Of a DNA stretch of 64,000 nt, positions 1-64,000 are shown piece after piece. The position numbers and the translations under genes are program-made. The notes beneath the pieces are model-generated. The model was not told where the DNA came from, searched no databases, and saw nothing but the letters and a program-made list of their open reading frames with translations. Source of the DNA: Flavipsychrobacter sp. (GTDB taxonomy: Bacteria > Bacteroidota > Bacteroidia > Chitinophagales > Chitinophagaceae); assembly GCA_017849575.1 (NCBI GenBank), contig JAFIGV010000003.1, forward strand, positions 1-64,000, read 5' to 3'. Position 1 is the first letter of the stretch. The number at the start of each line of letters is the position of its first letter.

Positions 1-382
1 CCTTCCCTTCAAAAGGGAAGGTGCCCGAAGGGCGGAAGGGTTAAAATCGCTATTCCTACGAAAAAGCCTTGTTACACAACATTCCCCCTCCTCCGCAGGG
101 GTGAGGGGAGGCATTCTTTGCACAGCAAAATTGAATTTGTTCTACAACCACCCCGCTCTGCGGGCTCCCCGCCTTAATAAGGCAGGAAGTTGCCAGCTTC
201 AGTTCCTTGATGAAGCTCAATCGAAATACTCAAGCCCGGAAACTCCTTCCCTTCACAAGGGAAGGTGCCCGAAGGGCGGAAGGGTTGGAACCGGCGTGGT
301 GCATGTGAAAATCCGCTTGATTCCTATGTTCGACATACTCTTTGCTAACACATCGAAAAACTGGTTTGTAATTGCACTTCAG
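1..382. repeat. Repeat-rich intergenic stretch, left copy
   Basis: No credible gene lies here. Two 42-bp units (1-42 and 245-286) start with CCTTCCCTTC and hold a self-complementary core AAGGGAAGG/CCTTCCCTT. Between them sit a CCCCCTCCTCCGCAGGGG-type element (about 84-112) and one 54-bp unit (141-194) containing CGGGCTCCCCGCC and TTAATAAGGCAGG. The same units recur between 1.69 and 2.42 kb. Bases 1-112 match 2311-2422 with one visible mismatch, at 103. These look like interspersed non-coding repeats; mobility is not shown. Confidence 0.85.
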
Positions 383-1432
383 TTATTTCAAACAGTCCTC
401 AGCTAACCATTTTTCCTTCGTTTCAACTTTTTCTGTCACATACACCAAACCGGGACCTGGTCCAATCATGTATTTGTTACTATTTTTTGGAGAATTGTAC
501 CAACTCAATTTCGAGAGCACATCTTCAATACTGCACAGACCAAACTTTGCACGTAGATCATTAAGTCTCTTTCGATAGCTTTCTTGCATACAAGGAGCAT
601 ATATTTTGCCTTCATAGCTAAGCCCGTCAAATGTCAGAGGCTCGCTGATACAAATTGAATCAGTCAAATATATTTTCTGGTGCACCGTTACAGAAATTAG
701 GAGTGAGGCAAAGGCTTCCGGATCGGTCTTGTAGGTGCTCAACCCGCGGTACAACGTGCTTAAGAATTTCACCGAATCTGATTGTTCGAGATTTCGCTCG
801 AGATAGTGAAGTATAATCACATTATAATAATCATCGCTAATTGCGTCATCGACATTTAAACTCACGGAATCCAACGGTGGTAGGAAATCATTTAAGAGCA
901 ACTCTAGTTCAGATTGATTTCGATGATCAATCTTATCAACCGTGTCAGTACTGCTTCCATTGCTAACGTTCGCTATGTAAGACCTTACGCCTTGATCATG
1001 TCGGTACAACTTCAACACCCCACTGTTAAAGTGTGTATTGAATAAACTTGTATCACAAAATTGGCGATACCACTGTTCCATTTGGAGACTGTCATCTCCA
1101 TTTTTTTGAAGTCTAAGTATATGCCGTTCGAAAACCTTTCTCTGAAGTCCACGCCGAGCAAGTGCCTTAAACTGTTTTTTTGCGAAACGTACGTCTTGTA
1201 CCTCCAAAGCGACTAAGAAAGAATTATAAAGGTTCTTGCTATTCCAGGATGTGGGATTCAATGCAAACGCATCTTTATAAAGGCTGTCTGCCAGTTGAAA
1301 GTTTTCAATACAAATCGCTAGTTCCGCTTTGTTTATTATACTATAGTATTTAAGCCAGCTCTGTGCATAAATTGCCTTCGAGTTTACAAACAAGAGTATA
1401 ACGAGGACTTTAGCAATCTTTGCCTTAATCAT
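383..1432 (-). CDS. Secreted hypothetical protein, repeat-flanked
   Basis: This 349-residue protein is not recognised. It begins with a clear signal peptide (about residues 1-24, hydrophobic VLVILLFVNS, ending in YAQ), so it should be exported. The first third is helical and repeat-like: residues about 30-110 (ADSLYKDAFALNP, AKKQFKALARRG) resemble TPR-style packing, as in Bacteroidota proteins that count tandem helices. The C-terminal part has a Cys-bearing segment (APCMQESYRKRLNDLR) but no catalytic motif I can name. It stands alone, facing away from its neighbours, and is enclosed by the two repeat-rich stretches, so it may be accessory. It could be an outer-surface or periplasmic scaffold protein. 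The call as a real gene rests on its length, signal peptide and consistent codon use. Confidence 0.6.
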   Translation of the reverse strand: MIKAKIAKVLVILLFVNSKAIYAQSWLKYYSIINKAELAICIENFQLADSLYKDAFALNPTSWNSKNLYNSFLVALEVQDVRFAKKQFKALARRGLQRKVFERHILRLQKNGDDSLQMEQWYRQFCDTSLFNTHFNSGVLKLYRHDQGVRSYIANVSNGSSTDTVDKIDHRNQSELELLLNDFLPPLDSVSLNVDDAISDDYYNVIILHYLERNLEQSDSVKFLSTLYRGLSTYKTDPEAFASLLISVTVHQKIYLTDSICISEPLTFDGLSYEGKIYAPCMQESYRKRLNDLRAKFGLCSIEDVLSKLSWYNSPKNSNKYMIGPGPGLVYVTEKVETKEKWLAEDCLK

Positions 1433-2731
1433 GTTGTCTATTAAACATATAAATGTTAAATTTATTTTATTTTATCCACAGCGCGGCGCTCCGGAGGGTA
1501 AAAAAATAAAGGATGAATGTTGCTTGATCTGTCTGAAAAATTGGATGGTTTAGGTTGATAATAAAGATGTTAGTTAAAATTCCATTTTAAAGTTGGATAC
1601 TTTTTCAAAAGCAGTCAATCCCGAAAATGGGGGATGATGAGGTTGATTTGTTTTTGTGTAATTGCGCTTTTGTGCAGGTTAGAATTGAATTGTTCTCCAA
1701 CCACCCCGCCCTGTGGGCACCCCGCCTTAATAAGGCAGGGAGTTGCCTGGCTTCGGTGTCTTGATGCAGCTTAGTCAAGGCGCAAATGCTTGGAAACTTA
1801 GCATGTATTCCTACAAAACAATTTATTACGCTACATTCCCCCTCCCTCGGAGGTCCCGATAGCTATCGGGAAGGGGAGGCATCCCACGGAGGTCCCGATA
1901 GCTATCGGGAGGGGGAGGCATTCTTTGCACTCCAGAATTGAAACTGTTCTCCAACCACCCCGCCCTACGGGCACCCCGCCTTAATAAGGCAGGGAGTTGC
2001 CCAGCTTCTATTCCTTGATACGGCTTCATCAAGGCGCAAATGCCCGGAAACTCCTTCCCTTCAAAAGGGAAGGTGCCCGAAGGGCGGAAGGGTTAAAACC
2101 GGTATTCCTACAAAACAATTTACTACGCTACATTTCCCCTCCTCCGGAGGTCCCGATAGCTATCGGGAAGGGGAGGCATTCTTTGCACTGCAGAATTGAA
2201 AACGTTCTCCAACCACCCCGCCCTGCGGGCACCCCGCCTTAATAAGGCAGGGAGTTGCCCAGCTTTGTTACCTTGATACAGCTTAATCGAAATACCCAAG
2301 CCCGGAAATTCCTTCCCTTCAAAAGGGAAGGTGCCCGAAGGGCGGAAGGGTTAAAATCGCTATTCCTACGAAAAAGCCTTGTTACACAACATTCCCCCTC
2401 CTCCGCAGGGGTTAGGGGAGGCGTGAGGTCCCGATGGCTAATAGTAGTGCGACGAAGCTCCCAATGGAAAGGACATTCAGTGTGACAAATCCAATCTGAA
2501 ACGTTTTTTCAGTATAAGACAGAAGGGACTTACGCTATAGATACTCCGTAGATACTCCATACATAAGCCGTACATAAGCCGTTGTAACCTTATTAAAACC
2601 CCATATTTGCCAAATCACTATAACTATCTTTGTAAATGTGTATGTTGCCAACTTCATCACTTTACCATTTTCACATTTTCAAAAGCACTGATCTTCATAT
2701 TCCGCCTACCTTTGCAGCCGAAATTGAGCAG
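1433..2731. repeat. Mosaic repeat region, right copy, plus intergenic leader
   Basis: No gene is supported in these 1.3 kb. Three 54-bp units (1694-1747, 1948-2001, 2206-2259) match the unit at 141-194. Two 42-bp units (2053-2094 and 2311-2352) match those at 1-42 and 245-286. Three perfect CCCGATAGCTATCGGG palindromes lie at 1855-1870, 1894-1909 and 2152-2167, and a decayed half at 2430-2439. The units alternate in the same order, with a spacing of roughly 255 bp between the 54-bp units from 1694 on. The small open frames here are reading through repeats. The last 200 bases lead into the promoter of the next gene. Confidence 0.85.
2707..2714 (+). promoter_or_regulatory. TAnnTTTG promoter core
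   Basis: TACCTTTG matches the Bacteroidota -7 element and lies 18 bases before the ATG at 2732. It argues that the open frame's earlier ATG at 2636 is not the true start. No convincing -33 element is visible. Confidence 0.5.
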
Positions 2732-4903
2732 ATGTTTTTTCGGATGGGTACGTTACGGTTCTTGCCGCTTCTATTATGGGTCATAAGCTCGGTAGGGACA
2801 CAGGCGCAGATAACCGTAAATGCCGACCAAACGGCAGCAGCACTGGCTCAAAAACTGGCAGGAGCCGGTGTGCAGATTTCAAATCCCGTCCTACGCTGCG
2901 CAGCGAATGCCAATGGCAGTTTTACGGAGCTCAACACAGGTATCGGTCTCGACTCAGGTATTGTGCTGACCACAGGTGCTGCAGCTACTTCTATTTATTA
3001 CACCGGGGTCAACGGTACATCGGGCTTGCTGGCGAGCAACAATAATGGCATGCCCGGCGATGCAACTCTAAACAGTGTGTCGGGGCAATCTACCAAAGAT
3101 GCCTGCGCGTTGGAATTCGACTTTGTGCCGCAGGGCGATTCTATTCACTTTCAGTACGTCTTTTCTTCAGAAGAATACATCAATGCCACCTGCGGTCCTT
3201 ACAACGATGCATTTGCCTTTCTCATTTCCGGGGCGGGCATCAACGGTCAAAAAAACATGGCGCTGGTGCCGGGCACTAATATTCCGGTCACGATCAATAG
3301 TGTAAACAGTGGTACGCCGGGCGCAGGTTATTCATTAGCCAACTGTACCTCTATGGGTCCGGGTTCGCCCTTTACTTCCGAATATGTGGACAATAGCAAT
3401 GGACAGTACCTCACCCACAAAGGACGAACAACCATTCTCGATGCAGCAGCCGCCGTTCAGCCTTGCAGCACTTATCACCTAAAGATTGTAATTGCCGACG
3501 CGGGCAACTATCTCTACGACTCAGGCGTTTTTCTGCGGGCTGGAAGTTTGCAGGCAAATAAGGTGTCTGCGGAAGTGGTGGCGCCTGTAAATAGCGGTGG
3601 TAAAAAATTTGTGGTAAAGGGCTGTGCTCCGGCTACCATCCGGGTATCCACAACCTCTGCAAGAAATTATCCTCGAACGGTGAGACTGGCATTTGGCGGT
3701 ACGGCACAAAGGGGAACAGATTTTAGCGTGGCTGCCGATAGCATCGTTATCCCTGCAAATGCCAGTCAGGCGCAGCTTTCCGTCACTGCACTCCAAACAC
3801 CAAAGAACGGAACCCAAACTTTGAAGGTACTTTTCCATTCTCCTTATTCCTGCGATCCCAACGATTTTACAGACAGTATTTCACTGCTGCTCTACGACTC
3901 CTTATCGCTTAGCATTCGCACACCCGATACGACGATCTGCAGCAATACCGGCATTCAATTGCAGGTGTATGGCGACAGTCTTTTTCAATACTCCTGGTCG
4001 CCGGCGGATTTTCTCAACGACGCCCAAAGCGAATCACCGGTAGCAAGCCCCAATAGAGCAACAGCATATACCGTTTCGGCAACGGTACCCGGCGCGGGCT
4101 GTAGTCCAAAAACAGCTCAGGTATCCATTGCAGTAAAGCCTGCGCCATCTGTGCAACTGCAAGACCTTACTGCCTGCAATTTCAGCCCGGTAAGTTTGCA
4201 AGCCGCGGTAGCCCCTCCATACAATGGTTACAGCTATTTGTGGAAAGGACCTGCAGGCTTTTTATCTACCGATGCCAGTCCGTTTATTCCTGCTTTGCGC
4301 CGTGCAGATTCCGGCATTTATATGGTTCAGGTAAAGCCCGATACCAGCAATTGTACGGCAACCGACAGCATGTTGCTGAGCGTCATTACGCCCGCACCGC
4401 CGGAACTAACTTCTCCTTCGGTTTTTTGTCAGGAGGACAAAACAGAAACGCTGAGTGCAGTAGGCGAAGACCTTCGTTGGTATCTGCATCCTGATGGCGA
4501 AGCACTCGCTGCAGCGCCGGTAGTCTCCACCAATGAATTGAATCGCTTTCAGTTTTTTGTATCGCAAACCGTAGCAGGTTGCGAAAGCGAAAGAATTCCG
4601 GTAAACGTTGAAGTGAAGAAATGTTGCGACGGTATCATCATCATCCCGTCTGCCTTTTCGCCCAATGGTGATGGTAAGAATGATGTGTTCCGCGTGCGCA
4701 CAGATTTCGGTTACAAGGTGATTCAGATCAATGTTTATAACCGTTGGGGACAATTGGTTTTTCATGCCGACAGCGAACGCGAATGGAATGGAACCTTTCA
4801 GGGAAGCCCTGCAGAAACAGGCACTTATTTCTATGATATCCTGGTTGCCTGCGTCAATGGTTTGCAAACCCGCAAAACCGGCGATCTGATCCTTTTGCGG
4901 TAG
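2732..4903 (+). CDS. Choice-of-anchor L surface protein with T9SS type B sorting domain
   Basis: This is a 723-residue secreted protein that should be exported through Sec and then the type IX secretion system, and placed on the cell surface or released. It has a signal peptide (about 1-26, LPLLLWVISSVGTQAQ). A choice-of-anchor L domain covers about residues 30-290, with the hallmark SGIVLTTG, FDFVPQGDSIHFQYVFSSEE and NDAFAFLISG stretches. PKD/Ig-like beta modules follow (about 295-620), one with YSWSPADFLN. The last 80 residues are the gliding-type C-terminal domain: PSAFSPNGDGKNDVF, INVYNRWGQLVFH, WNGTFQG, TGTYFYDI. The start at 2732 is chosen because it follows TACCTTTG and gives a proper signal peptide; 2744 is possible. 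Such proteins act as adhesins or structural surface proteins; the ligand is unknown. Confidence 0.92.
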   Translation: MFFRMGTLRFLPLLLWVISSVGTQAQITVNADQTAAALAQKLAGAGVQISNPVLRCAANANGSFTELNTGIGLDSGIVLTTGAAATSIYYTGVNGTSGLLASNNNGMPGDATLNSVSGQSTKDACALEFDFVPQGDSIHFQYVFSSEEYINATCGPYNDAFAFLISGAGINGQKNMALVPGTNIPVTINSVNSGTPGAGYSLANCTSMGPGSPFTSEYVDNSNGQYLTHKGRTTILDAAAAVQPCSTYHLKIVIADAGNYLYDSGVFLRAGSLQANKVSAEVVAPVNSGGKKFVVKGCAPATIRVSTTSARNYPRTVRLAFGGTAQRGTDFSVAADSIVIPANASQAQLSVTALQTPKNGTQTLKVLFHSPYSCDPNDFTDSISLLLYDSLSLSIRTPDTTICSNTGIQLQVYGDSLFQYSWSPADFLNDAQSESPVASPNRATAYTVSATVPGAGCSPKTAQVSIAVKPAPSVQLQDLTACNFSPVSLQAAVAPPYNGYSYLWKGPAGFLSTDASPFIPALRRADSGIYMVQVKPDTSNCTATDSMLLSVITPAPPELTSPSVFCQEDKTETLSAVGEDLRWYLHPDGEALAAAPVVSTNELNRFQFFVSQTVAGCESERIPVNVEVKKCCDGIIIIPSAFSPNGDGKNDVFRVRTDFGYKVIQINVYNRWGQLVFHADSEREWNGTFQGSPAETGTYFYDILVACVNGLQTRKTGDLILLR

Positions 4904-4975
4904 CTTTTCCATTCCCCTTGCGAAACTGTTTGCGCCATTTGCCGTCAAAAAGCAAAGTCTTTTTATTTTACGCTC

Positions 4976-6460
4976 ATGAATTCCACTTTGCTGCTGATCA
5001 TTATACTGGCATACTTTGCCTTGCTGCTGGGTATCGCCTTCTATACTTCGCGCCATTCCAATAATGAATCGTTCTTCATCGGCAACAGAAGCAGCAAATG
5101 GTGGGTGGTGGCATTTGGAATGATCGGCACATCGCTTTCGGGCATGACCTTCATCTCCGTACCCGGAACGGTGGGCAAGGTAGGCTTCGATTATTTTCAG
5201 GTAGTCATAGGCTACTTCCTGGGTTACTTCGCCGTGGCATTTGTGCTGCTGCCGTTGTATTATAAGTTGCACGTCACCTCCATCTATAGCTATCTCGATC
5301 AGCGCCTGGGTAATACTTCCTACAAGACCGGTGCCCTGTTCTTCATTCTTTCGCGCACGCTGGGCGCTACGCTGCGCCTCTATCTGGTGATCAAAGTGCT
5401 TGAAAAATTTGTATTGACCGATCTCGGCGTATCCTTCGAATTTACCGCCGTTATCATTCTTGTACTGATCTTGCTGTACACTTATCGTGGCGGAGTAAAG
5501 ACAATCGTCTGGACCGACACGCTGCAAACCACTTTTATGTTACTCGCGCTGCTGGTGTGCATTAGCTACATTATGCGATCGATGAACTTTGACCTCGGTA
5601 CTGCCTGGCAAGCCATGAAGGCGCAGGGCTATACCAAACTGATCGGTACGGATCCGCTGGCTGGTAATTTTTTCCTGAAGCAGGTACTGGGTGGCGCCTT
5701 TATCACTATTGCCATGACGGGGCTGGATCAGGAAATGATGCAAAAAAACATCAGCGTTACGAACCTGAAAGATTCACAGAAAAACATGATGACCCTCAGC
5801 TTTCTCCAGATGGTGGTGGTTTTTATTTTTCTGATGCTCGGCGGATTGCTGTCGTTGTATGCGAGTGCAAACGGCTTGCAGGTGGCAGGCGACGATCTGT
5901 TCCCAACTATTGCGGTAAAAAGCGGGCTGCCCTTTTTCATCACCGTTTGCTTTATGATCGGGCTCATCAGTGCCTTGTTTCCAAGCGCGGATGGCGCACT
6001 TACGGCGCTTACTTCGTCCTTTTGCATAGACATTCTGGGCATGAAACGCAGAGCCGATTGGGATGATAAAAAGAAACAGCGGGTGCGACTGATCGTTCAT
6101 AACATTTTTGCGCTGGTGTTTCTCGGCTGTGTATTCTTTTTCAGAAAGGTGGATAACGGATCGCTGATACAAACGCTGCTCGTGGTGGCAGGATATACAT
6201 ATGGTCCGCTGCTGGCGCTATTTTCCTTTGGCATTCTCACCAAACGAAAGGTAAAGGAAGGACTGGTTCCTATCATCTGCCTGCTATCGCCCGTGATCTG
6301 TTACATCCTGAAAGAACACGATAAAGCCTGGCTGGGAGGATATACGATTGGCACCGAATTACTGATTATCAACGCAGCCCTCGCATTTATTCTCTTAATT
6401 TTATCATCAACGAAGGGAGAACGCGGGAACCGGGATGAACAGGCAAGAACAATATCGTGA
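4976..6460 (+). CDS. Sodium:solute symporter (SSS family)
   Basis: This 494-residue inner-membrane protein has about 13 hydrophobic segments spread over its length, starting with LLLIIILAYFALLLGIAFY. The N-terminal stretch SFFIGNRSSKWWVVAFGMIGTSLSG is the conserved start of SSS (SLC5-like) carriers; GMTFISVPG and the TYRGGVKTIVWTDTLQ region are also typical. It would couple Na+ entry to uptake of a small organic solute. The sequence does not say which one (sugars, amino acids and sialic acid are all known in the family). The gene stands between a surface protein and a LOG-family gene with no clear metabolic partner. Confidence 0.93.
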   Translation: MNSTLLLIIILAYFALLLGIAFYTSRHSNNESFFIGNRSSKWWVVAFGMIGTSLSGMTFISVPGTVGKVGFDYFQVVIGYFLGYFAVAFVLLPLYYKLHVTSIYSYLDQRLGNTSYKTGALFFILSRTLGATLRLYLVIKVLEKFVLTDLGVSFEFTAVIILVLILLYTYRGGVKTIVWTDTLQTTFMLLALLVCISYIMRSMNFDLGTAWQAMKAQGYTKLIGTDPLAGNFFLKQVLGGAFITIAMTGLDQEMMQKNISVTNLKDSQKNMMTLSFLQMVVVFIFLMLGGLLSLYASANGLQVAGDDLFPTIAVKSGLPFFITVCFMIGLISALFPSADGALTALTSSFCIDILGMKRRADWDDKKKQRVRLIVHNIFALVFLGCVFFFRKVDNGSLIQTLLVVAGYTYGPLLALFSFGILTKRKVKEGLVPIICLLSPVICYILKEHDKAWLGGYTIGTELLIINAALAFILLILSSTKGERGNRDEQARTIS

Positions 6461-6513
6461 CGAATGTATGCTCAGAGGAGATTTTTCAGTTTCGCAACTA
6501 AAAAGCCTACGAG

Positions 6514-6576
6514 TTCACAACTTCACAATTTCACACTTTACAACTTTACGACTTTACAAATTCACCGCTTCACAAC
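6514..6576. repeat. Degenerate octamer repeat (TTCACAAC/TTTACAAC)
   Basis: Eight near-identical units follow each other: TTCACAAC, TTCACAAT, TTCACAC (one base short), TTTACAAC, TTTACGAC, TTTACAAA, TTCACCGC, TTCACAAC. The array fills the leader between the symporter stop and the LOG-family start at 6584. It lets the open frame extend upstream, but that extension is repeat, not protein. Confidence 0.8.
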
Positions 6577-6583
6577 CAAAAAG

Positions 6584-7282
6584 ATGAAAGAACAACTGAC
6601 GAACATCAAGCTACGCGACTGGACCGAGACAAGAGCACACTCAAGCTGGCAGGTGTTCAAGATCATGGCAGAATTTGTTCAGGGTTTTGAAGCGCTGGCG
6701 AAGATTGGTCCCTGCATTTCCATTTTTGGGTCGGCGCGTACACAGCCCGGACAAAAATATTATGAACTGACGGTAGAGATTGCCAAACGGCTTGCCGATG
6801 AAGGCTTTGGCATCATCACCGGCGGCGGACCGGGTATTATGGAAGCGGGTAATAAAGGCGCGGGTCTTGCGGGCGGGCGCAGTGTAGGACTGAATATAGA
6901 GTTGCCGCATGAACAGGGCTCCAACCCATTTATTGACACGGATAAGAATCTCAATTTCGATTACTTTTTTGTGCGCAAAGTGATGTTCGCAAAATATTCA
7001 CAAGGCTTCATCATGATGCCCGGCGGATGGGGAACTATGGATGAATTTTTTGAAGTGGCAACGCTCATACAAACCCGAAAATTCACCCAGACACCTATGA
7101 TCTGTATGGGCTCCGATTACTGGGGCGGCTTATTTGAGTGGATGCGCAAAACCATGCACGAAAAATTTGGTAACATCAGCCCCGGCGACCTTGACCTGAT
7201 CAAGCTTTTTGATACGCCCGACGAAGTGGTCAATTACCTCCACGAGTTTTATACCCACAATAAACTACAACCCAACTTTTAA
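6584..7282 (+). CDS. LOG-family TIGR00730 Rossmann-fold protein
   Basis: This 232-residue cytosolic protein belongs to the lysine-decarboxylase-like LOG family. Characterised members are nucleoside-5'-monophosphate phosphoribohydrolases, including cytokinin-activating enzymes. The signature nucleotide-binding stretches are present: SIFGSARTQPG near residue 45, GGGPGIMEAGNKGA near residue 82, and PGGWGTMDEFFE near residue 145. ATG 6584 is chosen because the upstream in-frame extension is the octamer repeat. It ends six bases before the O-methyltransferase start, so the two are probably co-transcribed. The substrate is unknown; the 'lysine decarboxylase' label often given to the family is not supported by biochemistry. 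Confidence 0.9.
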   Translation: MKEQLTNIKLRDWTETRAHSSWQVFKIMAEFVQGFEALAKIGPCISIFGSARTQPGQKYYELTVEIAKRLADEGFGIITGGGPGIMEAGNKGAGLAGGRSVGLNIELPHEQGSNPFIDTDKNLNFDYFFVRKVMFAKYSQGFIMMPGGWGTMDEFFEVATLIQTRKFTQTPMICMGSDYWGGLFEWMRKTMHEKFGNISPGDLDLIKLFDTPDEVVNYLHEFYTHNKLQPNF

Positions 7283-7288
7283 AGCGGC

Positions 7289-7942
7289 ATGACGACACAG
7301 CTACTGGCAAAATCTCTGAGCGAATACGCCGAACAGTTTACCAGTCCGGAACCTGCAGCGCTCGCTAAGCTGAACCGTGAGACCCATCTCAAAGTTGAAC
7401 TACCCGTGATGCTTTCGGGGCATCTGCAGGGCGCACTGCTCACCATGTTCAGCCACATGCTCCGTCCGCGGTGTATTCTCGAGCTCGGCACTTATACCGG
7501 CTATTCCGCCATCTGCCTCGCGCAGGGACTTGCCGCCGATGGCCATTTGCATACCATTGATATAAATGAAGAGCTTCAAGACATGGCTTTTCGCTATTTT
7601 TGCGCGGCAGGAATTGATAGAAAGATTACCCAGCACATAGGAAAGGCCGCAGAGATTATCCCTAAGCTTGATGAGGAGTTTGATTTGGTGTTTATTGATG
7701 CAGACAAGCAGAACTATCACCTGTATTACGATTTGATATTTGACAAAGTGCCCGTTGGGGGGTTCATAATGGCAGACAATGTGCTGTATGAGGGTGATGT
7801 GGTATTGCCTATAGAGCAGCAGGGGAAAAACGCCCGCGCCATGCATGCCTTCAACGAAAAAGTGCGCGCCGATACCCGGGTTGAACACGTGCTGTTACCC
7901 ATAAGAGACGGTATCATGCTCGTAAGAAAAACAATGAACTAA
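7289..7942 (+). CDS. Class I SAM-dependent O-methyltransferase
   Basis: This 217-residue cytosolic enzyme resembles the caffeoyl-CoA/catechol O-methyltransferase family. The SAM-binding motif I is ILELGTYTGYSAICLAQGL (about residues 63-82), followed by HTIDINEE, and the metal- and substrate-binding motif VFIDADKQNYHLYYD appears near residue 140. MADNVLYEGDV also fits this family, which uses a divalent metal and a catechol-like acceptor. The natural acceptor is unknown. It follows the LOG-family gene closely and precedes the glucosaminidase by about 20 bases. Confidence 0.92.
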   Translation: MTTQLLAKSLSEYAEQFTSPEPAALAKLNRETHLKVELPVMLSGHLQGALLTMFSHMLRPRCILELGTYTGYSAICLAQGLAADGHLHTIDINEELQDMAFRYFCAAGIDRKITQHIGKAAEIIPKLDEEFDLVFIDADKQNYHLYYDLIFDKVPVGGFIMADNVLYEGDVVLPIEQQGKNARAMHAFNEKVRADTRVEHVLLPIRDGIMLVRKTMN

Positions 7943-7965
7943 ACACAAAAATTCCGCAAAAGCCT

Positions 7966-10164
7966 ATGCAGCCAAAGAAGATCCTGAGCCTTGCTATGAT
8001 GTTGTTTTCAGTCCTGAAACTGAGCGCACAACAAAGCTATGATGAAAAGGTGCGCAAGTACATTGAACAGTATAAGGACTGGGCTATTGCAGAACAGAGA
8101 CGCAGCGGTGTGCCGGCAGCGATAACCCTGGCGCAGGGCATTCACGAAACGAGCGCCGGCGAAAGCGAACTGGCACTGAATGCCAACAATCATTTTGGCA
8201 TCAAATGCCGCAGAGAGTGGACCGGGCTTACCTATGCCTATACCGACGATGCAAAAGATGAATGTTTCAGAAAATATCCATCAGCTTTTCAATCCTACAA
8301 AGACCATTCGGACTACCTGAGCGGAAGCCGCCGGTATGATGCTCTTTTTAAGCTTTCTGTAAATGATTATAAGGGCTGGGCTACGGGATTGAAAAGATGC
8401 GGCTACGCTACCAACCCCAAATACGCCCTGCTGATCATCAGGCTTGTCGAAAACTATAACCTGCAGCAATATACGGTTGCAGCACTCACAACAGATTACA
8501 ATCCTGTTCGCGATGCAGAACAGAAGGTGAAGAGCAACGCCGGAGAAGTAGTTCCTGCACAGGATGCTCCCGCTGCGGCCCTCCCTCAAACGCCTGTTAC
8601 AAAACGGAAAACCACGCTGTCGGTGTCTTATGAAAATGATGAGCAGCCACAGCCGGTAGCCGCACCAGAACCCGAAGATGCAGCAGAGCCGGTCTATGGA
8701 CAGTTGGTAAAAGTAAATGGCGTAAAGGCATTCTATGCACGGAAAGGGGCTGTGTTGCTGGAAGATGCATTTAAGTATAAGATTCGTTATGCAAAACTGC
8801 TCGAGATGAATGATCTGCCGGATCTGCCACTGGAAGCAGACATGTATGTGTACCTTGAAAACAAAAACACAAAAGGAATTCACCCCACCCATACCGTAAA
8901 GCGTGGCGAAACACTCATACAGATTGCACAGGCAGAAGCCCTGCAACTGAAATACCTGAAATATTACAACCGTATAGCAGCAAATGAAGAACCTGTAGCC
9001 GGTGCTGTACTCAACCTGCAGCAATACACACAAAACAAACCCGAGACCTATGTAAAAGCCATGGCGCCAAGAGAAACGACGCCAGCGTTTGCGGGCAGCA
9101 ATCCTTCTGCTGTTCCTCCCGGCGCGGGCAGAAGGCGTTCGGGCTACATTTCCAAACGGGTGCTTGAAGAAGAATTGGATACGGAAATGGGCTGGAAAAA
9201 ACCACCGGTAGCCGTAACAGAGAAACAGGAACTTGCAGAAAATAATCTGACGACTGGCAAAACCGAACCGGAACCCAAAGCGGAAGCTCCGGCTGAAGTG
9301 CCCGCAACAACTAATGCCATTGCCGTTGCTGAGCAACCTGCGGAATCAGTGGTATCGGAACCCCGCCAAAAAACAGAAGCAACAACTACAACGACTACTA
9401 CACAGCGTGAGGTTGAAGGGGTATCCGAAGAAAATGCCGAAACCAACGTGCCTATGGCGTCCACTACGGTTGAAAAGAAAAATACCGGCATTGAAGCAAC
9501 CACTTCTGCAGCATCTGACCCGGCCTATGCAGCTATAAAAAACGAAACCGCGGAGCTTACGGTAGCAGCGGAGGAATCAAAAACGGAAGAACCGGCAACG
9601 ATAAATCATGAACCGGTACAAAGCCAACGGACAGAAGAAATAACTTACGATGTAGTGCAGCCGGCACCCGTAGTTTACGCCACAAGCGAAGCACCGAAAA
9701 AAGAGCAAGCAACCCTGAAACCACAACGGGTGCCCGAATATATCAACAGCTTACCCGCTTCAAAAACAGTAATTAAACCTGTGCCGGCAGAAAAGCCTGC
9801 TGTGGTAAATGCTCCGCCAAAGAAAGCTGTGCCACAGATGCCGGAAGAACCCAAAAATGAATTTGACCGACTCAAGGCGAAACTCGACAGAGTGGTCTAT
9901 GCCGGAGTGCCGGAACCCGCGACAAAACCCAGTGTGGCGACTACGCCGGCAACAACGCAGCCTGAAACACCGAAGAAAGAAGGCACAAGCCAGGAACTAA
10001 AACCTTCAGCAGCAGCCAAAGGAAAACTCTACACGGTAAAAAAAGGCGACACCGCCTTCAGCATTGCGAAGAAGCACAACATCAGCATGAAGGAACTGCG
10101 CGACTGGAACCATCTGGAATTTGAAAACATAAAAGTAGGACAACAACTCAGGGTCAGTCAATAG
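7966..10164 (+). CDS. Glucosaminidase (GH73) with two LysM domains
   Basis: This 732-residue exported murein hydrolase has a signal peptide (about 1-21, ending LKLSAQ). The GH73 domain covers about residues 30-170, with AITLAQGIHETSAGESELA holding the catalytic Glu, NNHFGIKC, FRKYPSAFQSYKDHSDYL and GWATGLKRCGYAT. A LysM-like segment lies near 300-350 (HTVKRGETLIQIAQ). A long Pro/Ala/Thr/Glu-rich, probably disordered linker follows (about 370-670), with runs of Thr and Glu. A clean LysM ends the protein (YTVKKGDTAFSIAKKHNIS to VGQQLRVSQ). It would cut between GlcNAc and MurNAc in peptidoglycan while LysM holds it on the wall. It ends two bases before hpt. Confidence 0.92.
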   Translation: MQPKKILSLAMMLFSVLKLSAQQSYDEKVRKYIEQYKDWAIAEQRRSGVPAAITLAQGIHETSAGESELALNANNHFGIKCRREWTGLTYAYTDDAKDECFRKYPSAFQSYKDHSDYLSGSRRYDALFKLSVNDYKGWATGLKRCGYATNPKYALLIIRLVENYNLQQYTVAALTTDYNPVRDAEQKVKSNAGEVVPAQDAPAAALPQTPVTKRKTTLSVSYENDEQPQPVAAPEPEDAAEPVYGQLVKVNGVKAFYARKGAVLLEDAFKYKIRYAKLLEMNDLPDLPLEADMYVYLENKNTKGIHPTHTVKRGETLIQIAQAEALQLKYLKYYNRIAANEEPVAGAVLNLQQYTQNKPETYVKAMAPRETTPAFAGSNPSAVPPGAGRRRSGYISKRVLEEELDTEMGWKKPPVAVTEKQELAENNLTTGKTEPEPKAEAPAEVPATTNAIAVAEQPAESVVSEPRQKTEATTTTTTTQREVEGVSEENAETNVPMASTTVEKKNTGIEATTSAASDPAYAAIKNETAELTVAAEESKTEEPATINHEPVQSQRTEEITYDVVQPAPVVYATSEAPKKEQATLKPQRVPEYINSLPASKTVIKPVPAEKPAVVNAPPKKAVPQMPEEPKNEFDRLKAKLDRVVYAGVPEPATKPSVATTPATTQPETPKKEGTSQELKPSAAAKGKLYTVKKGDTAFSIAKKHNISMKELRDWNHLEFENIKVGQQLRVSQ

Positions 10165-10166
10165 TT

Positions 10167-10697
10167 ATGGTTCAGGTACACGACAAAAAATTCAGACCCT
10201 TCATCAGCAGGGAAGCCATACAAAAAAGAGTGGCAGAGCTGGGCCGTCAGATCGATCATGACTATGAGGGACTGCGCCCGCTGTTCATTGCTGTGCTCAA
10301 CGGATCATTTGTGTTTGCTTCCGATTTATTTCGATGCATTACGATAGAAGCCGAAATCTCTTTTATTAAACTTGCCTCTTACAAAGGCACTACATCAACG
10401 GGCAATGTGGTGACGGCCATTGGCATGGAAGAAAATCTCCACCAACGCCATGTTATCTTGCTGGAAGATATTATTGATACCGGTAAAACGCTGAGCGCCT
10501 TCGTGCCCGAACTGTTGTCGAGACAGCCCGCCTCACTGCGCATTGCCAGCTTTCTTACCAAGCCCGAAGCGTTGAAGTATGATATCAAAGCAGACTACGC
10601 CGGCTTTGAGGTGCCCAATAAATTTGTAGTGGGCTACGGACTGGATTATGACGGCCTCGGTAGAAATTTACCAGAGCTCTATGAACTTGCAGAATAG
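10167..10697 (+). CDS. hpt: Hypoxanthine phosphoribosyltransferase
   Basis: This 176-residue purine salvage enzyme makes IMP (and probably GMP) from hypoxanthine or guanine and PRPP. The PRPP-binding motif VILLEDIIDTGKTLSAF is clear near residue 90-106. FIAVLNGSFVFASDLFR and EISFIKLASYKG are the family's N-terminal flexible-loop region, and FVVGYGLDYDG is the base-binding segment near the end. The length is normal. The start follows the glucosaminidase stop by two bases, so translation is probably coupled. The 3' end lies 11 bases from the convergent IS3-like gene. Confidence 0.95.
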   Translation: MVQVHDKKFRPFISREAIQKRVAELGRQIDHDYEGLRPLFIAVLNGSFVFASDLFRCITIEAEISFIKLASYKGTTSTGNVVTAIGMEENLHQRHVILLEDIIDTGKTLSAFVPELLSRQPASLRIASFLTKPEALKYDIKADYAGFEVPNKFVVGYGLDYDGLGRNLPELYELAE

Positions 10698-10708
10698 ACA
10701 ATCCCTCT

Positions 10709-11824
10709 TTAACCCTGAACCGAATCGGCCAGCATAGCACTAACCTGCCACTCAAGTTGCAAAAAATCCTGTACACCATCCGGCTGATAGCGATGGCGTA
10801 AATGGGTTTCCATCTCTTCGATAGCCTGAAGGTTTTCCGGCTTATTGAGCGAAAAAGTATGAAGCGCCATTTTGTGCTGCCATACCCAGCGCGTAAGCTC
10901 ACGTGCCGAAAGCACCTCTTTTCCGGGCACACGCAGTTTTTTGGGCAGGCCATTCTCCACAGCCGCCCGTTCCAGAAAACCGAGCACATGGTCAATAGTT
11001 ACCTTTCCGGTTCCACATACCGCATTCACCGGCTCCGCAGCTCCGTCGGCAAGTAAACAGAGTACCCACCAGGCACGGTCATCGCCGCCGGCAAACCGAC
11101 CTTCGAGCAGGACAATGTTCCAGACAGCGCCGGTAGTGTCTCTGCGCCTTATGGCTGTGGGCACATGGGCAGCTTCGGGCGCCTCCGGCTGCGCAGGCTC
11201 CAAGCCGTTTGCCTTCTCCCATCGCGTATTCGACCGCTTCCTTTCCAGGTACACCATTCCATCGCGATATACCCGTTTGATCTGTTTGCGGGTCCAGTCG
11301 GGATGTTGCTGCAACAGCAGTTTATAACAGTCTTCAAACTCCCGGCTTCGGTCTTCGCGGATCACCGCTACCAACGCTTCATAGACCATGTAATCTTCGG
11401 CCTCTGGCTTTCGTGGTTTGTAGCCATATTGAGCCTCGTCCATGCCGGCTATAGCACATGCTTGTGCAACCGTAAGCGTGTAACGTTTGATGAGCGCTGC
11501 GACGATCTTCTTCGAAAACTGACGCGAGGGATCTACACCGGCAAGTGCATTGACCAACATTTTGTACCGTTCAGCTATCTCAGGACCTGCCTTCTGTATA
11601 AGATCCGGACGTGAGGTTTTAGGCGTATGCCGGGGTGCCGGCGACTTCAGTTCCCGGGCGGCTTTCACCTCCTCTTCTATATACCTGAATTCATCAATCC
11701 AATTGTATAAAGTAGCCCGGGAGATCGAGGCTTCGCGACAGATTTCCTTCACCGTCTTCTGCCGCGAAAACTTGTCGCGCACCCATTGCTTGCGCTTTTC
11801 TTCGTCGAAACGATAGGTATTCAT
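10709..11824 (-). CDS. IS3-like transposase derivative lacking catalytic aspartates
   Basis: This 371-residue protein reads like IS3-family OrfA and OrfB joined in one frame. Residues about 1-45 are a transposase-type HTH (KTVKEICREASISRATLYNWI). About 115-205 matches the OrfB N-terminal region (LTVAQACAIAGMDEAQYGYKPR, then KQIKRVYRDGMVYLERKR). About 235-355 aligns with the integrase core. The first Asp is replaced in WNIVLLEGRF, the DNG of the second Asp motif reads PGK (LRVPGKEVLS), and only the Glu region (KPENLQAIEEMETHLR) is kept. The frame is intact and no terminal inverted repeats or target duplication are visible. I infer a catalytically dead, possibly domesticated DNA-binding protein. 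A rival view is a decaying transposase that by chance has no stop codon. Confidence 0.7.
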   Translation of the reverse strand: MNTYRFDEEKRKQWVRDKFSRQKTVKEICREASISRATLYNWIDEFRYIEEEVKAARELKSPAPRHTPKTSRPDLIQKAGPEIAERYKMLVNALAGVDPSRQFSKKIVAALIKRYTLTVAQACAIAGMDEAQYGYKPRKPEAEDYMVYEALVAVIREDRSREFEDCYKLLLQQHPDWTRKQIKRVYRDGMVYLERKRSNTRWEKANGLEPAQPEAPEAAHVPTAIRRRDTTGAVWNIVLLEGRFAGGDDRAWWVLCLLADGAAEPVNAVCGTGKVTIDHVLGFLERAAVENGLPKKLRVPGKEVLSARELTRWVWQHKMALHTFSLNKPENLQAIEEMETHLRHRYQPDGVQDFLQLEWQVSAMLADSVQG

Positions 11825-11917
11825 GAGCGCAAATTTAGACGGCCTGTCTATTAATGGGCAAGCTCTCCGCTATATTTAATTGTTAGGAATAAATGTATTA
11901 GGCAGTATTCTTCATCC

Positions 11918-12928
11918 TCAGGTTACAGACTTGAAGACAGTATAGCGCAGCGAAACTTCCAATAGCAGCGATATCAACGCCAGCAGTGCAAAAGGAAAGA
12001 ATAGCTCTGCGTAGTGTTTATAGCTGCTTACTTCAATTTTTGTCTTCTCCAGCTTATCAATATCGCCGTAGATAGTTTTAAGGGTTGAATTGTCGGTAGC
12101 ACGATAATATTTTCCCCCGGTTTCGGTGGCTATCTTTTTCAACAGTGCTTCATCTATCTGCACCTCTTGCATTTGCTTTTGCATTCCAAAAGGCGTCTGC
12201 ACCGGATAGGGTGCCATTCCGCGGGTACCGATTCCGATGGTGTACACCCGCACCTTGTAGGCCTTGGCCACTTCCAGCGCCAGTTCCGGGCCCACTTTCC
12301 CAACATTGTTTACACCATCCGTGAGCAAAATAATTACCTTGCTCTTTCCGTTCGACCTGCGAATGCGATCTACTGCGGTGGCCAGCCCGTCGCCAATAGC
12401 GGTACCATCTACCAACATTCCACTTTTGATGTTGGCGAGTTGCTCTTTTAGCACATCATGGTCAATGGTGATGGGGCACTGGGTAAAGCTTTCGCCGGAA
12501 AAGATCACAAGTCCGATGCGGTCTGTAGGGCGACGGTCCACAAAATCGGATGCAACTTTTTTTGCGGCCTCTATACGGTTTGGTTTAAGGTCTTCGGCCA
12601 GCATACTGCCCGATACATCCACCGACAAAACCATATCTATACCCTCGCTGTCGATGTTCTCCGTTACATTGCTCGATTGCGGCCGCGCCAATGCGACGAT
12701 CATGGCGGTAAGGGTGAGCATGCGTAAGAACACGAGTACAGGACGAAACCGTACCCGCCAGCCGGGCGACACCTTGCGGAGGCTCTGTGTGGTAGTGAGT
12801 CTCAGTGCGGGATGGTTGCCTGCGGCGGGACGATAATGCCACCAAAGCAACAGGGGAATAAATGCCAGAAGTGCAAAAAAAGCCGGGTGGGCAAAGCTGA
12901 TATGTTTCCAATCCATCAATGCGTTCAT
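11918..12928 (-). CDS. batA: BatA-like VWA-domain membrane protein
   Basis: This 336-residue protein has two N-terminal membrane helices (about 13-28 and 62-80), a von Willebrand A domain and a C-terminal helix (about 310-328). The VWA metal site is intact: DVSGSM, and the Thr of the DGTAIGDG loop. This is the BatA architecture of the Bacteroides aerotolerance operon, whose proteins sit in the inner membrane and affect stress and oxygen tolerance; the molecular function is not settled. It overlaps the BatD-like gene by four bases (ATGA). BatB and BatC are not next to it but at 36.9-38.7 kb. Confidence 0.88.
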   Translation of the reverse strand: MNALMDWKHISFAHPAFFALLAFIPLLLWWHYRPAAGNHPALRLTTTQSLRKVSPGWRVRFRPVLVFLRMLTLTAMIVALARPQSSNVTENIDSEGIDMVLSVDVSGSMLAEDLKPNRIEAAKKVASDFVDRRPTDRIGLVIFSGESFTQCPITIDHDVLKEQLANIKSGMLVDGTAIGDGLATAVDRIRRSNGKSKVIILLTDGVNNVGKVGPELALEVAKAYKVRVYTIGIGTRGMAPYPVQTPFGMQKQMQEVQIDEALLKKIATETGGKYYRATDNSTLKTIYGDIDKLEKTKIEVSSYKHYAELFFPFALLALISLLLEVSLRYTVFKSVT

Positions 12929-13875
12929 GGTTGCTGTGTGGTTTGGGTAACGGTCGGAATAGTTTCGCTCACAAACTGACGGCTTTGATCCATAGCCTGT
13001 GTATGCTCCTGAGGCAGAGGTTGTGCTTTGGCAAATTTTGCGAGGTCAGCCGTATAGAGAATTTGTGCCAGACGGTCATAGTGCGGTCGCAGTTCCGGAT
13101 GACCCATTGCTTTCTGCAATAGTTCGTCTGTGGTCAGTTCCAGGGCCGGGGTTCTAAAGCGCTCTTCGATATAGCTGCGCAGAATGTCGGTGAGCTGCAC
13201 ATAGTATTCCTTGATCCTTCCGGCCTGCCAGAGCTGCTGTTGTTCGAGCGCTGAAAGCTGCCGCAATGTTTTCTGTTGCAGGGTTTCCGCCGGTCCTCGT
13301 TCCACAACCGGTGCAGCAACTTTCTTATTTTTTCTAAAATAGTAGATGATAAAAATGGCCAGAAGGATGAGCAGCAAACCGCCGCCGATGAGCGGTAAAT
13401 AATCCCGCCAGCTTCGCTCGATGGTGATGATGTCTTTGATCCCCTTATATGGCTGTGTGGTATCTACCGCTATCGTCTGTACCAGTACGTCAAAGCTATC
13501 TGTAGGCAGGGTATAGGCAGCACCATTTGCGGGTATCACAGGAAAATGAAACGACGGGATGCGGAATATACCGCTGTCGAAACCTGTGATCAGCAGTCTT
13601 TGCTTCAGCGTCACCTGGTCGCCTTGCTTCAGCGTGTCTATTTTTCCGCGTTCCACCACTTCCAGCGTATTGAAAGTATCGGGTATTGCTGCCCATTGCA
13701 GGCGGCTGTCTTTCAGGTTGTGGGTGGCTTCTATAAACAGCTTGATCTGATCGCCCACAGCGATCCGGTTGGCATCGACCCTTGCTTTCACGCTGGCCTG
13801 TTGGGCCCCGGCCGCGCCCGCGTTGAGCAGGATGCCGAGGCAAAGCAACCATACGATATGTAGCCCGTTCTTCAT
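12925..13875 (-). CDS. BatD/DUF4381-like membrane-anchored protein
   Basis: This 316-residue protein has a signal peptide (about 1-25, ending GAAGAQ) and a periplasmic beta-rich domain (26-160). This domain is of the kind seen in BatD-like proteins: VDANRIAVGDQIKLFIEA, then GIFRIPSFHFPV. A membrane helix follows (LPLIGGGLLLILLAIFIIYYF, about 158-178). The cytosolic helical tail holds the DUF4381-like pattern (YYVQLTDILRSYIEERF, ALELTTDELL). It overlaps batA and abuts the DUF58 gene, so the three form one operon. By family knowledge it is a partner of the VWA proteins; the direct role is unknown. Confidence 0.8.
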   Translation of the reverse strand: MKNGLHIVWLLCLGILLNAGAAGAQQASVKARVDANRIAVGDQIKLFIEATHNLKDSRLQWAAIPDTFNTLEVVERGKIDTLKQGDQVTLKQRLLITGFDSGIFRIPSFHFPVIPANGAAYTLPTDSFDVLVQTIAVDTTQPYKGIKDIITIERSWRDYLPLIGGGLLLILLAIFIIYYFRKNKKVAAPVVERGPAETLQQKTLRQLSALEQQQLWQAGRIKEYYVQLTDILRSYIEERFRTPALELTTDELLQKAMGHPELRPHYDRLAQILYTADLAKFAKAQPLPQEHTQAMDQSRQFVSETIPTVTQTTQQP

Positions 13876-14744
13876 TATCTGCCTTTAAAAAAGCCCTGTA
13901 ACAATTTTACGTAGTCATCGTCTGTCTTCAGTGTAAGCAAGGATGCGCCGCTTTTGCGGAAGGCTTGCATACAATATTGCCGGTGCTGATCGAAACCTTC
14001 GGTGTAGGATTTCCGCACCTGCTTGTCGTCGGTGTCCACCCACTGCAGGGCAGCCGTTTCTGCGTCTATGACCTGCACCAGTCCTGCCGCGGGCAGTTCA
14101 CGATCAGCACGATCATAAACCTGCATACCCACAAGGTCATGTTTTCTTGCCGCAAGCTGTAAGGATTTCTCATACGGTTCGCTGACGAAATCGCTTAGCA
14201 AAAAAGCGATCGTTCTTTTCTTCAATACGTTGTTGAGATAGTCGAGCGCCACCTGCACCTTTGTGCCGCCCCGCTGTACGGGCTCCAGCGCAATCAGCTC
14301 GCGGATGATGCGCAGAATATGGCTTCTGCCCTTCTTGGGAGGAATAAATTTCTCAACCTTATCACTGAAAAAAATCACCCCTACTTTATCATTATTGGTG
14401 GCCGCAGAAAAAGAAAGAACGGCGCAAATCTCTGTGATCAGTTCTCTTTTCAGACGCTGTCGGGTACCAAAAAGTGCGCTGCTGCTCACATCCACCAGCA
14501 ACATTACTGTGAGCTCGCGCTCTTCTTCGAAAACCTTTACAAAGGGGTGCGAAAACCGTGCAGTTACGTTCCAGTCAATAGATTTCACATCATCGCCGGG
14601 TGTGTACTCGCGTACCTCGCTGAAAGACATGCCACGGCCTTTAAATGCAGAATGATATTCGCCTGCAAAGATATGATTGCTCAATCCCCGGGTTTTGATC
14701 TCGATACGCCTCACCCGCTTTAAAATCTCCGCTGTTGTAAGCAT
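13875..14744 (-). CDS. DUF58 domain protein of the Bat operon
   Basis: This 289-residue cytosolic protein carries the DUF58 signature GDDVKSIDWNVTARF near residue 50. A VWA-like fold follows (VMLLVDVSSSALFGT), in which DVSSS keeps the metal-site pattern, and FLLSDF marks a later strand. DUF58 proteins are normally encoded next to a MoxR-type AAA+ ATPase and to BatA. Here the Bat neighbours follow with overlapping codons, but no moxR is present upstream; the next gene is divergent. It is the first gene of the three-gene operon. Confidence 0.9.
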   Translation of the reverse strand: MLTTAEILKRVRRIEIKTRGLSNHIFAGEYHSAFKGRGMSFSEVREYTPGDDVKSIDWNVTARFSHPFVKVFEEERELTVMLLVDVSSSALFGTRQRLKRELITEICAVLSFSAATNNDKVGVIFFSDKVEKFIPPKKGRSHILRIIRELIALEPVQRGGTKVQVALDYLNNVLKKRTIAFLLSDFVSEPYEKSLQLAARKHDLVGMQVYDRADRELPAAGLVQVIDAETAALQWVDTDDKQVRKSYTEGFDQHRQYCMQAFRKSGASLLTLKTDDDYVKLLQGFFKGR

Positions 14745-14901
14745 AGTTTCTTCCGGAACGAAAACATGAATTTTTTCGGAGCAAATGTAACAGTTAGCCT
14801 TTTTAGCTGTTTCTGCGGTTTACTTAAAATTTTCTGAAAACCTGAGTGGCGGGCGCCAAAGGTTTTTGATCAGGAGCCTGTCGCAGACAGCGGGGTATGG
14901 T

Positions 14902-14934
14902 TTTGGTGGCAATGATTTTTTGAACGTAGTTTTG
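14902..14934 (+). promoter_or_regulatory. Bacteroidota promoter (TTTG-N21-TAGTTTTG)
   Basis: TTTG at 14902-14905 and TAGTTTTG at 14927-14934 match the -33 and -7 elements of the primary Bacteroidota sigma factor with near-ideal spacing. The ATG of the lipoprotein gene follows 14 bases later. Confidence 0.6.
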
Positions 14935-14948
14935 CTAAAATTCTTACC

Positions 14949-15785
14949 ATGAGTATTTCAACACGTGCCCTGCTTTTTGCAGCGCTTTCTTTTTCCTTCG
15001 CCCTTACTTCCTGCAGCGAAAATGCGGAGGAGAACAAAGAAGCCGTGACGACAGAAGTTGCCCCTGCGCCGTCTGTGATGCTTGCAGATGTGCCCGCTTC
15101 CGAAGACTTTCCGGATGCGCAACTCTCCCTTGGCAATGTAACGGCCACAGCAGCGGGCGATAGCACGAAGGTGAGTTTCAACTTCAACGTAAAAAACTAC
15201 GAACTCAAAAACCAAACCGGCGACGAAGCGAGCAAGGTGTGCAACAACTCCGACAAGGGTCAGCATATCCACTTCATCCTCGACGAAAAGCCTTACGTAG
15301 CGCTGTATGAACCCAAGCACGAAACGGTTGTAGCTAAGAATTCAGAGCATTATGTCATGGCATTTCTCAGTCGTTCGTATCATATGTCTCTGAAGCATAA
15401 GGGCGCAGCACTTGTTTATCATTTTAAGATCGATGAAAACGGGAAACTCGAAAAACTGGAAGTACCTAAAACACCGATGGTTTTCTACAGCCGTCCCAAA
15501 GGCGATTACCTCGGTAAAGACACAGAGAATGTGTTGTTTGATTTCTATGTTTGGAATGCCACACTGGGCTCGGACAATATGATCAAGGCAGACATCCGGA
15601 CCGGCGGCAAGGATACTTCATTTATCATTTCGGATTGGAAACCTTACTTCCTGAAAAATCTCGCCATGGGAAAATCCACGATCAAACTGATGATGATCGA
15701 TAAGGACGGCAGAATGGTGGAAGGACCGAATACCGAGGTAAGCAGAGAAATCAACCTGTCGAAAGATGAGCCGATGACAAAATAA
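14949..15785 (+). CDS. Hypothetical lipoprotein
   Basis: This is a 278-residue protein with a lipoprotein signal peptide (about 1-20) and lipobox LTSC, so it should be lipidated and sit in the outer or inner membrane facing the periplasm. The residues after Cys are acidic and flexible (about 21-45). The rest is beta-rich. One segment, GQHIHFILDEKPYVALYEPKHE (about 97-118, His residues close together), could bind a metal or ligand. I know of no function. It is monocistronic: its own promoter lies upstream and a terminator follows. Confidence 0.75.
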   Translation: MSISTRALLFAALSFSFALTSCSENAEENKEAVTTEVAPAPSVMLADVPASEDFPDAQLSLGNVTATAAGDSTKVSFNFNVKNYELKNQTGDEASKVCNNSDKGQHIHFILDEKPYVALYEPKHETVVAKNSEHYVMAFLSRSYHMSLKHKGAALVYHFKIDENGKLEKLEVPKTPMVFYSRPKGDYLGKDTENVLFDFYVWNATLGSDNMIKADIRTGGKDTSFIISDWKPYFLKNLAMGKSTIKLMMIDKDGRMVEGPNTEVSREINLSKDEPMTK

Positions 15786-15807
15786 TCCGGAAGAAAAAAC
15801 ATTTACA

Positions 15808-15834
15808 GCCTGCGCTCAGCCGCGGGCTTTTTTT
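15808..15834 (+). terminator. Rho-independent terminator
   Basis: A GC-rich hairpin (GCCTGCG and CGCGGGC with one G-T pair, loop of six) is followed by seven T. It ends the lipoprotein gene. Confidence 0.85.
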
Positions 15835-15857
15835 GGACAATTTTTTATAAAAAGAAC

Positions 15858-16331
15858 ATGGCAGAAGACCTGCAAATTATCTCCGGCACAAAAAACGAGC
15901 AGTACGAAGCCTTGCTGCCGCAAATAGAAGCGCTGATCAGCTATGAAACCGATTTAGTTGCCAACCTGGGAAATGTGGTGGCGGCGCTCAAAGAACAGTT
16001 TCAGTGGTTTTGGGTGGGCTTTTATGTGGTGAAAGAAGGCGAACTGGTATTGGCGCCTTTTCAGGGACCGGTCGCCTGCACGCGTATCCGGAAGGGTAAA
16101 GGCGTTTGCGGTACGAGTTGGGAACAGAAGCAAACGCTGATCGTACCCGATGTGGATCAATTTCCCGGTCACATTGCTTGTTCATCTTTATCGAAATCGG
16201 AAATAGTGGTGCCGGTGATCAGAAATGAAGAAGTGGTTGCCGTGCTGGATGTGGACAGCGATGCCTACAACCAGTTTGATGAAACCGACCAATACTATCT
16301 CGAAAAAATTGTAGAATTGCTACGGTTTTAG
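15858..16331 (+). CDS. msrC: Free methionine-(R)-sulfoxide reductase (GAF type)
   Basis: This 157-residue cytosolic GAF-fold enzyme reduces free L-methionine-R-sulfoxide. The three conserved cysteines are all present: Cys74 in PVACTRI, Cys84 in KGVCGTSW and Cys108 in HIACSSLSKSEIVVP. VVAVLDVDSD near the end is the conserved GAF strand. It has normal family length. Its 3' end overlaps the convergent amidohydrolase gene by four bases. Confidence 0.93.
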   Translation: MAEDLQIISGTKNEQYEALLPQIEALISYETDLVANLGNVVAALKEQFQWFWVGFYVVKEGELVLAPFQGPVACTRIRKGKGVCGTSWEQKQTLIVPDVDQFPGHIACSSLSKSEIVVPVIRNEEVVAVLDVDSDAYNQFDETDQYYLEKIVELLRF

Positions 16332-17491
16332 ATCAACCTTTTCACAGCGGGAGAAGCCGAATCCAACTCCTGCAACCATAACACGCCTGGCTTCTTGCCC
16401 TTTGTAAAAGAGCCAATGTGATGGTCCATTTGCAGCGCCACTGCGCCATTGATCGTAGCCCAGCGCAGTAATACTTCCCATCCGATCTGCGGAAAATGCC
16501 GGTGGAGCGTAACCAACTCAGACATTATGGAAAGCTGATGATTGGAAGCCAGACTATCGGTACCCACACAGATGTTGCGCACTTCGACAGCCAACATCGG
16601 CACATCGGGCAACACGCCTTCCAGATAAAGATTGGCATTGGGACATAAGCACCAGGATAGCCGCGGGAAGCGGTTTTCAGCGTAGTGTACATCTGCGGGA
16701 GTGCTCTGCGTATTGTGCACCAGCAGCACCGGGTGACTGGGAGAAATCCATTCCGCATAAGTGGTAAGCGACGACTTTCCGGATGGAGTAAAAAAGGAAT
16801 CGTCAATGCCAAAACCTTCGAGCAGTTGCTTTACCGCACCTGTTTTTTGCCGGTAGTATTCATCTTCTGCCTTGGCTTCCTGATTGTGTATGGAAATCAA
16901 TGCATCGGGCTCAAACTCATCAATCAACTGAAACAAAACGCTCGAAACGGAATAGGGCGCATGCGGAACGAGCGACTGGCGCAACAGGCATTCATCAGAC
17001 TCCTGTCGGGAAAACTGTTCATACACCTGCTTTGAAAATTCGAAACGCTGCATTGCATGCTGTTCTATGAAACCTATGCATTCTACGAAACTGTGCACAT
17101 GCAATTTTCCCTGCGCGCGAAGATCGAGTGTATCAGCAGTATTGGAAATATCTCCCACGGCAACAATGCCATTGTTTAATAGCTCGTCGTAGGCTTGCTG
17201 CCGGGCGTCCGTTTTTTCGGCGTCAGAAAAACTACTGCGATACGAAGGAACTCTTTGCAGAAAAGGGATTAAGCCGGTATGCTCATCCAGCTTTCCCTTC
17301 AGATGCGACAACTCAAGGTGGCAATGCGCGTTGACAAAACCCGGACATAAAATGCCCTCGTAAAAAACAAAATCGTCAACAGCGCCCGTATCAAGAATGT
17401 TCAGGATACTGCCATCATCGGCAACTTCCAGCACGGTACCTTCCGGCAAAAACCGGTAACCATCATGAATTTTAGAAGCGGAAAAAAACAT
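16328..17491 (-). CDS. Amidohydrolase-superfamily metal-dependent hydrolase
   Basis: This 387-residue cytosolic protein shows the deaminase/chlorohydrolase-type TIM barrel motifs in order. GFVNAHCHLELSH (the HxH metal pair, about residues 54-66) comes first, then VPHAPYSVS (about 166), ISIHNQE (His, about 194), LLVHNT (about 255) and CVGTDSLASN (the Asp metal ligand, about 310). An N-terminal beta sandwich is formed by the first 50 residues. The family includes guanine, cytosine and S-adenosylhomocysteine deaminases. The substrate cannot be read from the sequence; related Bacteroidota proteins are annotated only as amidohydrolases. Confidence 0.88.
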   Translation of the reverse strand: MFFSASKIHDGYRFLPEGTVLEVADDGSILNILDTGAVDDFVFYEGILCPGFVNAHCHLELSHLKGKLDEHTGLIPFLQRVPSYRSSFSDAEKTDARQQAYDELLNNGIVAVGDISNTADTLDLRAQGKLHVHSFVECIGFIEQHAMQRFEFSKQVYEQFSRQESDECLLRQSLVPHAPYSVSSVLFQLIDEFEPDALISIHNQEAKAEDEYYRQKTGAVKQLLEGFGIDDSFFTPSGKSSLTTYAEWISPSHPVLLVHNTQSTPADVHYAENRFPRLSWCLCPNANLYLEGVLPDVPMLAVEVRNICVGTDSLASNHQLSIMSELVTLHRHFPQIGWEVLLRWATINGAVALQMDHHIGSFTKGKKPGVLWLQELDSASPAVKRLI

Positions 17492-17507
17492 TTCTTGTCA
17501 GCGCAGA

Positions 17508-18992
17508 CTAACCCTTAAAGTGCTTCAGGAAAATAATCTCTTTCTCAGTAAGCGTCCGCCACTTACCTCTGCTCACATTCTTCTTTGTGAGCCCGGCATA
17601 CATTACCCGGTCGAGCTTTTCTACCACATAACCCAGCGATTCAAATATCCTTCTTACAATGCGATTCTTTCCGCTATGGATCTCAAGACCTACTTCCTTC
17701 CGGGTGTCGAGATAAGCTATTTCATCCACCTGCACCAGACCGTCTTCCAGTTCCAGACCTTTAGAAATTTTTTCATAATCCGTTCGGGTCAGATTTTTAT
17801 CCAAAGTCACGTGATAGACCTTCTTCATGTTGTAGCTCGGGTGCGACAGCTTATGCGCCAGGGCACCATCGTTGGTCAGCAGCAACACGCCGGTAGTATT
17901 TCGATCCAGTCTTCCTACGGGAAACAGGCGATCGGCTTCAGCATTGGCTACCAGTTCCATCACCGTCTTGCGGTCGTTCTCGTCCTCGGTGGTGGTGATG
18001 TAGCCCTTGGGTTTGTTGAGCAGGATATACACCAGATTTTTGCTCGGCGTAAGCTTTTTACCAGAAAGCGTCACCTGATCTCCGGGTTCCACGCGGTATC
18101 CCGGTTCCAGAATCAGTTCTCCGTTCACCCGCACTTTGCCCTGCTTTACCATTTCTGCGGCATCGCGGCGGCTGCATTCACCACTATGTGCAATGTATTT
18201 GTTCAGCGTCATAGCTCCGCCAATTTCTTTGGCTTCACTATCCGCATAATATTTTTTGTTGCGCTCCACTTCGGGCAGCCCTTTGCTAAACGTAGGTGCT
18301 TCTTCCCGCTCCGGGCGACGCGCGCGATCGTCGTCGCCATCCGACCTTTTACGAAAAGGCTTCTTTTCTTTCGAAAAAGTTTTGTCTCCTTTTGAAAAAG
18401 GTTTCCGCTCTTTTGAAAATGGCTTTCTTTCCCTTTTTTCACCGGGTTCAGCTTCCCTTGCCGGCGTTCTCTCGGTGCGGTCCTTCCACGATTTTTTAAA
18501 ATCCTTGTCGCTATCCCGATCAGAAAAAGATTTTTTGTCTTTGGAGAATGGCTTACGGTCGCTGCGTTCTGCTTTATCCCCGTGCTTTTCATCGCGTCTG
18601 CCGGGCTTTTCCGACCATGACTTTTTATCGGTCCGGGCATCGTCTCTTTTAGGAAAAGGCTTTCTATCGCCCCTGAAAGGCTTTTTGTCGCGGTCTTCTC
18701 TTTTTTCTACCGGTCTTTTATCGTCGCGCTCGGGTCTTTCTTTCCAGGTACGCTTTGCGGGTGCTCCCTCTGCCCGTTCGCTGCTATTTGATGTCGCTTG
18801 GGGTCGGGGACGAAAAGTATTTTGTGGATTTTTGTCGGCTCTGTCGCCGGCAGCTTTTTTATAAGGTTTTCGTTCGGGCTTTTCGGGTTTAAAGGACTTC
18901 CCTGCAGCACCTGGTTTTCGACTGGCATCTTTTTTATGCGTTCTGTTTTCTCCAGATGTATTGCGATCAGAAGATTCCGGATTTTTTCTCAT
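17508..18992 (-). CDS. rluB: RsuA/RluB-type pseudouridine synthase with long charged tail
   Basis: This 494-residue protein has two halves. Residues 1 to about 245 are a low-complexity, disordered, highly charged region with repeated KPFSK-like units (KPFSKDKK, KPFSKERK, KPFSKGDK). Residues about 245-494 hold an S4 RNA-binding domain (LNKYIAHSGECSRRDAAEMV, GKVRVNGE) and the synthase domain. The catalytic Asp lies in VGRLDRNTTGVLLLTNDG; KNRIVRRIFESLGY follows. It should modify a uridine in 23S or 16S rRNA. The start at 18992 is chosen because the longer frame runs into the divergent gene at 19056 and reads non-protein-like sequence. Confidence 0.9.
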   Translation of the reverse strand: MRKNPESSDRNTSGENRTHKKDASRKPGAAGKSFKPEKPERKPYKKAAGDRADKNPQNTFRPRPQATSNSSERAEGAPAKRTWKERPERDDKRPVEKREDRDKKPFRGDRKPFPKRDDARTDKKSWSEKPGRRDEKHGDKAERSDRKPFSKDKKSFSDRDSDKDFKKSWKDRTERTPAREAEPGEKRERKPFSKERKPFSKGDKTFSKEKKPFRKRSDGDDDRARRPEREEAPTFSKGLPEVERNKKYYADSEAKEIGGAMTLNKYIAHSGECSRRDAAEMVKQGKVRVNGELILEPGYRVEPGDQVTLSGKKLTPSKNLVYILLNKPKGYITTTEDENDRKTVMELVANAEADRLFPVGRLDRNTTGVLLLTNDGALAHKLSHPSYNMKKVYHVTLDKNLTRTDYEKISKGLELEDGLVQVDEIAYLDTRKEVGLEIHSGKNRIVRRIFESLGYVVEKLDRVMYAGLTKKNVSRGKWRTLTEKEIIFLKHFKG

Positions 18993-19055
18993 TGAATAGA
19001 AATGAACGGCAAAAATACAATCTTTAGATGCAAGCAGACTTTTGTTGATTGAATT

Positions 19056-19715
19056 ATGAACAAATTTGCCCTCACTATCTTTCTGCTTGCTATGCTGGGC
19101 AACCCTTGCGAAAGCTTTGCCCAACTCCGTAAACAGCCGCGCACCCATATTTCCCGCGCCGACTCCGTCAATGTTCCTATCAGCCAGCAACAGCTCTTTA
19201 TCCGTCCCAGTAAAAATATGCTGGTCACCCATTTCGACTTTAGCCTCGGTGCGGGCAGAGTGGCACAGCACGACCGGTCGGCGCTGAGCTTTGCCGGCAC
19301 GGTGCAGGGACTGTATCCTGTGACGGGCGCCATGTATCTGAAAATGGGCGTCTGCCTTACACGCATCAACAGCTTTATCAAAACAGACTCGCTCATTTTC
19401 AAGACAAAAAATCACGCGACTATTGCCAGCCTTCCCCTCGGTATTGGCTTTACTATAGGCGACGATCGCGCACAGATCTATAATAATATTGATTTCCTGC
19501 CGGTGTATTATTTCGATCACCCTACCGTTTCCCGCTCACGAACATTTACTTATGGTTTCGGGCTCGACCTCGGCTTTCATATCCGTATCCGGCAAAGGCT
19601 TCACCTCGGCATGATGGGGAAAATCCAGATCTTTCAGCCCTACGACAAAGACGAGCCCCAAAGCTTTCCCCGATACGGATTTGCCGGCGCTGGCTTGCTG
19701 CTACGGTATGATTAG
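19056..19715 (+). CDS. Hypothetical outer-membrane barrel-like protein
   Basis: This 219-residue protein has a signal peptide (about 1-23, ending ESFAQ). The mature part has alternating hydrophobic/polar strands with aromatic girdles (VTHFDFSLGAGRVAQ, TFTYGFGLDLGFHIRI, RYGFAGAGLLLRYD), as in small beta-barrel outer-membrane proteins. No family is recognised. It is divergent from rluB. The intervening 63 bases must hold both promoters. Confidence 0.65.
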   Translation: MNKFALTIFLLAMLGNPCESFAQLRKQPRTHISRADSVNVPISQQQLFIRPSKNMLVTHFDFSLGAGRVAQHDRSALSFAGTVQGLYPVTGAMYLKMGVCLTRINSFIKTDSLIFKTKNHATIASLPLGIGFTIGDDRAQIYNNIDFLPVYYFDHPTVSRSRTFTYGFGLDLGFHIRIRQRLHLGMMGKIQIFQPYDKDEPQSFPRYGFAGAGLLLRYD

Positions 19716-19838
19716 AAGGGTGTGTTCACAAATATTGAGATCGTTCTATCGCTGATTATTCAACCTGCTGAACTGATTCAGTCAAAATTTTCCAGCTTTG
19801 CTGTAACCTTTCTTTTCGGGTTGCGATATACTTTCTGA

Positions 19839-20321
19839 ATGGACGCCAAAAGCTACAATGCATGTGTACATGAGTGGGCTGATGCTCTTTTCCGGTTTGC
19901 CTGCAAATGCACCGGAAACGAGGAAGATGCCCGGGACATTGTGCAGAGCAGTTTTGAAGTTCTTTGGCAAAAGCGGGAAAACGTAGCGAATGAAAAAGGC
20001 AAGGCTTTTCTTTTTCAGGTAGCCTACAATCAGTCTGTGGATCTCTACAGAAAGAAAAGCAGGGTACAATATCATGAAGAAGTGAAGCTGAGCGGAAGTC
20101 ATCAGCTTTCTAATCCGGATATCAAGCGTGTGCTGGACAGGGCACTGGCACAGCTTGATGAGCAGGCACGCGCCCTCGTGCTGCTGAAGGACTATGAGGG
20201 CTATCGCTACGATGAAATAGCGCAGATTACCGGCTTGTCGGATACGCAGGTAAAGGTGTACCTGCACAGGGCACGCAAAAGCCTGAAACAGTATCTGGTA
20301 AGCGTTGAACATATAATTTAA
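19839..20321 (+). CDS. ECF RNA polymerase sigma factor
   Basis: This 160-residue sigma-70 family protein has the ECF layout. Region 2 covers about residues 8-70 (ALFRFACKCTGNEEDARDIVQSSFEVLW). Region 4 covers about 100-150 (LLKDYEGYRYDEIAQITGLSDTQVKVYLHRARKSLKQY), with the HTH in DEIAQITGLSDTQVKVYLHRAR. It should direct RNA polymerase to a small regulon. The next two genes, a TM protein and an outer-membrane barrel-like protein, follow within 20 bases each. The first is a likely anti-sigma or partner, so the three are probably co-expressed. Confidence 0.93.
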   Translation: MDAKSYNACVHEWADALFRFACKCTGNEEDARDIVQSSFEVLWQKRENVANEKGKAFLFQVAYNQSVDLYRKKSRVQYHEEVKLSGSHQLSNPDIKRVLDRALAQLDEQARALVLLKDYEGYRYDEIAQITGLSDTQVKVYLHRARKSLKQYLVSVEHII

Positions 20322-20334
20322 AAAACAAGCGAAC

Positions 20335-21126
20335 ATGGTGACCTTGGAAAACTATGAGGAGTATATGATCCTCTACGGAGATGGAGAGCTAAGTGAAGAG
20401 GAAAAGAAGGCACTGCTCGAATTCGTGCGGCAGCACCCGGAACTGCAGGAAGAACTGAACATGTATGAGGCTACCAAACTGACGCCTGATACGGCACAGG
20501 TCTTTGCAGGCAAAGAAAAACTGCTGAAACCTGAAGGTGGCGGTAGAGTGATCGCCTTCCGGCAGTACCGTAGCTATGGCATAGCTGCCGCGGTCTTACT
20601 GATCCTGCTGCTGTTTGCTGCACGATGGATGAAAACCGGTCAGCCCGCTATACAGCCAATACCTATAGCCCAACAACCCGTCAGCAATACACCATCAACA
20701 AAGTCAGTAAGTCAACAGCCCCCAATAAACGCACCGGTGATCCGTCAGGAAGAAAGTGTTTCGCTTGCCAGGCAAGGCGTCCATTCAAACAAAAAGCCTG
20801 CAGTGCGGAATACTTCTTCCACCCCGACGGAGCTGCATAGGCTAACACCGGTTGACTATGCTCTGGAAACTACCGTGGTACGCGCCGAACCGGCAGACAT
20901 CCACAGGCTGGAATTGCCCTCGGCTACAATAACTGAACCTTTGCAGCCCGAACCTAAAAATGATCTGCTTGCCTGGCTGCCCGATGAAAAAAAGGAAGGC
21001 TTTGAAGCACTCAAAGAAAACGTGGATCAAAAAATTGAAAAAGTAAAAAACATAAAAGACAATCTCAAAGACACCCAATTTGCGCTAAGATTCGGAAGCA
21101 AAGAACTGGTGGTCATTAACTTTTAA
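20335..21126 (+). CDS. Membrane protein, probable anti-sigma-type partner
   Basis: This 263-residue protein starts with an acidic, helical cytosolic part (NYEEYMILYGDGELSEEEKKALLEF, residues 5-30). Bacteroidota carry this kind of segment in proteins encoded directly behind ECF sigma factors. A single membrane helix follows (about 80-99, YGIAAAVLLILLLFAARW). The periplasmic part is Pro/Gln/Ser-rich linker, then a Lys/Glu-rich amphipathic helix near the C terminus (EGFEALKENVDQKIEKVKN). No zinc-type anti-sigma motif is present. Its position 13 bases behind the sigma factor suggests a role in its control; that is inference. Confidence 0.65.
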   Translation: MVTLENYEEYMILYGDGELSEEEKKALLEFVRQHPELQEELNMYEATKLTPDTAQVFAGKEKLLKPEGGGRVIAFRQYRSYGIAAAVLLILLLFAARWMKTGQPAIQPIPIAQQPVSNTPSTKSVSQQPPINAPVIRQEESVSLARQGVHSNKKPAVRNTSSTPTELHRLTPVDYALETTVVRAEPADIHRLELPSATITEPLQPEPKNDLLAWLPDEKKEGFEALKENVDQKIEKVKNIKDNLKDTQFALRFGSKELVVINF

Positions 21127-21144
21127 ACATTCAACGTCAATATC

Positions 21145-21957
21145 ATGAAAAACATACTCACCATCTTAGCTGTATTGCTCGGCATGACGGCAGCACGCGC
21201 CCAGGAGATCAAAGCCGAGGTGAAACAAAGCGACACCACCAAGGGAAAACACTCCGTCAGTATTTCGCTGGGATCGGACGAAACCAAAGACACGTCGAAC
21301 AAAGTGTTTGACCTTCAAGTAGGTATGCTTGATCTTGGTTTCAACTACCTCGACGACAAGACCGATTACAACAGCGCCGCGGCACAAAGTTTTCTGAACG
21401 TAGATCCTTCTCTGAAAAATAAAAATCTCTTCAGCATGCGCGATGCCAAATCGGTAAATGTAAATATTTATCCCATCCTGCTTAAAGCACGTGTGCTCAA
21501 GACCCAAAGGCAGCGGCTGTATGTATCGCTGGGAGCGGGTTTGCAGATCTACAACTTCCGCTTTAATAAACCCATCAGTTATCAAAACGAAACAGTGCCG
21601 CAGGTGGTAATGGACACGGTGAATTTTACCAAGAACAAGCTTACCGTTACTTACCTGAGCGTGCCGCTGATGGTGACTTCCAAGACCAAACTTGCCAAAG
21701 ACATTTGGCTGGTGTATGGCGTGGGCATCACGGCTGGCTACCGCATATCGTCGTGGACCAAACAAATTTCCGGCGAACGTGGAAAAGAAAAAGATCACGA
21801 TCAGTTTAATCTCAACAATTTCAACAGTTGTATCACTGGTGAGGTAGGCGTAGATGGCTGGTTGCGGTTGTATGCAAGCTATCAGCTTACTGCCCTGCAC
21901 GAAAACTCGCTGCAACAATATCCTTACGCCATTGGCGTTCGTTTCATAGGAATTTGA
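21145..21957 (+). CDS. Outer-membrane beta-barrel-like protein of the sigma operon
   Basis: This 270-residue protein has a signal peptide (about 1-19, ending AARAQ). The mature part is built of alternating strands (FDLQVGMLDLGFNYL, LYVSLGAGLQIYNFRF, LTVTYLSVPLMVTSKT, YGVGITAGYRIS, WLRLYASYQLTAL). The last strand ends YAIGVRFIGI, a typical barrel C terminus. It resembles PorT/OMP_b-brl families but is not assigned to one. It is the third gene behind the ECF sigma factor and is closed by a strong terminator. Confidence 0.75.
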   Translation: MKNILTILAVLLGMTAARAQEIKAEVKQSDTTKGKHSVSISLGSDETKDTSNKVFDLQVGMLDLGFNYLDDKTDYNSAAAQSFLNVDPSLKNKNLFSMRDAKSVNVNIYPILLKARVLKTQRQRLYVSLGAGLQIYNFRFNKPISYQNETVPQVVMDTVNFTKNKLTVTYLSVPLMVTSKTKLAKDIWLVYGVGITAGYRISSWTKQISGERGKEKDHDQFNLNNFNSCITGEVGVDGWLRLYASYQLTALHENSLQQYPYAIGVRFIGI

Positions 21958-21992
21958 CAAAGAGCTTATATACCCCCAATTAACCAATGATG

Positions 21993-22022
21993 AGCCCGGC
22001 ACCTGCATGCCGGGCTTTTTTT
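21993..22022 (+). terminator. Rho-independent terminator of the sigma operon
   Basis: An 8-9 bp perfect stem (GCCCGGCA with TGCCGGGC, loop CCTGCA) is followed by seven T. It lies inside the upstream in-frame extension of the RNase HII frame, so that gene must start downstream of it. Confidence 0.92.
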
Positions 22023-22056
22023 GTCCACATAGAAAGGACAGAAAGCGCTCAGAAAA

Positions 22057-22064
22057 TATCTTTG
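22057..22064 (+). promoter_or_regulatory. TAnnTTTG promoter core for rnhB
   Basis: TATCTTTG matches the -7 element and stands 15 bases before the GTG at 22080, downstream of the previous operon's terminator. No clear -33 element is seen. Confidence 0.5.
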
Positions 22065-22079
22065 CACAAAGCGCAATGC

Positions 22080-22727
22080 GTGAAGTACTTCTTTAAAAAA
22101 GGTTTGGTGGAAGCCGGTTGCGATGAAGCTGGTCGCGGCTGCCTTGCAGGACCAGTATTTGCTGCAGCGGTAATACTGCCCCCCAACTTCCGTCATTCCT
22201 TACTTAATGATAGCAAACAACTAACAGAAGAAGAACGCAACAAGCTACGACCCATCATCGAAAAGAAAGCCCTTGCCTGGGCAGTTGCCAGAGTGGATCA
22301 CGATGAGATAGACCGCATCAACATCTTACAGGCTTCTTTCAAAGCTATGCACCTGGCTATTGATCAGTTGCCGCTGAGACCGGAACTTTTGCTGATTGAC
22401 GGCAATCGGTTTGCACCCTACTTTGGCATTGTACACGAGTGCATTGTGCAGGGCGATGCCCTCTACGCATCTATTGCTGCCGCGAGTATTTTAGCCAAAA
22501 CCCACCGCGATGAATATATGCAGGCATTGCACGAAGAATATCCCCACTACGACTGGAAACAAAACAAGGGATATGGCACGGCACAGCATCGCCGGCAGAT
22601 GAGCCTACATGGCATGTCACCTTACCACAGGCTTACATTTAAAGTGGACTTGTCGGTGTTTGAGGATGAAGCAAAACAAGACCTGATCATGTCAGCGGAA
22701 GAGAAAGTTCAAACACAGATCCTGTAG
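22080..22727 (+). CDS. rnhB: Ribonuclease HII
   Basis: This enzyme cuts RNA in RNA-DNA hybrids and single ribonucleotides in DNA. The first catalytic motif, [16 protein letters not shown], contains the Asp and Glu of the DEAGRG signature near residue 14. LLIDGNRF holds the next Asp, and [22 protein letters not shown] is the conserved central helix. GTG at 22080 gives 215 residues, close to the family size. The frame is open further upstream but crosses a terminator and has no ATG between there and this point; a TTG ten codons on is another option. The 3' end overlaps the convergent histidine kinase gene by 41 bases. Confidence 0.92.
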
Positions 22728-23664
22728 GCGTATTGTCCTTCACGCCGATTTTTCCCCCATGTTGCTGTACAATCCTTAGCGTCAGGTACAAGCCCAGACC
22801 CGTGCCCTTCGTCTTGCGTGTATTTTCATTACCCAGCCGGTAAAACTTGCGAAAGATCTTATGCTTTTCCGCATCCGGAATACCCATGCCTTCGTCTTTG
22901 ATCTGAAGACAGGTATGCTTATTTTTTGAAAACAATTGTACGGTGATAAGAGACTCCGCGGGTGAATATTTCAGGGCATTTTCTATCAGGTTGCTCACTG
23001 CCATTTGCAGCATCAACTGATCGCCAATCACCGGGTTTTCCTCTTCTGCTATGTCCACCTCGAAGCGCCCCGGGTAGCGCTGTACATATTCTTTCATCGT
23101 GCCCGTTACCAGGTCGGTAAAGCTAAATCGCTCGCGGGTGGCTTTATATTGTCGCCCTTCCATCTGCGATGCCAGCAGCATATTATTGCACAAATCGTTG
23201 AGCCGGTTAGATTCTTTGATGCACTTGTCTATCAGCACCGTTTTCTTTTCTTCATCGAGCTGATAGCGTTCGAGGGTTTGCAGGTTCAGCTTCATCGCAG
23301 CAATAGGCGATTTCAACTCGTGCGTCACAGACAACATAAAGTTGTTTTGCTGGCGTGATAGCCCAAGACTTCTGCGAAAGGACGAATAAACTATGGCGCC
23401 ACCAATAAGGATGACGAGCAAAAATGTGCTGCCCTCGCCTATGTATTGCTTTTTACGTCGCTCGCGCTTGGCGGCACTCAGTTCTGCCTGACGGGCAAAC
23501 TCGGCCGGATGGCGGACACTGTCTATCGTGGTACGCAGGTGTATCAGCTCCAGATCGTAGATCACCTTGCTCTGTCTATTGAGGCTAAGGCCCCAAAAAA
23601 CCAATGCCGCTACTGTGTAGGCAAAAAGCAAACCATAGATAACATTGAAGTAGCGCATGTGCAA
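22687..23664 (-). CDS. Sensor histidine kinase
   Basis: This 325-residue membrane sensor has two helices (about 7-27 and 78-98) that bracket a short periplasmic loop of about 50 residues. The H-box is [13 protein letters not shown] (about residue 137), the N-box [10 protein letters not shown] (about 240), and the G-boxes are [20 protein letters not shown] and GTGLGLYLT. All key residues are present. No response regulator is encoded next to it, so its partner lies elsewhere. The small sensory loop argues for a membrane or simple periplasmic signal. Confidence 0.93.
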
Positions 23665-23693
23665 TCTTAAAAATAAGGAAAATGCCTGGGTGG

Positions 23694-24191
23694 CTACCGG
23701 CGATATCCCAGCTTTTCAATTCTGAGACCTACCTGCAATACCTCCGGTAGCGGATTGACGCGCATGTTTTGTTCGAACTTAAGTTCGTAGGTGCCCGGTT
23801 TTTTAAAAATCATCGGAGCGTCGTTGCGCGTTATCGGCATTCGCTGTTCATACACCTCACCCATGCCACGGCCCAGCCACTTTCCGGAAGCCTCCGAAAG
23901 GGGAATTTCTATGCGCGAACGTTGGAAACTGCTGTCTCCGGGCTCTTTGGTATATACATACATCCAGAGATTGGCAAAAGGGTAGGCCTCGGTATGACGA
24001 ATGATAAAATAGAGATTATATAGAGCCGCCGTGTCCTCAATATCTACTTTGAAGCTGGGCTGAAAATTGTAGGCCCATTCATATTGCGGCACTGACACAT
24101 CCTTTTGAAAATAAGGCGACTTCATGCAACCCGCCGTGGCAAGCAGGAGGCAACAAAAGGCAATCAGCGTAAATCGAAAAAGAGAATGCAT
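23694..24191 (-). CDS. gldH: Gliding motility lipoprotein GldH
   Basis: This 165-residue lipoprotein has a signal peptide with lipobox AGC (Cys near residue 22: LLATAGCMKSPYF). The rest matches GldH: FQKDVSVPQYEWAYNFQPSF, FIIRHTEAYPFANLWMYV, WLGRGMGEVYEQRMP and FEQNMRVNPLPEVLQVGLRIEK. GldH is required for gliding and linked to T9SS function in Flavobacterium johnsoniae. Its exact contact partners are not known. It fits with the type B T9SS substrate at 2.7 kb. The YicC gene lies 20 bases upstream on the same strand. Confidence 0.9.
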   Translation of the reverse strand: MHSLFRFTLIAFCCLLLATAGCMKSPYFQKDVSVPQYEWAYNFQPSFKVDIEDTAALYNLYFIIRHTEAYPFANLWMYVYTKEPGDSSFQRSRIEIPLSEASGKWLGRGMGEVYEQRMPITRNDAPMIFKKPGTYELKFEQNMRVNPLPEVLQVGLRIEKLGYRR

Positions 24192-24211
24192 GCGTTTAAA
24201 AAATGAAATGT

Positions 24212-25087
24212 TTACAGCACGTTCAGCACCTGTTCCTTGGCCTTTTCGAGTTCGTCCTTCATCCCGATGACGAGCTGCTGAATATCGGCGTTATTAGCTT
24301 TGGCTCCGAGGGTATTGATCTCGCGGCCTACCTCCTGAAGGACAAACCCCAGCTTCTTGCCATTGGAAATATCCTCCCGCGCAATAATGTTATTAAAGTA
24401 GGTGCAGTGTTGTTTCAGGCGCATTTTTTCTTCCGAAAAATCCATGCGCTCGATATAAAAGATCAGTTCCTGCTCAAAACGATTGGGATCTATGTTTTCG
24501 GACCCCACCACATCGCGGAGGGAAGTGGTAAGTCTTGTCCTGATTCTGTCTGTACGCTGAGCTTCCAGAGGCAATATATGTTCCAGCAATGCTTCTATAT
24601 TGCTTATTTTTTCTGAAAGATCTTTTTGCAGCGCACTGCCTTCATGTTTGCGATGTTCCATCAGTAGCATGGCGGCCTCTTCAATAATTTTCGACACTGA
24701 TGCAAACTCTTCCTCCGGCAGCACATCACTTTCGGGCACCACCACCTCGGGCATGCGCATGAGCGTGGAGAGCACATTGTCTTCGGCCAGGCCCAGTTGG
24801 TCGGCAATCTGCTTCATTCCTTTGTAATAGAAAATGGCAAGGTCCGTATTAATGGTCATAGGCTTAGTTGCGCCTTCCTGCCTTATGGCAATGTTGAAGT
24901 CTATGCTTCCGCGCAAGAGCATTCGGTTGAGCAGGTTGCGGATATCCAGTTCGTAAGACCGGAGTATGGGCGGCAATTTGGTCACCATTTCAAATTGCTT
25001 GCCATTGAGCGACTTGATCTCCACGACCACCTGCCGGCCATTCACCACACCTTCCGCGCGGCCAAAACCTGTCATTGAATACAGCAT
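24212..25087 (-). CDS. YicC/YloC-family endoribonuclease
   Basis: This 291-residue cytosolic protein starts with the family's hallmark MLYSMTGFGRAEG and ends with the conserved helical C-terminal region (DISNGKKLGFVLQEVGREINTLGAKAN). YicC proteins are now described as endoribonucleases; in E. coli the protein promotes decay of a small RNA. The ATG at 25087 is preferred over 25105 because family members start right at this motif. It is probably co-transcribed with gldH. Confidence 0.92.
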   Translation of the reverse strand: MLYSMTGFGRAEGVVNGRQVVVEIKSLNGKQFEMVTKLPPILRSYELDIRNLLNRMLLRGSIDFNIAIRQEGATKPMTINTDLAIFYYKGMKQIADQLGLAEDNVLSTLMRMPEVVVPESDVLPEEEFASVSKIIEEAAMLLMEHRKHEGSALQKDLSEKISNIEALLEHILPLEAQRTDRIRTRLTTSLRDVVGSENIDPNRFEQELIFYIERMDFSEEKMRLKQHCTYFNNIIAREDISNGKKLGFVLQEVGREINTLGAKANNADIQQLVIGMKDELEKAKEQVLNVL

Positions 25088-25215
25088 AGGCTTAATTTCA
25101 AACAAAAATCAGCAAAGCAAAGCCAATAAAAAAATGGGCTTTAGATAAATGTGAAAAAAGCCGCAAAAATCGTCTTAAAAAGACCGGTGGTTTTAGGATA
25201 GGCTGGATATTTGGC

Positions 25216-25223
25216 TATTTTTG
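25216..25223 (+). promoter_or_regulatory. TAnnTTTG promoter core
   Basis: TATTTTTG lies 24 bases before the ATG at 25248 in the divergent gap between yicC and the EnvC-like gene. Confidence 0.45.
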
Positions 25224-25247
25224 TTTCATCTCACAAAGGAACCTTTG

Positions 25248-26648
25248 ATGCGCTTTTTCCCGATTCTTGTCTTCCTGCTCTTCTCGCTTAGTTCGCTGGC
25301 GCAGCAAACCGCCTCCAACCGTGCCGAACTGGAAAAAAGGAGAGAATCTCTTTTGCAGTCGATCAAAGAAACGCAGGATCAGCTCGAAGCCACCAAAAAG
25401 GACAAAAAAGCATCACTTTCACAACTCCGCGCGCTGCAAAGCAAACTGGCTGAGCGCCAGAAGCTGATCAGCAATATCAACCAGGAAATTGGCGCCATCA
25501 ACAAAGACATTCAGTATTCTGCCAAAGAAATATCAGATCTGCAACGCAAGCTGGGCACGCTGAAAGTGCGCTATGCACAATCGGTGCGCTACGCGTATAA
25601 ACACCGCAGCTCCTACAGCATGATTGCGTTCCTGTTTTCATCCTCCGACTTTAATCAGGCTATACGCAGGCTAAAGTACCTGAAGAAATATCGCGACTAT
25701 CGTAAAGAGCAGGCCGAACAGATACGAGTGACCCACAAACAGATAGAGCACAAAATCAACGTGCTGAACACGGTGAAATCGCAGAAAGATGTGTTGCGGA
25801 TGGCACAGGAACAGCAGAAACAGGAAGTGCAGAAAGAAGCGAATGAAACTAACAAGGTAGTGCGCGAGCTGAAGGGAAGGGAAAAAGAACTGTCTGCATC
25901 CATTGCAAAAAACCAACGTTCTCTTCGCCAGTTGGAAAGAACGATACAGAATCTGATTCAGCGAGAGATAGAACTGGCCCGGCGCAAAGCAGAAGAAGAG
26001 GAAAGAAAACGGAGAGAAGAAGAGCGAAAGCGTTTGGCAGCGGCAGAAAACAACCGGGGAGCTAATGGCATTGCGATCAATGGCAGCAGCACTGGTAATG
26101 CTCCCGGCAATACCAAAGAAACTCCTTCGAAGCCCACGGTGACGACTACAGCCAGCAGACCGGTGGCAGCTAATGTTAGCCGCCCTTCCTACAGCCTGAG
26201 TCTTACGCCCGAAGTGGCAGAACTCTCTAATAATTTCGAAAGCAACCGCGGAAAACTTCCCTGGCCCGTAGAAAAAGGCTTTATTGCAGAGCGGTTCGGA
26301 ATTAATAAACATCCGGTTTACAATATTGAAACAGAGAACAGCGGTATAGAAATCCAAACTGCTCCAAATGCCGGTGCCCGTGCGGTGTTTAGCGGTACGG
26401 TCAAAACAATTTTCAATGTTCCCGGTATGGGGCAGTGTATTTTGGTGGATCACGGACGTTTCTTCACCGTGTATTCGCGACTGGCATCTGTATCTGTTCA
26501 AAAAGGGCAAACCATTGCTATGAAACAAAATATCGGCAGTGTGATGGCCAATGAAAATGGCGAATACCTGATGCACTTCGAACTGTGGAAGGTGAATGCC
26601 AACGATAAATCTTCGGCTCAAAACCCAGAAGCCTGGATTGCCCGGTAA
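25248..26648 (+). CDS. EnvC-like murein hydrolase activator (M23 fold)
   Basis: This 466-residue exported protein has a signal peptide (about 1-19, LVFLLFSLSSLAQQ). A long coiled coil covers about residues 20-270 (repeated Lys/Glu/Gln heptads, RKAEEEERKRREEERKR). A Ser/Thr/Pro linker follows, then a C-terminal LytM/M23 domain (about 345-466). The zinc ligands look damaged: the usual HxGxD reads NSGIEI, and HxH reads LMHFEL. This resembles E. coli EnvC, which is not itself a hydrolase but activates amidases at the septum. The ATG at 25248 is chosen for its signal peptide. Confidence 0.88.
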   Translation: MRFFPILVFLLFSLSSLAQQTASNRAELEKRRESLLQSIKETQDQLEATKKDKKASLSQLRALQSKLAERQKLISNINQEIGAINKDIQYSAKEISDLQRKLGTLKVRYAQSVRYAYKHRSSYSMIAFLFSSSDFNQAIRRLKYLKKYRDYRKEQAEQIRVTHKQIEHKINVLNTVKSQKDVLRMAQEQQKQEVQKEANETNKVVRELKGREKELSASIAKNQRSLRQLERTIQNLIQREIELARRKAEEEERKRREEERKRLAAAENNRGANGIAINGSSTGNAPGNTKETPSKPTVTTTASRPVAANVSRPSYSLSLTPEVAELSNNFESNRGKLPWPVEKGFIAERFGINKHPVYNIETENSGIEIQTAPNAGARAVFSGTVKTIFNVPGMGQCILVDHGRFFTVYSRLASVSVQKGQTIAMKQNIGSVMANENGEYLMHFELWKVNANDKSSAQNPEAWIAR

Positions 26649-26703
26649 CAGGGTACTTTCCCATGAATCTATTGTCGTAAACTTGCTGAGATTTTCTGCT
26701 GTG

Positions 26704-29199
26704 ATGGTAAGTATTGAGCAATTTTGTAGCTGGTGCGGTGGCAGTTGGCTTTGTTTTCATCAGGATCTTTCAATCGAAGAACTGGCTATCGACAGCCGTC
26801 GCATCACCCGACCTCCTCAGGCATTATTTATCGCACTTCCTGCTGCCCGTCGAAACGGGCACGACTTTATCGCTGCAGCCTATGAGAAAGGTGTACGCAA
26901 TTTTCTTATTCAGCAACCGGTGAACACCGCTTCCTATCCTGCGGCCAATTTCATCCTGGTAAAGGACACACTGGCGGCACTGCAAACAGCCATGGCCCAT
27001 TATCGCGACCGGTTTCAGATACCTGTCATCGGCATTACCGGCAGCAACGGAAAGACCATCGTTAAGGAATGGCTGTTTCAATTGCTGGGCGAGCAGTACA
27101 ATATTGTACGCAGTCCTAAAAGTTATAATTCCCAGATTGGCGTACCGCTTTCTGTTTGGCTCATGGAGCCCGACAACGATCTTGCCATTTTCGAAGCCGG
27201 CATATCCCAACCGGGAGAGATGGATAAACTTCAAAAGATAATCCGGCCTACACTGGGCGTTTTTACCAACATTGGTGAAGCCCATAGTGAAGGCTTTCTG
27301 AGCCGGCGGCAAAAAGTAAGTGAAAAGCTCATGCTTTTTAAAAAAGCAAAACAGCTTATTTATTGTGCCGACCATACGGAAATCCATGAAGTGGTAGCTC
27401 AGTTTCTCGATCAGCATAAAGGAGAGGCACTACCTGAAATTTTTACCTGGTCGCAAAAACAGAGCGCAGATCTCAGCATTCTGCACATCGTTACCACGCA
27501 CAACAGCGCCAGTATTGATGCGCAATATCGGGATGAACGCATTTCCATCACCATTCCCTTCAACGATCCTGCGTCGGTAGAAAACGCTATTCATTGCTGG
27601 TGTGTGCTCCTGAACCTCAAGGTTCCGCAGAAGACCATCGCCATCAGGATGCTCAGCCTGCATCCGGTAGCCATGCGCCTGGAACTCAGGCAGGGTATCA
27701 ACGAGTGCACGATCATCAACGACACTTATAATTCCGACCTCACTTCGCTGCAAATAGCGCTCGATTTTTTACAGCAGCAAAAGCAACACACCAAACATAC
27801 GGTCATCCTCTCGGATATGCTCCAAATGGGGAAACCGGATGCAGAACTGTATGAAGAGGTGGCCGAACTGGTGGGCCGAAAACATATACAGCGCTTCATC
27901 GGTGTGGGGCCTGCGTTGTACAGGCACCGTTCTTTTTTCCGCAGCAACAAAAAACTACGAAGTGTGTTTTTCAAAAGTGCAGAAGAACTGCTTCAAAAAT
28001 TTCATCTTCTGAGTTTCGACCATGAAGCCGTGCTACTCAAAGGCGCGAGGACATTTCGCTTCGAAAAGATCGGCAGGCTGCTGGAACAAAAAATTCATCA
28101 AACCGTTTTATCCATCAATCTTTCTGCGCTCACACACAACCTTAATACTTTCCGCAGCAGGCTCAGACCTGGCGTAAAGACAATGGCAATGGTCAAAGCT
28201 TTTTCTTACGGCAGCGGAAGCTATGAGATCGCACATCTCCTGCAATTCTCCGGAGTAGATTATCTCACGGTGGCTTATACCGATGAGGGAATCGCTCTGC
28301 GCAAAGCCGGCATCACTATGCCTATCATGGTTATGAGTCCGGATGTAATGTCGTTCGATAGAATGATCGCGTGGAAACTGGAGCCCGAAATATATAACCT
28401 TAGGTCGCTGCAAAGTTTTCTGGACATGGCAAAAACCCTGCAGGTGGCGGAATATCCGGTACACATAAAGCTGGATACCGGAATGCACCGGCTTGGCTTT
28501 GTAGAAGAAGAGATCGCTGCGCTGACCGCACATTTGCAACAAACCTCGCTGATAAAAGTAGCCAGCATTTTCAGTCATCTTGCCGCAAGCGAGGATGCAG
28601 GCTTCGATGAATTTACTGAGTTGCAGGCACAACGGTTTCGCAACATGTCGTTGGAAATATCGGGGGCTATCGGTTACGAGCCCTTAATGCATCTCTGCAA
28701 CAGTGCTGCAATAGCCCGGCATCCTTCGCTGCACTTCGACATGGTGCGGCTGGGACTCGGCTTGTATGGTATTGACGGCAGTGGGGCGCTGCAACAATCG
28801 CTGAAACAAATCAGTACACTCAAAACGACGGTAGCCCAGATAAAAAATGTAGCTGCCGGCGAAACGGTGGGCTATGGTCGCCGCGGTCGCTTAGATACCG
28901 ACAGTACAATAGCAACCATCTCTATTGGTTATGCCGACGGATATCCGCGCGCGCTGGGCAATGGTAAAGCGCATGTGTTGATTCATGGGCAGCAAGCGCC
29001 TTTGGTGGGTTCGGTATGTATGGATATGTGCATGGTAGATGTAACGCATATACCCGAGGCAGCGGAAGGCGATGAAGTAATTGTCTTTGGCCCGGAACTA
29101 CCGGTGACGCGGCTGGCAGAATGGGCAGAAACCATTTCTTATGAAATAATGACCGGTATTTCTCAACGAGTGAAAAGAGTGTACATGAACGAAGACTGA
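26704..29199 (+). CDS. murF-alr: Bifunctional MurF-alanine racemase
   Basis: This 831-residue fusion joins two steps of wall building. Residues 1 to about 455 are MurF, which adds D-Ala-D-Ala to UDP-MurNAc-tripeptide; the ATP loop is GITGSNGKTIVKEW, followed by NSQIGVPLSVW and the Mur ligase C-terminal domain. Residues about 465-831 are alanine racemase: MVKAFSYGSG holds the PLP lysine, HIKLDTGMHRLGF and VRLGLGLYGID follow, and the Tyr base lies in SIGYADGYPR with VCMDMCMVDVT after it. The fusion is well known in Bacteroidota. The start at 26704 is chosen since the earlier ATG overlaps the EnvC-like gene and reads nothing MurF-like. Confidence 0.95.
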   Translation: MVSIEQFCSWCGGSWLCFHQDLSIEELAIDSRRITRPPQALFIALPAARRNGHDFIAAAYEKGVRNFLIQQPVNTASYPAANFILVKDTLAALQTAMAHYRDRFQIPVIGITGSNGKTIVKEWLFQLLGEQYNIVRSPKSYNSQIGVPLSVWLMEPDNDLAIFEAGISQPGEMDKLQKIIRPTLGVFTNIGEAHSEGFLSRRQKVSEKLMLFKKAKQLIYCADHTEIHEVVAQFLDQHKGEALPEIFTWSQKQSADLSILHIVTTHNSASIDAQYRDERISITIPFNDPASVENAIHCWCVLLNLKVPQKTIAIRMLSLHPVAMRLELRQGINECTIINDTYNSDLTSLQIALDFLQQQKQHTKHTVILSDMLQMGKPDAELYEEVAELVGRKHIQRFIGVGPALYRHRSFFRSNKKLRSVFFKSAEELLQKFHLLSFDHEAVLLKGARTFRFEKIGRLLEQKIHQTVLSINLSALTHNLNTFRSRLRPGVKTMAMVKAFSYGSGSYEIAHLLQFSGVDYLTVAYTDEGIALRKAGITMPIMVMSPDVMSFDRMIAWKLEPEIYNLRSLQSFLDMAKTLQVAEYPVHIKLDTGMHRLGFVEEEIAALTAHLQQTSLIKVASIFSHLAASEDAGFDEFTELQAQRFRNMSLEISGAIGYEPLMHLCNSAAIARHPSLHFDMVRLGLGLYGIDGSGALQQSLKQISTLKTTVAQIKNVAAGETVGYGRRGRLDTDSTIATISIGYADGYPRALGNGKAHVLIHGQQAPLVGSVCMDMCMVDVTHIPEAAEGDEVIVFGPELPVTRLAEWAETISYEIMTGISQRVKRVYMNED

Positions 29200-29291
29200 T
29201 TAAAAAAAGTTTTTTAAAACCTCTCCGCTGGCATTAAATTTTTATAAACAATAGAGCAAAGCCTCTATGAGCACCTTACACGTTGAGAATT

Positions 29292-29320
29292 GCAGGACCA
29301 CCCGTCCTGCATATTTTTTT
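29292..29320 (+). terminator. Rho-independent terminator
   Basis: A 7-bp stem (GCAGGAC with GTCCTGC, loop CACCC) is followed by ATA and seven T. It lies about 90 bases after the murF-alr stop. Confidence 0.8.
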
Positions 29321-29419
29321 GCAGAAGCAGCGAACTGAGCAAGGTCAGCAGTTGAGTTGACGACTGTCATAAATCACGTTTTTCATTACTTCTACTATTG
29401 CCCAAAGAAAAATTGCATC

Positions 29420-30592
29420 ATGCCTTTTTATCATTCTTTGGGAAACGTGCCAGACAAACGTCACGTAGTCTTTCGTCAGCCAAACGGTAAATTATATCAG
29501 GAAGAATTAGTGGGAACGCAGGGCTTCAGCAGCCTCTCTTCATTGGTCTATCACCTTCATCCTCCAACCTGTGTACGACAAAAGGACAAACCCTATTCTG
29601 TAAAACCAAAGATCGCGCTGCAGGAAAGTCTTGACGCGATGAGCTTTAAAGGCTTCGAAGTACCGCCAACGGAAGATTATCTGCAAAGCAGAAAAGTGCT
29701 GTTTGTAAACGGTTCGCTGAATGTGGGTCTTGCAGCCCCGATGAAATCAACGCCCTACTTTTTTAAGAATGCCGATGCCGATGAAATGATCTTCGTCCAT
29801 AAAGGCAGCGGTACCGTACACACAATGTATGGACAATTGAAGTTTAAGTACGGCGACTATATCGTGATTCCGCGCGGCACTGTGTATAAAATTGATTTCG
29901 ACACTACCGACAACCGGCTGCTCTTTATCGAAGCCTTCAGCCCCATCTTCACACCCAAAAGGTATCGCAACGAATTTGGTCAGTTGCTGGAACATTCGCC
30001 TTTCTGCGAGCGCGACATTAAGCGCCCCACCGACCTGCAGACTATTGACGAAAAAGGTGAGTTTGACATCCTGATCAAGAAAAAAGGAATGATCTATCCT
30101 TACACTTACCTCTACCATCCGTTTGATGTAGTGGGATGGGATGGCTATCATTATCCTTATACTTTTTCCATTTTCAACTTCGAGCCCATTACCGGTCGCG
30201 TACACATGCCGCCGCCTATCCACCAGACCTTCGAGAATGCCGGCTTTGTTGTGTGCTCCTTCGTGCCGCGCCTATACGACTATCATCCCGATGCCATACC
30301 TGCCCCATATCACCACAGCAATATTGATGCGGATGAAATTCTTTATTACGTGGACGGTGATTTTATGAGCCGCAACAATATTCAGAAAGGACAGCTCACC
30401 CTTCACCCGGGCGGCATACCCCATGGTCCGCACCCGGGTGCTATAGAACGGAGCATTGGCAAAAAAGAAACGGAAGAGCTGGCAGTGATGATAGATCCTT
30501 TTGCGCCGGTCATGATCACCGAAGAAGCGCTGAAGATAGAAGTAAAAGATTATTATATGAGCTGGCTGTCGGAAGAAGAATTAATAAGCTAA
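29420..30592 (+). CDS. hmgA: Homogentisate 1,2-dioxygenase
   Basis: This 390-residue non-haem Fe(II) enzyme opens the ring of homogentisate to maleylacetoacetate. MPFYHSLGNVPDKRHVVFRQPNG is the conserved start, and ATG 29420 fits it. The cupin core has HKGSGTVHTMYG and FKYGDYIVIPRGTVYKI. The C-terminal iron-site region has HHSNIDADEILYYVDGDF and HPGGIPHGPH. Together with the next gene it covers two consecutive steps of tyrosine breakdown. Fumarylacetoacetase is not in the window. Confidence 0.94.
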   Translation: MPFYHSLGNVPDKRHVVFRQPNGKLYQEELVGTQGFSSLSSLVYHLHPPTCVRQKDKPYSVKPKIALQESLDAMSFKGFEVPPTEDYLQSRKVLFVNGSLNVGLAAPMKSTPYFFKNADADEMIFVHKGSGTVHTMYGQLKFKYGDYIVIPRGTVYKIDFDTTDNRLLFIEAFSPIFTPKRYRNEFGQLLEHSPFCERDIKRPTDLQTIDEKGEFDILIKKKGMIYPYTYLYHPFDVVGWDGYHYPYTFSIFNFEPITGRVHMPPPIHQTFENAGFVVCSFVPRLYDYHPDAIPAPYHHSNIDADEILYYVDGDFMSRNNIQKGQLTLHPGGIPHGPHPGAIERSIGKKETEELAVMIDPFAPVMITEEALKIEVKDYYMSWLSEEELIS

Positions 30593-30661
30593 GACCATCA
30601 ATATCATAATCGCCTGCGGGCTTATCAACCATAATTATTCATCCTTCAAAAACTGAAACAG

Positions 30662-31819
30662 ATGGACACTACAACTTTAAAAGACGTAACAAATTATAAT
30701 TACGGACTCGAAAAGATTTTCGAAAAAGCAGAAGATTTTCTGCCGATCAATGGTACAGACTACATTGAGCTGTATGTGGGCAATGCCAAGCAGGCAGCGC
30801 ATTTTTACAAGACTGCCTTCGGCTTTCAATCGCTGGCATATGCCGGATTGGAAACAGGTTTGCGCGATCGTGTTTCTTACGTGCTGGTTCAGGATAAAAT
30901 CCGGTTGGTGCTGACCACTCCGCTGAATTCCAACAATCCTATCTCAGACCATATCAAAAAACATGGCGACGGCATTAAAGTGATAGCACTATGGGTGGAC
31001 GATGCCGTGAAAGCTTATGAAGAAACAACAAAGCGCGGTGCGAAAAGCTATTTCGAACCTGTAGTTGAATCTGATGAATATGGCGACATCATTCGCGCAG
31101 GCATACATACTTATGGCGAAACCGTGCACATTTTCGTAGAAAGAAAGAACTACAACGGCGTCTTTATGCCCGGCTTTGTAAAATGGGAATCCGAATACAA
31201 CCCAGGCTGGACGGGACTGAAATATGTGGATCATATGGTGGGCAATGTTGAGCTGGGAGGCATGAACAAATGGGCAGATTTCTATGCTCGTGTAATGGGA
31301 TTTGCCAACCTGATCACCTTTGACGATAAGGATATTTCTACCCAATACACAGCGTTGATGAGCAAGGTGATGACCAACGGAAACGGACGCATCAAATTCC
31401 CGATCAACGAGCCTGCGCACGGATTGAAGAAGAGCCAGGTGGAGGAATATCTTGATTTCTATGAAGGACCAGGATGCCAGCATATTGCTGTTGCTACAGA
31501 CGATATTGTGTTCACCGTTTCCGAAATGCGCAAGCGTGGTGTGGAATTCCTGCATGTGCCCGGCACATACTACGATACGGTTGCCGATCGTGTGGGTGAA
31601 ATTGCAGAAGACCTCAACATATTGAAGAGTCTCGGCATTATGGTGGATCGCGATGAAGAAGGCTATTTGCTGCAAATATTCACCAAGCCTGTAGAAGACC
31701 GTCCGACACTCTTTTTCGAAATCATTCAACGCAAAGGTGCAAGATCATTTGGCAAAGGAAATTTTCAGGCACTTTTTGAAAGCATAGAAGCAGAACAGGC
31801 AAGGAGGGGAACGCTTTGA
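30662..31819 (+). CDS. hppD: 4-hydroxyphenylpyruvate dioxygenase
   Basis: This 385-residue enzyme turns 4-hydroxyphenylpyruvate into homogentisate, the substrate of the preceding HmgA. Two vicinal-oxygen-chelate domains are visible: residues about 25-165 (NGTDYIELYVGNAKQAAHFYK) and about 185-370. The iron ligands are in order: His in YVDHMVGNV, His in GCQHIAVATDD and Glu in FFEIIQRKG. The conserved GFGKGNFQ-like C-terminal helix reads SFGKGNFQALFESIE. It lies 69 bases behind hmgA and ahead of the paa genes. Confidence 0.96.
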   Translation: MDTTTLKDVTNYNYGLEKIFEKAEDFLPINGTDYIELYVGNAKQAAHFYKTAFGFQSLAYAGLETGLRDRVSYVLVQDKIRLVLTTPLNSNNPISDHIKKHGDGIKVIALWVDDAVKAYEETTKRGAKSYFEPVVESDEYGDIIRAGIHTYGETVHIFVERKNYNGVFMPGFVKWESEYNPGWTGLKYVDHMVGNVELGGMNKWADFYARVMGFANLITFDDKDISTQYTALMSKVMTNGNGRIKFPINEPAHGLKKSQVEEYLDFYEGPGCQHIAVATDDIVFTVSEMRKRGVEFLHVPGTYYDTVADRVGEIAEDLNILKSLGIMVDRDEEGYLLQIFTKPVEDRPTLFFEIIQRKGARSFGKGNFQALFESIEAEQARRGTL

Positions 31820-31820
31820 G

Positions 31821-31868
31821 AATGTGCTAATGTGCTAATGTGCTGATGTGCTGATGTGCCGATGTGCC
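31821..31868. repeat. Octamer tandem repeat (AATGTGCT/GATGTGCC)
   Basis: Six tandem 8-bp units follow directly on the hppD stop: AATGTGCT three times, GATGTGCT once and GATGTGCC twice. No stem or coding function is seen. Confidence 0.85.
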
Positions 31869-31920
31869 GATGGAATAGTGACCCGAAATTTCAATAATTG
31901 AATTAGTAAACAATATTCGA

Positions 31921-32865
31921 ATGGAAAACATTGCAACTACGCCAAAGGATGAACAACGCCTGGCGAAATTTGAAGAGTGGGTGCAGAGCGGCGAAGCCAT
32001 AGAGCCGCGCGACTGGATGCCGGAAGCCTACCGCAAACATTTGATACGGCAGATTTCCCAGCATGCACACTCGGAAGTAATAGGAATGCAGCCGGAAGGC
32101 AACTGGGTGACACGCGCCCCATCGCTGCGCGCCAAGCAAATACTACTGGCAAAAATTCAGGATGAAGGCGGTCATGGTCTGTATCTCTACAGCGCAGCCG
32201 AAACACTCGGCATCACACGCGATGAGATGATCGAACAACTGCATGCGGGCAAAGCCAAATATTCTAACATCTTCAACTACCCCACGCTCAACTGGGCAGA
32301 CATTGGTGCTATTGGCTGGCTGGTGGATGGAGCTGCCATCGTGAATCAGGTATCGCTGCAACGCACTTCCTTCGCGCCTTATAGTAGAGCCATGGTGCGC
32401 ATTTGCAAAGAAGAAAGTTTCCATCAGCGTCAGGGTTATGAGATCATGGCAAAGATGATGGCAGGCACAGAAGCGCAACGCGAAATGGCACAGGATGCTA
32501 TGAACCGCTGGTGGTGGCCCTCGCTGATGATGTTCGGTCCGCACGATGGCGATTCACCGCACTCTGCAGATGCATTCCGCTGGAAAATTAAAAGGCAGAC
32601 CAACGATGAACTTCGCCAAAAATTTATTGACAAAACAGTGCCGCAGGCAGAGCTGATAGGATTGACCGTGCCCGACCCGGATATGAAATGGAATGAAGAA
32701 AAGCAGAGCTACGATCATGGTCGTATCAACTGGGAAGAATTTTACCGGGTGATCAACGGACACGGACCCTGCAACAAACAACGCATGGACCATCACAAAA
32801 AAGTACATGCCGACGGCGCCTGGGTGCGCGAAGCTGCAGAAGCCTACAGAGCAAAAATGAAATAG
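31921..32865 (+). CDS. paaA: Phenylacetyl-CoA epoxidase subunit PaaA
   Basis: This 314-residue catalytic subunit of the multicomponent di-iron monooxygenase makes the 1,2-epoxide of phenylacetyl-CoA. The ferritin-like helices carry the iron ligands: Glu-xx-His in [17 protein letters not shown] and [21 protein letters not shown]-like residues ([33 protein letters not shown], in part) match PaaA. Its partners PaaB, PaaC and PaaD follow in order. The gene is preceded by the octamer repeat and not by an obvious promoter. Confidence 0.96.
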
Positions 32866-32919
32866 CTCAAGTATAGGTCCATTTCAGTAAATCAGTAGAA
32901 ACAACTAAAAATATCAAGC

Positions 32920-33210
32920 ATGTCACAAGACAATCAATTTCCAAGCTGGGAGGTCTTTATGCAAAGCCGCCCCGGCGCCAACTTCATTCATCAGGGTAGC
33001 ATCCATGCATCTGATAAGAAGATGGCGATACAAAATGCACGCGATACCTACAGCAGACGAGGAGAAGGCACCAGCATATGGGTAGTACCCACAGAAGCGA
33101 TTGCGGCATCCACTACAGAAGATGCGGATATGCTCTTCGATCCTGCAAACGATAAGATCTATCGCCTGCCTACATTTTATACCATGCCGGAAGGCGCAAA
33201 ACATATCTAA
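32920..33210 (+). CDS. paaB: Phenylacetyl-CoA epoxidase subunit PaaB
   Basis: This 96-residue small subunit bridges PaaAC pairs in the known complex. WEVFMQSRPGANFIHQGSIH and DTYSRRGEGTSIWVVPT match PaaB over its full length. It starts 54 bases behind paaA and ends two bases before paaC, consistent with one transcript. Confidence 0.95.
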   Translation: MSQDNQFPSWEVFMQSRPGANFIHQGSIHASDKKMAIQNARDTYSRRGEGTSIWVVPTEAIAASTTEDADMLFDPANDKIYRLPTFYTMPEGAKHI

Positions 33211-33212
33211 CC

Positions 33213-33971
33213 ATGACACAACAGGAAGCTTTATTCAAATACCTGCTGCGCTGGGGCGACAATGCGCTCATTCTTTCCCATCGCCTTTCAGAATGGTGCA
33301 GCTACGCACCCTTTATAGAAGAAGACCTGGCGCTCACCAACTTTGCGCTGGATATGATTGGAAGAGCACAGGCATTACTAAAATATGCGGGTGAAGTAGA
33401 AGGCAAGGGAAACACAGAAGACCTGCTGGCTTATCGCCGCAGTGAACGGCAGTATTACAACAATCTGTTGATGGAGCAGCCCAATGGAGATTTCGGCGTA
33501 ACGATGGTGCGGCAATTGTTCATTTCGGCTTTCGAAAAAGATTTGTTTACAGAATTGCAAAACAGCCGCGACACTACGCTTGCCGCCATTGCAGCCAAGA
33601 CGCTAAAAGAAGTGCGTTACCATCTGGAACATGCCGCCAACTGGGTCATCCGCCTGGGCAATGGCACAGATGAAAGCCATGAGCGTGTGCAGAAAGCAGT
33701 GAATGATCTCTGGATGTTTACCGGCGAATTGTTTGAAATGGATGAAGTGGATCGCCAACTGCTTTCCGATGGCATTGCGGTAGATATCAGCAGGATGCAG
33801 GAGCGATGGACCGGATACATTAATGATGTGCTGCAGGTGGCTACCTTGCAAAAGCCGCAGGACGAGTTTATGCAGACGGGAAGCCGCAACGGCATACATA
33901 CAGAACACCTGGGACATTTGCTCAGCGAAATGCAATACCTGCAACGCGCTTATCCTGATGCACAATGGTAA
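33213..33971 (+). CDS. paaC: Phenylacetyl-CoA epoxidase subunit PaaC
   Basis: This 252-residue structural subunit is a ferritin-like partner of PaaA. YLLRWGDNALILSHRLSEWC and LALTNFALDMIGRAQALLKYA are the conserved N-terminal helices; RYHLEHAANWVIRLGNGTDESHER is the central one. It overlaps paaD by seven bases. Confidence 0.95.
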   Translation: MTQQEALFKYLLRWGDNALILSHRLSEWCSYAPFIEEDLALTNFALDMIGRAQALLKYAGEVEGKGNTEDLLAYRRSERQYYNNLLMEQPNGDFGVTMVRQLFISAFEKDLFTELQNSRDTTLAAIAAKTLKEVRYHLEHAANWVIRLGNGTDESHERVQKAVNDLWMFTGELFEMDEVDRQLLSDGIAVDISRMQERWTGYINDVLQVATLQKPQDEFMQTGSRNGIHTEHLGHLLSEMQYLQRAYPDAQW

Positions 33972-34459
33972 CAACCACAGCATACGACAGAGAGCAGATT
34001 CTGGATTTGCTTTCTGCCATTGCCGATCCTGAAATTCCGGTCGTGACCATTCAGGAAATAGGGATGCTCCGCGATGTAGTAGTAAGTGATCAGGGTGTGG
34101 AAGTAATACTCACACCTACTTACACCGGTTGTCCGGCTATGGGCATCATCGAAGCCGATATAAAGGCAACGTTGGAAACTCATGGTATTGCACCGGTGAG
34201 TGTAAAGATGATTTACGACCCCGCCTGGAGTACCGACTGGATGAGTGACGGAGCCAAAGAAAAAATGCGCAGGTATGGTATTGCTCCGCCTGCGCATTCT
34301 TCCTGCGGCGATATTGCTGCAGCAGAAAGGCAAGTAGCCTGTCCACGCTGCGGCTCCCAAAATACGGAAACCATCAGCCGGTTTGGTGCCACCGCCTGTA
34401 AAGCATTATACCGATGCCTCGACTGTAAAGAGCCGTTTGAGTATTTCAAGTGCCATTGA
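33965..34459 (+). CDS. paaD: PaaD, assembly factor of the phenylacetyl-CoA epoxidase
   Basis: This 164-residue protein has a MIP18/DUF59 domain (about 8-95: LLSAIADPEIPVVTIQEIGML, PTYTGCPAMGIIEADI) and a zinc-ribbon C terminus (CPRCGSQNT and YRCLDCKEPF). PaaD is thought to help insert iron or an Fe-S cluster into the epoxidase system. The reductase gene paaE that normally follows is absent; the next gene is on the other strand. Confidence 0.93.
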   Translation: MVTTTAYDREQILDLLSAIADPEIPVVTIQEIGMLRDVVVSDQGVEVILTPTYTGCPAMGIIEADIKATLETHGIAPVSVKMIYDPAWSTDWMSDGAKEKMRRYGIAPPAHSSCGDIAAAERQVACPRCGSQNTETISRFGATACKALYRCLDCKEPFEYFKCH

Positions 34460-34498
34460 GAAGGCCGCCTGCTGCGTTACCAGGGATGATCGAGCTGA

Positions 34499-36808
34499 CT
34501 ACTGCCCGGGCTTCACAATCCGAAGTCGGGCATAGTTAAGCATGATCTTTTTCTGACCATGCCCGGCGCCGAAATCTATGGTGGCAATACGGTTGTGCAT
34601 TCCGCCTTCTACATTCAGAATTTTACCGAAGCCGAATTTCTGATGTTCGATCTCCATGCCCGTCTCAAGCAACGCCGGATCATCGGGCCTGAAGTCGGAT
34701 GATGGTTTGTGGGGCGCGGCCGTTTCTGCTTTTTGCTGCTGCAGTTTATCGGCAAGCTTTTTCAGCGAAGGCACTTTGTCGAACGACTGATTGAGCATGT
34801 TTCCAAATGCGTTGACCGAACCTGCAGCACGATTGTTCATACCAGTAAATGTGCGATCGAGAAACTGCTCCGGAATTTCATCAATAAACCTGCTCGGGTC
34901 ATTTTGCACAAGGCTGCCAAACCGGTAACGGCTAGTAGCATAGGTCACCCATAGTCTTTCTTTTGCCCGGGTAACCGCCACATAGAAAAGTCTTCTCTCT
35001 TCCTCCAGATCTGCGCGATCATACAAACTCATAGAACTTGGAAATAGATTTTCCTCGAGGCCCACATTAAACACACAGGGAAACTCCAGTCCTTTTGCAG
35101 CGTGTATGGTCATCAGCTTTACTGCATCGGCATTCTCGTCCTTGTCCTGATCAGCATCGGTGAGCAGGGTGATTTGTTGCAGATAGCTGCCAAGGCTTTT
35201 GTCGAGAAGTTCGCCTTGCTCATCGGGCGTTTCTGTAAACTCCTTTATAGAGTTCAGTAGTTCCTGAACGTTCTCGTAGCGGGCCAGTCCTTCCACCGAT
35301 TTGTCATTGTAGAGTTCGGCCACAAGACCCGTGCGCTTGCCCACAGCAAATGCTACATCGTAGGCATTGTGTGTCTCCAGCATGGTCTGAAAACCCCGGA
35401 TCATCGTCACAAAGTTTTCAACCGCATGGGCCGAAGCGCCTTTCAGCCCGGCCATTTCGGGTGTTTGTATCACCTCCCAAAATGTAATGTCGCGCTGGTT
35501 TGCCGCAATGAGGATCTTATCCACGCTTGTTTTGCCGATACTTCTGGCGGGATAGTTGATGACACGCTTAAGATTTTCTTCGTCGCGCGTATTGACGACC
35601 ACCCGCAGATAGGCCAGGTAGTCTTTCACTTCCTTTCGCTGATAGAACGACACCCCTCCGAAAAGCCTGTAGGGAATATTCATCCGGCGAAGACTTTCTT
35701 CAAAAGACCGCGACTGTGCGTTGGTTCGGTAAAGGATAGCAAAGTCTTTATTGTGGTAATGATTGCGCAATTTCATTTCCGTGATCGCGTCAGCCACAAA
35801 TCGTCCTTCATCATTGTCTGTAAGTGTACGCACCAGCTTTATCTTCTCGCCTTCACTGTTGCTGGTCCAAAGCTCTTTGGGTATCTGGTTTTTATTATTC
35901 GAGATAATAGTATTAGCCACATTTAATATCGCCTGTGTACTGCGATAATTTTGCTCCAGCTTCACCACTTTCACATCCTCATAGTCATCCTGAAACTGAA
36001 GTATGTTTTGTACCGTAGCTCCGCGAAAAGAGTAAATACTTTGCGCATCATCGCCCACCACGCAGAGATTCTCATGCACGGCGCCCAGCATTTTTATGAT
36101 CTGGTATTGTGCAAGATTGGTATCCTGATACTCATCGATCAAAATATAATGGAAGCGATGCTGATACTTGGCGAGCACATCCGGAAAATGGGTCAGCAAC
36201 AAATACATCTTGAACAACAGATCATCGAAATCCATTGCCCCGTTTTTAAAGCAGCGTTTCGCATAGGCATCGTAGATATCGCCCATTAGCGGACGGTTGC
36301 TCCGGGCGTCTTCCTGCTGTATGTGGTAATCCTGTTTATAGGTCGCAGGATCCACCAAACTGTTTTTTGCTGCCGATATTCTGTTGTACACATAAGCAGG
36401 CTTATAATGCTTATCGTCGAGATTCATTTCATTGATGATGCTCTTTAAAACCCCTTTGGCATCATCAGTATCATAGATTGTAAAATTGGAAGGGTAGCCC
36501 AGCTTTGTCGCTTCTGCCCTCAGTATCCTGGCAAACACGGAGTGGAAGGTGCCGATATAAAGATTGCGCGCCTCAGTATTGCCGAGGATATGCTCTACAC
36601 GCTCCTTCATTTCTGCTGCTGCCTTGTTGGTAAAGGTGAGGGCCAGAATATTGAAAGCGTCCACGCCATGATGCATGAGATGCGCGATACGCGTGGTCAG
36701 CACCTTAGTCTTTCCACTGCCTGCACCGGCCACTATCATCAAAGGCCCGTCTATATGTTCTACCGCAACCCTTTGTTGTTCATTGAGCCCCGCCAAATAA
36801 TTATGCAT
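34499..36808 (-). CDS. pcrA: UvrD/PcrA-type DNA helicase
   Basis: This 769-residue superfamily 1A 3'-5' helicase serves nucleotide excision and mismatch repair and removes proteins from DNA. The motifs are in order: GAGSGKTKVLTTRI (Walker A, near residue 30), ALTFTNKAAAEMKERV (Ia), DEYQDTN (II), GDDAQSIYSFRGA (III), EQNYRST (IV), MTIHAAKGLEFPCVFNVGLEE (V) and YVAVTRAKERL (VI). The C-terminal Tudor-like module is GMEIEHQKFGFGKILNVEGG. Length and order are normal. Confidence 0.96.
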   Translation of the reverse strand: MHNYLAGLNEQQRVAVEHIDGPLMIVAGAGSGKTKVLTTRIAHLMHHGVDAFNILALTFTNKAAAEMKERVEHILGNTEARNLYIGTFHSVFARILRAEATKLGYPSNFTIYDTDDAKGVLKSIINEMNLDDKHYKPAYVYNRISAAKNSLVDPATYKQDYHIQQEDARSNRPLMGDIYDAYAKRCFKNGAMDFDDLLFKMYLLLTHFPDVLAKYQHRFHYILIDEYQDTNLAQYQIIKMLGAVHENLCVVGDDAQSIYSFRGATVQNILQFQDDYEDVKVVKLEQNYRSTQAILNVANTIISNNKNQIPKELWTSNSEGEKIKLVRTLTDNDEGRFVADAITEMKLRNHYHNKDFAILYRTNAQSRSFEESLRRMNIPYRLFGGVSFYQRKEVKDYLAYLRVVVNTRDEENLKRVINYPARSIGKTSVDKILIAANQRDITFWEVIQTPEMAGLKGASAHAVENFVTMIRGFQTMLETHNAYDVAFAVGKRTGLVAELYNDKSVEGLARYENVQELLNSIKEFTETPDEQGELLDKSLGSYLQQITLLTDADQDKDENADAVKLMTIHAAKGLEFPCVFNVGLEENLFPSSMSLYDRADLEEERRLFYVAVTRAKERLWVTYATSRYRFGSLVQNDPSRFIDEIPEQFLDRTFTGMNNRAAGSVNAFGNMLNQSFDKVPSLKKLADKLQQQKAETAAPHKPSSDFRPDDPALLETGMEIEHQKFGFGKILNVEGGMHNRIATIDFGAGHGQKKIMLNYARLRIVKPGQ

Positions 36809-36939
36809 ACCGCGAAATTAAGATTTGGGCAGGTGAAATTGACGGACGTCGCAGGCCTGTTAAAGAATTTAAAAATAGCCATGTTTACATTTTTGTAAAA
36901 ACAGTGAGCTGCTAAATTTGCGTTCATACAAAAAGGCCG

Positions 36940-37947
36940 ATGTTTCGCTTTCAGCATATTGATCACTTATACTTTCTTGCCTTATTGCCGGTATTGGCCA
37001 TTCTTTTTGCCGGCATGCTGGTGTGGAGAAAAAACAAACTCAGGAAACTGGGCGAGCAAAGACTGGTCTCCGCGCAATTGCTGGGTTTCATTCCTGGCCG
37101 GCCCATGCTCAGGTTCATGATGGTGCTTGTTGCTTTTGCCCTGCTTGTTATCGGTTGGGCCAATCTTCAAAAAGCCTCCGGACCGGAAGAGATACAACGC
37201 AAAGGTGTGGATGTAATTGTGGCGCTCGATGTGAGTAAGAGCATGCTGGCAAAAGATATACAGCCGGACAGACTATCGCGTGCAAGGCAGTTAGTGATGA
37301 GCATGATGGATAAGTTGAAGAACGATCGTGTAGGCCTTGTGGTCTTTGCCGGGCGCGCCTATCTTCAGGTGCCGCTGACGATAGACTACAGCGCCATGAA
37401 AATGATGCTTCAGAACGTAAAACCCGACCTTGTTCCCACGCAGGGTACCGTCATCAGCGAAGCGATAGAACTGGCGCAGCAATCCTTTTCTCAAAACGAA
37501 AAAAAATACAAAACTCTGCTGATCATTTCCGATGGCGAAGACCATGACGAACGAGCAGAAAGCGAAGCCCGTGCAGCAGCATCAGCAGGCATCATCATCC
37601 ATACCATCGGTATTGGTTCTCCGGAAGGCACTACCCTTTTTGACCCGGAAACCAATGCCGTGAAACTGGACGAACAAGGCAATCCCGTAGTGAGCCGACT
37701 TAATGAACAGGAGCTTAAAGAAATAGCTGCCGCAGGAAACGGTACCTACAGCCTGCTACGCAATGCCGATGCCGTTGCCGGAAAGCTGGTGAATGAAATA
37801 GACGGCATGGAGCAGAAAAGTCTGGGCGCTGTAGTATATAGCAGTTACAGCAGTTACTTCCAGTATTTTCTGGGTATAGCACTGGCACTGCTGGTTGCAG
37901 AATGGATGCTGCCCGGTAGTAAACTAAAAACCAAAAAGAAGTCATGA
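36940..37947 (+). CDS. batB: BatB-like VWA-domain membrane protein
   Basis: This 335-residue protein has two N-terminal helices (about 10-27 and 58-75), a VWA domain and a C-terminal helix (about 308-325). The metal site reads ALDVSKSM, and the later Thr and Asp residues (GTVISEA, ISDGEDHDE) are present. The layout and the TPR partner downstream mark it as BatB. It overlaps batC by four bases (ATGA). BatA is at 11.9 kb, so the Bat genes are split into two loci here. Confidence 0.88.
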   Translation: MFRFQHIDHLYFLALLPVLAILFAGMLVWRKNKLRKLGEQRLVSAQLLGFIPGRPMLRFMMVLVAFALLVIGWANLQKASGPEEIQRKGVDVIVALDVSKSMLAKDIQPDRLSRARQLVMSMMDKLKNDRVGLVVFAGRAYLQVPLTIDYSAMKMMLQNVKPDLVPTQGTVISEAIELAQQSFSQNEKKYKTLLIISDGEDHDERAESEARAAASAGIIIHTIGIGSPEGTTLFDPETNAVKLDEQGNPVVSRLNEQELKEIAAAGNGTYSLLRNADAVAGKLVNEIDGMEQKSLGAVVYSSYSSYFQYFLGIALALLVAEWMLPGSKLKTKKKS

Positions 37948-38729
37948 TGAGCAGAGCAGGTAGTATCATCATTCTGTTGCTTTGCGTGCTGGCACAGCCG
38001 GCGATGGCCCAGAGAACCCAGGTGCGCAAAGGCAACGATTTGTATCAACAAAAAAAGTACAAGGAAGCCGCGGCAGCCTATCAGCAGGCGCTTACTAAAA
38101 ACCCGGTTTTTACACCCGGAATTTTTAACCTCGGCAATGCGCTCTATCAGCAAAAAAACTTCGACGCTTCGAGGAAAGCGATGAACGCTGCTGCAAAAAA
38201 TACTACAGACAAACAGGTGAAGGGAAACGCCAGCTATAATATCGGTAACACGTACATGGCCGAACAAAAATGGGAAGAGGCAATAAACGCGTACAAAGAG
38301 GCATTGCGCCTTAATCCTAATGACGAAGCTGCGAAGTACAACCTCTCTTATGCCAGGGCCATGATGAAAAAAAATCAGGGCGGCGGCGACAAAAACAATC
38401 AGGATAAAAACAAGGATCAGCAGAATAAAGACCAGAATCAGAAAGACAACAAAGAGCAAAACAAAGACCAGCAGAATAAAGATCAGCAAAACCAGGACAA
38501 GGAAAAGCAGCAGGACAAAAAGGACCAGCAACAAGATCAGAAAGATGAGCAACAAGATCAGAACCAGCAGAAGAATCAGGACGATCAGCGACCACAGCCA
38601 CAGCCCAGCAAGCTCAGCAAAGAGCAGGCTGATCAATTGCTTGATGCCTTAGCGCAGGAAGAAAAAAAGCTTCACGACAAAAAGGAAAAAGGCAAGGCAG
38701 TGAAAATAAAAATGGACAAGGACTGGTAA
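37944..38729 (+). CDS. batC: BatC-like TPR protein with Gln/Lys/Asp tail
   Basis: This 261-residue protein has a signal peptide (about 1-22, ending PAMAQ) and three or so TPR units (about 30-135: NDLYQQKKYKEAAAAYQQAL, FNLGNALYQQKNFDAS, YNIGNTYMAEQKWEEAINAYKEAL). Then comes a low-complexity stretch of Lys, Asp, Gln and Asn (about 140-215, repeated DQQNKDQ). BatC proteins are periplasmic partners of the VWA proteins. The tail is repetitive at DNA level (AAGACCAGCAGAATAAAG-like units), so its length probably varies between strains. Confidence 0.85.
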   Translation: MMSRAGSIIILLLCVLAQPAMAQRTQVRKGNDLYQQKKYKEAAAAYQQALTKNPVFTPGIFNLGNALYQQKNFDASRKAMNAAAKNTTDKQVKGNASYNIGNTYMAEQKWEEAINAYKEALRLNPNDEAAKYNLSYARAMMKKNQGGGDKNNQDKNKDQQNKDQNQKDNKEQNKDQQNKDQQNQDKEKQQDKKDQQQDQKDEQQDQNQQKNQDDQRPQPQPSKLSKEQADQLLDALAQEEKKLHDKKEKGKAVKIKMDKDW

Positions 38730-39144
38730 CTTTCTCCAACAGCAGAAACACGGACGTAACAAAGTTTGCGGCTCATGCCCGGACACCTCACCATGCCTTT
38801 GCACAAAATGCTCTTGCCTATTTGTCAAAGGATTTTTTCACGCACCTCATACCCGATTTTTTAGTTGCAGCATGGGACACAACACAGCAAAAATGTACGT
38901 CTGTAATCACCACCCTACACGCTTGATTTTATTGCAAGGCAATTATGCTTGTTCACAAGTTTTCAACATCAGAAAAATATTTGCAAGATTTTTTTTTAGT
39001 CGTTGAAATTCTTTTTAATATTGTGTCAGGATTGTACTTACTAACCCATCCTTATAAGAGTCCGGCTGATCACAACTCGCCGGACTTTTTATTTACACTC
39101 GCTGAAGCCCTTGCCCGTAGCGGTTTTCAGCTTATGCTTGTACG
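38730..39144. other. Long intergenic stretch, possible small-RNA locus
   Basis: No protein gene is supported in these 415 bases. AT-rich blocks are frequent (for example 38955-39020), and two TTTG-bearing segments resemble weak promoters (near 38810-38840). The stretch ends with an intrinsic terminator at 39060-39090 that is more than 300 bases from the batC stop, which suggests a short independent transcript. Confidence 0.4.
39060..39090 (+). terminator. Rho-independent terminator
   Basis: A perfect 7-bp stem (GTCCGGC with GCCGGAC, 12-base loop) is followed by five T. It lies 331 bases behind batC and 55 bases before the RluE-like gene. Confidence 0.8.
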
Positions 39145-39741
39145 ATGCTTCATTACTTTCTTTTCAACAAACCCTTTCAGGTACTCACTCAGTTTTCACC
39201 GCAGGATGAAAAGAAAACACTCGCAGATTTTCTGAGCTTCTTACCTAAAGATGTTTATCCCGTAGGCAGATTGGATTATGATAGCGAAGGTCTTTTACTG
39301 TTGACCAACGATAAAAGATTGACGCATCAGTTACTCGAACCACGATATAAACATCAACGAAACTATTGGGTGCAAGTGGAAGGCGATATTTCGGAAGAGG
39401 CTATGCAACAGTTGGAGACGGGTGTCGTCATTTCTGTGCAGGGAATAAAACATCGTACTGCTCCGGCCGTGGTAAAAAAATTCAGCACAGCGCCTGTTCT
39501 TTTTGAAAGAAACCCACCGGTTCGGTTTCGCAAAACGGTGCCCGACTGCTGGATAACCATCACGATGACGGAGGGAAAGAACAGACAAGTGAGAAAAATG
39601 ACTGCAGCAGTAGGCTATCCTACCCTTCGGCTGGTAAGATACAGCATCGGTGCACTGACCCTTGAGGGATTAGCGCCCGGCGCATGCAGGGCACTTACAG
39701 CAGAAGAGGCAAGCCGCGCGCTACAAAGGGCGCCGCACTAA
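39145..39741 (+). CDS. rluE: RluE-like 23S rRNA pseudouridine synthase
   Basis: This 198-residue protein starts MLHYFLFNKPFQVLTQFSP and has no S4 domain, as in RluE. The catalytic Asp is in VGRLDYDSEGLLLLTND, and the C-terminal GKNRQVRKMTAAVGYPTLRLVRYSIG is the conserved second half. RluE modifies U2457 of 23S rRNA in E. coli; the target is assumed from the family. A second enzyme of the superfamily, with an S4 domain, is at 17.5 kb. Confidence 0.9.
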   Translation: MLHYFLFNKPFQVLTQFSPQDEKKTLADFLSFLPKDVYPVGRLDYDSEGLLLLTNDKRLTHQLLEPRYKHQRNYWVQVEGDISEEAMQQLETGVVISVQGIKHRTAPAVVKKFSTAPVLFERNPPVRFRKTVPDCWITITMTEGKNRQVRKMTAAVGYPTLRLVRYSIGALTLEGLAPGACRALTAEEASRALQRAPH

Positions 39742-39829
39742 CCATCATTTTTTTGAGCAATCCGATCAATGCTGTAGCGGGCAGCACCCTCCGCGTTTCA
39801 GCTTTATTAGGCTAATTGTTGCATAATCT

Positions 39830-39837
39830 TATTTTTG
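39830..39837 (+). promoter_or_regulatory. TAnnTTTG promoter core for adk-obgE
   Basis: TATTTTTG stands 24 bases before the adk ATG at 39862. The upstream in-frame ATG at 39835 overlaps this element and is not used. Confidence 0.5.
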
Positions 39838-39861
39838 TGCCGTCAACATTATTACAGCTTT

Positions 39862-40443
39862 ATGTTCAATCTTATTTTGTTTGGTCCTCCGGGTAGTGGA
39901 AAGGGTACGCAGTCAGCAAACATTGTTTCCACTTTTCAACTGCAGCATATTTCCACCGGAGATTTGCTGCGCGATGAAGTGAGCCGGCAGACGCCGCTGG
40001 GCGTAGAAGCCAGACGCTACATGGATCAGGGTCTTTTGGTGCCCGACGAGGTAGTGATAGGAATGATCAGTGGTAAGATTGACGAATCGCCCAATGCACG
40101 CGGATTTATTTTCGACGGTTTTCCGCGTACCAAAGCACAGGCTGAAGCACTCGACAAATTGCTGGAATTTAAAAACACGGAAATTCATCTTGTGCTGTCA
40201 CTTGAAGTGCCGGAGGAGGAACTTACCCGCAGACTGATTGGCAGAGGCGAAACATCAGGCCGCACGGACGATACCGAAGAAGTAATTGTAAAACGCATCA
40301 AAGAATATTTTGCCAAGACAGAGCCCGTAGCCGGTTACTACCATTCGCACGGAAAACTGGAGCGCCTGAAAGGCGACAGCTCTATTGATGAAACCTTCAG
40401 ACTCATAACCAAAGAGATAGAAAAATATCTGCAGCCAGCATAG
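39862..40443 (+). CDS. adk: Adenylate kinase
   Basis: This 193-residue enzyme interconverts AMP+ATP and 2 [14 protein letters not shown] is the P-loop at residue 7; [26 protein letters not shown] and [13 protein letters not shown] follow. The LID is short with no zinc cysteines, as usual for Bacteroidota. The ATG at 39862 puts the P-loop at its normal position. The TAG stop shares a base with the GTG start of obgE. Confidence 0.95.
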
Positions 40444-41438
40444 TGGAGAAAGGAAATTTTGTAGACTACATAAGGATATTTTGCCGCTCAGGAAAAGGCG
40501 GAGCGGGCAGTTCTCATTTCGCACGAACCAAATTCAACCCCAAAGCAGGACCCGATGGTGGCGACGGCGGAAGAGGCGGACACATCATACTCCGCGGCAA
40601 TGCGCAGCTCTGGACTTTGCTCCATCTTCGATACTACAAAAATGTTCATGCCGAAAATGGCGAAAACGGAAGCAAGAATAACTGTACCGGTCGCGATGGA
40701 AAAGATGTGATCATTGAAGTGCCACTGGGTACAGTTGCAAAAGATGAAGAGACCGGCACCATAGAAGCAGAAATTCTGGAAGACGGACAGGAAGTGATCT
40801 GGTTGCCCGGCGGTCGAGGTGGATTGGGCAACAGCAATTTTGCTACACCAACCAATCAGGCGCCGGAACATGCACAACCCGGTGAGCCCGGCATTGAAGG
40901 CTATAAATACCTCGAGCTCAAAATACTGGCTGATGTAGGACTTGTTGGATTTCCGAATGCGGGAAAGTCCACCCTGCTCTCTGTAGTAAGTGCGGCAAAA
41001 CCCAAGATTGCCGATTATGCGTTTACAACCATCAATCCTCAACTCGGCATTGTTTCTTATCGCGACAACCGGTCTTTCTGCATGGCAGACCTTCCGGGCA
41101 TTATAGAAGGTGCGGCAGAAGGAAAAGGATTGGGGCATCGTTTCCTAAGGCATATCGAACGGAATTCTGTACTGCTCTTTGTTATTCCGGCAGATAGCAA
41201 CGATCACGCGAAGGAGTTCAGGATTCTTTACAACGAACTGGAAGAATATAACCCGGAACTGCTCGATAAGAAAATTATCCTCGCCATCAGTAAAAGTGAA
41301 ATGCTGGACGAAGAGTTAAAAACAGAAGTGGAAGCGACCTTGCCCAAAAACGTTCCGCATATTTTTATTTCCTCAGTTGCCCATATCAACATAGACAAGC
41401 TGAAAGATATGTTGTGGCAAGCGCTAACGGCACAATGA
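40443..41438 (+). CDS. obgE: Obg GTPase
   Basis: This 331-residue ribosome-associated GTPase has the glycine-rich Obg fold at residues 1-160 ([30 protein letters not shown]), then the G domain: [12 protein letters not shown] (G1), [23 protein letters not shown] (G3 and after) and AISKSEM (a variant G4, where NKxD is usual). The start is GTG at 40443, which overlaps the last base of the adk stop; the first residues match the family exactly. Translation is probably coupled to adk. Confidence 0.95.
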
Positions 41439-41751
41439 TCATTTATGCCTTTGGGTGACAGTTTTGTAGTTTCCCCTATTGTGTAGAACAGCCAACACGA
41501 TCACCGATGTATTTTTTTCGTCAATGTAATAATGAATAGAAAAAGGGAAAACATCTGTATGGGCTAAGCGGATTTTTTTGATAGCGAATAGCGTGGACAT
41601 GCGGATGATTCTTTAAGCGATAAATTGCATTTCGAACATCATCACGGAAGCGTTTGCCAAGTTGAATCTGCTGCTGATTGTAATAAGCTTCGGCGTTGGC
41701 AATATCTTGCCTCACTTCTTCATGGGAATAGAGGGAATAGCCCACTGTCAT
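41439..41751 (-). pseudogene. ParE/RelE-type toxin gene with one-base frameshift
   Basis: The intact part starts at ATG 41751 (TVGYSLYSHEEVRQDIANAEAYYNQ, in part) and runs to RYQK. The frame then breaks in a run of seven A (plus strand T run 41573-41579). Reading on with one A fewer gives IRLAHTDVFPFSIHYYIDEK, then TSVIVLAVLHNRGNYKTV to a stop at 41439-41441. This is the normal C-terminal half of a ParE-type toxin. The uncorrected frame ends at 41521. The repaired product would be 103 residues. The stop lies directly against the obgE stop. A sequencing error, true decay and +1 slippage in the A run are all possible. Confidence 0.8.
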
Positions 41752-41978
41752 CACGAATTATCTGGCTCATCAAAAAGATCATCAATGGACCTTACGTGCG
41801 AGGCATCTTCTTCAATTGAATTAAGACGCTGTCCAACAATTTCTTTTTGCCACTCTGGCACATCGCTACCGAAATCATCTACATCGGGATATTTATCTTT
41901 GATGCGTACCCAATCTTCAATGGGTATTTGTACGGCTATAGGATTGCCCGCGTTATCTGAAACATAGTTAAGCGACAT
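41751..41978 (-). CDS. Antitoxin of the ParE-type pair
   Basis: This is a 75-residue acidic protein (MSLNYVSDNAGNPIAVQIP, then DVDDFG and SIDDLFDEPD). Its N-terminal strands resemble those of Bacteroidota antitoxins encoded ahead of ParE/RelE toxins. Its TGA overlaps the toxin ATG by one base (TGATG). An in-frame ATG three codons upstream (41987) is also possible. It would bind and silence the toxin and repress its own promoter. Confidence 0.7.
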   Translation of the reverse strand: MSLNYVSDNAGNPIAVQIPIEDWVRIKDKYPDVDDFGSDVPEWQKEIVGQRLNSIEEDASHVRSIDDLFDEPDNS

Positions 41979-42038
41979 AAAAGGCATTTCAATAAAATTA
42001 TTTAAAAAGGTCCAAACTTCATTTTAAAAAAAGTCAAC

Positions 42039-42344
42039 GTGCAATTGAAAGAGCTCTCGTCAAATCAGTTGAAAAAATGGATAGAAGGCGACAGAAAATT
42101 AATTCTGATAGACGTCCGCGAGCCCTTCGAAAGGAAAGCGTTTAATATCGGCGGCAAGCACATTCCTTTGGGCGAGTTGATGCAGCAAACCCATGAAATA
42201 GACAAAGAAATTCCCGTAGTTTTTTATTGCGAAAAAGGCGTTCGTAGTGCTATCGCCATTCAACGTCTGGAAGCAAAGGGCTTTAGCAATCTGTACAACC
42301 TGCGCGGCGGCATAGCTGCCTGGAAAAAGGAATTTCCGCATTAA
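42039..42344 (+). CDS. Rhodanese-like sulfurtransferase domain protein
   Basis: This is a 101-residue single-domain rhodanese. LILIDVREPFERKAFNIGG is the first conserved block, and the active-site loop is FYCEKGVRSAIAIQRL with the catalytic Cys near residue 69. LYNLRGGIAAWKKEF closes the domain. It would carry persulfide sulfur. Its 3' end overlaps the convergent LD-carboxypeptidase gene by four bases. Confidence 0.92.
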   Translation: MQLKELSSNQLKKWIEGDRKLILIDVREPFERKAFNIGGKHIPLGELMQQTHEIDKEIPVVFYCEKGVRSAIAIQRLEAKGFSNLYNLRGGIAAWKKEFPH

Positions 42345-43258
42345 ACCATCGGATGCCTGAGCTCCAGCAAACCTCCTTGTTCGTTGACGATGAGCCGGTG
42401 CTGCATACCCAGCGTGAGCGTATAATTTTCGTCCTGATGACCGCAGGGAAGATGGAAGCAAACCGGATAATCGTACTCCCGCACTTTATCGAAAATAATT
42501 TGCTCCAGCGTTTGTCCGAAGGGGCGTTCTGTATCTTCGGTTTCAGTAAAGCTCCCTACCAACAAGCCTTTAAGCTGCTCCAATTTTCCGGCACGCTTCA
42601 GGTTCAGCAGCATCCGGTCTATCTGATACAAATGCTCGCCAACATCTTCAATAAACAGCAACGTACCTTCCGTATTCACTTCGGAAGCAGAGCCAGTGAG
42701 ATGAGCCAATATGGCGAGATTACCGCCGGTGACAATGCCCTCACAGGTACCAAGTCTGTTGAAAGGCGATGGAGGAAGATGGTAAAAAATATTCTCGCCG
42801 GTAAGTGCAGCATAAAATTGCCGGATGTGTTCTGTGTTGACCGTCTCCGGCTTGAATGCGCCACACATGGGACTGTGCAGCGTGGGCGTGCCCAGCAGTG
42901 CCTGCACATGATTGTGCAAAACAGTAATGTCGCTGAATCCGCAAATCCACTTAGGACGCGCGGCAAATTTTGCAAAGCTGAGCTGATCAATAATTCGCGA
43001 CATCCCATAGCCACCTCTGCCCATAAGTATCGCATCTATTCCCGGGTCGTCGAGCATCATTTGCAAATCGTTGAGTCGCTCTTCGTCTGTGCCCGAAAAA
43101 TAATGGTACTCGCTGCCTACGGTGGCACCCACCTTCACGCGAAAACCCCAGAGCTGCAAGACGTCTATGGCGCCGGCAACTCTATCGTTAGATACATAAC
43201 CTGCAGGACAGGTAATGCCAATAACAGATCCTTTCTTTAAATATGGTGGGTGTTGCAT
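42341..43258 (-). CDS. LD-carboxypeptidase (S66 family)
   Basis: This 305-residue enzyme releases the terminal D-Ala from murein tetrapeptides during recycling. The N-terminal block is GSVIGITCPAGYVS. LMGRGGYGMSRIIDQL leads to the nucleophile Ser in GFSDITVLHNH (about residue 115), the Glu in LLFIEDVGEHLYQIDRML and the His in LPCGHQDENYTL. GNLAILAHLTGS is also conserved. It has no signal peptide, consistent with a cytosolic recycling enzyme. The Rieske gene ends five bases before its start. Confidence 0.92.
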   Translation of the reverse strand: MQHPPYLKKGSVIGITCPAGYVSNDRVAGAIDVLQLWGFRVKVGATVGSEYHYFSGTDEERLNDLQMMLDDPGIDAILMGRGGYGMSRIIDQLSFAKFAARPKWICGFSDITVLHNHVQALLGTPTLHSPMCGAFKPETVNTEHIRQFYAALTGENIFYHLPPSPFNRLGTCEGIVTGGNLAILAHLTGSASEVNTEGTLLFIEDVGEHLYQIDRMLLNLKRAGKLEQLKGLLVGSFTETEDTERPFGQTLEQIIFDKVREYDYPVCFHLPCGHQDENYTLTLGMQHRLIVNEQGGLLELRHPMV

Positions 43259-43263
43259 GTTGC

Positions 43264-43593
43264 TTAGTCTAAAAAACCTACGTAAAAAATTCCTTCGCGT
43301 ACCTCCAGCGGATACGTGCGCAATTTATAACCTTCTCCACTGGTATTGCGCCCGTTGGCAGGATCGAAACGATAATGATGCAAAGGACAAACAACATGCC
43401 CCCGCGCATCCATCCAGCCTTCGCAAAGCCGCGCGCTCTGGTGCGGACACGTAGCTGCAAAGGCAAAAATTTGATCCTGTTTCCTGAGCAGGCATAGCTT
43501 TTTGCCGTTGAGCGTAAGCTCCACCACTTTTCCTTCGGGCAGATCATCCATACCCATGCCTTCCACGCTATGCCAATGCAGTAATTGATTCAT
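43264..43593 (-). CDS. Rieske [2Fe-2S] protein
   Basis: This 109-residue protein has both ligand boxes: CPHQSARL (Cys-x-His) and CPLHHYRFDPANG (Cys-x2-His). It is a free-standing small ferredoxin-like Rieske protein of the kind linked to dioxygenases or nitrite reductase NirD. No oxygenase partner is adjacent; the Paa and Hpp/Hmg oxygenases lie 9 kb away and do not normally use it. It overlaps tadA by four bases. Confidence 0.92.
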   Translation of the reverse strand: MNQLLHWHSVEGMGMDDLPEGKVVELTLNGKKLCLLRKQDQIFAFAATCPHQSARLCEGWMDARGHVVCPLHHYRFDPANGRNTSGEGYKLRTYPLEVREGIFYVGFLD

Positions 43594-44033
43594 CGCTTGC
43601 GCTTAAAAAAGTCTTTCATCAACTGAGCACATTCCTCCGAAAGAATTCCATGCAGGATCTCTGTTTTCGGATGGAAAGGATTATTGCTGCCTGTCGTTTT
43701 TCGATAACCATTCTTCTCATCCTGCGCACCATAGACTATTCTGCCCAGCTTGCTCCAATACATCGCGCCACAGCACATCAGGCAGGGCTCCAATGTTACG
43801 TACAAGGTAGCTTCCGGCAAGTATTTACTCCCTATCTGATTAAAGGCAGCGGTCATGGCGATCATCTCTGCATGTGCGGTGCTGTCATTGAGCATTTCCA
43901 CCTGATTATGACCTCTTGCAATGATCTTGTTATCCCATACAATCACCGCACCCACGGGCACTTCATCTTTGTCGAAAGCAAGGCGCGCCTGACGCAATGC
44001 CTCTTTCATAAAATAGGTATCATCAAAAATCAT
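43590..44033 (-). CDS. tadA: tRNA-adenosine deaminase/nucleoside deaminase
   Basis: This 147-residue cytidine-deaminase fold enzyme has the zinc site HAEMIAM (His and catalytic Glu, near residue 55) and TLEPCLMCCGAMYWSKLGRIVYGA (two zinc Cys, near 86). VPVGAVIVWDNKIIARGHN is the typical first strand pair. It most likely makes inosine at the wobble position of tRNA-Arg, as an essential TadA; guanine deaminase is a less likely alternative. It lies three bases behind dtd on the same strand. Confidence 0.88.
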   Translation of the reverse strand: MIFDDTYFMKEALRQARLAFDKDEVPVGAVIVWDNKIIARGHNQVEMLNDSTAHAEMIAMTAAFNQIGSKYLPEATLYVTLEPCLMCCGAMYWSKLGRIVYGAQDEKNGYRKTTGSNNPFHPKTEILHGILSEECAQLMKDFFKRKR

Positions 44034-44036
44034 GTA

Positions 44037-44489
44037 CTACTCTCTGTTTTTTGTGTCCATCACTATCGTCACCGGACCATCATTGACAAGTGCCACCTGC
44101 ATATCTGCACCAAAGATTCCTGTAGCAACCGGTCGAGCAAGCAAGGTAGACAATTGACGGACAAAATATTCGTACAAGGGTATTGCCTGTTCGGGTCGCG
44201 CGGCTTTGATAAAAGATGGACGATTGCCTTTTTTATACGAAGCATGCAGGGTAAACTGACTCACCACCAGCACCTCACCAGCCACATCCTGAAGATCCTT
44301 ATTCATCAATCCCTCCTCATCAGAAAACACACGAAGCTGCGCAATTTTTCGGCTCAGCCATTCAGCATCTTCTTCGCTATCTTCTGCTTCTATGCCCAAC
44401 AATACCATGAAACCCTTGCCTATAGAGGAAAACAGCTCGCCATGTATGCTGACACTTGCATTCGCTACCCTTTGAATAACTGCTCTCAT
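44037..44489 (-). CDS. dtd: D-aminoacyl-tRNA deacylase
   Basis: This 150-residue enzyme removes D-amino acids from t[18 protein letters not shown] is the family start, [18 protein letters not shown] the active-site Ser-Gln-x-Thr motif, and [19 protein letters not shown] the Gly-cisPro-containing end (NDGPVT). Normal length. It is divergent from mnmE. Confidence 0.95.
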
Positions 44490-44494
44490 GATAA

Positions 44495-44527
44495 TTGCAA
44501 ATGTGCGAAACGGACTTTATAATTTTG
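44495..44527 (+). promoter_or_regulatory. Promoter of mnmE (TTG-N22-TAATTTTG)
   Basis: TTG at 44495-44497 and TAATTTTG at 44520-44527 fit the Bacteroidota pattern, and the mnmE ATG follows 22 bases later. Confidence 0.5.
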
Positions 44528-44549
44528 ACTTTACTTTTTTACCAACGGA

Positions 44550-45950
44550 ATGTATTCAATTGACGAAACGATAGTGGCATTGGCAACAGCACCGGGCGAG
44601 GGTGCCATCGGTATTATTCGGCTGAGCGGCACGGAAGCTATCGCTATTGCAGATAAGATTTTTACCGGTAAGCAACTCGCAGCACAGCCCAGTCACACCC
44701 TTCATTTCGGTCGGATAAAAAAGAGCTCAGGCGAAATACTGGACGAAGTAGTGGTAAGCCTTTACCGCGCGCCGAAAAGCTATACCGGTGAAGACGTGGT
44801 GGAGATCAGTTGTCATGGGTCGAACTATATTCTTGAGCAGGTGATACGGTTGTGTACCGATCATGGCGCACAAATGGCAAAGCCCGGCGAATTTACACAG
44901 CGGGCATTTTTAAATGGCAAACTCGATCTTACACAGGCAGAAGCTGTTGCCGACCTCATCTCCAGCCACAGCGGTGCTGCTCATCACGCTGCCATGCACG
45001 CGCTCCGCGGCGGTTTCAGCAACGATCTTAAAATCATCCGCGATCAACTCATACAGTTTAGCGCGCTTATAGAGCTGGAGCTCGACTTCAGCCAGGAAGA
45101 TGTGGAATTTGCAGACCGGACAAGGCTTCAGGCACTCCTGCAAGAAGCGAGTGAGAAGATACAGCGACTGCTCGACTCCTTCAGTCTGGGCAATGCCATA
45201 AAGCAAGGCATAAAGGTGGCAATAATAGGCAAGCCAAATGCAGGCAAAAGCACACTACTCAATGCACTGCTCCATGAAGAGCGCGCCATTGTGAGCGATA
45301 TTGCCGGCACCACACGCGATACGATAGAAGAAGCACTCAATATTAACGGTGTGCTTTTTCGATTGATAGACACAGCAGGTATTCGTGAACACAGCACCGA
45401 TGCCATAGAAAACATTGGCATTGCCCGCAGCCGGAAGGCATTGGCAGAAGCCGATGTGGTAGTGTACCTGTTCGATCTTGCTGCCCTACAGCAAGAAGAA
45501 GTGCAAGCCGCTCTTGAAATGAAGAACGAAGCACAGAAGCCCTTTATCTTCGCCGGCAACAAAGCCGATCTTGCATTATCTGCCTTCGATGGTGCACAAA
45601 ATCTTCAGCACTTCAACGAACTTTCTGCCCTGCTACCTCCCGAAAGTCTGCTTTTATCTGCAAAAAATAATGGAGCACAAGTGCTGCGGGAAGAACTCTT
45701 CAACCGTGTGATTCGCGGCAGTTTTCAAACAGAAGGAACCATCATTACCAACGCACGCCATTTCGCGGCACTTCAGGCAGTGCAACAGTCGCTGATGGAT
45801 ATAAAAAATGGTTTGGCCACCCATCTTTCCGGCGATTTGATCGCCTTAGATATCCGCCGCTGTCTGCATTACTTAGGGGAGATCACTGGCGAAATCACCA
45901 CAGAAGACAAGCTCGACTATATTTTCAGTAAGTTTTGTATCGGAAAGTAA
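44550..45950 (+). CDS. mnmE: tRNA modification GTPase MnmE
   Basis: This 466-residue protein forms, with MnmG, the enzyme that makes the carboxymethylaminomethyl group on wobble U34. The N-terminal folate-binding domain starts ETIVALATAPGEGAIGIIRLSG. The G domain (about 215-370) has [31 protein letters not shown] and AGNKADL, and the protein ends with the catalytic CIGK. The last bases encode an intact C terminus even though a mobile element begins directly behind the stop. Confidence 0.96.
   Translation: MYSIDETIVALATAPGEGAIGIIRLSGTEAIAIADKIFTGKQLAAQPSHTLHFGRIKKSSGEILDEVVVSLYRAPKSYTGEDVVEISCHGSNYILEQVIRLCTDHGAQMAKPGEFTQRAFLNGKLDLTQAEAVADLISSHSGAAHHAAMHALRGGFSNDLKIIRDQLIQFSALIELELDFSQEDVEFADRTRLQALLQEASEKIQRLLDSFSLGNAIKQGIKVAIIGKPNAGKSTLLNALLHEERAIVSDIAGTTRDTIEEALNINGVLFRLIDTAGIREHSTDAIENIGIARSRKALAEADVVVYLFDLAALQQEEVQAALEMKNEAQKPFIFAGNKADLALSAFDGAQNLQHFNELSALLPPESLLLSAKNNGAQVLREELFNRVIRGSFQTEGTIITNARHFAALQAVQQSLMDIKNGLATHLSGDLIALDIRRCLHYLGEITGEITTEDKLDYIFSKFCIGK
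45933..45950. other. Candidate attachment site at the mnmE 3' end
   Basis: The final 18 bases of mnmE (ending GGAAAGTAA) lie directly ahead of the integrase module. SGI1-type islands in Enterobacteria are known to integrate into the last 18 bp of the same gene. No second copy of this stretch was seen in the window, so the other attachment half would lie beyond base 64000. This is inference from position. Confidence 0.35.
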
Positions 45951-46016
45951 CTATCTTTCCCTTTTTTCTTAAATGATTGTTTTTGTTGGGTTTTAGCTGA
46001 TTTATCCTTCTCTTTT

Positions 46017-46157
46017 TTGTTGCCCAACTCTACTTTTTTACCTATATTTGTTGCCTAATTGTTGCCCAGATTTGTTGCCCACAAATCAGGCAACAGTCGG
46101 GAGAGAACATGCTACATACAGCTACAAGCTGCAACATGGAGCAACAACAGGCAACAA
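46017..46157. repeat. TTGTTGCC repeat cluster at the element's left end
   Basis: TTGTTGCC occurs at 46017, 46048, 46059 and 46072. Inverted forms GGCAACA and GGCAACAA occur at 46089 and 46150, and GCAACAA at 46141. The last copy touches the ATG of the excisionase-like gene. They may be binding sites for the integrase, the excisionase or both. Confidence 0.65.
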
Positions 46158-46158
46158 A

Positions 46159-46518
46159 ATGAGCAGTAACATTCGTCTTCAAAAAACTTGTCAGCACTGC
46201 GGTAACAGATTTACCGCAAAGACTACTGTTACACAGTTTTGCTCAGATACCTGTGCCAAACGAGCATACAAGCAGCGGAAGCGGAACGAAAAAATTGAAG
46301 TGGCCATCAAGGAAGAAACCGAGAAAGCACTTTACAACCCTGCCATTGCTCAAAAGGAATTTCTAACCGTTGAAGAAGCCTGCCAGTTAATCAACGCCAG
46401 CCGATGGACCATTTACAGGCTCATTGAGAAAGGCGAACTCAAAGCAGGTAAACTGGGCAGAAGTACCCGCATTCCCCGGGCAGCTATCAATGAATTATTC
46501 AAACTAACTGAAGCATGA
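46159..46518 (+). CDS. Zinc-ribbon/excisionase-type HTH protein
   Basis: This 119-residue protein joins a short Cys-rich module (CQHCGNRFT and FCSDTCAKRAY, residues 11-38) to an excisionase/MerR-like winged HTH at about 65-115 (LTVEEACQLINASRWTIYRLIEKGEL, GRSTRIPRAAINELF). The start at ATG 46159 is taken because the upstream extension is built of the TTGTTGCC repeats. It overlaps the integrase start by four bases (ATGA), so it is likely the recombination directionality factor or a regulator of the integrase. Confidence 0.8.
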   Translation: MSSNIRLQKTCQHCGNRFTAKTTVTQFCSDTCAKRAYKQRKRNEKIEVAIKEETEKALYNPAIAQKEFLTVEEACQLINASRWTIYRLIEKGELKAGKLGRSTRIPRAAINELFKLTEA

Positions 46519-47621
46519 CAGTAACACTTAGGCAACGCAAAAAGGGCGATAAAATCAGCCTGTATCTTGATTACTACAGTGATGGTAAAAGAGATTACGA
46601 ATACCTGCAACTCTACCTGATACCCGAGCCGGAGAAAGGCAAGCTCACTAAGGAGCAGAAGGAAGAGAACCGCAAAACACTGGTATTGGCAGAAGCCATC
46701 AGGTCGAAGCGTTTGTTACAGATAAAGAATGAAGAATACGGCTTTCGTGATACCGATAAAGCCAAAGGCAGTTTCATTGCCTACTTTGAACGCCTTACAG
46801 AAAAAAGGAGAAACAGCCAGGGTAATTGGGGCAATTGGGATAGCGTATTGAAACACCTGAAGAAGTTTGCCAAGAACGGAGCATCATTCAAAGACATTGA
46901 TAAAAACTGGCTGGAAGATTTCAAGAACTACCTCCAGTATGAAGCTAAGAGCAAAACCAATAAACGCCTTTCGCAGAACTCTCAATCATCCTATTTCAGC
47001 AAGGTAACAGCAGCTTTGAAAGAAGCCGTAAAAGAAGGCATCATCCAAACCAACCCGGCAAACCAAGTGGAAGGCATCAAAGCTGATGATCCTGATAGGG
47101 AGTTCCTCACATTGGAAGAACTACAGGCAGCCGCTAAAGTGGAATGTGAAATGCCGGTGTTGAAAGATGCTTTCATCTTCTCTGCATTAACGGGATTGCG
47201 TTGGTCAGATATTGAAAAGCTGGTCTGGTCAGAAGTGCAGCACTCCGAGCAGTCAGGGTATTACATCCGTTTCAGGCAGAAGAAAACAAAGGGAGCAGAA
47301 ACCTTGCCCATTTCGGAACAGGCTTTTCAGTTGTTAGGCAATAGAAGAAAGCCCGAGGATAAAGTATTTGAAGGATTGTATTACAGTGCCTGGCATAACT
47401 TGAAACTCCGTGAATGGGTAATGAAAGCAGGTATCACAAAACACATCACCTTTCACTGTGCAAGGCATACCTACGCCACCCTTCAAATTACATTGGGTAC
47501 AGACATTTACACTGTTTCAAAACTCTTAGGACACAGGCACCTGAAAACAACCGAAATTTACGCTAAGGTGATTGACCATAAAAAACAGGAGGCAGCGAAT
47601 AAAATCAAATTAGACTTATAG
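46515..47621 (+). CDS. Tyrosine site-specific integrase
   Basis: This 368-residue recombinase has an N-terminal arm-type domain (MTVTLRQRKKGDKISLYLDY), a SAM-like core-binding domain (about 90-180) and the catalytic domain. The catalytic residues are visible: Arg in LTGLRWSDIEKL, then HCARHTYATL (His-x2-Arg/His), GHRHLKTTEIYAKV (His) with the nucleophile Tyr in TTEIYAKV. It belongs to the Bacteroidota integrases of CTn/ICE type. Lying 0.6 kb from the mnmE stop, it should mediate insertion there. Confidence 0.94.
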   Translation: MTVTLRQRKKGDKISLYLDYYSDGKRDYEYLQLYLIPEPEKGKLTKEQKEENRKTLVLAEAIRSKRLLQIKNEEYGFRDTDKAKGSFIAYFERLTEKRRNSQGNWGNWDSVLKHLKKFAKNGASFKDIDKNWLEDFKNYLQYEAKSKTNKRLSQNSQSSYFSKVTAALKEAVKEGIIQTNPANQVEGIKADDPDREFLTLEELQAAAKVECEMPVLKDAFIFSALTGLRWSDIEKLVWSEVQHSEQSGYYIRFRQKKTKGAETLPISEQAFQLLGNRRKPEDKVFEGLYYSAWHNLKLREWVMKAGITKHITFHCARHTYATLQITLGTDIYTVSKLLGHRHLKTTEIYAKVIDHKKQEAANKIKLDL

Positions 47622-47623
47622 CG

Positions 47624-48691
47624 ATGGAGATAAAAGTATTAGACAGCATAATGCACGGTGCTTTAAAACCGTGGAAAATGGATACCACCAACACAAGGCG
47701 GTTCACTGAATTGGTGAAAGCTGCAAAAGCAGCTTCACCGAAAACTATTGCAGATTTGCAGTCACAAATGACTGCCTTGCTGGCCGACTATCCGCAGTTA
47801 AAGAAAGTGCTGGCCGATAGTGCAATTACAAACGACACAATACAACCGCTTTCATATAAAACAGTTTTACCCAAGTACACAGACCCCGTCACCAACTTTT
47901 ATTTTTTAGTAATCACAGCTGAAACACTCAGGGTGTATAATTCCATCCTATTGAAAGCCGCATCACTTACTGAGTTGGTTGACATTCAGTATCAGATTAA
48001 CAAGGTGCTCAACAGTATCAAAGTATTGGCAAAGCAAACCGCAGCCGAGTTAATTGAAAGGGATTTTACAACTGAACCCAACGAGCAAAGCAATCATGTT
48101 CACTATGCTCTGCATTGCTTAAAGCATAGTTTGATACAGCTTTACTTCTCTGTGCAACATTCATTTGAAAACAGCTTGCAGCACACCACGAGTTTGGAAG
48201 ACTTTTATGTGTTGGATTTGGAACTGCCATTGTCAAGCATCCAAGAATTAGAATACATTGAGCAGGTAGTGCCGGTCGGCAAGCAAAGCGAGGAATACAC
48301 CGAAAGCCAGGAAACAATTTGCTTCGGTTTCAAAGATGATATTGAAAAACTGAAAACGGTAGTAAATCAGTTGTGCTATCAGATAGAGTTCCTGAATGAG
48401 GATGTTGCTAATGCTGATGAATTGATAAAAGCCTTCACAGCAAAAAGCATCCTGCCGGGTGCAGTTAAAATTCAATTAGGCTGCGAAACAAAACACTTCC
48501 GCTACTGCATTGATAAGTTCATACCATACTTCAATAGCCTTTCACTGGCCAACATTGAGAAGTCAAAAATCTTCTATTCAAAGAAGGATACCCTCATTAC
48601 TGCAAACAACCTTTCTGCCAGTGGTTCAAAGAACAGAATTGAACCGAAGGAAAAGGCAACCATTGACAAAATCTTCAAACATCTGCAATAA
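47624..48691 (+). CDS. Hypothetical protein of the integrative element
   Basis: This is a 355-residue soluble protein of unknown function with predicted helices throughout and no signal peptide or membrane segment. It follows the integrase by two bases and is probably co-transcribed. Segments LPKYTDPVTNFYFLVITAETL and HYALHCLKHSLIQLYFSVQHSF are notable for aromatic and His content. Its place between integrase and primase suggests a role in element maintenance; that is inference. Confidence 0.75.
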   Translation: MEIKVLDSIMHGALKPWKMDTTNTRRFTELVKAAKAASPKTIADLQSQMTALLADYPQLKKVLADSAITNDTIQPLSYKTVLPKYTDPVTNFYFLVITAETLRVYNSILLKAASLTELVDIQYQINKVLNSIKVLAKQTAAELIERDFTTEPNEQSNHVHYALHCLKHSLIQLYFSVQHSFENSLQHTTSLEDFYVLDLELPLSSIQELEYIEQVVPVGKQSEEYTESQETICFGFKDDIEKLKTVVNQLCYQIEFLNEDVANADELIKAFTAKSILPGAVKIQLGCETKHFRYCIDKFIPYFNSLSLANIEKSKIFYSKKDTLITANNLSASGSKNRIEPKEKATIDKIFKHLQ

Positions 48692-48796
48692 AAAACATTA
48701 AGATTATTCAGTAATCTGAGTAAGGGATTAACCCCTTAACCTTTGCCCCTCAAGCATTTGAGAGGTTTGTGCCATCAAACTTTAAAATGTAAAAAG

Positions 48797-49102
48797 ATGG
48801 CAAACGAAGATTTAATCTTAGACAAGCTCACCGAAATCGCTAACAAGCTGGATGAGCAAAACCTGTTACAAAAAACAGTACTGAACTTTAATGAGGCTTG
48901 CAAGTATTTGGACGTAAGCCCATCGCATTTGTACAAACTCACCAGTACAAAGCACATTCCCCATTTCTGTCCTCAGGGTAAGAAACTCTACTTCAAACGG
49001 GAGGAATTGGATAACTGGTTACAGCGAAACCGCAAGTCAGCAGCCGATGAAATTGATCAGATGGCAAGCGACTATGTTATCCGCAACAAACGCAAGAAGT
49101 AA
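48797..49102 (+). CDS. Excisionase-type HTH protein
   Basis: This 101-residue protein has the helix-turn-helix of the excisionase/MerR kind: LNFNEACKYLDVSPSHLYKLT (about 32-52), then the wing KKLYFKREELDNWLQRNRK. ATG 48797 gives a normal N terminus. It is the second such protein of the element and lies 30 bases before the primase gene. Confidence 0.82.
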   Translation: MANEDLILDKLTEIANKLDEQNLLQKTVLNFNEACKYLDVSPSHLYKLTSTKHIPHFCPQGKKLYFKREELDNWLQRNRKSAADEIDQMASDYVIRNKRKK

Positions 49103-49132
49103 GAATTTTTTATTAACTGAAAGAACAGAACA

Positions 49133-51383
49133 ATGGCATCAAGTACCATATTCAGAAACTTTACCGTTCCGGTTGCAAAGAGATCATTGCTTCTTATTGG
49201 CAATGATATAGCCAACGGCAAATACCAAGCCGAGGTTGAAGAAATCAGGGCATTGCTGGAACAGGGTAAAGCGGAGGAAGCCGCCAGTAAGAAAAAGCAA
49301 TTGTTGGCGTTCACTCCATCCGCAGTTTTCACCGAGAAAAGGCAAATGCCTTTCCTGGAAATGTACAGCGGCTTTGTGCATCTCGATTTTGATAAGCTGA
49401 CACCGGAGCAGTTAGATACAGCCTTCAAAGTCATTGCCGAAATTCCCTACACTTTCCTATGCTTCATCAGCCCCAGCGGCAACGGCCTCAAAGTATTCAT
49501 TGAAGTGAATACAGGCATTGAGCACCACGACACAGCCTATTTGCAGGTGCAGCAGTTTTACGAGGAAGCTACCGGCTTAAAGGCCGACCCAAGCTGCAAG
49601 GATATTACAAGGCTTTGCTTTATGAGCTATCACCCTGGTCTGTTTAAGAACATCCGTAACGAAAAGTTCAAAGTACAGTTACCCGAAATATTCACTCAGC
49701 CGGAAGTGCAACCCAAAGCACAGCCAGTATTCCCATCAGTTCAGGAAGCACCCGAAGAGGATCTGAACATCGCTTTTATTTTCAATCAACAAATTCAATT
49801 CACCAATCAAAAAACCCAATACACAGATGGAAACAGGAACAATTATATTTATCGGCTTGCTTCTAATTGCAACAGAGCTGGTTTATCGCAGTCCGATGTT
49901 GAACTTTTATGTACACAGCATTTTGACCTACCTGAAAGAGAAATTCTCGAAGCGATAAAGAGTGCTTACACCCACCACAAACCCGAGTTTGCAAAGTTTG
50001 CAAACACTGCAAAGCTGCAAACGACAGAGCAGCAACCACCACAGGAAGACTACCTGAAAGCCACGCCAACCATTCCCGAAGTACTCTATTTGCAAATGCC
50101 TGAACTCTTACAGCATGGTGCAATGGCCTTTACGGATGAAAGGGAGAGAGATGTTTTCCTGACAGGTGCATTGGCCATACTCAGCGGATGCTTGCCCGGT
50201 GTAAAAGGTGTGTATGCAGGCAATGAAGTATTCCCCAACTTATTTTCATTTGCCATTGCACCGGCTGCCAGTGGTAAAGGTGCTTTGAAGTTTGCTAAAA
50301 TGCTGGCAGACGATTACCACAGCTTTGTACTCAAGGCAAGCCGTGAGGCAGAATTGCAATACAATCAGGAGTTGTCAGAACATAAGCAGCGTATCAGCAG
50401 CAAGAAAAAAGGCGATACATCCACAGAAGAGCCACCCACCAAACCCACTTTTAAAGTGGTGTACATTCCTGCCAATACGAGCTATGCAAAAATCTTATGG
50501 CACTTGGAGCAGAACGAAGGCACAGGTATTATTTGCGAAACAGAAGCCGATACCCTGGGCAATGTATTTAAGCAAGAGTGGGGGTTCCTATTCCGATATG
50601 CTTCGCAAATCGTTCCATCACGAAAGGCTTTCCAGTTCCCGGAAAGGCAACAATGAATTTACAGAGGTGAATGCACCGAGCTTGTCTATTGCTTTATCCG
50701 GTACACCCAATCAGGTTACAGGCTTAATATCTTCTTCCGAAGATGGTTTGTTCAGTCGTTTCCTGTTCTATGCCTTCAAGGTAGAGCAGCGTTGGAAAGA
50801 TGTTTCTCCTAATGCCACTAACATTAACCTCCCCGAGCATTTCAAAGTCCTTGCTGGCAGGGTGTTTAATATGGTCCAGTTCCTGCAACGGGAGGAAACC
50901 ATTGTTGAGTTAACCACCGAACAATGGCAGCAATTGAACCAAAATTGTGAAGCATGGCTCAACGAAGTAACCATGTTCACAGCCGAAGAAGCCGCCAGTA
51001 TAGTAAAACGCCTGGGCTTGATCCTGTACCGCATGGCCATGATATTTACTTCCCTGCGGAAGTTCGAGAACGGAGAAGCGGCTACCCGGATAGTGTGTAC
51101 CGATGAAGATTTTAATACCGCCCTACGGTTGGCGGAAATCTACCTGCACCACAGCATCCTCATGTTCAATAACCTGCCCAAGCAAAGCGAAGCCACCCAG
51201 TTTAAAACAGGCGACAGCAAACGCAAATTCTTTGAGGCGTTACCGTCAGAGTTTACACGCCAGCAAGCCGTTGAAATCGGCAAACAGTTCCAGCTTTCCC
51301 CACGTACAGTAGATGAAGTTCTGCATAACGCCACAGGTAAAACCTTGAATAAACTAAAGGCTGGTTCCTATCAAAAGAGTTAG
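49133..51383 (+). pseudogene. DUF3987/BT4734-type primase-helicase, frameshifted
   Basis: The gene reads 49133 to about 50580 in one frame and about 50580 to 51383 in the next. The first part has the BT4734-like VirE-type N domain (about 20-190, KRQMPFLEMYSGFVHLDFD, SPSGNGLKVFIEV). The DUF3987 helicase-like core starts near residue 320 (IAPAASGKGALKFAKMLADD is its P-loop region). A run of five G (50580-50584) breaks the frame: with four G it reads KQEWGSYSDMLRKSFHHE without a stop, giving about 749 residues. The C-terminal 45 residues (TRQQAVEIGKQFQLSPRTVD) form an HTH-like tail. Without repair the product would stop at 50656. A sequencing error is possible. Confidence 0.85.
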
Positions 51384-51410
51384 TTTGCGGTCTTTGCAGA
51401 GTTTGCAAGC
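51384..51410 (+). repeat. Nine-base TTTGCA array after the primase gene
   Basis: Three units (TTTGCGgtc, TTTGCAgag, TTTGCAagc at 51384, 51393, 51402) follow the primase stop codon directly. A comparable array follows the primase fragment at 60492, and the pattern also runs within the primase coding sequence at 49988-50023. Confidence 0.7.
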
Positions 51411-51459
51411 CTGCCCGTCCGTTCAGGTGGGGTTTGCAGCTTCCGGGTACAACCTTTCA

Positions 51460-51526
51460 TTTTTTTGCCTATTTTTGCCGCAATGAATTTTTTTGCCTAT
51501 TTTTGCCGCAATGAATTTTTTTGCCT
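51460..51526 (+). promoter_or_regulatory. 28-bp tandem repeat forming duplicated promoters
   Basis: The unit TTTTTTTGCCTATTTTTG plus CCGCAATGAA occurs twice and starts a third time (51460, 51488, 51516). Each full copy carries TATTTTTG (51470-51477, 51498-51505). The TTTG of the first copy lies 20 bases before the second TATTTTTG, a fitting -33/-7 spacing. It drives the metal-resistance operon. Confidence 0.6.
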
Positions 51527-51828
51527 TTATAATGAGCATTTACCTTTTGGTGCTGTCATGCCTTCCGTGCATTGATAGACAGGAGTGTAATATAAAGGCT
51601 GAACAAAAATTTTCTGTTACTTCACAGCATCAAAATCCACAAGATACAGACGAAGCGTGTACTCCTTTTTGCAGTTGCTCCCATTGTCCGGCATCCGCTT
51701 TTTACCAGCCTGTTGCTCATAACAATATAGCCACAGCGGTATTTCAATCCCTGAAATATCCTATTTATAATTCTTCCTTTTCTACAGAGGTTTCTTTTTC
51801 TATTTGGCAACCGCCTAAAATAGCCTAA
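51511..51828 (+). CDS. Cys-rich small protein of the metal-efflux operon
   Basis: This 105-residue protein opens with a hydrophobic segment (MNFFAFIMSIYLLVLSCLPC), so it is exported or membrane-held. It resembles the small proteins of the DUF6660 kind found before CusA genes in Bacteroidota. A Cys cluster, CTPFCSCSHC (Cys-x3-Cys-x-Cys-x2-Cys, about residues 54-63), could bind a soft metal. ATG 51511 is chosen because the earlier in-frame start is a TTG inside the promoter repeat. Its place in front of the efflux genes supports a metal-handling role; that is inference. Confidence 0.7.
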   Translation: MNFFAFIMSIYLLVLSCLPCIDRQECNIKAEQKFSVTSQHQNPQDTDEACTPFCSCSHCPASAFYQPVAHNNIATAVFQSLKYPIYNSSFSTEVSFSIWQPPKIA

Positions 51829-51908
51829 TTACTCCTTTTATTGATTTGCTGCATTGCCGTTGAATAGGCGTGTGCTGCATTTTTAATTTATCCTTTTCAC
51901 ATTCCATG

Positions 51909-52055
51909 ATGGCAAAAGGTAAAAAGTCCAAAAAGGCTAACCACCCATTGGCAATAAGAGTAATTAAGTTCATTGTTATAGCCCTGTGTTGTGTCATTCT
52001 TTTAGCAGCCATTGCGGAGAGGATTGTTCATTATTACAGGTATATAACCAAATAG
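51909..52055 (+). CDS. Small single-pass membrane protein
   Basis: This is a 48-residue protein: a Lys-rich start (MAKGKKSKKANHP), one membrane helix (IRVIKFIVIALCCVILLAAIA, in part) and a short basic tail. It lies nine bases ahead of the CusA-type gene and on the same strand. It may be a small subunit or regulator of the pump; function unknown. Confidence 0.55.
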   Translation: MAKGKKSKKANHPLAIRVIKFIVIALCCVILLAAIAERIVHYYRYITK

Positions 52056-52064
52056 AAAAAATCA

Positions 52065-55000
52065 ATGTTTGAAAAAATAATTCAGTTTTCCATAAAAAAC
52101 AAATTGACAGTGGGTGCGTTTACATTGGCGCTCATTGTTTGGGGCGTTATTTCCGCAATTCAGTTACCTATTGATGCAGTGCCCGACATCACAAACAACC
52201 AGGTACAGGTAATTACACAAGCCCCAACATTGGGTGCCCAGGAGGTAGAACAGTTTCTTACTACACCCATTGAGTTGGCGATGGCCAACATTCCCAATGT
52301 AATTGAAAAGCGGAGCATTAGTCGTAGTGGTATTTCGGTAATCACTATTGTGTTTAAAGACAATGCCGACATCTACTGGGCAAGACAGCAGATAAATGAA
52401 AGGCTTAAAGAAGCAGAAGCACAAATTCCGAAGGGATTGGGTGAACCCACGTTAGCACCTATCACTACTGGATTAGGCGAAATATACCACTACATCATTC
52501 ATGCAAAAAAAGGATATGAAAACAAATACACCGCTACTGATTTGCGTACTATGCAGGATTGGATTGTCCGCAGGCAGTTAGCTGGTACAGAGGGTTTAGC
52601 AGAAGTGAGCGGCTGGGGTGGCTATGTAAAGCAGTATGAAATTGCTTTGGATAACGAAAAGCTCAATGCAATGAATATTACCATTCCTGAAATTTATAAA
52701 GCCTTAGAAAGTAATAATGAAAACACAGGCGGCAGCTACATAGAGCAAAGAAGCAATGCCTACTTCATTCGTGGTTTGGGATTGGTAAAGTCGTTGAGTG
52801 ATATCGAGAAAATTGTGGTGAAGAACGTAAACGGAATACCCGTTTTAATTCGTGATGTAGCAACAGTACAGTTTGGTACTGCCACCCGTTACGGAGCAGT
52901 TACAAGAAACGGTGAGGGCGAAGTAGTGGCAGGAATTACACTCATGCTCAAAGGTGAAAACTTTGCACAGGTAATTGCCAACGTAAAAAAGAGGATGGTA
53001 CAAATACAAAAATCATTGCCTGAAGGAGTGGTGATAGAGCCATTCATTGATAGAACTGAATTAGTGAACAGGGCTATGGGTACAGTAGAGAAAAATCTAA
53101 TTGAAGGTGGTTTAATTGTAATATTCATATTGGTATTGCTGTTAGGTAATTTTAGGGCTGGTCTTATTGTAGCTTCAGTAATTCCATTGGCCATGCTTTT
53201 TGCTGTTATACTTATGAATCTTTTTGGTATAAGTGGCAATCTGATGAGTCTAGGAGCGATCGACTTCGGGCTTATTGTCGATGGTGCGGTAATTATAGTA
53301 GAAGCAATTGTTCACAGGATTTATTTGAGTAAACATCATCATGTTGGTTTGCAAAAACTTTCACAATCACAAATGGATGATGAAGTGTTTCAAGCTGCAT
53401 CAAAAATCAGGAGCAGTGCAGCATTTGGCGAAATCATCATCTTAATTGTTTACCTGCCGCTTTTTGCGTTAGTAGGCATCGAGGGGAAAATGTTTAAGCC
53501 AATGGCTCAAACAGTTGCATTTGCAATATTGGGTGCCTTCATACTTTCTTTAACCTATGTGCCAATGATGAGTGCATTATTTCTTAGTAAAAAAACTGCA
53601 TATAAAAAGAATATTTCCGACAGTATAATTGCCTTCTGTCAAAAACTTTATGCACCAATGCTTAATTGGGCTTTACGGTGGAAGAAAACTATTGTGCTTG
53701 CAATGATAGTATTATTTACCGGCAGCTTAATCCTGTTCAACAGCTTAGGAGGTGAATTTATTCCTACACTGGAAGAAGGTGACCTTACTGTTGAAATAAG
53801 GATGGAACAAGGAACATCATTAACGCAGGTTGTAGAAACATTTAGCAAGGCGGAGAAAATTTTGAAAGATAAATTTCCAGAAATAAAACAGGCAGTAACA
53901 AGGATTGGTAGTTCTGAAATTCCAACTGACCCAATGCCCATAGAAAGAGCCGATATGATGCTTTCCATGAAGCCGAAAGAAGAATGGACATCGGCAAATA
54001 CCCGTGAGGCAATGATGGAAAAAATGGAAGAAGCCCTAAGTATTTTGCCGGGGGTTAATGTTGAAATAACACAGCCTATGCAGATGCGTTTTAATGAACT
54101 CATTACAGGCATCAAACAGGATGTGGCAATAAAAATTTATGGTGCAGATTTGGAAATCCTGAGTGCCCAGGCAAATAAAATAGCAGGGCTTATCAAAAAT
54201 GTAAAAGGAGTAAGTGAACCCTTTGTAGAAAAAGTAAGCGGACTGCCACAAATACAGGTGGAATACAACCGTGATAAAATTGCACAATACGGGTTAACCA
54301 TCAGTGATGTAAATATGGTGCTGAAAACTGCTTTTGCAGGAAATGTTGCAGGTGTGGTGTTTGAAGGCGATAAACGCTTTGATATGGTGCTGCGGTTGCA
54401 AAAAGATTTACGGCAGGATTTCAGCAACATTGAAAACCTTTATGTGCCATTACCTTCTGGCAACAAAGTGCCTATTAATCAGGTAGCGGACATATCATTT
54501 AAAACAGCCCCGGCACAAATAAGTCATGAGGACGGGCAACGCAGAATTTTTGTAGGCTTCAATGTTCATGGCAGAGATGTTGAAAGCACGGTAGAAGAAA
54601 TACAACCCATATTAGATGCAAAACTTAAACTGCCAACAGGTTATTATTATACCTATGGTGGTCAGTTTCAAAACCTGAAAGAAGCAAAGGCAAGGTTAGG
54701 TATTGCAGTACCGGTAGCATTATTGCTCATTTTAGTATTACTGTACTTTACATTCAACAGTGTAAAACAATCCTTCCTCATATTTACAGCCGTACCATTA
54801 TCTGCCATTGGTGGCATCATTGCATTGTGGTTAAGAGGTATGCCATTCAGCATTTCGGCAGGTGTAGGTTTCATTGCCTTGTTTGGTGTAGCAGTATTAA
54901 ATGGTATTGTATTGATAGGTTATTTCAACCAGTTAAAAGACGAAGGCATTACCGACATATATGAGAGAGTTAGAAAAGGAACAGCAGTAAGATTAAGACC

Positions 55001-56462
55001 CGTAATAATGACAGCTATGGTAGCATCATTAGGTTTTCTGCCAATGGCACTTTCTACAGGTGCAGGTGGTGAAGTACAAAAACCATTAGCAACCGTTGTG
55101 ATCGGTGGTTTAATTACCGCTACCATATTAACCCTGCTGGTACTTCCTGCACTCTACATTTTATTCAACACAAAAATAAATTTCAAAATAAATAAAATGA
55201 GGAAAACAAAACTTAAAGGTAATTCAACAGTTGTCTTGCTGCTGTTTGCGTTCCTAAGTTTGTTTGCAGAAAATTCTTTTGCTCAAGGCAATCAAAAAAC
55301 ATTGCAGGAGTGTATTGAAATAGCATTAAAGAATAATCTGCAAATGAAAGTTGCAGACTTAAATATCCTGCAATCGCAAACACTGCAAAAAACTGGCTTC
55401 AATCCTGATAAGACAAATTTGCAATTAACACAAGACCCTACCAGTGGAGGCAACATTGACAACAGTATTGGTATTACTCAAACGATTTCTTTCCCAACAG
55501 TATATGCCAATCAAAATAAATTATTGAAACAGGAAACTTTATTGGCTCAAAAATCAAAACTGTTATCGCAAAATGATATTATTAAAGAAGTAACTGAAGC
55601 CTATTACAATTTGCTATATGGTTTGCAAAAAGTAAAACTTTTGCAGCAACAGGATAGCCTTTACAGCAACTTCGTCACACGGGCCACCCTCCGATACAAT
55701 ACAGGTGAAACCAACCTGTTAGAAAAAATGCAGGCGGAAAGTAGATACAAAGAAAACCAACTGCAATTGAAACAGGCAAATACTACTGTAAACAGTTATC
55801 AAGTGGCATTACAAAAATGGCTGAATACAACTGAGCTGATAATGCCAAAAGAAATGGAGTTGTCAAAACTGCCGGATGTTTTTATGGCTGATACGATTGT
55901 GTTAAAGTCCAATCCGGTAATACAGTATTACAATCAAAAGCTGAATGTAAATACGGCTCAGGTTAAGGTTGAAAGAAGCAAACTGTTGCCGGATTTGTAT
56001 GCAGGCTATTACCATCAAATGGTTGTTAATGGTTTTGATCCTGCAAAAATCAATCGCAATTATTTCCCTGGCACAAGGATAGCAGGCTTTCAGGTCGGTA
56101 TTGGTGTTCCTTTATTCTTCGGTTCACAAAAGGCTAAAATTAAAGCGGCTCAAATCAATATTGCTGTAGTTGAAACAGAGAAACAGCAAACGCTGCTATA
56201 CCTGCAAAGCAATTATGTTATTCAGTACAATGAATATCTGAAAGCTAAAGAGGGTCTTCAATACTACGAAACCACAGGTTTAAAACAGGCTGATGATATT
56301 ATCCGTATTTCAAACACGGCATATACCAAAGGTGAAATTGGCTACATGGAGTATATCCAAAATCTGCAAACCGCTATCAATACAAAACTGCAATATACCG
56401 ATGCAGTAAACCAGTTCAATCAGTCCATTATATTGTTAAACTATTTAAAAGGGAACAAATAA
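52065..56462 (+). CDS. Fused CusA/CzcA RND pump and CusC/TolC-type channel
   Basis: This is a 1465-residue fusion. Residues 1 to about 1040 are a heavy-metal RND pump of the CusA/CzcA family, with 12 membrane helices and two large periplasmic loops (PIDAVPDITNNQVQV, GAIDFGLIVDGAVIIVEA holding the charged TM4 motif, RLRPVIMTAMVASLGFLPMALS). From about residue 1045 an OMF/TolC channel follows. It begins like an independent protein with a signal peptide (MRKTKLKGNS, LLLFAFLSLFAENSFAQ), then GNQKTLQECIEIALKNNLQMKVADLNILQ. There is no stop between them. Such fusions are known in Bacteroidota. It pumps metal ions out with CusB downstream. Confidence 0.94.
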   Translation: MFEKIIQFSIKNKLTVGAFTLALIVWGVISAIQLPIDAVPDITNNQVQVITQAPTLGAQEVEQFLTTPIELAMANIPNVIEKRSISRSGISVITIVFKDNADIYWARQQINERLKEAEAQIPKGLGEPTLAPITTGLGEIYHYIIHAKKGYENKYTATDLRTMQDWIVRRQLAGTEGLAEVSGWGGYVKQYEIALDNEKLNAMNITIPEIYKALESNNENTGGSYIEQRSNAYFIRGLGLVKSLSDIEKIVVKNVNGIPVLIRDVATVQFGTATRYGAVTRNGEGEVVAGITLMLKGENFAQVIANVKKRMVQIQKSLPEGVVIEPFIDRTELVNRAMGTVEKNLIEGGLIVIFILVLLLGNFRAGLIVASVIPLAMLFAVILMNLFGISGNLMSLGAIDFGLIVDGAVIIVEAIVHRIYLSKHHHVGLQKLSQSQMDDEVFQAASKIRSSAAFGEIIILIVYLPLFALVGIEGKMFKPMAQTVAFAILGAFILSLTYVPMMSALFLSKKTAYKKNISDSIIAFCQKLYAPMLNWALRWKKTIVLAMIVLFTGSLILFNSLGGEFIPTLEEGDLTVEIRMEQGTSLTQVVETFSKAEKILKDKFPEIKQAVTRIGSSEIPTDPMPIERADMMLSMKPKEEWTSANTREAMMEKMEEALSILPGVNVEITQPMQMRFNELITGIKQDVAIKIYGADLEILSAQANKIAGLIKNVKGVSEPFVEKVSGLPQIQVEYNRDKIAQYGLTISDVNMVLKTAFAGNVAGVVFEGDKRFDMVLRLQKDLRQDFSNIENLYVPLPSGNKVPINQVADISFKTAPAQISHEDGQRRIFVGFNVHGRDVESTVEEIQPILDAKLKLPTGYYYTYGGQFQNLKEAKARLGIAVPVALLLILVLLYFTFNSVKQSFLIFTAVPLSAIGGIIALWLRGMPFSISAGVGFIALFGVAVLNGIVLIGYFNQLKDEGITDIYERVRKGTAVRLRPVIMTAMVASLGFLPMALSTGAGGEVQKPLATVVIGGLITATILTLLVLPALYILFNTKINFKINKMRKTKLKGNSTVVLLLFAFLSLFAENSFAQGNQKTLQECIEIALKNNLQMKVADLNILQSQTLQKTGFNPDKTNLQLTQDPTSGGNIDNSIGITQTISFPTVYANQNKLLKQETLLAQKSKLLSQNDIIKEVTEAYYNLLYGLQKVKLLQQQDSLYSNFVTRATLRYNTGETNLLEKMQAESRYKENQLQLKQANTTVNSYQVALQKWLNTTELIMPKEMELSKLPDVFMADTIVLKSNPVIQYYNQKLNVNTAQVKVERSKLLPDLYAGYYHQMVVNGFDPAKINRNYFPGTRIAGFQVGIGVPLFFGSQKAKIKAAQINIAVVETEKQQTLLYLQSNYVIQYNEYLKAKEGLQYYETTGLKQADDIIRISNTAYTKGEIGYMEYIQNLQTAINTKLQYTDAVNQFNQSIILLNYLKGNK

Positions 56463-56463
56463 A

Positions 56464-57705
56464 ATGAAGTCAATAAAAATAAAATCAATCATAGCATTTG
56501 CATTTTTTGCAGTTGCAATAAGTTTTACATCCTGCAAGCAGGGCGGAAAGGCAGAAACTAAAGAAGCAGATAAGCCAAAAGAAGAACACAGCGAAGCAAT
56601 TGAAATTTCAGAACAGCAAATGAAAGCCGTAGGTATTGAGTTAGGTACAATAGAAATGAAAAACCTGAACAGTGTGGTAAAGTCAAGCGGTCAATTGGAG
56701 GTGCCGCCACAAAACAAAGCCGATGTAAATTCTTTGGTTTCAGGCATTATTAAGAAAGTACTGGTGATGGAAGGCAGTTTTGTCCGCCAGGGACAGACTG
56801 TAGCAATTTTAGAAAATACAGACATTATAAAATTGCAGCAGGAATACCTGATGCTGAAAAAAGAGTTTGTGTACACTCAGCAGGAATACCAACGCCAAAA
56901 AGAACTCAATACCGAAAGTGCTGGTACTGGTAAGGTATTTCAACAGGCGGCATCAAAATATGAAACAGATAAAGCAAGACTGCAAGGAATTGAAACCCAA
57001 TTACAGCAATTGAACATCAGCCCTGCATCCGTAGCCAATGGTAAATTTGTAAGCCAAATTCCTATCAATACCCCCATCAGTGGTGTCATAGGGCACATTA
57101 AAATAAAAACAGGCAGCTATATTGACATGCAAACTTCACTCATGGATATTGTAGATAACTCCCAGGTGCATTGCGATTTGCAGGTGTATGAAAAAGATTT
57201 ATTCAAAGTGAAAAACGGACAGAAAGTAGAGTTTATTCTCACCAACCAAAACAATAAGCAAATCACAGGTACAATTTTTGGCATCAATCAGTCTTTTGAA
57301 AATGAAAACAAATCTGTAATTGTTCATGCAAAAATTAATATTACAGGTAGCATCCGGTTATTGCCTGGAATGTATGTATCTGCATTGATTAATGTAGGCA
57401 ATCAAACGGTGCAGGCAGTTCCTGTTGATGCAGTGGTAAGTGCAGAAGGCAAGCAATATATTTTTATGGTAATTGCAGAAGAAGAAAAGACAGAAGAAAA
57501 AGAACCAAAAGAAAAAACTGAAATGGATACTGATAGCAAAGCTGAAAAAAACATGCGATTTAAAAGAGTAGAAGTAACCACAGGCGTAACAGAATTAGGC
57601 TACATAGAAATAACACCACTTGAAGAATTGCCGAAAAATGCAAAAATTGTTACCAAAGGTACTTTTTATGTGTTATCAAAAGCAGCAGGTGGCGAAGAAG
57701 AATAA
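56464..57705 (+). CDS. RND periplasmic adaptor (CusB/CzcB type)
   Basis: This is a 413-residue lipoprotein (lipobox TSC in ISFTSCKQGG). It has the membrane-fusion architecture: barrel-sandwich halves (NSLVSGIIKKVLVMEGSFVRQGQTVAIL and INTPISGVIGHIKIKTGSYI) around a coiled coil (about 120-180), then beta-barrel and C-terminal domains. It starts one base behind the pump stop. A charged insert (EEKTEEKEPKEKTEMD) lies near residue 345. It would link the pump to its channel. Confidence 0.93.
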   Translation: MKSIKIKSIIAFAFFAVAISFTSCKQGGKAETKEADKPKEEHSEAIEISEQQMKAVGIELGTIEMKNLNSVVKSSGQLEVPPQNKADVNSLVSGIIKKVLVMEGSFVRQGQTVAILENTDIIKLQQEYLMLKKEFVYTQQEYQRQKELNTESAGTGKVFQQAASKYETDKARLQGIETQLQQLNISPASVANGKFVSQIPINTPISGVIGHIKIKTGSYIDMQTSLMDIVDNSQVHCDLQVYEKDLFKVKNGQKVEFILTNQNNKQITGTIFGINQSFENENKSVIVHAKINITGSIRLLPGMYVSALINVGNQTVQAVPVDAVVSAEGKQYIFMVIAEEEKTEEKEPKEKTEMDTDSKAEKNMRFKRVEVTTGVTELGYIEITPLEELPKNAKIVTKGTFYVLSKAAGGEEE

Positions 57706-57795
57706 TAAAAGTAAATTATGACAAACACAACACAATTCTCCGATGTTCAAAGAATACCGAAAAATGAGGTTTTAAACATGAAAAAATAAAAATCA

Positions 57796-58020
57796 ATGAA
57801 AAATGTAAATCAACTTATGCAAGAAATAATCTCAATCTCTTCAACGATTGAATCAGATTATCCTGAACTATACAAGTATTTGGATGAAACTCCCTTCAAG
57901 ATTTGTGAAACCAATAAAAATGAAATCTGTATTTCAGATTTAGAAGAATACCTTAAAACCCTGAAGGAACAACTTAAGGATTACATTTCCTCGCATAATA
58001 AATTAAACGGAAAAAAATGA
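57796..58020 (+). CDS. Small hypothetical protein of the metal operon
   Basis: This 74-residue acidic helical protein has no signal peptide or membrane segment. It has two Cys (FKICETN, NEICISD). Its last codons overlap the ATPase start by four bases (ATGA). Similar small helical proteins occur next to metal ATPases in Bacteroidota, but I cannot name a family. Confidence 0.65.
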   Translation: MKNVNQLMQEIISISSTIESDYPELYKYLDETPFKICETNKNEICISDLEEYLKTLKEQLKDYISSHNKLNGKK

Positions 58021-60050
58021 TAAATACAGATCCAAATCACGTTCATACCTACGATGCAGAAGGAAAGATTAATTGCTGTACTTTAGAAGATAGAGTGTAC
58101 GGTAAAGCTGGTGCAGATAATTTGCTACATGACATAAAAGCAAATGACAGTAAGCCTGTTCAAAAAACGGAAATAGCTGAAAGTAGTATACTCAAACAAT
58201 ATCTTCCGGCTATCATCAGTTTTAGTATGCTGCTTATTGGCATTGCCGCAGATAATTATTTTAAGCCTGCTTTTTTTACACAATATATTCGCTTTGCATG
58301 GTATGCAATGGCCTACCTGCCAGTTGGCTTTCCTGTAATAAAAGAAGGTTGGGAAGCTATTCTTAAAAAGGAGTTCTTTACAGAGTTCACATTAATGGTT
58401 TTGGCAACTTCAGGGGCCTTTGCCATAGGGCAATATCCAGAAGGCGTAGCCGTGATGTTATTCTATGCCATAGGAGAATTGTTTCAAAGTGCAGCAGTAA
58501 GAAGAGCAAAGAATAATATTAAAGCCTTATTGGATGTTCGTCCATCCTCTGCCAGTGTTTTTAGAAATAATAGGTACGAAGATGTAAAACCCGAAGAAGT
58601 TCAAATAAACGAAACTATTCAAATAAAGGCGGGTGAAAAAGTGCCGCTGGATGGCGAAATGCTAAGTGATGGCAGTAGCTTCAATACAGCAGCCCTTACA
58701 GGCGAAAGCAAACCAAAATCAATTTACAAAGGAGAACAGGTATTGGCAGGTATGCTTAACCTTGACAAGGTAATTGAACTAAAAGTAACCAAAAAATTTG
58801 CCGACAGTTCACTGGCACGCATTTTAGACATGGTGCAAAATGCAACAGCCCGCAAAGCAAAAACAGAATTATTGATAAGAAAGTTTGCAAAAATCTATAC
58901 ACCCATTGTATTCTTTTTAGCCGTTGCGTTGGTTGTAATTCCCTACTTCGTTGTAAGCGATTATGTATTTGCACAATGGCTGTACAGGGCATTAATTTTC
59001 TTGGTTATCAGTTGTCCTTGTGCCTTGGTCATTTCCATTCCTCTAGGCTATTTTGGCGGCATTGGTGCAGCCAGCAAAAACGGTATTCTTTTCAAAGGCT
59101 CAAATTACCTGGAGCTTATAACCAAACTAAATACCGTTGTAATGGACAAGACCGGAACACTTACCGCAGGTGTTTTTAGAGTGCAGGAAATTGTTACTAA
59201 CGGCATGGATAAAACAGAGTTCATCAAAATATTAGCAGCATTAGAAAGCAAATCCACACACCCCATTGCCAAAGCTATTGCCGAATATGAAAAAAACGAA
59301 ATCCAAACTTATCAGGCAGATGATATAGAGGAAATTTCAGGGCATGGTTTAAAAGGAAATGTAAACGGTAAAGAAGTATTAGCGGGTAACACCAAATTAC
59401 TAAAGAAATTCAACATCAGCTATGATACTGCCATTGATGAAATTGTTGAAAGCATTGTTGTTGTCGCTATCAATAACCAATATAGTGGTTATGTGCTCAT
59501 TGCCGATGAAGTAAAAGAAGATGCACAGGAAGCCATTAAGCAAATGCATCTGAACGGTATTACTCAGATTGTAATGCTCAGTGGCGACAAAAATGCAATC
59601 ACTCAAAAAGTAGCAAAGCACATTGGTATTGATACAGCCTTTGGCGATTTATTACCCGAAAACAAAGTGCAGAAAGTAGAGGAATTAAAGCAGGACACAA
59701 CAAAAATTATTGCCTTTGTGGGCGATGGTATCAACGATGCTCCCGTTTTGGCATTAAGCGATGTAGGTATTGCAATGGGTGCAATGGGCAGTGATGCAGC
59801 CATTGAAACAGCTGATGTGGTAATACAAACCGACCAGCCTTCAAAAATTGCCACCGCCATTAAAATAGGCAAAGCCACCCGCAGCATTGTTATTCAGAAT
59901 ATCGTCTTGGCATTTGCCGTAAAAATTATCGTATTGGCTTTAGGTGCAGGTGGTTTAGCCACCATGTGGGAAGCTGTGTTTGCTGATGTAGGAGTAGCGT
60001 TGTTAGCAATCCTGAATGCAGTGAGAATACAACGGATGAAGTTTGTTTAA
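58017..60050 (+). CDS. Heavy-metal P-type ATPase (ZntA/CadA-like)
   Basis: This is a 677-residue P1B ATPase. The N terminus lacks the usual metal-binding HMA domain and instead has a short His/Cys stretch (NHVHTYDAEGKINCCTLEDR). The membrane site is SCPCALVISIP (Cys-Pro-Cys). The phosphorylation site is VVMDKTGTLTAGV, then SKSTHPIAKAIAEYE (His-Pro) and VGDGINDAPVLALSDVGIAMGA. TM8 carries FADVGVALLAILNA; the Asp in this helix is typical of Zn/Cd/Pb exporters (P1B-2). It would move Zn2+, Cd2+ or Pb2+ to the periplasm, where CusABC-type export can follow. Confidence 0.94.
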   Translation: MINTDPNHVHTYDAEGKINCCTLEDRVYGKAGADNLLHDIKANDSKPVQKTEIAESSILKQYLPAIISFSMLLIGIAADNYFKPAFFTQYIRFAWYAMAYLPVGFPVIKEGWEAILKKEFFTEFTLMVLATSGAFAIGQYPEGVAVMLFYAIGELFQSAAVRRAKNNIKALLDVRPSSASVFRNNRYEDVKPEEVQINETIQIKAGEKVPLDGEMLSDGSSFNTAALTGESKPKSIYKGEQVLAGMLNLDKVIELKVTKKFADSSLARILDMVQNATARKAKTELLIRKFAKIYTPIVFFLAVALVVIPYFVVSDYVFAQWLYRALIFLVISCPCALVISIPLGYFGGIGAASKNGILFKGSNYLELITKLNTVVMDKTGTLTAGVFRVQEIVTNGMDKTEFIKILAALESKSTHPIAKAIAEYEKNEIQTYQADDIEEISGHGLKGNVNGKEVLAGNTKLLKKFNISYDTAIDEIVESIVVVAINNQYSGYVLIADEVKEDAQEAIKQMHLNGITQIVMLSGDKNAITQKVAKHIGIDTAFGDLLPENKVQKVEELKQDTTKIIAFVGDGINDAPVLALSDVGIAMGAMGSDAAIETADVVIQTDQPSKIATAIKIGKATRSIVIQNIVLAFAVKIIVLALGAGGLATMWEAVFADVGVALLAILNAVRIQRMKFV

Positions 60051-60305
60051 TATAAGCGAAGAATTGCCGATCTTTTTGAAAGAGGCTTACTCCAAAAAGA
60101 GGACGATAACAAGTGGATTTAAGTACCGCATAAAGAAATAAGCATCAAGGACAAATTGTCCTTGATTGCACCGGATAGCAAAAAAGCCCGATAACGGCTT
60201 TAGGAACAAGAAAAAAACAGGCATAATGAATTGAAATACAGTAAAATAGTTCTTTGTTGGAGGAGTAGTAAGCCAGGGCATCGGTGGCCGGAGTGGCCGG
60301 TAACC
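60051..60305. other. Remnant stretch behind the ATPase gene
   Basis: No intact gene is supported. A perfect palindrome (11-bp arms, one central base; 60144-60166, ATCAAGGACAA...) and a smaller hairpin (60184-60202, AAAGCC/GGCTTT) lie here. A short frame right behind the ATPase (60053-60120, reads RRIADLFERGLLQKEDDNKW) looks like a protein C terminus without its gene. The stretch leads into the primase tail fragment. Confidence 0.5.
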
Positions 60306-60431
60306 CGCCAGCAAGCCGTTGAAATCGGCAAACAGTTCCAGCTTTCTCCCCGTACCGTGGACGACATTCTTCACAATGCCACCGGCAAGGCATTGGAAAA
60401 ACTCAAAGCCGGCCACTACCGCAAAATTTAA
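60306..60431 (+). pseudogene. Second copy of the primase 3' tail
   Basis: The fragment encodes RQQAVEIGKQFQLSPRTVDD and on to the stop, matching the last 40 residues of the DUF3987-type protein; 60306-60346 is identical to 51258-51298 over 41 bases. Further on, the copies differ at many third positions but keep the protein (LHNATGK, then KLKAG). No start or upstream part of the gene accompanies it, so it is a remnant of a related element or the scar of a recombination that brought in the metal cargo. Confidence 0.85.
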
Positions 60432-60456
60432 CCTTCATCTTTTTCCAGGCATAGCT

Positions 60457-60485
60457 CCCCATACGGCATACCCGATGGGGTTTTT
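60457..60485 (+). terminator. Hairpin with T run
   Basis: CCCCAT (60457-60462) pairs with ATGGGG (60475-60480), with a 12-base loop, followed by five T. It probably ends transcription entering from the metal operon. Confidence 0.55.
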
Positions 60486-60491
60486 GCTTTG

Positions 60492-60539
60492 TTTGCAAAC
60501 TTTGCAGCGTTTGCAGCCCTGCCCACCCCATGAGGTGGG
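60492..60539 (+). repeat. Nine-base TTTGCA array and hairpin, second copy
   Basis: TTTGCA units at 60492, 60501 and 60510 keep a period of nine. A CCCACC/GGTGGG hairpin (60522-60539) follows. The arrangement parallels 51384-51430 after the full primase gene. Confidence 0.65.
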
Positions 60540-60578
60540 TTTGCTATTCTTTTTAGTATTTACTTTCACTTGTTTGCT

Positions 60579-60586
60579 TATATTTG
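60579..60586 (+). promoter_or_regulatory. TAnnTTTG promoter core for the XRE-helicase operon
   Basis: TATATTTG lies 29 bases before the ATG at 60616. Confidence 0.5.
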
Positions 60587-60615
60587 CCAATATCTGTCAA
60601 GACAATAAGTTTACA

Positions 60616-60909
60616 ATGGCAACACAATTTGGTGAGCGAATAAGGGAGCTTAGGACAAAGCAAAAATTGCTTTTGCGGCATGTTGCTTCTAAGTTAGATG
60701 TTGACACATCCATTATCAGCAAAATTGAACGTGGTGAACGTCCAATAAAGAAAGAGCAGATTGCTGTTTTAGCTGAAATCCTGAAAGCTGATAAGATTGA
60801 ATTGGAAACCCTTTGGCTGGCCGATCAGCTTATGCAGTTGGTAAAAGATGAACCAACTGCCGATGAAGCATTGAAAACTGTATCTAAAAAAATTAAGAGA
60901 GCAAAGTAA
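60616..60909 (+). CDS. XRE-family transcriptional regulator
   Basis: This 97-residue protein has a Cro/CI-type HTH at about residues 7-60 (FGERIRELRTKQKLLLRHVA, LDVDTSIISKIERGERPIKK). The rest is a short helical dimerisation-like tail. ATG 60616 gives the usual XRE start; the longer frame upstream reads the primase fragment in another frame. Its TAA overlaps the ATG of the helicase gene (TAATG), so the two are translated together. Such regulators often control restriction-modification operons and can act as C proteins. Confidence 0.9.
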   Translation: MATQFGERIRELRTKQKLLLRHVASKLDVDTSIISKIERGERPIKKEQIAVLAEILKADKIELETLWLADQLMQLVKDEPTADEALKTVSKKIKRAK

Positions 60910-63821
60910 TGCTGCATACAATTATACAAGACAAAAAAAACAAATGGCTGCATTCTGAGGACTGCACCATTCGTGATTTGGTTAAATATATCCGTGACAA
61001 AGGACAACTTCGTGACACGCAAATTGAAGCAATTGAGACTTATTTGTTTTTAAAAATACAAGGACAGAATAAACCACTTTGGCAATTATTTTCAGAAGGT
61101 TTTTTTACCAACGGCACAGACTTATCAAAACTGAATATTAATCAAACCGCAAGAGATTTTTTATTCGCCAACAAAAACGCTTTTGCATTGTATGACTTTG
61201 CAAGAACAAAAAACGGTAACGGTTCTTTACTTCCTGAATTGGAAAAACTAATCGTTGACAAACCAACCGAATTAGATTACGACACCATTATTAAAAGCAT
61301 TTTCTATAATGTCAGCTATGCTGACTATTTAATGAGTTTGCCGATGGGTGCAGGTAAAACTTTTCTAATGGCTGCTTTCATTTATTTGGACTTGTATTTT
61401 GCCGACAACGAACCAGAGAACAAAGCATTTGCACATAATTTTTTGGTGCTTATTCCTTCGGGCTTAAAATCTTCTATTGTTCCAAGTTTAAAGACAATTG
61501 AAAATTACGACCCTTCTTGGGTATTGCCCGAACCATCGGCAAGCAAACTGAAAAAGCTATTGAAGTTTGATGTATTGGACGAACAGAAATCGGCTAAGAA
61601 AAGTAACAAGGCAAGAAATCCAAACGCACAAAAAGTAAATGCTTGTTTGCCCACTCCATTCGGGCAAGTGTTTGTCGTAAATGCTGAAAAAGTAATTTTG
61701 GAGAGTTTCAAATTCAATGCTCAAACCGAGTTAGAATTGGACGAGGAAGAAAAAGACACCAGTAACGACCTTAAACGCTTGTTCGGACAAATTCCAAATT
61801 TATCAATTTTGATAGATGAAGTTCACCACGCTGCAACGGATGATATAAAGCTAAGACAAGCCGTAAACTATTGGCACAGTAAAGGAAACATCACAACCGT
61901 ATTAGGTTTTTCGGGAACGCCATATTTGCAAAAACAGGAAACCATTAAAGCAGGTGATTACGCTTTTAAGTTTTCGCAAATAACCAACACGGTATATTAT
62001 TATCCGTTGGTTACGGCTATTAAGAAATTCCTAAAAACGCCAACGGTAAAAATCGGGCAAAACCTTGACCGTTTTCAAATCATCAAAAAAGGAATTGAAG
62101 ACTTTGACAACTTATATAAAAACAAGGTTTACGAGAATGGAGCAATAGCCAAAATAGCTATCTATTGCAGCAACATTGAAGTATTGGAAGAAGAAGTTTA
62201 TCCATTCCTGACAGGTGAACTAAAAATAAATCCTGCTGAAATTTTAAAATATCACGGAGGAAACAAAACCTATTCTTTGCCCAAAGAAAACGAGTTGGAG
62301 TTTCGTTCATTGGATTTGCCTATTTCCAAAAAAAGATACATTCTTTTGGTGCAGGTTGGAAAAGAAGGTTGGGACTGCCCAAGTTTGACAGGTGTAATAC
62401 TTTCCCAAAAAGGCGACAGTCCGCAAAATATGGTGCTGCAAACTTCTTGCAGATGTTTACGCCAAGTGGACAAAGACAAAGAAGAAACCGCTTTGATTTG
62501 GTTGAATAAAGACAATGCCGAAACGCTGAACAAACAACTAAAACAAGAACAAAACAGCAGCATTGACGAACTGAATAATACCAAGCGAAGCGGAAAACCC
62601 GATATGGTGGAACGCATCAGCCGAATGGATTATTTGCAAATGCCAAAGGTGGAATTTTACCAAATGAAAGTTACTTACCAAAGCATTGATGAAGAAGAAA
62701 CGGCAAACACCAAAGCCAAACTCAAAAACATCATCAAGAATTTGGAAGATAACAAAGCTTCTGCCTTAATCAGCACTAGTGAAATTGCCAATATTGACAC
62801 AGGAGCTATTGACATAGTAAACGAAACAGGAATTGCCTTTGCCAATTACAACCAATGGCTTTTTCAGATTTCAAGAGAAAGTTTTGGTTTGGTAAAAGAA
62901 TCCGACTTACACCAATACGATAAAGAACTCAAAGAAATTTTTGAAACGATTTCTTATGAAAAAGACGGCAACCGATTTTTCAATGAGTTGTATGATTTGC
63001 ATTTGATACAATCAAAAATCCGAGTAGCATTCAGCATCAAACGAGAATTGCAAACCGATACAGAAGTAATTCCAAAACAAGCCGAATTGCTCATTGCATC
63101 TAAATTGACTGATGTAGAGAAAAACCCGAAACTTTTCCCGAACGAAGCCGACAGAAAAAAGATATTGGAATTAGACAGCAGCAATGCCACTTTGGACATT
63201 GATTTAACTGAAGTAGAAAAGGCGTATCAAACATTGAAAGAAACGTTAGAAGCCCAGGGAATGGGCAACTTTGTTCCTGCCTTTGACAGTTACAAAACAC
63301 AGTTTGAATATTCACCCGTTGTAAAATCTAAAAACAAATCGTTTCACTATTTGCCCTACAATTTTGGCGGTGGCGGAAGCAGCGGTTTTGAAATTGAAAC
63401 CTTGCAAAAAGCATTGTTGCTTTCCGACTTTCAGAAAAAGGAATTGGAGATTTACTACAATGGCGAACGTGGCTTAACCGAGTTTGTCATTAACTGCTTT
63501 GCCAAAGAAGGCAAGTATTGGAAAAACATTGGCAAATACACCACCGACTTTTTGATTGTGAAACGCACCGCAAAAGACCTGCCTGCCGGACAGGCAGGCA
63601 AAATTCACAAAGCCCTGCTGATTGAAACCAAAGGTGCTTTATATGCAGAGGACAAAGTTTTTCAACGCAAGAAAAACTATGTAGAAACCGAGTTTTTAAA
63701 ACTCAACCAAGAAAAATTCGGCTATCAGCGTTTTGACTTTCTGTATTTGGAAGACAGCAAAAACATTGAAGCCAACATCACCAAATTGAATAACAAGTTG
63801 AACCAGTTTTTCAATGATTAA
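60909..63821 (+). CDS. SF2 helicase with C-terminal PD-(D/E)XK-like nuclease (type III Res-like)
   Basis: This 970-residue protein has an SF2 helicase core: MSLPMGAGKTFLMAAFIYLD (Walker A, near residue 145), LSILIDEVHHAATDD (DEAH-like, near 300), LGFSGTPYL (motif III), VGKEGWDCPSLTGVILSQ and QTSCRCLRQVDKD (motifs V-VI). The C terminus has TTDFLIVKR and, after a short insert, LLIETKG, matching the D...ExK pattern of a PD-(D/E)XK nuclease (about residues 875-915). The order is like the Res subunit of type III restriction enzymes. No methyltransferase is inside the window; it may follow beyond base 64000. Function in defence is inferred. Confidence 0.88.
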   Translation: MLHTIIQDKKNKWLHSEDCTIRDLVKYIRDKGQLRDTQIEAIETYLFLKIQGQNKPLWQLFSEGFFTNGTDLSKLNINQTARDFLFANKNAFALYDFARTKNGNGSLLPELEKLIVDKPTELDYDTIIKSIFYNVSYADYLMSLPMGAGKTFLMAAFIYLDLYFADNEPENKAFAHNFLVLIPSGLKSSIVPSLKTIENYDPSWVLPEPSASKLKKLLKFDVLDEQKSAKKSNKARNPNAQKVNACLPTPFGQVFVVNAEKVILESFKFNAQTELELDEEEKDTSNDLKRLFGQIPNLSILIDEVHHAATDDIKLRQAVNYWHSKGNITTVLGFSGTPYLQKQETIKAGDYAFKFSQITNTVYYYPLVTAIKKFLKTPTVKIGQNLDRFQIIKKGIEDFDNLYKNKVYENGAIAKIAIYCSNIEVLEEEVYPFLTGELKINPAEILKYHGGNKTYSLPKENELEFRSLDLPISKKRYILLVQVGKEGWDCPSLTGVILSQKGDSPQNMVLQTSCRCLRQVDKDKEETALIWLNKDNAETLNKQLKQEQNSSIDELNNTKRSGKPDMVERISRMDYLQMPKVEFYQMKVTYQSIDEEETANTKAKLKNIIKNLEDNKASALISTSEIANIDTGAIDIVNETGIAFANYNQWLFQISRESFGLVKESDLHQYDKELKEIFETISYEKDGNRFFNELYDLHLIQSKIRVAFSIKRELQTDTEVIPKQAELLIASKLTDVEKNPKLFPNEADRKKILELDSSNATLDIDLTEVEKAYQTLKETLEAQGMGNFVPAFDSYKTQFEYSPVVKSKNKSFHYLPYNFGGGGSSGFEIETLQKALLLSDFQKKELEIYYNGERGLTEFVINCFAKEGKYWKNIGKYTTDFLIVKRTAKDLPAGQAGKIHKALLIETKGALYAEDKVFQRKKNYVETEFLKLNQEKFGYQRFDFLYLEDSKNIEANITKLNNKLNQFFND
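63578..63598. repeat. Palindromic repeat inserted in the nuclease coding region
   Basis: CCTGCCTG and CAGGCAGG flank a five-base loop (CCGGA). It is read in frame as LPAGQAG between the two halves of the nuclease motif. Comparable TGCCTGCCGGACAGGCAGG-type palindromes are scattered in Bacteroidota genomes (general knowledge, not checked here). Confidence 0.75.
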
Positions 63822-63846
63822 TGGTTAATTGTAAATGGTTAATGAA

Positions 63847-64000
63847 ATGACAGAGAATATCATTAAAAATAAAAGTTTTGCATTTGCTATAAGGATTGTA
63901 AAACTCTATCAGTTTTTATGTGAAACAAAAAAAGAGTTTGTTCTTTCAAAGCAATTGTTGAGAAGTGGAACTGCTGTTGGTGCATTGGTTCGTGAAGCCG
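63847..64000 (+). CDS. Four-helix bundle protein, cut by the window end
   Basis: This partial gene reads MTENIIKNKSFAFAIRIVKL, then LCETKKEF and SKQLLRSGTAVGALVREA. This matches the four-helix-bundle family (23S rRNA intervening-sequence protein type), whose role is unknown. Only the first 51 codons are visible. The leader repeats ATGGTTAAT twice (63823-63845 region). Such genes often sit inside restriction-modification operons of Bacteroidota. Confidence 0.82.
   Translation, partial: MTENIIKNKSFAFAIRIVKLYQFLCETKKEFVLSKQLLRSGTAVGALVREA

Follow-up and report, generated by a model that had tools for sequence, protein, structure and literature searches.

The gene analysed here lies on the minus strand, directly behind a bat operon, in a 64,000-nt stretch of Flavipsychrobacter sp. 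DNA that we call the window and that belongs to a genome of 3.6 Mb (G000). The gene, the parts of its product and the features around it are listed below.

10709..11824, minus strand: gene for a single-frame OrfA-OrfB protein of 371 aa, a domesticated, catalytically dead IS3-type transposase
11687..11824, minus strand: OrfA-type helix-turn-helix (HTH_Tnp_1), residues 1-46, with the lowest dN/dS within the gene (0.06)
11225..11572, minus strand: OrfB N-terminal helical region with WTRKQIKRVYRDGMVYLERKR, residues 85-200, with 27 residues invariant in nine orthologues
10805..11131, minus strand: RNase H-like core that lacks the DDE triad, residues 232-340, dN/dS 0.21
11111..11113, minus strand: codon of V238, where the first catalytic Asp would stand; nine of nine orthologues have V, A or G
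10925..10927, minus strand: codon of P300, where the second catalytic Asp would stand; nine of nine orthologues have P, A, F or V
10817..10819, minus strand: codon of E336, aligned to the catalytic Glu; E in only three of nine orthologues
11836..11850, minus strand: putative operator, the palindrome TAGACAGGCCGTCTA as read on the gene's strand
11830..11837, minus strand: TAAATTTG, a putative promoter box of the Bacteroidota -7 type (TAnnTTTG) that overlaps the palindrome
11918..14744, minus strand: bat operon (DUF58, membrane protein, BatA/vWA), upstream on the same strand; a conserved neighbour in G003 and G006

The original prediction described an intact 371-codon frame that keeps the IS3 layout, and this description holds, the helix-turn-helix (HTH) being recognised by Pfam and the rest of the layout by profile alignment. 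The HTH_Tnp_1 model matches residues 3-60 with 41 bits (cut-off 24.1); Pfam detects the HTH only and gives no match to the RNase H-like core. When nine family members were compared with nine active IS3 transposases, profile against profile (hhalign), 335 columns were aligned with a probability of 99.8 and an E-value of 2.5e-27. Against the NCBIfam IS3 model, whose curated cut-off is 160 bits, the window protein scores 48 bits over residues 10-207 and the family members scanned score 36-80 bits, below the cut-off; the orthologue of G032 matches the model at positions 1-348 of 369. A phmmer search of solved structures returned no significant match. The reading frame is continuous in all nine orthologues, without an orfA/orfB pair joined by -1 frameshifting.

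Both catalytic Asp residues had been predicted to be gone from the window protein, and V238 and P300 indeed stand at their positions. None of the nine orthologues has kept either Asp: only V, A or G occurs at the first position, and only P, A, F or V at the second. The accompanying claim, that nothing but the Glu region is left, fits the window protein, in which E336 is aligned with the catalytic residue. In the family the Glu is not conserved: the residues at its place are E, E, D, R, R, E, D, G and N, and six members out of nine have replaced it. Because a joint tree sets the family apart from active IS3 with 100% support, the loss of both Asp residues is most simply explained as ancestral. 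An AlphaFold model built from three sequences, of low confidence (mean pLDDT 59), predicts a core with strands and helices in the order of the RNase H fold. For residues 228-371 of the model, retroviral integrase cores are the top structural matches (Z 8.3, 104 residues aligned, rmsd 3.2), but Foldseek gave no match at E below 0.001.

How widely is the gene distributed? Its absence from relatives was to count against domestication; orthologues were found in eight further species genomes, making nine genomes of five genera in all, and every frame is open. Five carriers belong to the window's genus (G000, G001, G002, G003 and G006) and four to other genera within its taxonomic family, one to each (G032, G397, G094 and G142), each genome holding one orthologue. 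A gap in score sets the group off: its weakest member scores 258 bits and the next matches, intact IS3 transposases with intact catalytic motifs that are present in several copies in G245 and G383, score 51 bits. The distribution is patchy, with 9 carriers among the 396 genomes sampled from the taxonomic family, and many losses or transfers are therefore needed. No orthologue turned up in G004 and G005, two incomplete genomes that belong to the genus of the window, and samples of the order and class, about 400 genomes, contained no member beyond the taxonomic family. The supported splits of the gene tree match a species tree built from BatA, MnmE and SprA, and weak nodes differ.

Is the gene simply a decaying insertion sequence, inactivated and with its frame still open by chance? 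The loss of the catalytic residues and of the inverted repeats would fit such a remnant. As predicted, terminal inverted repeats are absent, no inverted or direct repeat of at least 12 bp being found in 10600-12000; the TGTAAGNNCCCC tip has no exact or one-mismatch copy in this interval, and the only match with two mismatches falls within the gene and is no more than chance would give. Nevertheless, nine intact frames with 35-54% identity to P0001 and more than 50 invariant residues speak against chance, as do the single copy per genome and the mode of selection. In the one close pair available, G003 and G006, dN/dS is 0.19 (NG86) or 0.17 (YN00) at a dS of 0.7-0.8, well below the values near 1 that would argue against domestication, and the gene is therefore not decaying; 14 neighbouring genes of the same pair give 0.02-0.18. 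By region, the ratio is 0.06 in the HTH, 0.13 in the OrfB N-terminal part, 0.21 in the core and 0.62 in the second linker. A decaying remnant is thus extremely improbable. Identical copies with inverted repeats elsewhere in the genome had also been named as a mark against domestication, and none exists: a search of the whole window genome found no second copy of the gene and no other IS3 match. Low dN/dS, orthologues in relatives and the lack of other copies in the genome make domestication as a host gene well supported.

The expectation of conserved synteny with hpt was not borne out. The gene lies directly behind DUF58-membrane protein-BatA in three genomes (G000, G003 and G006) and behind other genes elsewhere: sprA in G001, mnmE in G002, a HAD hydrolase gene in G094, an alpha-2-macroglobulin gene in G397, a CHU_C-domain gene in G032 and, at 36 bp, a MoxR ATPase gene in G142. 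No orthologue whose surroundings were read adjoins hpt, and in G003 and G006 an ispE-like gene is found on that side; a linkage with hpt was rejected, and the adjacency in the window is incidental.

These placements could instead point to a regulator of the operon that it ends, co-transcribed and adjusting the expression of bat or moxR in particular. The position behind BatA in three genomes and behind MoxR in a fourth favours this, and the MoxR/bat link, seen in two separate placements, is suggestive only. On the other hand, the gene is placed elsewhere in G001, G002, G032, G397 and G094, and the bat operons inspected in G001, G002, G032, G397 and G142 do not include it, so that a role of this kind appears unlikely. 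The seven differing immediate contexts in nine genomes might also suggest a gene that is still mobile, moved in trans by another transposase or element. This we regard as very improbable, since terminal repeats are lacking, the gene is single-copy everywhere and its GC content is mostly host-like: it broadly tracks the host across carriers (0.38-0.58), and in the window genome it is 0.54, above that of the neighbouring genes (0.47, sd 0.04). Moreover, the 3' neighbour of the bat operon varies also in genomes without the gene at that place, and ordinary rearrangement therefore suffices. A mobile, phage or plasmid gene was likewise considered and rejected, no relative being present in viral contigs; plasmids and one short phage record held only ordinary IS3 at about 25% identity.

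Some other features of these neighbourhoods may be recorded here. The bat genes of the window form two clusters, DUF58-membrane protein-BatA (11918-14744) and a vWA-like gene with a TPR-like protein gene (36940-38729). A tyrosine recombinase (Phage_integrase, SAM_5) is encoded downstream of mnmE in the window (44550-47621), and similar genes occur downstream of mnmE in four other genomes (L065, L066, L068 and L069); the mnmE 3' end therefore seems to be a place where integrative elements insert in several genomes. At 31921-34459 the window carries a cluster that by eye resembles phenylacetate degradation (paa) genes, and a gene similar to one of this cluster follows sprA in contig 8 of G000 and in G003 (L094, L095).

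The promoter of the gene may offer a clue to its function. A palindrome, TAGACA-N3/4-TGTCTA, stands 24-27 nt before the ATG in five of the nine orthologues, despite differing neighbours, and matches this motif at 12 of 12 positions in G032, 11 in G000 and G397, and 9 in G001 and G094. In the window it overlaps a TAnnTTTG box, which we take to be the Bacteroidota -7 promoter type; such a box occurs at -13/-14 in five of nine orthologues, compared with 9 of 170 other upstream regions at -15 to -12. The core pattern TAGACN(5-6)GTCTA has a single exact occurrence in the window genome, at the promoter of the gene, and six in the 5.4-Mb genome of G032, one of them before the orthologue. Four orthologues, those of G002, G142, G003 and G006, lack the palindrome; in these genomes the gene follows another gene at 26-42 bp. 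In G001 and G094 taken alone the match is not significant against shuffles (0.10 and 0.07), and shuffle p-values overstate the palindrome, because it was noticed after looking, with the motif defined on the same data, and because the five genes are homologous. No regulon is visible in the window genome, where the other near-matches (sites with one mismatch) all lie inside ORFs. In G032 there is one further intergenic site, a perfect TAGACAAGTCTGTCTA palindrome 30 nt before a TetR-like gene (L105), which resembles the putative operator and may well be the TetR-like gene's own. Altogether, the sequence evidence for an operator at the promoter of the gene is good but not conclusive.

Might this operator be a relic of the transposon? 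Its likeness to active IS3 ends exceeds that of shuffles, but when 170 real upstream regions are used for comparison only G000 and G032 stand out; descent of the operator from a transposon end is possible and not supported consistently. In active IS3 elements from this taxonomic family (L025, L027 and L030) the ends have the form TGTAAGT.CCCC and continue with an inner part that is close to AGACAG or GGACTG.

Another conceivable role is that of a silencer of IS3 kept by the host, a dead protein that occupies transposon ends or poisons transpososomes. OrfA and OrfB do inhibit transposition of ISSau2 and IS3 (PMC5771124), and in two carriers, G006 and G094, there are IS3 copies that score over the curated cut-off. 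The likeness of the palindrome to active IS3 ends is, however, inconsistent when set against real upstream regions, and the gene is kept in G000, G001, G002 and G142 without any other IS3 match; because of these four carriers, silencing of IS3 is quite unlikely as the present function.

Our preferred explanation, and the probable one, is that the gene encodes an IS3 transposase that has been domesticated, has lost catalysis and serves as a DNA-binding protein that regulates its own gene; the proposal in the original prediction of domestication as a DNA-binding protein is thus supported, with DNA binding as the best inference for its role. An IS3-family transposase would have been fixed as an ordinary host gene in the common ancestor of the carrier genomes, and would have lost the chemistry of transposition (both Asp residues, with a non-conserved Glu) and the ends of the element. 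It would have kept the HTH for DNA binding, the helical N-terminal part of OrfB and an RNase H-like core that retains its fold. With the HTH kept and catalysis lost, DNA binding would be expected, and its placement over a promoter would give repression. IS3 OrfA and OrfAB bind the terminal repeats (PMC5771124, PMC3219604), and in the IS3 ends the internal part is protein-binding and the outer part catalytic (PMC3219604). As transposases bind their own ends, the protein would, most likely, bind the palindrome that overlaps its own promoter in a sequence-specific manner and repress itself, and it may have further host targets. Only tentatively, we extend this to a conversion in one event in a Chitinophagaceae-like lineage, giving a stand-alone, palindrome-binding transcription factor whose operator and promoter would travel along with it between genomic contexts, the operator coming from that part of the former transposon end to which the protein bound.

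How does the gene compare with known systems? Nearest to it in this analysis are intact IS3 elements from its own taxonomic family, which carry the motifs DFM...DNGPEF...QNAYIER and which we take to be possibly of the IS407 subgroup. With the IS3-family transposases (NF033516) it has in common the OrfA HTH, the helical N-terminal part of OrfB, and the order and predicted fold of the RNase H-like core; unlike them, it lacks the DDE triad, the terminal repeats and the C-terminal YN..RPH..L region, consists of one continuous frame, is single-copy and falls below the 160-bit cut-off. For eukaryotes, the conversion of transposases into regulators is well established. RAYTs descend from IS200/IS605 and are HUH (Y1) enzymes that retain catalysis and have REP targets, and TldR descends from TnpB nucleases. 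TnpA-REP/RAYT has been called the first prokaryotic domesticated transposase (PMC8266576) and resembles the present gene in being transposase-derived and outside an ordinary insertion sequence, whereas the gene described here is DDE-derived and has lost catalysis. TldR proteins are RNA-guided transcription factors (PMC13418256) and likewise nuclease-dead descendants of a transposon protein used as regulators; their ancestor, however, is a nuclease and no transposase, whereas the present gene descends from the transposase itself and the putative binding is by an HTH. CSB-PGBD3, a eukaryotic domesticated DDE transposase (PMC3459987), provides the parallel of a DDE-type transposase reused as a DNA-binding regulator, as we infer here, but it belongs to a different transposase superfamily and is fused to host exons. 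The bacterial cases of transposase-to-regulator conversion that we found in the literature are HUH-type (RAYT) and TnpB-derived (TldR), none being IS3-derived. The gene belongs to a known kind, the domesticated transposases; it has lost its DDE chemistry and likely has a regulatory role.

Why would such a family escape annotation? Automatic IS3 models score it below their cut-off and Pfam sees the HTH only, which amounts to a blind spot of annotation. With nine orthologues, a fixed loss of both Asp residues and a candidate operator, the DDE version of this conversion becomes directly testable.
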